From a virus, in the IMG/VR virus record IMGVR_UViG_3300027896_000171, positions 1-28,098 of that record: a DNA stretch of 28,098 nt. One strand, written 5' to 3'. The stretch's first letter is position 1; the number at the start of each line of letters is the position of its first letter. Below the pieces are notes generated by a model, which was not told where the DNA came from, did no database searches, and saw only the letters and a program-made list of their open reading frames with translations. The position numbers were made by a program, and so were the translations under genes. This document shows, piece by piece, positions 1-28,098 of this stretch.

Positions 1-846
1 AGTCAAAGACATTGATTCAGCCTTAGCTTTAGGGATAGTTCCAGTCAATCCCCAACGAATTGGAATCTGACTCATTACTCCTGTTAGTAATGATTTCAAC
101 ACATCGGCTTTAGCTTGGTGAACCTCGTCAACAATAACACATACCACACCATCGATAAAGTCTTGAAAAGGAATTTCTGCCTCGTCAGCTTTAGTCTTCT
201 TCATCATGTTACCTAGACTTTGCCAAGTGCAAATTGTATGCTTCTTGTCATATTCTTTGCGACCACCAAAATATACACCTACATCAAGACCTAAGTTGAT
301 ATAGTCTGCTTCTGTTTGTCTTACCAAGTCAGTGTTAGGAACGATAACAATTGTTCTTCCATATTCTTCTACACAGTTTGATAGTGCGGCAGTGATCAAT
401 GTCTTACCTGCACCTGTAGCAATCTCTTGTAGTGCTTGTGGATTCTTTAGATAGTTGTTGATGATTTCGATTTGATAGTCACGCAATACAACAGGTTGTC
501 CTGCGATAGGATGACCCTCTGGCCATGTCTTATGTTTGAATGTATCTTCTGTTACTTCAGTGAAACTAAAGGTAGTAGAGTATTCTCGTGTATCTTCTAG
601 TTCAATATCATATCCTACTCTATCTAATACAGGAAGGATCTCTGGTAACAAGTTGATATAGGTACTACCACCTAAACTGAAATAGCTGGTTTTCCCATTC
701 CATCTACCTAAACGGACACTTGGTAAATACCTTGCGCCCGGAACTTCAAACTCAAACATCTTCATCAATGCTTTGCGTTCGGCTAGTTCAAGCCCTTCAA
801 TTTTTACATTGACCTCATCTTTGATTATTAGTTTACATTGTTTCAT
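1..846 (-). CDS. uvsW: UvsW-like DExH DNA/RNA helicase, N-terminal part (cut by window edge)
   Basis: Open frame from an ATG at 846 running off the left edge (282 codons visible). The first ~110 residues look like the UvsW N-terminal DNA-binding domain. Helicase motifs follow in order: an RDYQ Q-motif-like stretch, motif I ATGAGKT, motif II DEVH, and motif III-like GLTGT just before the edge. In T4, UvsW is an SF2 helicase that unwinds branched intermediates and R-loops and switches replication from origin- to recombination-dependent mode. The second RecA-like domain lies outside the window. The ribosome site is weak (AAGTAA upstream of ATG). UvsX, UvsY and gp32 are nearby, which supports the call. 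Confidence 0.9.
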   Translation of the reverse strand, partial: MKQCKLIIKDEVNVKIEGLELAERKALMKMFEFEVPGARYLPSVRLGRWNGKTSYFSLGGSTYINLLPEILPVLDRVGYDIELEDTREYSTTFSFTEVTEDTFKHKTWPEGHPIAGQPVVLRDYQIEIINNYLKNPQALQEIATGAGKTLITAALSNCVEEYGRTIVIVPNTDLVRQTEADYINLGLDVGVYFGGRKEYDKKHTICTWQSLGNMMKKTKADEAEIPFQDFIDGVVCVIVDEVHQAKADVLKSLLTGVMSQIPIRWGLTGTIPKAKAESMSLT

Positions 847-866
847 AGTTATATTACTTATCAAGC

Positions 867-896
867 ATGATACTACAAAACAACAAGTAAACACAA
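867..896 (-). promoter_or_regulatory. candidate sigma70 promoter for uvsW
   Basis: On the minus strand TTGTGT (891-896) and TATCAT (867-872) are separated by 18 bases, giving a leader of about 15-20 bases. It is weaker than the consensus promoters elsewhere in the window. Confidence 0.4.
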
Positions 897-905
897 ACAT
901 ATAGG

Positions 906-929
906 AAAAAAAAGGGGACCGAAGTCCCC
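906..929 (-). terminator. intrinsic terminator with UUCG tetraloop
   Basis: Minus-strand stem GGGGAC, loop TTCG, stem GTCCCC, then eight T. It lies directly downstream of the AAA ATPase gene and before uvsW, and ends the ATPase transcript. Confidence 0.9.
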
Positions 930-992
930 GAAAGCTAAGTAGAAATTATCGAAAGGGACTTATTGACATTGCCCTTACGCACACTGCAGGGG

Positions 993-1994
993 TTAACCTT
1001 TCATGCAAGTTGCCTTAGCGAGTTCACGCCAGTTGCCACTGATCTTAACCAAGTCAGCAATCTTGAGACACATGCGCAAGGACACTTCACGCAATTTAGA
1101 ATGATTAGCATCAATGAATGACATGATCTCATCAGTTTGTTCCTGAGTAAAATCATAGTCAGCAAACAAACCACCATCAGCGTCACGGTGAACTTGTTTG
1201 ATACGCAACATTTTGTCACGCTCACTGTCAACAGTCAGGTCCAGAAAGTGACAACGACTTTGCAATGCATCTAAGTGAGGCTGAATCTTACTAGCCTTTT
1301 TACTATCAAAAGTTTTGTTAGTGATAAAGATAATAGAACCGTTGAAGTTGAAAGTGTTAGGCACTGCCTCTTCACGCAACAAACGACTATCTTTGTTCCA
1401 AGAGATACGGCGAGTTTTACCTGAATCCAATGCACCTTTCAATACATTCAATGCATCTTGATCTTCCCACACATCACAGTCATCAAACACCAATACATTT
1501 TTAGCGTCACTGTATTTGTAAAGTGTAGCGAACAAGCCGATACCACTGATAGCACCTTTGACAATCTCAAAGCGAGGGCGATTGCCAGTGATCTTGTCAA
1601 ACATTGATGCCTTTTCCATTTGCTGTGTGACACCGTGACTCTTGCCGATACCAGCAGGGCCAGTCACAATCATAGCACGAATGTTACCTGCGATACATGC
1701 GGCAGACATTTCATCTAATACTGCAAAACGATTAGCAATACGGTCCATTGCCTCAGTTTCAGTTTCAGTAGGTGTCTCAACTTTAGATTCTTTACCACTC
1801 AAAAATTCCATGCATTCTTGATTATCAAGTTGAATACGCACTTCGTCAGGGCGACCGGGAAACTGTCCCTCGTTTTTAACAGTGACGAAACCACCTTTAC
1901 TACCTAACTGATAACCTTTGACCAGTTGAAACACCTCACCTTTGACAGGGTCGTTACGATAAGTACCAGAAGTGATGCGAACGATACTAGACAT
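993..1994 (-). CDS. AAA-type ATPase, phage early gene of unknown role
   Basis: 333 residues. The N-terminal ~60 residues look like a small beta-rich domain. An acidic Thr/Glu linker (about 71-83) leads into an ATPase core with P-loop GPAGIGKS (112-119), Walker B VLVFDDCD (167-174) and a sensor-1 asparagine in IIFITNK (221-227). This is a AAA ATPase fold. The substrate is unknown; no clamp-loader or helicase signature was recognised. It is transcribed alone, from a consensus promoter at 2026-2054 to the terminator at 906-929. ATG at 1994 follows AAGGAAAC at good spacing. The isolated early-type expression suggests a takeover or replication role, which is inference. Confidence 0.85.
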   Translation of the reverse strand: MSSIVRITSGTYRNDPVKGEVFQLVKGYQLGSKGGFVTVKNEGQFPGRPDEVRIQLDNQECMEFLSGKESKVETPTETETEAMDRIANRFAVLDEMSAACIAGNIRAMIVTGPAGIGKSHGVTQQMEKASMFDKITGNRPRFEIVKGAISGIGLFATLYKYSDAKNVLVFDDCDVWEDQDALNVLKGALDSGKTRRISWNKDSRLLREEAVPNTFNFNGSIIFITNKTFDSKKASKIQPHLDALQSRCHFLDLTVDSERDKMLRIKQVHRDADGGLFADYDFTQEQTDEIMSFIDANHSKLREVSLRMCLKIADLVKISGNWRELAKATCMKG

Positions 1995-2007
1995 TTGTTT
2001 CCTTTAC

Positions 2008-2036
2008 TTGACTGAATAAGACTCTATTATATACCC
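2008..2036. repeat. 29-bp direct repeat, copy 1 (promoter -10 and leader)
   Basis: This block is identical to 2873-2901. It covers the -10 region and early leader of two different promoters, pointing to duplication of a promoter cassette. Confidence 0.85.
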
Positions 2037-2054
2037 AAACCGATTTATTGTCAA
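2026..2054 (-). promoter_or_regulatory. sigma70 promoter, conserved cassette (AAA ATPase)
   Basis: TTGACA (2049-2054), 17-base spacer beginning ATAAATC, TATAAT (2026-2031). Perfect hexamers; leader about 25 bases. Confidence 0.92.
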
Positions 2055-2059
2055 CCTTT

Positions 2060-2302
2060 TTATGCCATGTTGAGTTGAACTTGTAGACCTTCCCAAGTAC
2101 CACCTAGCCCGGTTGAACACATTTCAACACCGTCACCGGAACGATATACTTCCAATACCTCAAGGGCTTTTTGCGTAGCCGCATTACAAGTATAAAAGTC
2201 ACCCACTCCTGCACGGATTTGTTTGGCAGTAGCATAGAATGAAACAGTAGAACCAATGTTAATACGAAACTTTTGTGTTTGTTTGAAACGCTTGATAGTC
2301 AT
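2060..2302 (-). CDS. small phage protein, unknown function
   Basis: 80 residues beginning MTIKRFKQTQ. The open frame extends 18 bases upstream to an ATG at 2320. That start would sit at the predicted transcription start with no ribosome site, whereas ATG 2302 is preceded by AAAGGAGT. The protein is basic at its N-terminus, with a Gly-rich end and two cysteines (one in YTCNAAT, one in MCSTG). No family recognised. It has its own promoter at 2332-2360 and ends just before the next promoter, so it is a single-gene early-type unit. Confidence 0.75.
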   Translation of the reverse strand: MTIKRFKQTQKFRINIGSTVSFYATAKQIRAGVGDFYTCNAATQKALEVLEVYRSGDGVEMCSTGLGGTWEGLQVQLNMA

Positions 2303-2331
2303 GTCAACTCCTTTAATCAATCAATACAAGT

Positions 2332-2360
2332 ATTATATGCCCAAAACGATTTATTGTCAA
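2332..2360 (-). promoter_or_regulatory. sigma70 promoter, conserved cassette
   Basis: TTGACA (2355-2360), 17-base spacer, TATAAT (2332-2337). The TGA inside TTGACA is also the stop codon of the upstream gene (2357-2590). Confidence 0.92.
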
Positions 2361-2590
2361 GCGGGTTGCTTACGCTTTTCATCCATCATTTCAGCAAGGA
2401 TAAACTTGGCAATGTTCATTTGCTTACGGGCTGCCTCGCTACGATCCATTGCCAACAGTTCCTGGGCATCAGACAGGATACCCATCACAACCATTTCCAA
2501 ACCGGTGAACTTAGCGGTAATACTTTCCATGTAACTTTCACGGATTTCTTGTTCAGACATACCGTAGCATTTAGTTTCAAAATTAGTCAT
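2357..2590 (-). CDS. small helical phage protein, unknown function
   Basis: 77 residues, predominantly helical by composition, with long amphipathic stretches (about 11-72) and a charged tail ending DEKRKQPA. ATG 2590 follows AAAGGACA. No family recognised and no membrane segment. It is expressed from its own promoter at 2623-2651, and its stop codon is embedded in the -35 box of the next gene's promoter. Confidence 0.75.
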   Translation of the reverse strand: MTNFETKCYGMSEQEIRESYMESITAKFTGLEMVVMGILSDAQELLAMDRSEAARKQMNIAKFILAEMMDEKRKQPA

Positions 2591-2622
2591 GTCGTGTCCT
2601 TTCGTTTACTGTCTAAGATTCT

Positions 2623-2651
2623 ATTATATACCCAAAATGATTTATTGTCAA
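2623..2651 (-). promoter_or_regulatory. sigma70 promoter, conserved cassette
   Basis: TTGACA (2646-2651), 17-base spacer beginning ATAAATC, TATAAT (2623-2628). The -35 contains the TGA stop of gene 2648-2860. Confidence 0.92.
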
Positions 2652-2860
2652 ATTTTGGCAATCAGTTGGGCGTGAATCATGTCCATTTCAGACTGTTCGA
2701 CATAGAAGTCGGTAGTAGGATCGTAGTACTGGCCCTCTTTGTTGTCATAATACAACACTCGACCACTGAAGTTGAATGGGCCCTCAAGACCTTTGCGTGG
2801 ACCATACTTGGTGCGCATTTCGTCCATTTGAAATTTGTCTGCAACAACTTTGTAACCCAT
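2648..2860 (-). CDS. small phage protein, unknown function
   Basis: 70 residues starting MGYKVVADKF, rich in Tyr, Asp and Met, with no membrane segment and no motif I recognise. ATG 2860 follows AAAGGAGT. It has a dedicated promoter at 2891-2919. Like its neighbours it is a one-gene unit in an array of early-type small genes, a region that in T4-like phages usually holds host-takeover or accessory proteins. That analogy is inference. Confidence 0.75.
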   Translation of the reverse strand: MGYKVVADKFQMDEMRTKYGPRKGLEGPFNFSGRVLYYDNKEGQYYDPTTDFYVEQSEMDMIHAQLIAKI

Positions 2861-2872
2861 GAACGACTCCTT

Positions 2873-2901
2873 TTGACTGAATAAGACTCTATTATATACC
2901 C
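2873..2901. repeat. 29-bp direct repeat, copy 2
   Basis: Identical to 2008-2036; includes the -10 box and first leader bases of the promoter for gene 2648-2860. Confidence 0.85.
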
Positions 2902-2919
2902 GAAATGATTTATTGTCAA
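2891..2919 (-). promoter_or_regulatory. sigma70 promoter, conserved cassette
   Basis: TTGACA (2914-2919), 17-base spacer beginning ATAAATC, TATAAT (2891-2896). Confidence 0.92.
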
Positions 2920-2934
2920 ATTTCGGGTATATTT

Positions 2935-3099
2935 TTACACTGTGTGGTCGTCTATTACCACTACATCGACCCCACGCTGTGGATCAAAGTAGGAATAAAC
3001 AGTACCAACAGCACCCATATATTCTTCGTTCATGGTCATATCAAGCACAGCATCAGGTGGCATATGTGCCAACAATTCTAACAAATCACGAACTAACAT
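2935..3099 (-). CDS. 54-residue phage protein, unknown function
   Basis: Short frame from ATG 3099 (start MLVRDLLELLAHMPPDAVLD) to TAA at 2935, with a strong ribosome site AGGAGAG and its own promoter at 3129-3157. The pattern of a short amphipathic helix then a 'MPPDAV' turn then strands recurs in small phage proteins of unknown role. The C-terminus is acidic (VVVIDDHTV). Promoter, ribosome site and fit between neighbours make it a real gene despite its size. Confidence 0.75.
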   Translation of the reverse strand: MLVRDLLELLAHMPPDAVLDMTMNEEYMGAVGTVYSYFDPQRGVDVVVIDDHTV

Positions 3100-3128
3100 T
3101 TTTCTCTCCTTTTATTTAATATACCCAT

Positions 3129-3157
3129 AGTATATCAAATTACCCATTTATTGTCAA
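3129..3157 (-). promoter_or_regulatory. sigma70 promoter
   Basis: TTGACA (3152-3157), 17-base spacer beginning ATAAATG, TATACT (3129-3134). The -35 contains the TGA stop of gene 3154-3972. Confidence 0.9.
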
Positions 3158-3972
3158 GTTTCGGAGAAGTCTATTTGCCAATTGTTCACTTGATAGTAGT
3201 TGATTGCATCATGCTCACTGTATTTGTAGGTACCTACTATTGTGATAGATTCTTGCTTAAAAAAGTATTCCCATAAGTGGTTCAATTTATTTTCACAAAG
3301 TATTTCAATTCTATATCCCTTATCGTCACTATCCTTTAACCAATACTCTATGAACTTTTTTCCTTTTGCTTTAATTAAAAATTTATTGACTGGAAACAAA
3401 GTTTTTGTATCTTGCCATAAAACACTACCGTGCGTATTTTCAAATTGTCTGTTCAAATCTTTAAACATTTCATCATGTTCAATATCGTTGTCATAGAATT
3501 CAGGCAAACGATAAATCAAAGGCATCATTTCTTCTTTGACTATTTTGGTACTACCATGAATAAATGTGTTTAAATCTTTTCTAAAATTAGATAGTGGTTG
3601 ACCTCGCAATGATATCATCATAAGTTTCTTACTAAAGTAATCACGGATGATGTTAGCACGATCCCTATCTTCCTGAATCATTTCGTTGAATAAAATTTTA
3701 TCAGTGAGATTAGTTGGTCGATTAATTATATTGATACAAGATGCCCTTAATCTTTGCCAAGTAACACTAAGTGCTAAAATATCTTCGGTTACTTCAATTA
3801 CCTGATATTTTTTTACATTCTCATTTGATGATCCTAAATAAGGATTACCTGGTTCTCCCCAAAATGATTCGGAAATATTTGAACCAATCGCACCAAAAGC
3901 TTTAGCCACATCAATTTGATTGATCGCCGATAATGAATTCAAATTGTTTAAGTTGATAATACTAGATGTCAT
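3154..3972 (-). CDS. phage protein of unknown function downstream of uvsY
   Basis: 272 residues. The N-terminal ~45 residues are Asn/Ser/Ile-rich, with a Gly/Pro stretch (WGEPGNPYLG); the rest is mixed alpha/beta with many aromatic and charged residues. No catalytic motif, signal peptide or membrane segment is seen and no family is recognised. It starts two bases after the uvsY stop, so it is likely the last gene of the uvsX-uvsY transcript and may have a role in recombination-dependent replication or head assembly. That role is a guess from position. Confidence 0.7.
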   Translation of the reverse strand: MTSSIINLNNLNSLSAINQIDVAKAFGAIGSNISESFWGEPGNPYLGSSNENVKKYQVIEVTEDILALSVTWQRLRASCINIINRPTNLTDKILFNEMIQEDRDRANIIRDYFSKKLMMISLRGQPLSNFRKDLNTFIHGSTKIVKEEMMPLIYRLPEFYDNDIEHDEMFKDLNRQFENTHGSVLWQDTKTLFPVNKFLIKAKGKKFIEYWLKDSDDKGYRIEILCENKLNHLWEYFFKQESITIVGTYKYSEHDAINYYQVNNWQIDFSET

Positions 3973-3974
3973 TT

Positions 3975-4433
3975 TTATCCTATTGAAATATCTTCCATAC
4001 CTGCGGTTCTTAATTTTACCACATGCCCTAACATGAAGTTTTTTGACTCAAGTGCCTTCATTATACCAAGCCAGCGATTACGCAATAGTGCAACTTCATT
4101 AATTAATACCTCAAAGTCAACTACCTCATCCTCACCGTCTACATATTTTTCGGCATCTCTACTAGTCAATACTCTATTATACGCCTCTAGGTATTTTTGA
4201 AAATGTTTTCGGCGAATTTGTCTTACTTTGATATTTAAAAATTGTAACACCGCTTCAATCTCTTGTAGTTGATTGAAACGGTGTTCTGTGACACCAGGTA
4301 ACCCAGAAAGATTTTTTTCAATATTTCCAGAGATTTTTACCTCTTTTTTTGCCATTTCCAATTCTGCTTCACAATGTGTAATAAAATCGGGAATGGCAGA
4401 TAGATCACTTGTAATACGAGTATACCAATTCAT
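3975..4433 (-). CDS. uvsY: UvsY recombination mediator
   Basis: 152 residues, close to T4 UvsY (137). The stretch RDAEKYVDGE and the C-terminal block with ALESKNFMLGHVVKLR match my memory of UvsY from T4-like phages. In T4, UvsY forms hexamers, binds ssDNA, displaces gp32 and loads UvsX to form the presynaptic filament. Its position one gene downstream of uvsX, with gp32 just upstream of that, fits. It is separated by no bases from the acidic gene upstream (its ATG at 4433 abuts the stop at 4434). Mostly helical, no enzyme motif. Confidence 0.85.
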   Translation of the reverse strand: MNWYTRITSDLSAIPDFITHCEAELEMAKKEVKISGNIEKNLSGLPGVTEHRFNQLQEIEAVLQFLNIKVRQIRRKHFQKYLEAYNRVLTSRDAEKYVDGEDEVVDFEVLINEVALLRNRWLGIMKALESKNFMLGHVVKLRTAGMEDISIG

Positions 4434-4688
4434 TTAATCCCAATCATCTTGGTCTTCGTAATCGTCTTCATAATCTTCATATTCCTCTTCGGCATCATGC
4501 TGTAGAGCATAATCTTTCAGAGCAATACCGATATCTTTATCTACTTTAAAGGCAGCTTTGATATCATCGGCTTCGTGGTCGTTGTCAATCAATAAATTAA
4601 TTAATGAGTCTGCGGCATCGCTACGGTCATTCAAATCAATGTGAGTGCGTAAGACATCCCAAACTTCAGCAATAAAATCTAAACTCAT
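4434..4688 (-). CDS. small acidic protein between uvsX and uvsY
   Basis: 84 residues starting MSLDFIAEVWDVLR, with a strongly acidic tail of Asp, Glu and Tyr repeats over the last ~20 residues. Similar small proteins next to uvsX/uvsY occur in T4-like phages of cyanobacteria and aquatic bacteria (from memory), without a known function. It starts in an ATGA overlap with the uvsX stop, implying coupled translation. The acidic tail could mimic DNA or contact a recombination protein; this is speculation. Confidence 0.75.
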   Translation of the reverse strand: MSLDFIAEVWDVLRTHIDLNDRSDAADSLINLLIDNDHEADDIKAAFKVDKDIGIALKDYALQHDAEEEYEDYEDDYEDQDDWD

Positions 4689-5758
4689 TCTGCAATTTCC
4701 TCTTCTGGTAACGCAGGTACAGTGCTTTGAATTTTATGAGGATTATTAGTAATGTCTGCCATTACTTTATCCAAACAACCATCTTTGTTTGATTCCCATC
4801 CCTTACGGAAGTATTTCAAAATCTCACCGTCTGCTGTAGTATATATCAAACTATTGCCTTCTTTCTTCAACAAGCCCTTGCCTTCAGCCAAGTCAGTTAG
4901 ACCTGAGTAAGGATTCATACCTGTTTGGTAGGGAATCTTAACTTGAACACTTTCAAAAGGTTTAGCATATCGTGTCTTCATAATCTTACATGCGGCACGA
5001 ATACCCTTGACTTCGGAAGTTTTATTACCATCTTCGTCTTCTTTCAATTTCAACTTACGCATGGCAACTACAATACTACTTGCATAAATGAAACCTTGAC
5101 CACCACTAATTTTATCATCTGGGTCAAACATATCTTGACTTGCATATGTGTGGTTAGTTGCAACTAAACCAATGTTCAATGAACCAAACATATTAACACA
5201 ATTACGAACAAGTGCAGTCAATGCTTTAGGTTTACGACCCATGTCACCCTTCATATCACCTGCATTGAATTGATTAACATCAGTTGGGGTTAGTAACATA
5301 CCCAGCGAGTCCAATACGATTAATACTTTAGGACGATCATCTTCTGGTAATGTTTTATATTGTGTAACGAATTCACTAATCATTTTAGCAACATCATCAA
5401 TCATTGCCATGTTTAACTTTAATAATTTGCTTTCGTCTGTATCAACACCTAGTGCATGTAACCATGCTTCATCAAGTGCATTCTCTGTATCAATTAAGAT
5501 AGGAAATATGCCTTGCTTTTGTGCATTTGCAATTAAATTACCTGAACAGATAAAACTTTTACCTGCTCCTGATTCACCTGCAAAAACTGTAACTTTACCT
5601 AATGGAATGCCCTTGTCAAAAGTACCTGAAATAAGATAGTTTAATGCATAGTTGTTTGTACTGACCCAATCGGTAGGGTCGTTAAAGCCGATACTTAGTC
5701 CGTCAATAGACTTAGTAAGCGACTTCCTGAATTTTGATATATCAAATGGTTTAGTCAA
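4685..5758 (-). CDS. uvsX: UvsX, RecA-like recombinase
   Basis: 357 residues, near the T4 UvsX length (391). Walker A is GESGAGKS (61-68); Walker B is VLIVLD (145-150); a Gln/Asn-containing ATNHTY stretch (about 201-206) matches the sensor region, followed by the KISGGQGF DNA-binding loop region. UvsX polymerises on ssDNA and catalyses strand exchange in recombination-dependent replication with UvsY and gp32. Its start overlaps the previous gene by 8 bases and its stop overlaps the next in ATGA, so gp32, uvsX and uvsY probably share a transcript. Confidence 0.95.
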   Translation of the reverse strand: MTKPFDISKFRKSLTKSIDGLSIGFNDPTDWVSTNNYALNYLISGTFDKGIPLGKVTVFAGESGAGKSFICSGNLIANAQKQGIFPILIDTENALDEAWLHALGVDTDESKLLKLNMAMIDDVAKMISEFVTQYKTLPEDDRPKVLIVLDSLGMLLTPTDVNQFNAGDMKGDMGRKPKALTALVRNCVNMFGSLNIGLVATNHTYASQDMFDPDDKISGGQGFIYASSIVVAMRKLKLKEDEDGNKTSEVKGIRAACKIMKTRYAKPFESVQVKIPYQTGMNPYSGLTDLAEGKGLLKKEGNSLIYTTADGEILKYFRKGWESNKDGCLDKVMADITNNPHKIQSTVPALPEEEIAE

Positions 5759-5996
5759 TTTTATCTCCTAATTGTGTCTTGTATAGTTTATCAGAGATTG
5801 ATACTTTATCAAACATCTCCGGGCATTTGTCTGCGAGGTTATCAATCTCATAGTCTTGTGGGAAATGCCGTAATGCGGCTCTTGCTCTATCTCTCACTAT
5901 ACTTGGTACTCGTGGAGTGCGACCTGGATCACACAATTCCTCAAGTAATTTTTTGCCTTGCTTAAGGGCGCGATAGCGTTCGTCTGGTAGTGTCAT
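5751..5996 (-). CDS. small protein resembling a betaproteobacterial family (BPSL0761-like)
   Basis: 81 residues. The pattern MTLPDERYRAL, then a leucine-rich helix, then PRVPSIVRDRARAALRHFP resembles a small family of unknown function common in Burkholderiales chromosomes (start MTxPxERxRA, middle VRxxAxxLLRHYP); this is from memory. ATG 5996 follows AAGGAG. Located between gene 32 and uvsX and overlapping the uvsX start by 8 bases, so the two are translationally coupled. A host-derived gene inside the replication operon is the likely history. Confidence 0.75.
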   Translation of the reverse strand: MTLPDERYRALKQGKKLLEELCDPGRTPRVPSIVRDRARAALRHFPQDYEIDNLADKCPEMFDKVSISDKLYKTQLGDKID

Positions 5997-6011
5997 GGAA
6001 TTCTCCTTGAG

Positions 6012-6029
6012 ACAAGGGGCCGTAGCCCC
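6012..6029 (-). terminator. GC hairpin between gene 32 and uvsX operon, weak terminator
   Basis: Minus-strand stem GGGGC, loop TACG, stem GCCCC, followed only by TTGTC. The poor U-tract suggests attenuation or a processing/stability hairpin at the end of the gene 32 message, with read-through to uvsX. Confidence 0.55.
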
Positions 6030-6038
6030 CTGTTTCCA

Positions 6039-7031
6039 TTAAGACTTAGTTTGTCTTGCACGGATCATCGCTAAGATGTCTTGTGCTTTATCGCTACTAG
6101 GAGTTGTCTTTGGAACTACAACTGGTTCATTGAATGATTCTTCAGCCTTGCTAACATCATCTTCCCATGGTGCGGATGTAGAATCTGATGCAACTGGTGC
6201 TGTAGTTGCTGTTGATTGTGTTGTGCTACCTGCTGGAGCTTCTAAGCCCCATGGACGATAGTATTGTCCCCAACGCTCAACATCATATGGTTGACCGTCA
6301 ACGCTTGCCTCAAACATTTCTTTAATGATGCGTAGTTCTGCTTCGCCTGGCTTCTTTGGTAAGAAGTCTTTTAGATTAAACAAACCATGCGCTTCAATAG
6401 CGGCTTGTTCTGCTTCAGTCAATGGACTTTCTTTACGAGCCCAGTTACTTGTAGAATAGTCAGCATAACCACCCTTGCTTGTTTTCTTGATGTTGAAATC
6501 AAGACCACGCAAATAGTCTGTTGGTAATTCTTCAATCTCTGGATCCATCAAACCAGCCTTAACGATTGGAATGATTTGTGGGCTGATGATGAACTTACGA
6601 ATTGGGTTCGCAGGAACTTTATCGTCACCTAGTGGGTTTTGACGAACAAAACCTTGGAAGATATAACTACGCTTCTTCCAGTACTTGTTTGCCATTTCTT
6701 TCAATGTTTCGTCTTTGTACCAAGGACGAACTTCTGCTAAGATAGGGCAACTGTCACCATACATTTCTACGCATGGTACTTGTACCTCAAGACGCTTGTG
6801 AGTAGGATCACCCTTGACCCCATTGAATGGAAGCTTGATGATTTGTTTTTCAACCCAGAAGAAGTCGTTCTTTGAATCACCATCAGGTAAGAAACGAATG
6901 CTAGCTGTAGTGCCTTCGTCCATGTTCCAGTGGGGATATGTTGAGTTGTCAGACTGAGTTGTAGAACCCTTGTTTTGTGACTTGTTTTCTTGCGCCGCAA
7001 TACGAGCGCGGATTTCTGCTAATGATGCCAT
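6039..7031 (-). CDS. 32: gp32-like single-stranded DNA-binding protein
   Basis: 330 residues (T4 gp32 is 301). The basic N-terminus MASLAEIRARIAAQ corresponds to the cooperativity (LAST-like) region. The core begins at YPHWNMDEGTTASIRFLPDG, and a His/Cys cluster (H-x7-C-x8-C around residues 79-97) is a candidate zinc site as in T4 gp32. The C-terminal ~60 residues are Ser/Thr/Ala and acid rich, matching the regulatory tail that recruits replication proteins. It coats ssDNA at forks and recombination intermediates. A 70-odd base leader with hairpin (7082-7096) and a strong promoter precede it. ATG 7031 follows AAGGAAAAA. Confidence 0.92.
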   Translation of the reverse strand: MASLAEIRARIAAQENKSQNKGSTTQSDNSTYPHWNMDEGTTASIRFLPDGDSKNDFFWVEKQIIKLPFNGVKGDPTHKRLEVQVPCVEMYGDSCPILAEVRPWYKDETLKEMANKYWKKRSYIFQGFVRQNPLGDDKVPANPIRKFIISPQIIPIVKAGLMDPEIEELPTDYLRGLDFNIKKTSKGGYADYSTSNWARKESPLTEAEQAAIEAHGLFNLKDFLPKKPGEAELRIIKEMFEASVDGQPYDVERWGQYYRPWGLEAPAGSTTQSTATTAPVASDSTSAPWEDDVSKAEESFNEPVVVPKTTPSSDKAQDILAMIRARQTKS

Positions 7032-7081
7032 GATATTTTTCCTTATATAAATTGAGATGGTCTCTTGTTTTTAATATTCGC

Positions 7082-7096
7082 CACTCACCATGAGTG
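7082..7096 (-). promoter_or_regulatory. leader hairpin of gene 32, candidate autoregulatory element
   Basis: Minus-strand stem CACTCA, loop TGG, stem TGAGTG near the 5' end of the leader, followed by an A/T-rich unstructured stretch to the ribosome site. The ATGGT around the loop is complementary to ACCAT further down the leader, so a pseudoknot is possible. T4 gene 32 has an operator of this general kind. Confidence 0.4.
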
Positions 7097-7111
7097 ACTA
7101 ACACAAGTGCT

Positions 7112-7141
7112 AGTGTAGCAAATCACTAGTACCTCTGTCAA
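7112..7141 (-). promoter_or_regulatory. sigma70 promoter for gene 32
   Basis: TTGACA (7136-7141), 18-base spacer, TACACT (7112-7117). Lacks the ATAAATC spacer motif of the other early promoters. Confidence 0.8.
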
Positions 7142-7144
7142 TAG

Positions 7145-7152
7145 TATTTATC
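7145..7152 (-). promoter_or_regulatory. candidate late-type promoter box upstream of gene 32
   Basis: GATAAATA followed by C on the minus strand, overlapping hairpin 7151-7164 (TCCCT-GATT-AGGGA). The same box precedes several virion genes. Confidence 0.4.
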
Positions 7153-7175
7153 CCTAATCAGGGAAAATAGATTTT

Positions 7176-8222
7176 TTATATTGATTTTTGATAAAATTTT
7201 ATAGTAGCGTTTACTCTACGCACACTATGGCTTATTCCACAATATTGATTGCAATGTGACATGACATCTCTAATCTTATCGATGCCATACCAAAACAATC
7301 TCAGGTCACCTTTTCTATTTAACTTGAATCCTGGAAACTTATGTGAGAAACATAATCGTGCAACACCATCCATGTCAACCATAATGTTTCTATTGAAACT
7401 ATTACAAATTAATTTCTTTGTGCCTCTACCATTCCAACCCAACAATGCGTCTTCATTACTATGTACACTGTCATGATACATTTCTACTGTATCAATATAT
7501 TCTGGATCTAAGTTAAGTTTATATTTTGTATTACATTCATGTAATATCTTTTTTAATCCTTCATGGTCACGAATTACATTGTTCTCATAAAACTTGTCTG
7601 CTCGTTGTTGACCTTCTTTGTCTATTAATGTACCAAACATTGGTTGAAGCCAATTTAGTTTTAATTTATCAGCACCTAACTCATTCAACACAAAATCATA
7701 AAACTTGTCCAAATCTCTATAATTTTGTTCACACATAACTGACATCGCATATATAGGAGTTGTTTTGTTTAATAGTTTTCTAGCTTCTAATAACAACTTA
7801 ATAGCATTCACTGCCATATCAAATGAACCAACCACGCCCCTAGTTGAATCATGTACTTCTGCCTTATAGCTATTCAATGATATAGTAATTTCTGTAGGAC
7901 CTTCAGTAATTAATCTTTTAGCCATAGATAAATTAGTTACCATCGTGCCATTCATAACTGACAAACATCCTAATCCTAATGCTCTACATTGTCTAGTAAT
8001 AGGCCAATATCGTTCTGGGTTCATCAATGCTTCGCCACCACATATAACAATTTTACCATTAGGATTCAATTCATAAAATTCATTGATAATTTCATTGCGC
8101 TGTTCTATAGTAATATGTGAGGGCAATACTACTTCTTCCCTAGTCCAATACATGCAGGTTTTGCATTTAAGATTGCATTGCAGATTAGTATCTAAGAATA
8201 AGAATTGTGGTGGATTTATCAT
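7176..8222 (-). CDS. radical SAM protein with SPASM-like C-terminal cysteines
   Basis: 348 residues. C16-x3-C20-x2-C23 in the first 25 residues is the radical SAM [4Fe-4S] motif. A GGEALM stretch (around residue 60) fits the SAM-binding GGE motif. A C-terminal cysteine cluster (one in LICNSFN, one in RLCFSHK, then CNQYC) resembles a SPASM-type auxiliary cluster, which is found in peptide-modifying and some sugar-modifying enzymes. The substrate cannot be read from sequence. Its ATG overlaps the stop of the glycosyltransferase gene (ATGA at 8219-8222), so the two are coupled, suggesting joint work on a glycan or glycosylated target. Confidence 0.85.
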   Translation of the reverse strand: MINPPQFLFLDTNLQCNLKCKTCMYWTREEVVLPSHITIEQRNEIINEFYELNPNGKIVICGGEALMNPERYWPITRQCRALGLGCLSVMNGTMVTNLSMAKRLITEGPTEITISLNSYKAEVHDSTRGVVGSFDMAVNAIKLLLEARKLLNKTTPIYAMSVMCEQNYRDLDKFYDFVLNELGADKLKLNWLQPMFGTLIDKEGQQRADKFYENNVIRDHEGLKKILHECNTKYKLNLDPEYIDTVEMYHDSVHSNEDALLGWNGRGTKKLICNSFNRNIMVDMDGVARLCFSHKFPGFKLNRKGDLRLFWYGIDKIRDVMSHCNQYCGISHSVRRVNATIKFYQKSI

Positions 8223-8914
8223 TTTGTTAATATCACTGGTTCTGGTTGTGTTCCGTTTATGTCATCACCTGATAACAACCAAGTCTTTTCATGCTTGACT
8301 TGAATTTTTGGATCACCCCAAATTGTGTATCCTATGCTAGATACTTTGCAACAAAAACTAGTGTCTTCAGATAGAAAAGTATTTTCATATTCGTGTGGTA
8401 CTGGGCTAAACCAAGGAAACTCTAATGATTCAAAAACTCCTGCTTTAACAGCCATGAAGCCCATTCCAGTTGCTCCCAATTTAATTCGGTCACTATTCAA
8501 ATCCAGTTGAGTTCTTTCTATCCAATGAAGGTGTTCGTAATTATCTACTGTTTCTGACTTAAATTTGATTGCCTGAGCATAGGTTTTATTATCATGTTGC
8601 ATATAAAATCCAGTGACAATTTTATGATCATTGTTACTTATCAGTCTGCCCAAGTCCTGTGGTTTCCAAATACAATCATTATCTATCCAGATTATCCAAT
8701 CATATTCTATTACCCCATTGAAGGGTTTAAATGTTTTAGGGGGTGATCCTCTGCCGCCTAATAACCAATTTCTGCAATTATAAACTACAGGGGTATAGGC
8801 ATTAACAGTCTGGTACTCTATGTTATTTCTATGTAGTGACTTAACCGTGTCATTCCAAGCAGATAACCAATTTTTACTGAAGTAATCTCCAGGTAAACAA
8901 AATACTAATTTCAT
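8219..8914 (-). CDS. GT-A type glycosyltransferase
   Basis: 231 residues. A short strand start (MKLVFCLPG), a DWIIWIDNDC segment with a DxD-like metal site around residues 72-81, and a later LGATGMGFMAVKAGVF stretch are typical of GT-A glycosyltransferases of the Anp1/GT2-like kind. Soluble, no membrane anchor. Probably transfers a sugar to virion protein, phage DNA or host envelope. No ribosome site is evident: the ATG lies in an inverted repeat (8912-8928). Coupled downstream to the radical SAM gene. Confidence 0.75.
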   Translation of the reverse strand: MKLVFCLPGDYFSKNWLSAWNDTVKSLHRNNIEYQTVNAYTPVVYNCRNWLLGGRGSPPKTFKPFNGVIEYDWIIWIDNDCIWKPQDLGRLISNNDHKIVTGFYMQHDNKTYAQAIKFKSETVDNYEHLHWIERTQLDLNSDRIKLGATGMGFMAVKAGVFESLEFPWFSPVPHEYENTFLSEDTSFCCKVSSIGYTIWGDPKIQVKHEKTWLLSGDDINGTQPEPVILTK

Positions 8915-8928
8915 TAAATTATTTAATG
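8912..8928 (-). promoter_or_regulatory. inverted repeat covering the glycosyltransferase start codon
   Basis: CATTAAAT, one base, ATTTAATG. In RNA the start AUG lies in one arm, which could mask initiation. There is no Shine-Dalgarno sequence nearby. Confidence 0.4.
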
Positions 8929-8952
8929 CGTATTTTGTTTACTATAAGATTT

Positions 8953-10560
8953 TTACTTTTTGATAAGTCTTAGTATAGCATCGAGGTCTTCTTGACCTTC
9001 TGCCACCGCTTGTGGGACCATGTTGATAAAGTTTTCGTTAGCACCAACTAATTTACCACGCAATGGGTTCTTCTTAGTAATCTTTTCGGTTGGGCCTAAT
9101 TGACCTACACGCTTTTGGTTAGCATCTAGGTCTTCCGCCACACCTTCATCTAAATCATCATAATCATCGTAATCATCAGCGTCTTCATCGGCATATAAAT
9201 GTGCAGTTGCTTGTTTGTGTTCGGCAATCAATGCACTACTGATCTTTGGACCTAATGCATCTTCATGAACATCTAGTTCGTCACCATCCATTTCAGTACC
9301 GTAGAACACTTTTTGTCCATTCTCATAAATGAAGTAATAGAAATCACCATCATTGTCTTGTTCTGATGTTACCGTATATGTATGTGAACCTAAACGATGT
9401 TGAGTTTTTGCTGTATGTTCAGCATCACTGTATGATCCTTGTCCAGCCTGTCCTGGGTGCCCAACTTCTGGTTGACCAATAACCTCTTCATCCATTTCTT
9501 CACCTTCAGGAATACCTACTGGATTATTACTTTGCATTCCATCATCTTCGGTTAGACTATCAGCCCATTCTGACAACTTACTAATTTCTCTGTCAATAGT
9601 AGACTCGGCTACCTTCTTGTGTAATCTAGATAATATTGGCATTACACTTTCAATTCTTGGATCTAATGTTTCTTGAACAAATAATTCATTTAGATTAGTT
9701 TCTTCACCTTCATTTTCCATTAATGCTGGTGTCCAACTTTCAAAGTAAGTATTATACCCACGCTTGCTTGTCATACGACCCAATGATTCTCGTAGACTTT
9801 GATAATGTGCAATACCCTCATTAACTAATTTTTGTGCTGATTCATTAAATTGTCCGTTGCGAGTAGCACGAACAAATCCAGCCATTTTACTATATTCTTC
9901 GCAAAGGCTTTGGATATGTGACCAACGATCATCATTTACTTTGCCACCTTCAGCAATGTGTCTAGCATATACTCGTGCAACACCAGGCTTTTTAGTATCA
10001 AGTAAATAGCGTTCACCTAATTGATTCTCAAGGAATATTCTGTTGATATTACGATAGCGTTGTTCACCTTCTTCAATGACACGGCTGTGTTCAATTACGA
10101 TTTTTACAGTAGGAACTGCATCGCTATAACTTGCTTTTTTACCCATAGGATAATAACCTTCCCCTAGTTGATCTTTATTTTTCATATGCTTCCTTCTTGC
10201 CATATCATTACCCAATTTGTCCATGTCTTTTAGAATACGACCTTCAAATCCTTCTCGTGGCCACCATTGTGCTATTTGTTTTAAAAATCCCCACCAGCTA
10301 TCGTCATATCCTATTCCGGGTGTGGGACTATCAGGACTTTGTGTTACATCGTCTTTATAATATAAAACTACTTTTCTATCATCATCTACTGTAGCAAAAA
10401 CATCTCCATATGACTTACCATCTTTGGTAAATGTAAATTTGAAAACATCTGCTTCATCTTCTAATGGCGTTACTTTACCAGTAGCATCCATTGGAATAGG
10501 ATTGTATTTGGATAATACACGAAATAGTTTGCTGTTTAGGGTTTCTTTGTTTATTGGCAT
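8953..10560 (-). CDS. large acidic phage protein, probably head/virion-associated
   Basis: 535 residues. The N-terminal third is mixed alpha/beta with a WWGFLKQIAQWW patch. The centre is helical. The region from about 340 to 480 is very acidic, with an ADEDADDYDDYDDLDE run. The C-terminal part has ANQKRVGQLGPTEK then GKLVGANEN, a type of ending I recall from other proteins of related aquatic phages. No catalytic motif. It follows the terminase gene and has a late-type box, so a virion or assembly role is likely; the composition resembles internal head or scaffolding proteins. Function remains unassigned. Confidence 0.65.
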   Translation of the reverse strand: MPINKETLNSKLFRVLSKYNPIPMDATGKVTPLEDEADVFKFTFTKDGKSYGDVFATVDDDRKVVLYYKDDVTQSPDSPTPGIGYDDSWWGFLKQIAQWWPREGFEGRILKDMDKLGNDMARRKHMKNKDQLGEGYYPMGKKASYSDAVPTVKIVIEHSRVIEEGEQRYRNINRIFLENQLGERYLLDTKKPGVARVYARHIAEGGKVNDDRWSHIQSLCEEYSKMAGFVRATRNGQFNESAQKLVNEGIAHYQSLRESLGRMTSKRGYNTYFESWTPALMENEGEETNLNELFVQETLDPRIESVMPILSRLHKKVAESTIDREISKLSEWADSLTEDDGMQSNNPVGIPEGEEMDEEVIGQPEVGHPGQAGQGSYSDAEHTAKTQHRLGSHTYTVTSEQDNDGDFYYFIYENGQKVFYGTEMDGDELDVHEDALGPKISSALIAEHKQATAHLYADEDADDYDDYDDLDEGVAEDLDANQKRVGQLGPTEKITKKNPLRGKLVGANENFINMVPQAVAEGQEDLDAILRLIKK

Positions 10561-10567
10561 ATAAATG

Positions 10568-10575
10568 TATTTATC
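10568..10575 (-). promoter_or_regulatory. candidate late promoter box
   Basis: GATAAATA then C, 7 bases before ATG 10560. ATAAAT and ATTTAT around it form an inverted repeat ending at the start codon. If used, the transcript would have almost no leader. Confidence 0.4.
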
Positions 10576-10578
10576 AAA

Positions 10579-12120
10579 TTATACGCCAAGTACGGCAAAG
10601 AATGGCAATGGGGCTATCATTTCTTCATGGTCTTTGACATAATTATCCAATTCAAAATGATATGATCCTAATTCTTGTATCATTCTAACTGTCAGTAAGC
10701 TAGCCATTATCAAGTCGTCAGTATCCCCGATCTTAGCAGCATAGCTGCCGGCATGTGCAACAAATGCTTTTAATTCACTGATAAGACTACGACTATTTAT
10801 GGTTAATTTCTTACTTTCAATTAGTGTTTTGAACTTGGCACAAGCAGTTAATTTGCTTTTATTAGTGGTGTTAAAGCCTTTACGCTTTTTACCTGGTTCA
10901 CTTATGAAAGTTCCAGGGATATTGCTTTCTCCATACTCATTTAGTGAAATCAATGCAGCTTCACCTATGCTGTTATTTTCTACAGAATAATAAAGATTGT
11001 TTGGTTCCCCCGTACATTCAGTAATATATTTGTTGATTTGTGCTATTAATTTGATTTGGCTAGGTATGTCTGTTTTATTATGTTTCCACTCACCCACCTG
11101 CGTGGCCGTATTTGCTTCAAATATTTGTATTGCTGCTGGATCACTACCTGTACCTAAACTAGGATCAAGTGCTACTGTGTATATATTACCCTTAATAGGT
11201 TTTTGATACCAGCGAACCTGCCCCATTCTACTGATTGGTTCTATGCCCTCCATCATGATTAATGTATTAGGGTTGATAAGTGTTTCATCAGCAATAATGA
11301 ACTCACAACCAATTTCACGATTGAAACGATCTTCACCTAATTGTGCTTTCATTTCATCGGCCCATTTTTGATCACGGCCTGGTTGTTCGTTCCAATAAGC
11401 ACGGTATGCTCTGAATCCGTTTATACCCAACTCGGTTGTATTTCCAAACTCATCTTCTGTCTTGTTAGCACCCTTCCAGATATAAGCAAACTGATCTTCG
11501 TCACTGTTTGGTGTGCTAGTGATAATTGCTTTACCACCAGTACTTAATGTAGGAGTAATAGCAGTCCAGAATTCTTTAGCGATACTTGGTCGAACGAATG
11601 CAAACTCGTCAAGATACAATAGTGTAATAGACATACCACGACCAGTGTTTTCAGTAGTTGTGGCACTGACAATACGACTACCATTTTCAAAGTCTAAACT
11701 ACCTTTGTTGTATGTTGTCACACCTGCTTTGATATAATCTGGACATGCTTCATATGCATAACGAATACGCTGCATAATCTCCTGAGCACCTGTGTATTTG
11801 TGTGCGGCAATAAGAATTGTTGAGTCTGGTACGAACATAGCATACCATAACAAATAACCTGCAGCACTTGTTGACTTACCACTTTGTCTAGGCATCAAAC
11901 TAATACTAAAACGATATTTGTGATATGTTTCGATCAATCGTTCTTGATAGGGCCACGGATGATACAACATACTGCCCTTAGTAGGGTGTTGAATCATAAA
12001 GAAGTTATCCATGAAGTATAGATAACCCGTATTTGGATCGCAACACTTTACAAAGTCTTCTAACTGTTGTTGCGTAAACTGTGTTTTAGTATACGGGGTT
12101 TTTACTAAAGTTTCACTCAT
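10579..12120 (-). CDS. terL: large terminase subunit (gp17-like)
   Basis: 513 residues, shorter than T4 gp17 (610) but complete in motifs. The ATPase has Walker A PRQSGKST (77-84), Walker B LLYLDE (167-172, with D171 and E172) and coupling motif TSTPNS (201-206). The RNase H-like nuclease has D319 in VALDPS, E381 in SVENNS and D467/D469 in GDTDD. It powers DNA packaging into the prohead and cuts the concatemer. The N-terminal FTQQQLEDFVKCCDPNTGY matches my memory of T4-like large terminases. A CTAAATA box lies just before the ATG. Confidence 0.95.
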   Translation of the reverse strand: MSETLVKTPYTKTQFTQQQLEDFVKCCDPNTGYLYFMDNFFMIQHPTKGSMLYHPWPYQERLIETYHKYRFSISLMPRQSGKSTSAAGYLLWYAMFVPDSTILIAAHKYTGAQEIMQRIRYAYEACPDYIKAGVTTYNKGSLDFENGSRIVSATTTENTGRGMSITLLYLDEFAFVRPSIAKEFWTAITPTLSTGGKAIITSTPNSDEDQFAYIWKGANKTEDEFGNTTELGINGFRAYRAYWNEQPGRDQKWADEMKAQLGEDRFNREIGCEFIIADETLINPNTLIMMEGIEPISRMGQVRWYQKPIKGNIYTVALDPSLGTGSDPAAIQIFEANTATQVGEWKHNKTDIPSQIKLIAQINKYITECTGEPNNLYYSVENNSIGEAALISLNEYGESNIPGTFISEPGKKRKGFNTTNKSKLTACAKFKTLIESKKLTINSRSLISELKAFVAHAGSYAAKIGDTDDLIMASLLTVRMIQELGSYHFELDNYVKDHEEMIAPLPFFAVLGV

Positions 12121-12144
12121 GCTATATTTAGCTAATGAATACTA

Positions 12145-12420
12145 CTATTTAGAAAATGAATCTTCGCCTGTAATATGGGGCTGTGCGAACCACAGTTTGA
12201 ACCATTCTTTGTCACCAGGACGAATGTTGTGTTCGCGCATGTACTCAGCTTTTTTAGCTGATGTAGAATAGTCAGGTGTTTTTGCTTCACCTGTGATTTT
12301 TCCTGACCCACTCAAACGCTTTAACTCATCAAGTGTCATATCTTTTTCAGGAGCAGGTTTATACTCCTTCATGGATTGATAACCGTTTTGTAGTTTAGCT
12401 TGTTTGAATGGATCGAACAT
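12145..12420 (-). CDS. small phage protein upstream of terminase, unknown
   Basis: 91 residues, charged, starting MFDPFKQAKLQNG and ending in GDKEWFKLWFAQPHITGEDS. The aromatic C-terminal segment is distinctive and recalls small virion-region proteins of T4-like aquatic phages, but I cannot name the family. It sits where the small terminase (gp16) would be expected, yet no helix-turn-helix or coiled coil typical of gp16 is obvious. Its ATG overlaps the upstream stop (TAATG), so it is co-translated with the fibre-like gene. Confidence 0.7.
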   Translation of the reverse strand: MFDPFKQAKLQNGYQSMKEYKPAPEKDMTLDELKRLSGSGKITGEAKTPDYSTSAKKAEYMREHNIRPGDKEWFKLWFAQPHITGEDSFSK

Positions 12421-13334
12421 TAATATCCGCCTGTTAATGTACTACGCTTCCAAGTATTTGTAGCGGTGCATATATAGATATAATTTGCATCCCAACAGAT
12501 TTGCCCAGGTGTTCCTGTAGCATTTGAGGCTTTAGTTGTCTGTGGTGCTTTTAATATACCAGTCAATGTTATGTTATTAGCACCAATGTTACCGGCATAG
12601 TCTTTTAACTGTGGACCGTATTTGAACTCACCGTTATCATAAGTTACAATATTACCTTGACCATCAGTTGAGGCAACTGAACTCACAAAGAATCCGCCAT
12701 TTACCGATAATGTAGAACTACCATTAAATGCGATATTACCATCAGTTCTTAATTCAATGATATCATTTTGATTACTGTCTTGTACTAGGACATTGCCAGG
12801 TGTAGTTAATTTATTAGAGTCATCAAATGTCCAACTGTTTTCTGAACCAGCTACAGTTATAGTAACATTAGCATTACTATCTAATGTTAATGTAGTGTTG
12901 CCATTAATTAAATTTGCTTGTAATCCTGTGGCACCGTTGACTTCTAAAACTCCGTCATAAACTGTTAGTCCCGCAACGTTTGCGGTGTTTGCTGAGTCTG
13001 TCATATAGATAGTACCTGGACCTAACCACAAGTTAGCCCAACGATGTGTTGCATTTCCTAGGAGGTATATGTTATCAGTTGAAGGGTTGACATTTCCAGC
13101 AGTACCTGCGTTTAAGTATGTAGCAACATTACTATTTCCATAACTTCCACTACTGCCTGGAACTACATTTAAGTTACCTTGACTATTGCCAATATATAGT
13201 GAATAGTCTGTAGTGTCAACTACTAATTGACCAGGACGAGCATTGCCATCATAGTTTGCCAAGTCATCCTTGATGTGTTTGTCTATCTGTACATATAGAC
13301 CTGTAATTTCGTTGTATGGTGGTGGTGTAGACAT
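12420..13334 (-). CDS. tail fibre-like virion structural protein
   Basis: 304 residues, very rich in Asn, Gly, Thr and Ser, made of short beta repeats (NVTITV, NIAFNG, LSVNGG). The segment RPGQLVVDTTDYSLYIGN near residue 39 is typical of phage fibre or appendage proteins. No chaperone domain or depolymerase motif. Likely a trimeric fibre or whisker-type component in host contact. Expressed from a late-type box (13359-13366) beside a terminator-like hairpin (13341-13361); the ATG directly follows a run of seven T. Confidence 0.75.
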   Translation of the reverse strand: MSTPPPYNEITGLYVQIDKHIKDDLANYDGNARPGQLVVDTTDYSLYIGNSQGNLNVVPGSSGSYGNSNVATYLNAGTAGNVNPSTDNIYLLGNATHRWANLWLGPGTIYMTDSANTANVAGLTVYDGVLEVNGATGLQANLINGNTTLTLDSNANVTITVAGSENSWTFDDSNKLTTPGNVLVQDSNQNDIIELRTDGNIAFNGSSTLSVNGGFFVSSVASTDGQGNIVTYDNGEFKYGPQLKDYAGNIGANNITLTGILKAPQTTKASNATGTPGQICWDANYIYICTATNTWKRSTLTGGY

Positions 13335-13361
13335 AAAAAAATACTCTCATATAGAGAGTAT
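13335..13361 (-). terminator. intrinsic terminator abutting a start codon; possible translation switch
   Basis: Minus-strand stem ATACTCTC, loop TATAT, stem GAGAGTAT, then T-run to the ATG at 13334. The GAGAG in the 3' arm is the only ribosome-site-like sequence for the fibre gene. Confidence 0.75.
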
Positions 13362-13366
13362 TTATC
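13359..13366 (-). promoter_or_regulatory. candidate late promoter box for fibre gene
   Basis: GATAAATA then C; its 3' end overlaps the first arm of the hairpin 13341-13361, so a transcript starting a few bases downstream would begin inside the hairpin. Confidence 0.55.
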
Positions 13367-13379
13367 AAAGTTTTGAAAC

Positions 13380-14081
13380 TTACTTGATATCCAGTGGTCT
13401 TTTCTTAGTTAGAACCAAGCAATAGAAGTGTTCTTTAACTTCTATTTTTTCACTATTAGGGTCATTATCATCACTAGGGAAAGTAGCATCAAATGACAAT
13501 ATATCAAATGTGTCAACACCAAAACCAGTACGGTCAACCAATGCAGCCAACTGAGTTTTTCCTAAAATGCTATAGTGATTTAGATTCCATTCATGCTGTC
13601 TATCGCAATCTGGGGCTGGTACCTCAATGTATAATTTACCGTTTTGCTTTAAAACACGGTTATATTCCATCAAAGTGAAAATAGGATAAGGACTATGCTC
13701 TAAACTATGTCTACAGAAAATGAAATCTACACTTTCATCATAGTATCCATCTTTTTGTGGCAAAAAGCTTAAATCATACTTCTTAATTGTATGTCCTTTA
13801 TCTTCACATGCTTTTATATCATTTGGACTTAATGTAATACCAATTAAATCAGTATACCCTCTATCCTTCATTGAATCTAGGAAATAACCTACCCCACACC
13901 CTACATCTAAGATTTTAGCGTCTTTACTTATGTTTAATGGGTCAATATATTTTTTTACAACTTCTTCAGTCAAAGCCTCATGCATTTGACTAGTACCTTC
14001 GTCATAGATATGCGCAGTGTATAACCATTCGTTGTAAAATTTTAATTTAATTAGGTCTAAAGTGTTATTGATATCAATCAT
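13380..14081 (-). CDS. class I SAM-dependent methyltransferase
   Basis: 233 residues. Motif I ILDVGCGVGYF (about 59-69) binds S-adenosylmethionine. FIFCRHSLEHSPYP and RVLKQNGKLYIEVPAPD are the later methyltransferase motifs (type-11 / UbiE-like fold). Substrate unknown; in a phage with a glycosyltransferase, an epimerase and a radical SAM protein, O-methylation of a glycan is plausible. It sits among virion genes. ATG 14081 follows AGGATTTTC. No target recognition domain, so a DNA methylase is unlikely. Confidence 0.85.
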   Translation of the reverse strand: MIDINNTLDLIKLKFYNEWLYTAHIYDEGTSQMHEALTEEVVKKYIDPLNISKDAKILDVGCGVGYFLDSMKDRGYTDLIGITLSPNDIKACEDKGHTIKKYDLSFLPQKDGYYDESVDFIFCRHSLEHSPYPIFTLMEYNRVLKQNGKLYIEVPAPDCDRQHEWNLNHYSILGKTQLAALVDRTGFGVDTFDILSFDATFPSDDNDPNSEKIEVKEHFYCLVLTKKRPLDIK

Positions 14082-14131
14082 TGAAAATCCTGTAATTTGA
14101 TATAATTACTTATTCTCAATATTGATGTTTG

Positions 14132-14506
14132 TTATTTTTTCTTGTAGCCTTTAAATGGCTTTACCAAACTTGTAGTGTTTGTATCCTCAGGTTCTTTACT
14201 CTTAGAATATGGTACGACAGTTTTTTGATCTGATGGTATAGTCTTTGTAGCTGAAACATACATATTGTATTCTTCTTCAGTGTAGGGATGAACGGTGTTA
14301 TATTTCTCAACAAAACTAGCATTGTCCATGTCTACTGCGTCTTGACTCTTACCATCTGCCATTGCCATAGCCATCCATAATCGGTTCATGTGATACACAC
14401 GATCATAACCACCAACATCACGAACTCGCATAATACCTTGTGTAGCCTGTTCATGATGTTTGGCAATAGTACCTTCACTTTCAGTTAAAAATTCATGTGC
14501 TCTCAT
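14132..14506 (-). CDS. phage protein with MRAxEF N-terminus and FKGYKKK C-terminus
   Basis: 124 residues beginning MRAHEFLTESEGT and ending KPFKGYKKK. The middle is helical with AMAMADGKSQ and a MDMDNASFVEKYNTVHPYTEEEYNMY segment. It shares both terminal motifs with its upstream neighbour, although the middles differ. Function unknown; position among late genes suggests a virion or assembly protein. ATG 14506 overlaps the previous stop (ATGA). Confidence 0.7.
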   Translation of the reverse strand: MRAHEFLTESEGTIAKHHEQATQGIMRVRDVGGYDRVYHMNRLWMAMAMADGKSQDAVDMDNASFVEKYNTVHPYTEEEYNMYVSATKTIPSDQKTVVPYSKSKEPEDTNTTSLVKPFKGYKKK

Positions 14507-14907
14507 TTTCTCTTGTATCCTTTGAATGCTTTAAACGGACTTGTTTTGACTACATCAGGCATTTCTTGACTTGCCATAGTGGCAATTTGAATAGCATCAC
14601 TACCGGGTAATCCCATGGATTGTAATGCATCACGAATGTATTCCCCTGTATGTGGGTCATAACTAACTACAAATTCATTTTCACCAAAAATTTTATCTTC
14701 TTCGAAGGGAGGAACACCGTCTTCTTTGCGCTGTTTAGCGCCTTTTGCCCCGGCGACTGCAACACCAAAACGATATTGCAAATATGGGTCTTGATTTTTA
14801 AGTGCTGGTATTTTCCACGCACCAGGTAATGCTAACGCAATATCTTGTTGCAGACTGCCAGTATGTCCGAGACTGACTGATTCATTGATGAATTCTTTTG
14901 CTCTCAT
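14503..14907 (-). CDS. phage protein with MRAxEF N-terminus and FKGYKRK C-terminus
   Basis: 134 residues beginning MRAKEFINESVSLG and ending SPFKAFKGYKRK. The middle includes FGVAVAGAKGAKQRKEDGVPPF and a segment ending SQEMPDVVKTSP. The paired terminal motifs with gene 14132-14506 suggest a common localisation or processing signal. ATG 14907 overlaps the previous stop (TAATG). No enzyme motif recognised. Confidence 0.7.
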   Translation of the reverse strand: MRAKEFINESVSLGHTGSLQQDIALALPGAWKIPALKNQDPYLQYRFGVAVAGAKGAKQRKEDGVPPFEEDKIFGENEFVVSYDPHTGEYIRDALQSMGLPGSDAIQIATMASQEMPDVVKTSPFKAFKGYKRK

Positions 14908-15446
14908 TAATTCTTCTGCTCTGTTTGTATCAACAATGTATTTTCTGTAGATAAATCATTTCCATCAGGGTAGCCATCAAGTTGTAGGTCTAATCCTGGG
15001 CTGTCTTCACCAATCCATGTAACATCTGCTGATATAAAATGAAATAGTTGTGCTGTATTACTGAATGGGGTTACCAATATACGCACATTGGAATCAAACA
15101 CATCCATATCATACTGTGTCAAATAGTTACCATTAAACATTGTGCCCTGGCCACTCCATTTTACCCCAGAATCATCATTCAATACGCTTGCGTTCAAAGT
15201 TATATATTGGCTATCTTGATTGCTAACATCCTGTGAATTGATTTGAAACACGCCCTGAGTAAAAGTACTTACAGGGGTAGTATATATTACTTGCGTAGAA
15301 TTACCTACACTATATGCATTGCTAGTGAAAACAGCAGTAGAAAATAACTGAGTGAAATTGTTGTTGGTTTTTTGGAAGGCCGTGCGTAACGGATCACCTT
15401 CGCCATCATTTGGCGTTGTACCAATATTAATTATTTCTTGTGTCAT
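14907..15446 (-). CDS. virion structural protein, baseplate/fibre-type N-terminus
   Basis: 179 residues. The start INIGTTPNDGEGDPLRTAFQ followed by KTNNNFTQLF is a motif found repeatedly at the N-terminus of myovirus fibre and virion appendage proteins (from memory). The rest is beta-rich, Asn/Ser/Thr/Asp rich, without catalytic residues. It is the first gene of a short coupled run (14907, 14503, 14132) with a late-type box at 15472-15479. Likely a virion component; exact position in the particle unknown. Confidence 0.75.
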   Translation of the reverse strand: MTQEIINIGTTPNDGEGDPLRTAFQKTNNNFTQLFSTAVFTSNAYSVGNSTQVIYTTPVSTFTQGVFQINSQDVSNQDSQYITLNASVLNDDSGVKWSGQGTMFNGNYLTQYDMDVFDSNVRILVTPFSNTAQLFHFISADVTWIGEDSPGLDLQLDGYPDGNDLSTENTLLIQTEQKN

Positions 15447-15471
15447 TTGAAGTAAATCCTAGCCTATAGTG

Positions 15472-15479
15472 TATTTATC
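15472..15479 (-). promoter_or_regulatory. candidate late promoter box
   Basis: GATAAATA then C, 25 bases before ATG 15446. ATAGTG and CACTAT flank ATAAATA, making the box the loop of a 6-bp hairpin. Confidence 0.5.
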
Positions 15480-15490
15480 ACTATTTTGGT

Positions 15491-15766
15491 TTATTTAAGT
15501 TCTTCAAAAATGCGTTTCTGCGTGGTATACCAGTCAATAAAACTATCATGAACCGCAGAGCATTCATAGTATGAGTTATAATTTTCAGTGACCGTCTTAG
15601 TTAAATCAATTATACTGATCTTTTCTCCATCTATTGTCTTTAAAACTGGGCATTTATTTAACAATTGTTCAGGTGCAACTGGGAATTTAGGTACAACCGG
15701 TACAGGGGTAGCACATCCTGCAAGTATCATTGAAGCAATAATAATTGGAAGTTTTATCAATCTCAT
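15491..15766 (-). CDS. Rz1-like outer-membrane lipoprotein (o-spanin candidate)
   Basis: 91 residues. The signal sequence ends in a lipobox LAGC with the lipidated cysteine at residue 18. A proline-rich mature start (ATPVPVVPKFPVAP) follows, then a helical periplasmic region with two more cysteines. This is the architecture of outer-membrane spanins, which with an inner-membrane partner disrupt the outer membrane at lysis. Its ATG overlaps the stop of the upstream membrane protein (ATGA at 15763-15766), as expected for a two-component spanin. Confidence 0.7.
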   Translation of the reverse strand: MRLIKLPIIIASMILAGCATPVPVVPKFPVAPEQLLNKCPVLKTIDGEKISIIDLTKTVTENYNSYYECSAVHDSFIDWYTTQKRIFEELK

Positions 15767-16494
15767 GATTTGTCCCCTACGATGCTGATATAATCATTGC
15801 TTATCCAGCCTTGGTTATTATTATGCTTTACTAATGTAAATTTACCATCTTGCTTGACAACTACTACAACTTCCCCGGGAGATAGTTTATCTATTTTTTT
15901 ACTAGAATGGTCTGTGGATTCTCGTAAATTACTCCACTTTTTTGCTGTAGCTGATATGATTTTTTCTTTAGGTACTGTAGGTTGTACTACAGGAGCTTCA
16001 ACCTTAGTTGGTGCTGTAGGGGCAGTTTCAGGTGGTTTGGTAATTTCTATTGGTTTATTTAATGCTGCGGCATTGTGTGCCTGTATGATAATATTTGGAA
16101 TCGCACAAGTTTCTACGAATTTAACTACTTCTTTGTCTACTGCGACTTCTCTATCAATATATTTGATAATATCCTGTCCACGATCATGAACTACTTTGGT
16201 TTTTGTAGTTAACTGAGTTACTATTTCGGTGTTTGCAGTTTGAGCCTTGACTTCATTTTCTGCTACTTTGGTCTGTACTTCGCTAACTTTTAATTTCCAT
16301 ACATTTTGATCTGCTAATCCACCCTCTAAATATAGACCAAAACTCAATAATAATATTCCCACAACCTGTACAGGTAGAGTATATTGCTTGATGAAGGGTA
16401 TAAAATTAAGAACAAATCCAGCAATAGTTGCTACTACGCCCGCAAAAAAGATGATATGAGTTACAAAATCAGGTAATATTGATAAGATCCACAT
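15763..16494 (-). CDS. membrane protein with coiled coil and C-terminal SH3b domain (i-spanin candidate)
   Basis: 243 residues. Two hydrophobic segments (about 9-32 and 37-56) precede a charged helical region (about 65-130, coiled-coil-like), a Pro/Thr/Glu linker (about 150-180) and a bacterial SH3 domain (about 183-243, with NLRESTDHSSKKIDKLSPGE and GWISNDYI). Inner-membrane spanins are membrane-anchored periplasmic coiled coils; a fused SH3b, likely cell-wall binding, is unusual. Two membrane segments would need an N-out topology to place the C-terminus in the periplasm. The ATG is only 5 bases after a late-type box, so its leader is minimal. Confidence 0.65.
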   Translation of the reverse strand: MWILSILPDFVTHIIFFAGVVATIAGFVLNFIPFIKQYTLPVQVVGILLLSFGLYLEGGLADQNVWKLKVSEVQTKVAENEVKAQTANTEIVTQLTTKTKVVHDRGQDIIKYIDREVAVDKEVVKFVETCAIPNIIIQAHNAAALNKPIEITKPPETAPTAPTKVEAPVVQPTVPKEKIISATAKKWSNLRESTDHSSKKIDKLSPGEVVVVVKQDGKFTLVKHNNNQGWISNDYISIVGDKS

Positions 16495-16499
16495 GCATA

Positions 16500-16507
16500 T
16501 ATTTATG
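16500..16507 (-). promoter_or_regulatory. candidate late promoter box
   Basis: CATAAATA on the minus strand, 5 bases before ATG 16494; GCATA and TATGC form a small hairpin across it. Confidence 0.35.
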
Positions 16508-17465
16508 CTAGGTTAAAGTAAGTATTTGATTTTAGCCAATTAAAATATAGGTTAAAGCCTTCTGGTACATCAATTTTAGGGTCAAAACCAAAATCTTTGC
16601 GGGCAGCATCAATATTTAATGCACCTCTGCTAGGGAAATCAGGGTCTCTATCATTAACTACTATCGTACCTCTACCCACTAATTTTAACGCCATTTGTGC
16701 TGCCTCTAACAATGTGACGCTGTGGCTTTTGGTAATGTTATATGTTTTGTTTTCTGTATTGTTTGACAGTGCGGCGGCTACTATTCCATCTGCGGCATCT
16801 TCTACATAGGTAAAATCTAGTGTTTCATTCGCACCATTAACTTTAATAGTTTGTCCACGCATTGCTGTAAGTAAAAATTTACTTATAACCCTATCTTCTA
16901 CATCAAGTGGACCATAAACAGCACTGGGTCTAATAATAGTATGCACTAGATTAGTCTTACGGGTATAATCTTTAACTAGCCATTCTCCTGCTAATTTCAT
17001 AATGCCATATTGACCCTGTGGTCTACAGATTGCATCTTCTTTCACATCGTCAACAAAGTCACCATATACCATACTACTACTGATATAAATGAATTTGCGC
17101 ACATCATAATAATTACTTGCTTCCAACAAGTTGAGCAATCCTTCACTCATTGTACGACTACCCAACGCAGGGTTAGCGTTTACTACTTTCTGTCTTGGGA
17201 AACTAGCCATATGAATTACAATTTCTGGCTGTTCGATGTTGAAAACTTTACTTACTTTTTCACTATCACAAATATCATACTTGTAATAACCAGCTAAGTT
17301 GATTTTCTTTGTTCGTTCTTCAACGAGATAATCGATTTCATCTTGAGGAATGATGCCGTAGTTAGTTTGTGTGTCCATAATAGACACAACATGACCTTGA
17401 TCTTGTAGTCGCTTAACTACATTGTGACCAATGAGTCCCAGACCTCCGGTAACCAGTATATTCAT
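16503..17465 (-). CDS. NAD-dependent nucleotide-sugar epimerase/dehydratase (extended SDR)
   Basis: 320 residues from ATG 17465; an in-frame TTG 18 bases upstream is less likely because ATG forms an ATGA overlap with the previous stop. The Rossmann motif VTGGLGLIGH (5-14) binds NAD. An SSS stretch followed by YGIMK (about 145) provides the Ser and Tyr-x3-Lys catalytic residues. RPSAVYGP fits the nucleotide-sugar epimerase signature. Probably converts a sugar nucleotide for glycosylation, working with the glycosyltransferase at 8219-8914. Product unknown. Confidence 0.85.
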   Translation of the reverse strand: MNILVTGGLGLIGHNVVKRLQDQGHVVSIMDTQTNYGIIPQDEIDYLVEERTKKINLAGYYKYDICDSEKVSKVFNIEQPEIVIHMASFPRQKVVNANPALGSRTMSEGLLNLLEASNYYDVRKFIYISSSMVYGDFVDDVKEDAICRPQGQYGIMKLAGEWLVKDYTRKTNLVHTIIRPSAVYGPLDVEDRVISKFLLTAMRGQTIKVNGANETLDFTYVEDAADGIVAAALSNNTENKTYNITKSHSVTLLEAAQMALKLVGRGTIVVNDRDPDFPSRGALNIDAARKDFGFDPKIDVPEGFNLYFNWLKSNTYFNLA

Positions 17466-17725
17466 TCGTATTTCAACTTCCAATATGTTAATTGTTTAGG
17501 TGTTAAATATGCTTTAATTTGATATAGATACCCATATGTATCATAACTAATGATACGATGCCAACTTGGTTTAGGAGCAGAGTTTTCCATAACCCACTTA
17601 CCAGCTTCAGTTTGTTGCCAGTTGTAAATAGGTTGTGCCACATATAAGTCAGGATCTTCTACATCACCCATTCTGAATACATGAACAGTATGACTTATTA
17701 TCTTGGCTTCTTCTATATCAATCAT
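17462..17725 (-). CDS. small conserved-looking phage protein, unknown
   Basis: 87 residues, rich in Tyr and Trp, with HTVHVFRMGDVEDPDLYVAQ near the start, then YNWQQTEAGKWVMENSAPKP and PSWHRIISYDTYGY. Proteins of this pattern occur in T4-like phages of aquatic bacteria as I recall, without a role. Stop overlaps the epimerase ATG (ATGA). The ribosome site is weak (AAGATGG). Confidence 0.7.
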   Translation of the reverse strand: MIDIEEAKIISHTVHVFRMGDVEDPDLYVAQPIYNWQQTEAGKWVMENSAPKPSWHRIISYDTYGYLYQIKAYLTPKQLTYWKLKYE

Positions 17726-17752
17726 ACAGCCATCTTTGCTTTAATTTGTCTA

Positions 17753-18562
17753 TCAATCTAATTTCCGAATGAGATGATTTTTAAAAACACTTTTGCTCGG
17801 CATTATACCTTTAGCCATTCTACTGATAGTAGCATGGACATTAGCGATACTGACATTGAATTCATCGGCAATAGACTTTAACCCTACTACTTGTTTAATA
17901 GACCCATCTGGATAAATTATCTCATAATATGTTGTATAGGGCAACAAAGAAGGGTCAATCCCTTTGATCCACTTACCTCCCAAATTGCTCAGTGTTTTCA
18001 ATGTTTTTTCCGAGTGTGTTTTTCCGTAGAATGGATTTTGTGTACCTGATCTATCACGACATTCACCACAGGTTTTAGATTTAGGTTCTATTTTGTTTGT
18101 ATTACATATGGGGCATAATATTTTTCTTCCACCGTTACGCCAATTTGGATTACTTTTACCTGGTTTACTAAATCTTTCTTTTTTTTCTTGGTCGGTTAAA
18201 TTATTCATCCATTCACGGAACTTGTTTGATCTATCTTCAATTATAATTTCTCTGTCAGGATGCTTGGATAACGTGTCACCACCATTGGCTGAGGCTATGT
18301 TATAACCATCTATGTTGTTATCAATATACCATTGTTCCCTAGCTTGGAGTTCTTTTTTAGTAGGATCACCCATATCCTCTACTAGATAAAAAGAAAACCG
18401 ATCTATTCCGTGTAAATTATATGACCTCTGTAGATAAACGTTAATATGAATTCCTTTACGTAGTCCTCGGCGATGTTGCTCTAATCTCCACTCAACATCC
18501 TTTGAACTACCGTAATACTTTTTACCATTATCTAGATTTTCAATACAATATATGCCCTTCAT
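17753..18562 (-). CDS. GIY-YIG homing endonuclease, free-standing
   Basis: 269 residues from ATG 18562, chosen because GGAGG sits just upstream; an ATG 45 bases earlier lacks a ribosome site. Catalytic GIY (3-5) and KYYGS (about 15-19) with a conserved arginine in VEWRLEQH. A zinc-finger pair (CPIC and CGEC), a NUMOD3-like GTQNPFYGKTHSE, and a C-terminal NUMOD1-like helix-turn-helix (SIADEFNVSIANVHATISR) provide DNA binding. It lies between thymidylate synthase and a small gene; I-TevI of T4 is a GIY-YIG enzyme of the td intron, but no intron is seen here. Late-type box at 18579-18586. Confidence 0.88.
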   Translation of the reverse strand: MKGIYCIENLDNGKKYYGSSKDVEWRLEQHRRGLRKGIHINVYLQRSYNLHGIDRFSFYLVEDMGDPTKKELQAREQWYIDNNIDGYNIASANGGDTLSKHPDREIIIEDRSNKFREWMNNLTDQEKKERFSKPGKSNPNWRNGGRKILCPICNTNKIEPKSKTCGECRDRSGTQNPFYGKTHSEKTLKTLSNLGGKWIKGIDPSLLPYTTYYEIIYPDGSIKQVVGLKSIADEFNVSIANVHATISRMAKGIMPSKSVFKNHLIRKLD

Positions 18563-18578
18563 AAATCCTCCTATATAG

Positions 18579-18586
18579 TATTTATT
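18579..18586 (-). promoter_or_regulatory. candidate late promoter box for GIY-YIG gene
   Basis: AATAAATA then C, 16 bases before ATG 18562, with GGAGG between. T4 endonuclease genes are often expressed late. Confidence 0.45.
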
Positions 18587-18606
18587 CCTAGAACTTCCTT
18601 TTAACA

Positions 18607-19518
18607 TTAAACTGCCATTGGGGCTTTTAACTGCCCATGAGATTGATAATCAATTAATTTTATATCATCCATAGTAAAACTGTCAATATTAGTAACTGCA
18701 GGATTTAACCACAATTTAGGTAGGGGGTATGGTTCTCTTGACAGTTGCTCTTTTACTTGGTCTACATGATTTTGATAAATGTGGGTATCGCCGGTTGATA
18801 CAATCAATTCTCCTACACCATACCCACAGACATGAGCAATCATATGAGTAAGTAATGCGTAACTTGCGTAATTAAACGGGGCGCCCAAAAAGACATCTTG
18901 ACTTCTTTGATACATATGGCAAGATAGTTCTTTATTTTTGTTAACATAGAATTGACTCATAACGTGACAAGGGGGCAATGCCATTTGATCTAACTCACCT
19001 GCATTCCAAGCATTGATAATATGTCTACGACCATTAGGATCTTTCTTCAAGCCTTCAATAAGATTCTTGATTTGATCTGTTTCTTTGATGTGTAATGGAC
19101 CGCCCCTGTCATAGTAGTTGCCGAAATCATCTTTGAATGTTTCCTGTTTATGAGAGACTGGGGTTTGCCAATGACGCCATTGTACCCCGTAGACACGACC
19201 GAGGTCGCCTTCATATTTCGCTTTGTGCTTCCAATAGGGTGCAAGTGCATTTGGCGTCCAGATAGTAACCGTTCCTTCTTTACTACCGTGGGTGATCTCT
19301 GCCAATCTACGCTCATCACTACTGCCCTCAAGAAACCAGAGTAGTTCACCTTTGCAAGCACGCCAAGCAAGTTTTTTAGTAGTGACTGCGGGGAACCCTT
19401 GTCGTAGATCAAAGCGAAGATTACGTCCAAAAACACTAATGGTGCCCACACCAGTTCTGTCATCTTTTTCTTCTCCGTTATCTAATATATCCTGTAGTAA
19501 ATCTAAGTATTGCTTCAT
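18607..19518 (-). CDS. thyA: thymidylate synthase
   Basis: 303 residues from ATG 19518, which overlaps the dihydrofolate reductase stop as ATGA; an upstream ATG at 19572 would lie deep inside that gene. DDRTGVGT at 19-26, catalytic cysteine C184 in ALPPCHVM, then NNA-like RSQDVFLGAPFNYA and the C-terminal KAPMAV end typical of the family. Makes dTMP from dUMP using methylene-tetrahydrofolate, oxidising folate that the adjacent reductase restores. The gene is intact and has no intron, unlike T4 td. Complete and probably active. Confidence 0.97.
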   Translation of the reverse strand: MKQYLDLLQDILDNGEEKDDRTGVGTISVFGRNLRFDLRQGFPAVTTKKLAWRACKGELLWFLEGSSDERRLAEITHGSKEGTVTIWTPNALAPYWKHKAKYEGDLGRVYGVQWRHWQTPVSHKQETFKDDFGNYYDRGGPLHIKETDQIKNLIEGLKKDPNGRRHIINAWNAGELDQMALPPCHVMSQFYVNKNKELSCHMYQRSQDVFLGAPFNYASYALLTHMIAHVCGYGVGELIVSTGDTHIYQNHVDQVKEQLSREPYPLPKLWLNPAVTNIDSFTMDDIKLIDYQSHGQLKAPMAV

Positions 19519-19970
19519 TTTCTTTTCCAAATTTCGTATGAGTGGTCCGTGTGTTCCTCTTTGAACCAACATGAATATTCATTTTTTAATTTTACTAAAT
19601 CTATAAATGTATCACAAGTGTATTCGGTGAAGGTCATAGTTAAATGTATTTCATCAATTAGATGCCAACTGCTATTAATCAATTGACTGCCGCCGATTAA
19701 CCATGCTTCTTTATATTCAGTGAAATGATTTAGATTTGGCACTTGAATGGCACCAAAAGGTAACACTAGATTCTGACTAGTGACTATAAAATTTAATCTA
19801 CCTAATAGAGGTTTTTTAGGAAGACTTTCCCAAGTATTCCTACCCATGACTACAACTTTCCCTTGAGTCAAATATTTGAATCTTGGCAAATCGCCCTGAA
19901 TATTACTCCAGGGCAATTTGTTTTCGTAGCCTATTCCTCCTTTAGGATCACAAGCTATTACGGCTTTCAT
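19515..19970 (-). CDS. folA: dihydrofolate reductase
   Basis: 151 residues, typical length. MKAVIACDPKGGIGYENKLPW carries the family start, with the GIG substrate loop and PW. VVVMGRNTWESLP is the NADPH-binding MGRxTxxSLP motif, and EAWLIGGSQL the second cofactor GG motif. Regenerates tetrahydrofolate for the coupled thymidylate synthase, so the phage supplies its own dTMP cycle. Its start overlaps the previous gene (ATGA) and its stop overlaps thyA. Confidence 0.95.
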   Translation of the reverse strand: MKAVIACDPKGGIGYENKLPWSNIQGDLPRFKYLTQGKVVVMGRNTWESLPKKPLLGRLNFIVTSQNLVLPFGAIQVPNLNHFTEYKEAWLIGGSQLINSSWHLIDEIHLTMTFTEYTCDTFIDLVKLKNEYSCWFKEEHTDHSYEIWKRK

Positions 19971-20263
19971 AATTTATTTAAAAACCTATCTGTTTCTGGT
20001 TGAACAACTTCAGCGATACTTTTTACATTGAGAATGAATTCTACACTTACCACTAGATCATCAAGTTCATTTAATTTTCTACTCACAATTTCCTCAATTT
20101 GTTCAGGATCTAAACCTTGGTTTAAAAACTTTTCAATATTGATTGTATGTTGTCGTTTACCTTGTAGTTTAATTACTAATTTTTTGATAAACTCTACTGG
20201 TATCTTGTTTTTCTCAACATCCTCAAGTATATGTTCCCATTTATCAATGAATTCTGGTGACAT
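19967..20263 (-). CDS. small helical protein upstream of folA, unknown
   Basis: 98 residues, mostly helical and charged: a basic middle (KLVIKLQGKRQHTINIEKFL) and a heptad-like stretch GLDPEQIEEIVSRKLNELDD. No catalytic motif. Start overlaps the previous stop (TAATG) and stop overlaps folA (ATGA), so translation is coupled across the nucleotide genes. A nucleic-acid or regulatory role is possible but unproven. Confidence 0.7.
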   Translation of the reverse strand: MSPEFIDKWEHILEDVEKNKIPVEFIKKLVIKLQGKRQHTINIEKFLNQGLDPEQIEEIVSRKLNELDDLVVSVEFILNVKSIAEVVQPETDRFLNKL

Positions 20264-20994
20264 TATACACTAGCTTTTGCTTTTGTTTTTTTAACCTTTG
20301 GTGCTGCCTCTGTAACAACAGATTCAGCTACTACCTTCTTAGTGTATGCTCGTTTTGCTTTAGGAGCTTCTGGAACAGCTTGTACTGGGTCCATTACGGC
20401 TGCTTCTTTTAGAAGTCTTTCAGCTTCTGCCATTAGACCTTTGGCTTCTGCTGCCATTTTGGTAGCTTGTTGACGCAAGTTGTTTGCGAGTACACTGTCT
20501 CCCAATGCATCAGGTGATGATGCTACCACTGGTGTTTTAGCATCACGGGTCTGGCTTTCACGCATTCTACGAGCTACGGTTGCTGGATCTTGCATACCGC
20601 GACTTTGATCCATTTCAGCCATTCGTTTTACTGCATCTTCACCTTGTTTCATTTCAGTTAAAATCTTGTTAAGTTCACTCAATTTGATTTTAGTGTTTGA
20701 ATTTGGTGTGACAATAATTTGCTCAGTCTGTACTTTCTTTAATAAACCTTCTTTATGTAAGGTGAAAAGAATTGGATTACTGTCCATACCATAGGTACGG
20801 TTTAATGCATCTGACAATGATTCTGCATGTTGTCCAACATCGCTTTCAATACAACGGATCAATGGATCATGGATATGCTGATTCAATGTTTCTGTGTAAG
20901 TTACAAGGCACATATGTGGCTCACCCGGAACCTCACGAAATACTATAGCAACTTTACGATCACCGTGTTTACCTACATGTTTTAAAAAACTCAT
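20263..20994 (-). CDS. phage protein with Ala/Lys-rich tail, unknown
   Basis: 243 residues. The ordered N-terminal ~130 residues start MSFLKHVGKHGDRKVAIVFR. A helical, heptad-like central region follows (about 165-195, QQATKMAAEAKGLMAEAERL). The basic low-complexity tail (about 205-243) alternates Ala, Val, Lys and Pro, as in histone H1-like tails, suggesting nucleic-acid contact. I recall related hypothetical proteins in T4-like aquatic phages. ATG 20994 follows AAGGAG. Confidence 0.7.
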   Translation of the reverse strand: MSFLKHVGKHGDRKVAIVFREVPGEPHMCLVTYTETLNQHIHDPLIRCIESDVGQHAESLSDALNRTYGMDSNPILFTLHKEGLLKKVQTEQIIVTPNSNTKIKLSELNKILTEMKQGEDAVKRMAEMDQSRGMQDPATVARRMRESQTRDAKTPVVASSPDALGDSVLANNLRQQATKMAAEAKGLMAEAERLLKEAAVMDPVQAVPEAPKAKRAYTKKVVAESVVTEAAPKVKKTKAKASV

Positions 20995-21017
20995 ACTATT
21001 CTCCTTGAGTACATGTA

Positions 21018-21041
21018 TATTTAATATTTATTTGTTTCAAC
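21018..21041 (-). promoter_or_regulatory. A/T-rich candidate promoter for the folA-thyA run
   Basis: Minus strand carries TTGTTGAAA, AAATAAATATT and TATACA in the 60-base gap upstream of 20994. Neither a good sigma70 spacing nor a clean late box stands out, so this is tentative. Confidence 0.25.
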
Positions 21042-21059
21042 AAAATATTTTTTTGAGTA

Positions 21060-21473
21060 TTAACGGGTTAATGAATCCAACATCTTATATTTTTCGTAGG
21101 CTTCAACTACTACAGGAGTAGTGTTACTATTGGTTGGGACTACTTCTAGCCACAATCCATCACCATACCCAATAGGATGTCGATATGGTCTTGAATCACT
21201 GCCCATGGTGCGTGGTTGATGAATCTTTCCACTGTACCACAACCGTGCGGCTAAGTCTCTAACTTTATCTAGAGGATAATCACCTATTTCATACAATTCA
21301 GGTTTACTAGCATAAGGATTGCCATGACCATGATAAGCATCTACTACTGCCATAAATTGTTCATATGTAGGCGCATCGGTTCGTGTCACAATGAACATAA
21401 CATCATCCTCGGACACTTCGTTGCGCAATAGGCTCAACAAACATCCACCGAGACTTGTTCCAATAAGTAACAT
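21060..21473 (-). CDS. phage protein of unknown function
   Basis: 137 residues. The start MLLIGTSLGGCLLSLLRNEV is moderately hydrophobic but contains charged residues and is not a clear signal. The core has IVTRTDAPTYEQFMAVVDAY and HGHGNPYASKPELYEI, and the later part DSRPYRHPIGYGDGLWLEVV. It recalls hypothetical proteins seen in T4-like phages; no catalytic motif is evident. Its ATG overlaps the upstream stop (TAATG). Confidence 0.68.
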   Translation of the reverse strand: MLLIGTSLGGCLLSLLRNEVSEDDVMFIVTRTDAPTYEQFMAVVDAYHGHGNPYASKPELYEIGDYPLDKVRDLAARLWYSGKIHQPRTMGSDSRPYRHPIGYGDGLWLEVVPTNSNTTPVVVEAYEKYKMLDSLTR

Positions 21474-21715
21474 TATGTTTCCTTTTTAATCAATCTATAA
21501 ATCATTTCTGCTTTTTCAATGGCATCGTATAATGAAGGCTCAGTGGACGCTAACTTGAGAATATCTTTCCATTCATACCATTTGGTAATATGATGTTTTG
21601 AATTATCTTCTTTAATCATTTTGTTGGTAGACGATCCACTATCATGCGAATATACCATCTTATCACCATCTAGTGATTCATAAATTGTTATCACTTCTAC
21701 AGATTTAATGATCAT
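21473..21715 (-). CDS. small phage protein, unknown
   Basis: 80 residues, mixed strands then a C-terminal helix (SLYDAIEKAEMIYRLIKKET). No motif recognised. Its ATG lies inside the 3' end of the 39-residue membrane peptide gene (11-base overlap), suggesting coupling within the run that begins with the VWA gene. Confidence 0.62.
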   Translation of the reverse strand: MIIKSVEVITIYESLDGDKMVYSHDSGSSTNKMIKEDNSKHHITKWYEWKDILKLASTEPSLYDAIEKAEMIYRLIKKET

Positions 21716-21824
21716 TGAGTAGTAGTGATAACAGTTTATTCAGCCCGTATGCCAGGCCCGAAAATATTGCAACAATTAAAACAATTGCAATTATAATTAA
21801 TACGATATCAAATATCGTTTCCAT
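21705..21824 (-). CDS. 39-residue single-pass membrane peptide
   Basis: ATG 21824 lies two bases after the VWA gene stop and runs to TAA at 21705. Residues about 4-22 are almost all Ile, Val, Leu, Ala and Phe (FDIVLIIIAIVLIVAIFSG), a clear membrane span, followed by a short polar tail ending LLNDH. No good Shine-Dalgarno sequence, so coupled translation from the VWA gene is assumed. It fills a gap otherwise without a gene. Confidence 0.5.
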   Translation of the reverse strand: METIFDIVLIIIAIVLIVAIFSGLAYGLNKLLSLLLNDH

Positions 21825-21826
21825 AG

Positions 21827-23101
21827 TTATTCATCATAAAGTGCATAGGTACCGAATGGGGGATTCGGATTAGGGTCACCGTGAATAATCCATGTAGTGT
21901 CGCAATAGTCTGGATCACCCCAGCTACCACATGGATAGCCGTCAGTAAAACAGATCAATCGCTTAGGCACATTGCCAACAGATTTCAAGTATTCAAAGAT
22001 ACAGTCAAAGTCAGTGCCGCCACCGCCCATTGGTTCGTATGTGTCAATCGAATCAAGATTTTCACTAGTGAAGTCTTGTGGATTATATGTCTCAGTATCA
22101 AAACAGAATACATGGACCTTATAGCCATCAAAGCTATCCATCATACCGCCGATCTCACCTAAGAATGCTTGTGCTTGTTTGTTGCTGATAGAACCACTCA
22201 TGTCAATCGCAACAACAACATCAATCTCTTCACCGGGAGTCATACCAGGCATGATAGCATCCATGTGCCAACCCCTACGACTAGGGCGCATCCAAGAATA
22301 ATCAGTACGAATTGCACTAGTCAAGTTTGTTTGAATCAGTTCACGCCAAGGCATAACTGGGTCAGTTGCTTGTTTAATCATTCGTTCAACACCTGCTGGT
22401 AATTGACCTGCTTCTGCACTTTGTGCGGCATTGATGATTGCTTGCTTGATTTCTTGACGGGCGCGTTCTCGTTCTTCCGGAGACATTTTTGGGCGCTTGC
22501 CTTTCCCCTCATTGTCACCATCACTATCACCATCACCGTCGCTATCACCACTTTCCAAGTGATCGTCAATCATTTGATCAATCAAATCGTTGATATTGAT
22601 TTTCTGAACATTCTTCATCAAGTCATCATAGATTTCCTCAGCTGGCTTGCCGTCATATTTTTGTTCATACAAGCAAGGCACAGTAGTAATGAATTGACCA
22701 ACTTTATGTCGCTTCAAGTCTGCATTAACTGCATAGTCATCAGCAATGTTCCAGATTTGAGGTTCTCGTGTACCTCGGCGATCCATGTGATCATAAACCA
22801 CATGAAGTACCTCATGCCCTACTAAGAATTCAACTTCTTTAGGCTTCAACATCATGATGAAGCGGCTATTGTAATAGAACTTCAAACCGTCAGTTGCCGC
22901 AGTACTACACCATTCATCAGCATTAACCAATTGCAATCTTGTTGCAAGATTACCAAAGAATGACTGACGCAACAACAAACCGATACGGGCTGTTACTAAT
23001 CGTTCACGAGCCTGTGCATCAATCTTAGGGTCGGTAGGACCTACAAGATTCTCAAATTTAGAACTACGCTTTTTCTTAACTTTGTCAATTACTTCGCTCA
23101 T
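21827..23101 (-). CDS. VWA domain protein with metallopeptidase-like N-terminal domain (DUF2201 type)
   Basis: 424 residues from ATG 23101 (AAAGGACC upstream); the longer frame to 23125 would overlap the -10 box. The N-terminal domain has HEVLH (96-100) with a following YDH, a zinc-protease-like motif as in DUF2201_N. An acidic DSDGDGDSDGD stretch (about 186-196) and a helical linker lead to a VWA-like domain with MIDAS residues DMSGS (300-304), GGTD (about 362-364) and FTDG (about 386-388). Bacterial homologues pair with MoxR AAA ATPases as a chaperone/insertase; the MoxR gene is two genes upstream. Own promoter at 23126-23154. Confidence 0.88.
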   Translation of the reverse strand: MSEVIDKVKKKRSSKFENLVGPTDPKIDAQARERLVTARIGLLLRQSFFGNLATRLQLVNADEWCSTAATDGLKFYYNSRFIMMLKPKEVEFLVGHEVLHVVYDHMDRRGTREPQIWNIADDYAVNADLKRHKVGQFITTVPCLYEQKYDGKPAEEIYDDLMKNVQKININDLIDQMIDDHLESGDSDGDGDSDGDNEGKGKRPKMSPEERERARQEIKQAIINAAQSAEAGQLPAGVERMIKQATDPVMPWRELIQTNLTSAIRTDYSWMRPSRRGWHMDAIMPGMTPGEEIDVVVAIDMSGSISNKQAQAFLGEIGGMMDSFDGYKVHVFCFDTETYNPQDFTSENLDSIDTYEPMGGGGTDFDCIFEYLKSVGNVPKRLICFTDGYPCGSWGDPDYCDTTWIIHGDPNPNPPFGTYALYDE

Positions 23102-23125
23102 ATAGGTCCTTTCAGAATATACCAT

Positions 23126-23154
23126 AGTATAGCATATACTTGATTTATCGTCAA
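23126..23154 (-). promoter_or_regulatory. sigma70 promoter for VWA gene
   Basis: TTGACG (23149-23154), 17-base spacer beginning ATAAATC, TATACT (23126-23131). Confidence 0.85.
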
Positions 23155-23155
23155 A

Positions 23156-23404
23156 TTATTGCACCTTGCGAGGTGCAGTCATTTCATTTACAATTTGTTC
23201 AATCTCTAGAGGATTCGTCATATCAATAAGGTCCTCAATATTGTCCATGTCCACTGCGGTAGATTTATCAAATATTTCTCCGCTTTCAACCATGTCCTTG
23301 ATGCATTTGATTAACTCATCTAACTCTTCCTGAGAACCTTCAAAATCATCAAAACATCCGGGCATGAAAACTAACTGAATAGGTTTGTTTTTTTCGTCAC
23401 TCAT
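23156..23404 (-). CDS. small acidic phage protein, unknown
   Basis: 82 residues with many Asp and Glu: LVFMPGCFDDFEGSQEELDE near the N-terminus, a helix with IKDMVESGEI, then NPLEIEQIVNEM and a basic end PRKVQ. No family assigned. Its ATG overlaps the previous stop (ATGA). It sits between the MoxR and VWA genes and might modulate that system, which is a positional guess. Confidence 0.68.
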   Translation of the reverse strand: MSDEKNKPIQLVFMPGCFDDFEGSQEELDELIKCIKDMVESGEIFDKSTAVDMDNIEDLIDMTNPLEIEQIVNEMTAPRKVQ

Positions 23405-23553
23405 AATGATAGACCTCGGTATCCTGCATCAAATGCGATACGGGCATAATCAAGTCCTGAATCAATACAATAGAAAGTCATACCTTGATCCTTGGTCAAA
23501 CCTTTTGCACGGACACTTTGACCTAGTGCGTAAAAATATTTTTTTCCTGTCAT
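23401..23553 (-). CDS. 50-residue phage protein, unknown
   Basis: Starts at ATG 23553 (MTGKKYFYALGQSVRAKG) after AAGGAATG; a longer frame reaches 23598 but that start lies inside the moxR terminator hairpin. Short mixed fold with a C-terminal ARIAFDAGYRGLSL. No family. No own promoter was seen, so expression depends on read-through of the terminator at 23567-23601. Confidence 0.6.
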   Translation of the reverse strand: MTGKKYFYALGQSVRAKGLTKDQGMTFYCIDSGLDYARIAFDAGYRGLSL

Positions 23554-23566
23554 AACATTCCTTAGT

Positions 23567-23601
23567 AAAAAAAAGGGTGAGCATATTGCTACACTCACCC
23601 T
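23567..23601 (-). terminator. intrinsic terminator after moxR-like gene
   Basis: Minus-strand stem AGGGTGAG, 12-base loop, stem CTCACCCT, then eight T. Confidence 0.9.
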
Positions 23602-23618
23602 GTAAAGCAGTTCAACGA

Positions 23619-24722
23619 TTAGTTACCTGCTTCCACGATGTACTTACCGTACTTCTTGTGGAATTCGTCAAAGTTCTTTAACTGACTTGGCTCAATTGGA
23701 AGCTTGTAAGTCTTCAATGCAATCTTTGCACCCATCACAACCAACTCAGTTTCAAAGTTAGCCATGATGTAAGTGAAGAAGTTATCTGCCATTTCGTGGA
23801 ACTTCTTGTTATCCACTTTTTTATTTTCAAGTGAATCACGCAATTCATAGCACATTGAAATTGTCAGTGAGTACATTGCACTGATTTCCTTGACTGCAAG
23901 GTCCTTAACCTTACCACTCAAAATATCTTGAGGTTCGGGCATCTTACCTGCAATCTTACGGTGTGCCGCAAACTTAACTGCAAGACCTTCACCAACGCTA
24001 CCTGCTACCAAGTTGAACAGTGTGTCAGTGTCAATATTGTCCTCATCTTGCAACAAGTCACTAACGAAACACCATGAACGAGGTGTAGCAAACGCACGAC
24101 TTGCACTCTTGCTATCAAAATCGTACAAGTCTTGTTTTGCAAAACTCAAGTAGCCAACCACATCTTTGTGAATGCCTTTGTTCACTGCCCAATTTTGCCA
24201 TGATGTAAAGTCAGGACGCATTTCCAAGTGCAAGAAACGATTAGCAAGGGGCATCGGCATACGATAAGTAACACCTTTATCACTGTCACGATTACCTGCC
24301 GCTACAATCACAACATTATCAGGGAGAACATACTTACCAACACGGCGATTCAAAATCAATTGATAGCCTGCTGCCTGCACTGCTGGGGGCGCACTGTTCA
24401 TTTCATCAAGGAACAATACAACGATAGGATATTGTTTTGCGAATTCTTCGCTAGGCAAATCAACTGGTGCTGCCCAATCCATCTTGTTGATTTCTTTATT
24501 AAAGTAAGGAATACCACGAATGTCAGTGGGTTCCATCTGTGCCATACGCAAGTCAATGATTGCGCCGCCTAATTCCTCAGCGATTTCCGCAACGACTTCA
24601 GATTTACCGATACCTGGAGGGCCCCAGATGAACAGTGGGCGTTTTGCCTTGAATGCAGTAAGCATTGCCTTGCGGGCTTGAACGCTAGTGATAGTCAGAT
24701 TGTCAGATACTTGTGATGCCAT
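23619..24722 (-). CDS. MoxR-type AAA+ ATPase
   Basis: 367 residues. Walker A GPPGIGKS (34-41), Walker B VVLFLDEMN (101-109, with D106 and E107), sensor-1 asparagine N144 in AAGNRDSD, and arginine-rich ANRFLHLEMRPDF matching the MoxR second-region signature. MoxR ATPases work with VWA partners to remodel, activate or insert cofactors into proteins; the VWA partner lies at 21827-23101. Expressed from a near-consensus promoter (24766-24794) and ended by the terminator at 23567-23601, so MoxR and VWA are separate units. ATG 24722 follows AGGAGC. Confidence 0.92.
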   Translation of the reverse strand: MASQVSDNLTITSVQARKAMLTAFKAKRPLFIWGPPGIGKSEVVAEIAEELGGAIIDLRMAQMEPTDIRGIPYFNKEINKMDWAAPVDLPSEEFAKQYPIVVLFLDEMNSAPPAVQAAGYQLILNRRVGKYVLPDNVVIVAAGNRDSDKGVTYRMPMPLANRFLHLEMRPDFTSWQNWAVNKGIHKDVVGYLSFAKQDLYDFDSKSASRAFATPRSWCFVSDLLQDEDNIDTDTLFNLVAGSVGEGLAVKFAAHRKIAGKMPEPQDILSGKVKDLAVKEISAMYSLTISMCYELRDSLENKKVDNKKFHEMADNFFTYIMANFETELVVMGAKIALKTYKLPIEPSQLKNFDEFHKKYGKYIVEAGN

Positions 24723-24765
24723 GAAATGCTCCTAGAAAAAATTGTGTTGAATAGAAAGAAAAGAG

Positions 24766-24794
24766 AGTATAACAGAGAAGTGAATTATTGTCAA
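24766..24794 (-). promoter_or_regulatory. sigma70 promoter for moxR-like gene
   Basis: TTGACA (24789-24794), 17-base spacer beginning ATAATTC, TATACT (24766-24771). Confidence 0.9.
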
Positions 24795-24799
24795 ATTAT

Positions 24800-25105
24800 T
24801 TAGACAATACGGGCAAGAATACGATTGTAAACATCAGCCTTGCTCATGTAATAATCGTAGTCTCTTTCGCCTGGGCGAAAGTTCTTCCATTGATTTTGAT
24901 TAGCAAAACCAATGAGGTCATTCTTCAATGACACGTAACTGTAAAAGTCAATGAAACCATGCAAGTCATAATGTGCAATGAAGCCTGATGCAAGATAGAG
25001 GAAATTGTAACCTGTTTGGTTGAGACTGTCAATGTTCTTAACTGCCTTAACTACATTGTTAACAATGAGAGTTTTTTGGCGTTCTGTCAGAGGGGTAAGA
25101 GACAT
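24800..25105 (-). CDS. small phage protein, unknown
   Basis: 101 residues, helical N-terminus (ERQKTLIVNNVVKAVKNIDS), aromatic middle (YNFLYLASGFIAHYDLHGFI) and a charged end with GERDYDYYMSKADVYNRILA. Not a membrane protein despite the aromatic patch. No family recognised. Own promoter at 25138-25166; ATG 25105 follows AAAGGAAAC. Single-gene early-type unit like those at 2-3 kb. Confidence 0.72.
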   Translation of the reverse strand: MSLTPLTERQKTLIVNNVVKAVKNIDSLNQTGYNFLYLASGFIAHYDLHGFIDFYSYVSLKNDLIGFANQNQWKNFRPGERDYDYYMSKADVYNRILARIV

Positions 25106-25137
25106 TTTGTTTCCTTTATTTCAGTGTCAATACAAGT

Positions 25138-25166
25138 ATTGTATCAGAGATTGGATTTATTGTCAA
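25138..25166 (-). promoter_or_regulatory. sigma70 promoter, conserved cassette
   Basis: TTGACA (25161-25166), 17-base spacer beginning ATAAATC, TACAAT (25138-25143). Confidence 0.9.
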
Positions 25167-25173
25167 ATTTTTG

Positions 25174-25581
25174 TTATTCAAAGGCCCTGCGCAAAATCAA
25201 TTCCTGCTGTGAGAATGCTTGTATTTCCCAAGGCATATCTAGATAAGGTGTAGTCTTATTACTATATTTTTTCCCGGCCCATGTAGTGTATCGTGCTCCT
25301 TGTTTCAATACACCCTTTGCTAATTGTTTAACATGGACTAGTTCATGGGCAAGTGTCATACCGATTTCCTTTAATCGGCGATTAGGTTTAATAACAATCA
25401 AGTATGCACCAGTAGCCTTAGATAAATCTAAAGTAATACCATTGTTATCACCACATTCGTCTGCAATACGAATTAGTAATGCTTTTTTACTATTAGTAAG
25501 TCCTAACTGAGTAAACATTGAGGGCAATAGTGCCTCAACAAATTTACGATTCCTGCGACTACCTTCTACTTTGTATTCCAT
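25174..25581 (-). CDS. predicted HExxH zinc metallopeptidase
   Basis: 135 residues. MTLAHELVHVKQ (about 74-85) contains HELVH, the zinc ligands and catalytic glutamate; a glutamate in PWEIQAFSQQE (about 116-126) is a candidate third ligand, as in minimal gluzincin-like proteases. Basic N-terminus, no signal peptide, so it acts in the cytoplasm. The target could be a host or phage protein; it may also be a SprT-like DNA-protein crosslink protease, though no zinc ribbon is seen. ATG 25581 follows AAGGAG. Ten bases separate it from the upstream gene. Confidence 0.75.
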   Translation of the reverse strand: MEYKVEGSRRNRKFVEALLPSMFTQLGLTNSKKALLIRIADECGDNNGITLDLSKATGAYLIVIKPNRRLKEIGMTLAHELVHVKQLAKGVLKQGARYTTWAGKKYSNKTTPYLDMPWEIQAFSQQELILRRAFE

Positions 25582-25591
25582 TACTAGCTCC

Positions 25592-25846
25592 TTATTTCAT
25601 TAACTCTGCCATTAATAAAAGTTTTTCTAAATGGTCGATAGCCTGATTGATTTCGTTTACTTGTTTCTCAGTATATGAGAACTTTTGTGTTCGTCTTGTG
25701 TCAACTTCTAACTTACTCAATTCAGTAACCATATTAGTAATATTGTTCAACATTTTGCGTAAGTCAGGGTTGTAAGGTAAACTGTTTACTTGAGTTCTCA
25801 ATTTTGTGTGAACATCATGCCAATCAAGCGAAGAAGTTATTTTCAT
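25592..25846 (-). CDS. small coiled-coil phage protein, probable leaderless start
   Basis: 84 residues from ATG 25846 (MKITSSLDWHDV). Two helical segments, the second with EKQVNEINQAIDHLEKLLLM heptads, suggest a coiled coil. The open frame continues upstream through the promoter and terminator to 25969, but that part cannot be translated from the promoter at 25853-25881, whose start point falls at or next to the ATG. No ribosome site is present. Probably co-transcribed with the metallopeptidase downstream. No function recognised. Confidence 0.65.
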   Translation of the reverse strand: MKITSSLDWHDVHTKLRTQVNSLPYNPDLRKMLNNITNMVTELSKLEVDTRRTQKFSYTEKQVNEINQAIDHLEKLLLMAELMK

Positions 25847-25852
25847 AAATGA

Positions 25853-25881
25853 AGTATAACATTGTTTGGGTTTATTGTCAA
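25853..25881 (-). promoter_or_regulatory. sigma70 promoter close to the ATG
   Basis: TTGACA (25876-25881), 17-base spacer beginning ATAAACC, TATACT (25853-25858), only 6 bases before ATG 25846. Confidence 0.88.
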
Positions 25882-25887
25882 GCCAAC

Positions 25888-25910
25888 AAAAAAGGCTCCG
25901 AAGAGCCTTT
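25888..25910 (-). terminator. intrinsic terminator of the porin gene, UUCG tetraloop
   Basis: Minus-strand stem AAAGGCTC, loop TTCG, stem GAGCCTTT, then further T. Confidence 0.9.
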
Positions 25911-25928
25911 TGTTTAATCTCATTGAGA

Positions 25929-26936
25929 TTAGAAACGAACACGCAAACCTGCGCCCAATGTTTCACCATTTGAAAGTGCAGTTACAGTTGTGCGACCATA
26001 TGTAACATATGCATCAGTCTTTTTGCTCATTGGGTAATCATAACCAACTGAATACTCTTTGAACTTACCAACTGTTAAGCCTTTTGCATCTGTGTTAGCA
26101 TAAGCTGCCAAGATGTTACCTGGACCGAATGGAACAGTTGCACTTGTATGCCATGTCTTGTTATGTATGTTTGCTGAATCAGAATCAGCAGTTTGGTATG
26201 TTGCAAATACTTTAGCAACTTTAGCATCATAACTTGCACCTGCACCTTTAGCAGTACTACCTTGGTTAGCACCATAGATGTTAGTTTGGAAACTACCACT
26301 GCTATTTGCTTCTGTACGCTGCCAGTATGCTGTCAATCCTAAGTTACCTTTGAAGTAAAGAGCATTAGCACCAGTGTTCTGACCGCCACCTGTCTTGCTA
26401 GTCATAGCAGAAACAGTTGCACCAGCAATAGTAGGAGCAGTATATGCTACGCTATTGTCCCATGCTGTATCGTTGTATACACGAGTAGATGTGTTGCCAG
26501 TGTTACCGAAGTAAGTAGCATGCCATAATGGACCGTATGAACCACTATCACCATATGCGTTGAACAAGATTGTTGGCAAGAAACTTGGGTTGCTTTGACG
26601 ACCCAATGTTACAGTACCTGCATTAGTGCCTAAACCAACAAATGCTGAACGAGCAAATGTGTTAACGGTTGAACCACCTAATGTAGCACCAGTACCTTCG
26701 TTCAAGAAGCTAGACAATTCAAATACTGTCTTAGCACCATTGCCCAAATCTTCTGAACCTTTGACACCGATATTGCTGGTTGTCATACCACCGCTGGTGA
26801 AGCTAGTAGTTGCTGTTGATGTACCTGGAGCCTTAGTGCTAGATAAGCCAGCATCCATAGTACCAAAAATACCTACATCAGCTTGTGCTAAACCTACAGA
26901 GGCTAGTAGCGCAAATAAAACTGAGAATTTTTTCAT
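25929..26936 (-). CDS. outer-membrane porin of betaproteobacterial type
   Basis: 335 residues. The signal peptide MKKFSVLFALLASVGLAQA is followed by DVGIFGTMDAGLSS, the first strand of general porins. SNIGVKGSEDLGNGAKTVFELSS is the hallmark second/third strand region of Burkholderiales porins. Alternating strands continue, and the protein ends in a terminal phenylalanine (GAGLRVRF) that the BAM machinery recognises. Length is typical for a 16-strand trimeric porin. It would be exported and inserted in the host outer membrane, so the phage may alter permeability or block rival phages. Intact, with ribosome site AAGGAAAT and its own terminator. Confidence 0.9.
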   Translation of the reverse strand: MKKFSVLFALLASVGLAQADVGIFGTMDAGLSSTKAPGTSTATTSFTSGGMTTSNIGVKGSEDLGNGAKTVFELSSFLNEGTGATLGGSTVNTFARSAFVGLGTNAGTVTLGRQSNPSFLPTILFNAYGDSGSYGPLWHATYFGNTGNTSTRVYNDTAWDNSVAYTAPTIAGATVSAMTSKTGGGQNTGANALYFKGNLGLTAYWQRTEANSSGSFQTNIYGANQGSTAKGAGASYDAKVAKVFATYQTADSDSANIHNKTWHTSATVPFGPGNILAAYANTDAKGLTVGKFKEYSVGYDYPMSKKTDAYVTYGRTTVTALSNGETLGAGLRVRF

Positions 26937-27066
26937 TTAATTTCCTTTATAATAAACCTGTATTACCAGGATAGACTAATATTTAGTAAGCAAAAAACTG
27001 CTCAAATAAAATAGTTCATGACGCAAAGTATACACATTCTATACACAATAAGTAAGAGTATTGGGT
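26937..27066. other. porin upstream region without gene
   Basis: A/T-rich. Minus strand contains a small hairpin CCTG-GTAATA-CAGG (26957-26970) in the porin leader, and TATACT and TAAATATT elements, but no promoter with good hexamers and spacing is evident. Confidence 0.4.
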
Positions 27067-27089
27067 AAAAAAGGCACCGAAGTGCCTTT
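27067..27089 (-). terminator. intrinsic terminator, UUCG tetraloop
   Basis: Minus-strand stem AAAGGCAC, loop TTCG, stem GTGCCTTT, then further T. It faces away from any minus-strand protein gene; the only upstream minus-strand feature is the tmRNA segment. Confidence 0.88.
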
Positions 27090-27124
27090 ATTAGGCTGCT
27101 ATAACACAGTTTTTATCATAATTT

Positions 27125-27132
27125 GATAAATA
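27125..27132 (+). promoter_or_regulatory. candidate late promoter box for plus-strand GIY-YIG gene
   Basis: GATAAATA on the plus strand, 16 bases before ATG 27149, with AAAGGA between. Confidence 0.5.
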
Positions 27133-27148
27133 AAAGAAAGGATAAAAT

Positions 27149-27814
27149 ATGTTTTTACCATATGTTTACATCATGAAGCATCGCACAACAGGAAAATTTT
27201 ATATAGGAATGAGGTCGGCTAATACAGTAGTGGCTGAACAAGACCTTGGAATTTGCTATTTTACTTCATCTAAGCATGTTAAAAATAATTTTTCAGAATA
27301 TGATTCTGAAATTCTAGCATATTTCGTTGACCAAATCTCGGCGTTTGAGTTTGAAAATAATCTCATAAAAGAGTATTGGGGTAACCCACTCTTACTTAAC
27401 AGGCATTATCAGAAGTCAATGTCCAAGTTTTCAATGTCTGGATCTAAACGAGGTGATTTAGCCGAATATAATCGAAAAGCAAAAACCAAACCAAAAGAAG
27501 AACGAACTTACACTTGTGTCATTTGTAATGGTATTTTTATTAGATTGGAATTTTGCCATCATCCAATAAAAGAAGAATTTGTATGCGGGCATAAATGCAA
27601 CGGGATACGCAGTGGTAAAAAATCTCTGGGTAAACCAAACTTAAAACTACGAGAATCATTAAAAGGGCGTACTGCATGGAATAAGGGCTTGCCAAATCCA
27701 ACTGCGGCTAAGAATGGAAAGAAAAGTGCAGCAAAACAATCAGCGACAGTTACCGGTAGAAAAAGAAAATATTTGCCGGATGGGACATGGACATATGAAT
27801 ATCCAAACAAATAG
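27149..27814 (+). CDS. GIY-YIG homing endonuclease, free-standing
   Basis: 221 residues and the only plus-strand gene. YVYIMKH (5-11) and KFYIGMR (about 17-23) are the two halves of the GIY-YIG core, with ENNLIKEYWGNP carrying the conserved glutamate and helix. A zinc-finger-like region (CVIC, then CHH and CGHKC) and a NUMOD3-like GRTAWNKGLPNPTAAKNGKKS give DNA binding. It lies head-on against the tmRNA segment, its stop codon inside a hairpin shared with that RNA's 3' flank. It probably homes near the tmRNA locus. Confidence 0.85.
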   Translation: MFLPYVYIMKHRTTGKFYIGMRSANTVVAEQDLGICYFTSSKHVKNNFSEYDSEILAYFVDQISAFEFENNLIKEYWGNPLLLNRHYQKSMSKFSMSGSKRGDLAEYNRKAKTKPKEERTYTCVICNGIFIRLEFCHHPIKEEFVCGHKCNGIRSGKKSLGKPNLKLRESLKGRTAWNKGLPNPTAAKNGKKSAAKQSATVTGRKRKYLPDGTWTYEYPNK

Positions 27815-27833
27815 GAGCATAAGCTCCTATTTG
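27808..27833. terminator. bidirectional hairpin between GIY-YIG gene and tmRNA segment
   Basis: 11-bp perfect stem (CAAATAGGAGC / GCTCCTATTTG) with a 4-base loop, covering the GIY-YIG stop codon. U-tracts are weak on both sides; likely a terminator or RNA-end stabiliser for both transcripts. Confidence 0.65.
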
Positions 27834-27839
27834 GGTTAT

Positions 27840-28048
27840 TCTTTGACAAGGGTACCACCCTCGCTATCAAGCGTTAACGGCTTGAAGGAATTGTGAATCG
27901 TTTGCGATTACTTTTTGTGTGTCTTCGGCTGAGAAATCCTACTGTCAAGACTAGCTTGCTTCAGATCATACCCCCAATCCTAACGGCTTCTACATTGCCG
28001 GACTGTCCAGTCAAATACTGCACCGACTGTCGAATCTAAGACCGGCCC
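27840..28048 (-). ncRNA. ssrA: tmRNA (ssrA) coding segment; probably the coding half of a permuted two-piece tmRNA
   Basis: Minus strand, reading 28048 to about 27840. GGGCCGG (28048-28042) is a candidate 5' acceptor strand. GATTCGAC (28036-28029) matches the conserved GGAUUCGAC near the tmRNA 5' end. AATCG-CAAA-CGATT is the conserved hairpin spanning the resume codon (GUCG-CAAA-CGAC in E. coli). The GCA resume codon (27905-27903) opens a tag ANDSQFLQAVNA, ended by TGA TAG (27869-27864). TTGACA (27948-27943) and TGTCAA (27848-27843) can pair as P5 around the tag, and AGTCTT/AAGACA may form part of a pseudoknot. No T-loop or CCA end is found downstream, so the acceptor half probably lies beyond 28098, as in permuted tmRNAs of alpha- and some betaproteobacteria. 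With SmpB it would rescue stalled ribosomes. Confidence 0.85.
27867..27905 (-). other. tmRNA tag reading frame (ANDSQFLQAVNA, then TGA TAG)
   Basis: Twelve encoded residues from resume codon GCA. The start AND is the common tag beginning (ANDENYALAA in E. coli); the end AVNA departs from the usual LAA. Confidence 0.85.
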
Positions 28049-28098
28049 ATCAAAAGCACATTAGTTCTCAGTGACCGATGCCGTTAAATAACACCGAT
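28049..28098. other. right edge: presumed intervening sequence upstream of tmRNA coding half
   Basis: Fifty bases without an open frame. No complement of GGGCCGG and no T-arm is visible, so any acceptor half must lie further out. Confidence 0.35.

Follow-up and report, generated by a model that had tools for sequence, protein, structure and literature searches.

A circularly permuted tmRNA gene at the end of a T4-like phage contig: its coding half and its relatives in uncultured phages

What kind of tmRNA gene lies at the very end of a T4-like phage contig, where the sequence offers a tag frame and stops and no tRNA-like 3′ end? The window, which is the whole stretch of DNA analysed here, comprises positions 1 to 28,098 of IMG/VR virus record IMGVR_UViG_3300027896_000171 (28,098 nucleotides). 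On its minus strand, positions 28048 to 27809 make up the coding half of a two-piece tmRNA of the circularly permuted type, with tag, tandem stops and terminator. We are highly confident that a T4-like phage carries a permuted tmRNA gene here and that the window holds its 3′ gene segment, which specifies the coding RNA.

Read down the minus strand from 28098, the elements follow in the order IVS remnant, GGGCCGG, GATTCGAC, CGGC/GCCG helix, GCA frame, TGA TAG, hairpin and terminator-like hairpin. GGGCCGG (28042..28048, −) is the 5′ strand of the acceptor stem, with which the mature coding RNA would start; L106/L119 and L049 carry the same strand, with 7/7 pairs to CCGGTCC. The GATTCGAC element of the tRNA-like domain, which an earlier note on this DNA had placed on the minus strand, was found at 28036-28029, and its TCGA is invariant in an alignment of 45 relatives. 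The CGGC/GCCG helix (27984..28000, −) is invariant or nearly so in these relatives and belongs to the family core motif, which reads GTAGAAGCCGTTAGGATTGGGG in the window (27993-27972, −). Further down lies a stem, GG(A)UUGGG/CUCAGCC (27927..27980, −), that covaries in the relatives and carries an optional insert of about 39 nt in place of its loop. The hairpin insert of the window is 90-92% identical to those of L006, L067, L118 and L008, and its predicted fold was no more stable than that of shuffled sequences (z 0.34).

The tag reading frame starts at the resume codon GCA and comprises 12 codons (GCA AAC GAT..GCT; 27870..27905, −) that encode ANDSQFLQAVNA, the same tag as in L002. Directly after it we read the tandem stops TGA TAG (27864..27869, −), so that the proposed frame beginning with A-N-D and closed by two stops is indeed present. 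A post-tag hairpin, AGGGU-GGU-ACCCU (27849..27861, −), is predicted by folding, and relatives show a hairpin at the same place. The terminator-like hairpin AAATAGGAGC-TTAT-GCTCCTATTT (27809..27832, −) has a folding energy of −14.2 kcal/mol (z −4.6, 0/200 shuffles). Two pairings suggested earlier did not hold up. The string of the AATCG-CAAA-CGATT resume hairpin occurs at 27909-27896 (−), but the AATCG/CGATT pairing is not kept among the relatives and was dropped as a conserved hairpin; what is conserved around the resume site in the 45 aligned relatives is the frame GCA AAY GAY. Likewise, TTGACA and TGTCAA are found at 27948-27943 and 27848-27843 (−), but their pairing as P5 is not conserved and was rejected, since TTGACA sits in the optional hairpin insert, which most relatives lack.

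Relatives were gathered by a DNA pattern, and 45 coding halves were aligned without the window and without L002, its near-twin; the covariance model R1 was built from this alignment. Pattern-matching loci that were excluded as family members are L010, L011, L014, L016-L018, L022, L024-L026, L028 and L032, which have the same repeatedly seen frame (..TLGTWIASN..) in common, as well as L015 and L023, apparently coding matches too. R1 gave a single match in the window, at 27838-28048(−), with 118.2 bits and an E value of 2.2e-26, which puts the observation far outside what chance would give. Of the Rfam covariance models that the earlier note had proposed, beta_tmRNA (RF01850) reached 24.7 bits under relaxed settings (E 1.6e-5), under its cut-off of 84. 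RF04321 (tmRNA_permuted) scored 13 bits on the window (gathering score 47), and ARAGORN and Rfam at gathering thresholds reported nothing there. The Rfam cut-off and ARAGORN miss this gene because the contig stops 50 nt upstream inside the IVS, leaving the acceptor half off the contig. Complete relatives exceed the RF04321 cut-off, with 73-134 bits.

The last 50 nt of the window (28049..28098, −) are the 3′ part of the IVS, the segment between acceptor and coding halves, and are cut by the contig end. They share 92% identity with the L031 IVS, which is preceded by CACCTCCACCA and a T-arm; by comparison with this relative, CCA should be expected about 16 nt past base 28098. The IVS end in the window, CTAATGTGCTTTTGAT, would make 13 bp with the IVS start of L031 (−15.3 kcal/mol), and the window IVS is of the ORF-less type. 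From 28048 downwards, 48 nt are 100% identical to L106/L119. The acceptor strand of these two relatives, CCGGTCC, pairs fully with GGGCCGG, so the partner strand that the earlier note told readers to look for exists in relatives of the window, not in the window itself, where only the G3 of the G3-U70 pair is visible. The order acceptor half, IVS, coding half seen in the relatives, together with the match of the 50 nt to the L031 IVS, bears out the claim of a phage-encoded, permuted, two-piece gene. As was also stated, T-arm and CCA do not follow the tag: none occurs in the 650 bases downstream on the minus strand. With its acceptor half outside the window, the gene might lack parts or be interrupted past the end of the contig.

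The relatives show how the two halves fit. Full pairing of the acceptor stem was seen in the 121 genes for which both halves are present; nine strand combinations occur, among them GGGCCTG/CAGGTCC, GGGGATG/CATCTCC, GGGGGTG/CACCTCC and GGGCCGG/CCGGTCC, and the G3-U70 alanine identity pair is present in 121/121. Candidates were picked partly for pairing, and therefore the evidence lies in the covariation of the acceptor stem and not in the percentage. The coding-half hairpin covaries in the relatives as well.

The tag of the window ends in Asn-Ala, and the Ala-Ala end that characterizes the canonical ssrA degron is absent. The same Asn-Ala end occurs in 17 loci including the window (LLAANA, LVAANA, LQAVNA), with L115 as one further locus outside the 17; 98 loci end in Ala-Ala. 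In this comparison L153 duplicates L002. For ClpXP of E. coli, no part of the tag matters more than the C-terminal Ala-Ala, and KM goes up when the penultimate Ala is changed (PMC7652416). Because Asn-Ala replaces Ala-Ala, reduced recognition by ClpXP is predicted, by analogy with E. coli, for the -NA tags, with a weaker hand-over to the protease and hence rescue with slower or altered proteolysis.

Could the RNA instead be decayed or inhibitory and inactive in trans-translation, comparable to the tmRNA of mycobacteriophage DS6A, which lacks a tag? The acceptor half that is unseen in the window, the unusual -NA end and the unusual T-loop GGCAGUG of many family members would all agree with this. 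However, tag frame, double stop, GGG.. acceptor strand and terminator are all intact in the window, whereas DS6A has no tag frame, and the relatives, although much diverged, have retained resume frame, tag and G3-U70. We therefore regard an inactive RNA as quite improbable and prefer a permuted tmRNA that probably works.

A piece of ssrA from the host chromosome, joined to phage DNA at a prophage attachment site or by mis-assembly, is also conceivable, given that ssrA is a frequent integration site and that a Burkholderiales-like porin gene is found in the same window. Against this origin speaks the distribution of the family. At least 119 IMG/VR stretches have the core motif GNAGAAGCCGTTAGGRTTGRRG, the contigs reaching 353 kb, and the tmRNA of L036, L038 and L052 has phage tRNA genes as neighbours, whereas a pattern search of 84,980 prokaryote species genomes returned no occurrence. 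Moreover, in L002, a viral contig of 249,606 bases, tmRNA and neighbour gene stand together again, so that the same junction recurs in another phage. Searches of 50,697 phage records with the window half, the L002 coding half and the L052 gene gave no match, nor did the L002 coding half match any of 72,556 plasmids; these absences are based on exact pattern or blastn, which diverged bacterial relatives could escape. The absence of the core motif from bacterial genomes lends no support to a bacterial origin of the clade, and within the databases searched the family appears to occur only in uncultured phages. A host fragment thus seems even less probable than an inactive RNA. As for a standard one-piece tmRNA, whose 5′ part resembles the coding half, the terminator-like hairpin after the tag with no 3′ half in the following 650 bases, the permuted order of all complete relatives examined and the lack of any RF00023 match in the window make it next to impossible, and the permuted gene stands.

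The porin gene itself (25929-26936, −) encodes a Gram-negative porin (Porin_4, E 1e-40) that is closest to Burkholderiales porins and has no counterpart in sequenced phages. Plasmid records hold Burkholderiales porins with 30-38% identity to it, and a search of genome contigs for the host by means of the porin found no relative; a betaproteobacterial host, suggested by these similarities, is only a guess. Short DNA matches near the ends of the porin gene were seen in L013 and L031. In another phage with a tmRNA of the family, L004, the tRNA array includes a GOLLD RNA (203 bits; L004:7073-7534, −).

We compared the window gene with its relatives block by block and found that most blocks have a different closest relative. 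The IVS block is closest to L031 (92%), the 5′ tRNA-like half to L106/L119 (100%), the hairpin insert to L006/L067/L118 (92%), and the tag (95%) as well as the terminator with the neighbour gene (94%) to L002, while the core block is common to many relatives. These comparisons suggest that the tmRNA gene evolves through block-wise recombination. The neighbour is the opposing endonuclease that the earlier note had described downstream: an ORF at 27149..27814 (+) resembling free-standing homing endonucleases (phrog_314, E 2.9e-9). The 3′ end of this endonuclease-like gene also adjoins the tmRNA in L003/5/7 and L008, and perhaps it drives the shuffling of blocks.

In some relatives, the IVS holds a protein gene. 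All 13 unique IVSs of at least 121 nt are filled by an ORF that starts at most 30 nt from CCA and stops at most 16 nt from GGG (L101, L002, L036, L080, L038, L052, L069, L105, L074, L065, L057, L133 and L126), a state that dinucleotide shuffles reach in 0-3% each. A Shine-Dalgarno-like site lies within the first 14 nt in 11 of the 13; mostly, the ORF-bearing IVSs have such a site straight after CCA and a stop codon in their last bases. IVSs of 80-119 nt are for the most part ORF-less and their short ORFs possibly due to chance, and up to an IVS length of about 100 nt a nested ORF cannot clearly be told from chance. In L044, L047, L051, L054, L060, L071, L072, L118 and others, the IVS measures 24 nt and resembles a hairpin that continues the acceptor stem. 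These members read ACCT, without encoding the last A of CCA, which would need completing after processing.

The proteins encoded in the long IVSs differ. L052 and L069 carry a DUF2061 protein (E 4e-20 and 4e-21) with a dN of 0.14 against a dS of 1.38, which indicates selection on the protein, and the IVS of L065 encodes a DUF6356 protein. The nested ORF of L002 matched no Pfam or PHROG family; its sequence gives an 'ADP-ribosyltransferase-like' impression, for which we make no claim. Homologues of this protein are encoded away from the family tmRNA in L154-L158 and L160-L163. In addition, a different permuted tmRNA at L159:1426-2023 (alpha_tmRNA, 73 bits) has a homologue inside its IVS, so that this slot has apparently been occupied repeatedly. 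Similar leaders (MRAHEFLTES, MRAKEFINES, MRIKELTES) begin two ORFs of the window (14132-14506 and 14503-14907, −) and the nested ORFs of L002 and L036; they are perhaps a capsid-targeting or prohead-protease signal.

In ORF-bearing and other IVSs alike, the two IVS ends pair mutually and in register (0/2000 end permutations were as good), and in those with an ORF the Shine-Dalgarno site falls in the paired 5′ strand. Its position in the paired strand makes a coupling of processing and translation plausible. On balance, we lean towards a model of a phage-only family in which the IVS would be an expression slot with exchangeable protein genes, the Shine-Dalgarno site in the extended acceptor stem would couple processing to translation of the cargo, and a sub-clade including the window would add the -NA tag for rescue with less ClpXP proteolysis. 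A survey of 97,179 tmRNA sequences recorded a tRNA as well as a repeat within an IVS, and the parts of that survey considered here do not mention a protein gene there (PMC11915505). The open-access literature we searched contained no other report, an absence that is no proof.

By homology with the complete relatives, the gene order is acceptor half (T-arm, CCA), IVS and coding half (GGG.., GATTCGAC, core, resume codon, tag, stops, terminator). As in known permuted tmRNAs, tRNA-processing enzymes of the host would cut out the IVS, leaving two RNAs joined by base pairing, and the host alanyl-tRNA synthetase would recognize the conserved G3-U70 pair and charge the molecule. A search for SmpB (PF01668) in the records of 11 large relatives, which may be incomplete, gave no match, and hence the host protein would be used for delivery to stalled ribosomes. 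The ribosome would then resume at GCA and append the tag. Control of ribosome rescue during infection, which the earlier note had proposed, would be the putative function.

The window very probably holds a member of the permuted tmRNAs whose acceptor half lies off the contig. The family shares with Rfam tmRNA_permuted (RF04321), beta_tmRNA (RF01850) and alpha_tmRNA (RF01849) the order acceptor, IVS, coding half, the tRNA-like domain, the GCA resume codon and the AND.. tag. It differs from them in its own core motif that is absent from prokaryote genomes, the frequent GGCAGUG T-loop, the optional hairpin insert, the -NA tags of a sub-clade and the protein genes in some IVSs. A two-piece tmRNA in a phage is as such already known: Methylophilales phage Melnitz and related aquatic phages likewise carry a permuted one in a T4-like background, and 53 phage tmRNAs were called two-piece in that study (PMC9004378). 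However, the tmRNA of Melnitz clusters with those of Alphaproteobacteria and has a glutamine riboswitch. Huge phages likewise carry tmRNAs; SmpB was reported there, in contrast to the 11 relatives here, and the sections of that report considered here describe neither permuted forms nor IVS genes (PMC7162821). What goes beyond the phage tmRNAs described so far is the block-wise mosaicism, the -NA tag sub-clade to which the window belongs and the protein-filled IVSs of its relatives. A clade that combines a core of its own, this tag end and genes in the IVS is undescribed in the searchable literature. The family forms a large clade of phage tmRNAs, with none found in bacteria and many members missed by ARAGORN. 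The alanine-charging signal persists everywhere in the family, whereas the tag of one sub-clade has departed from the usual degron; this makes it possible to test why phages carry RNAs for ribosome rescue.
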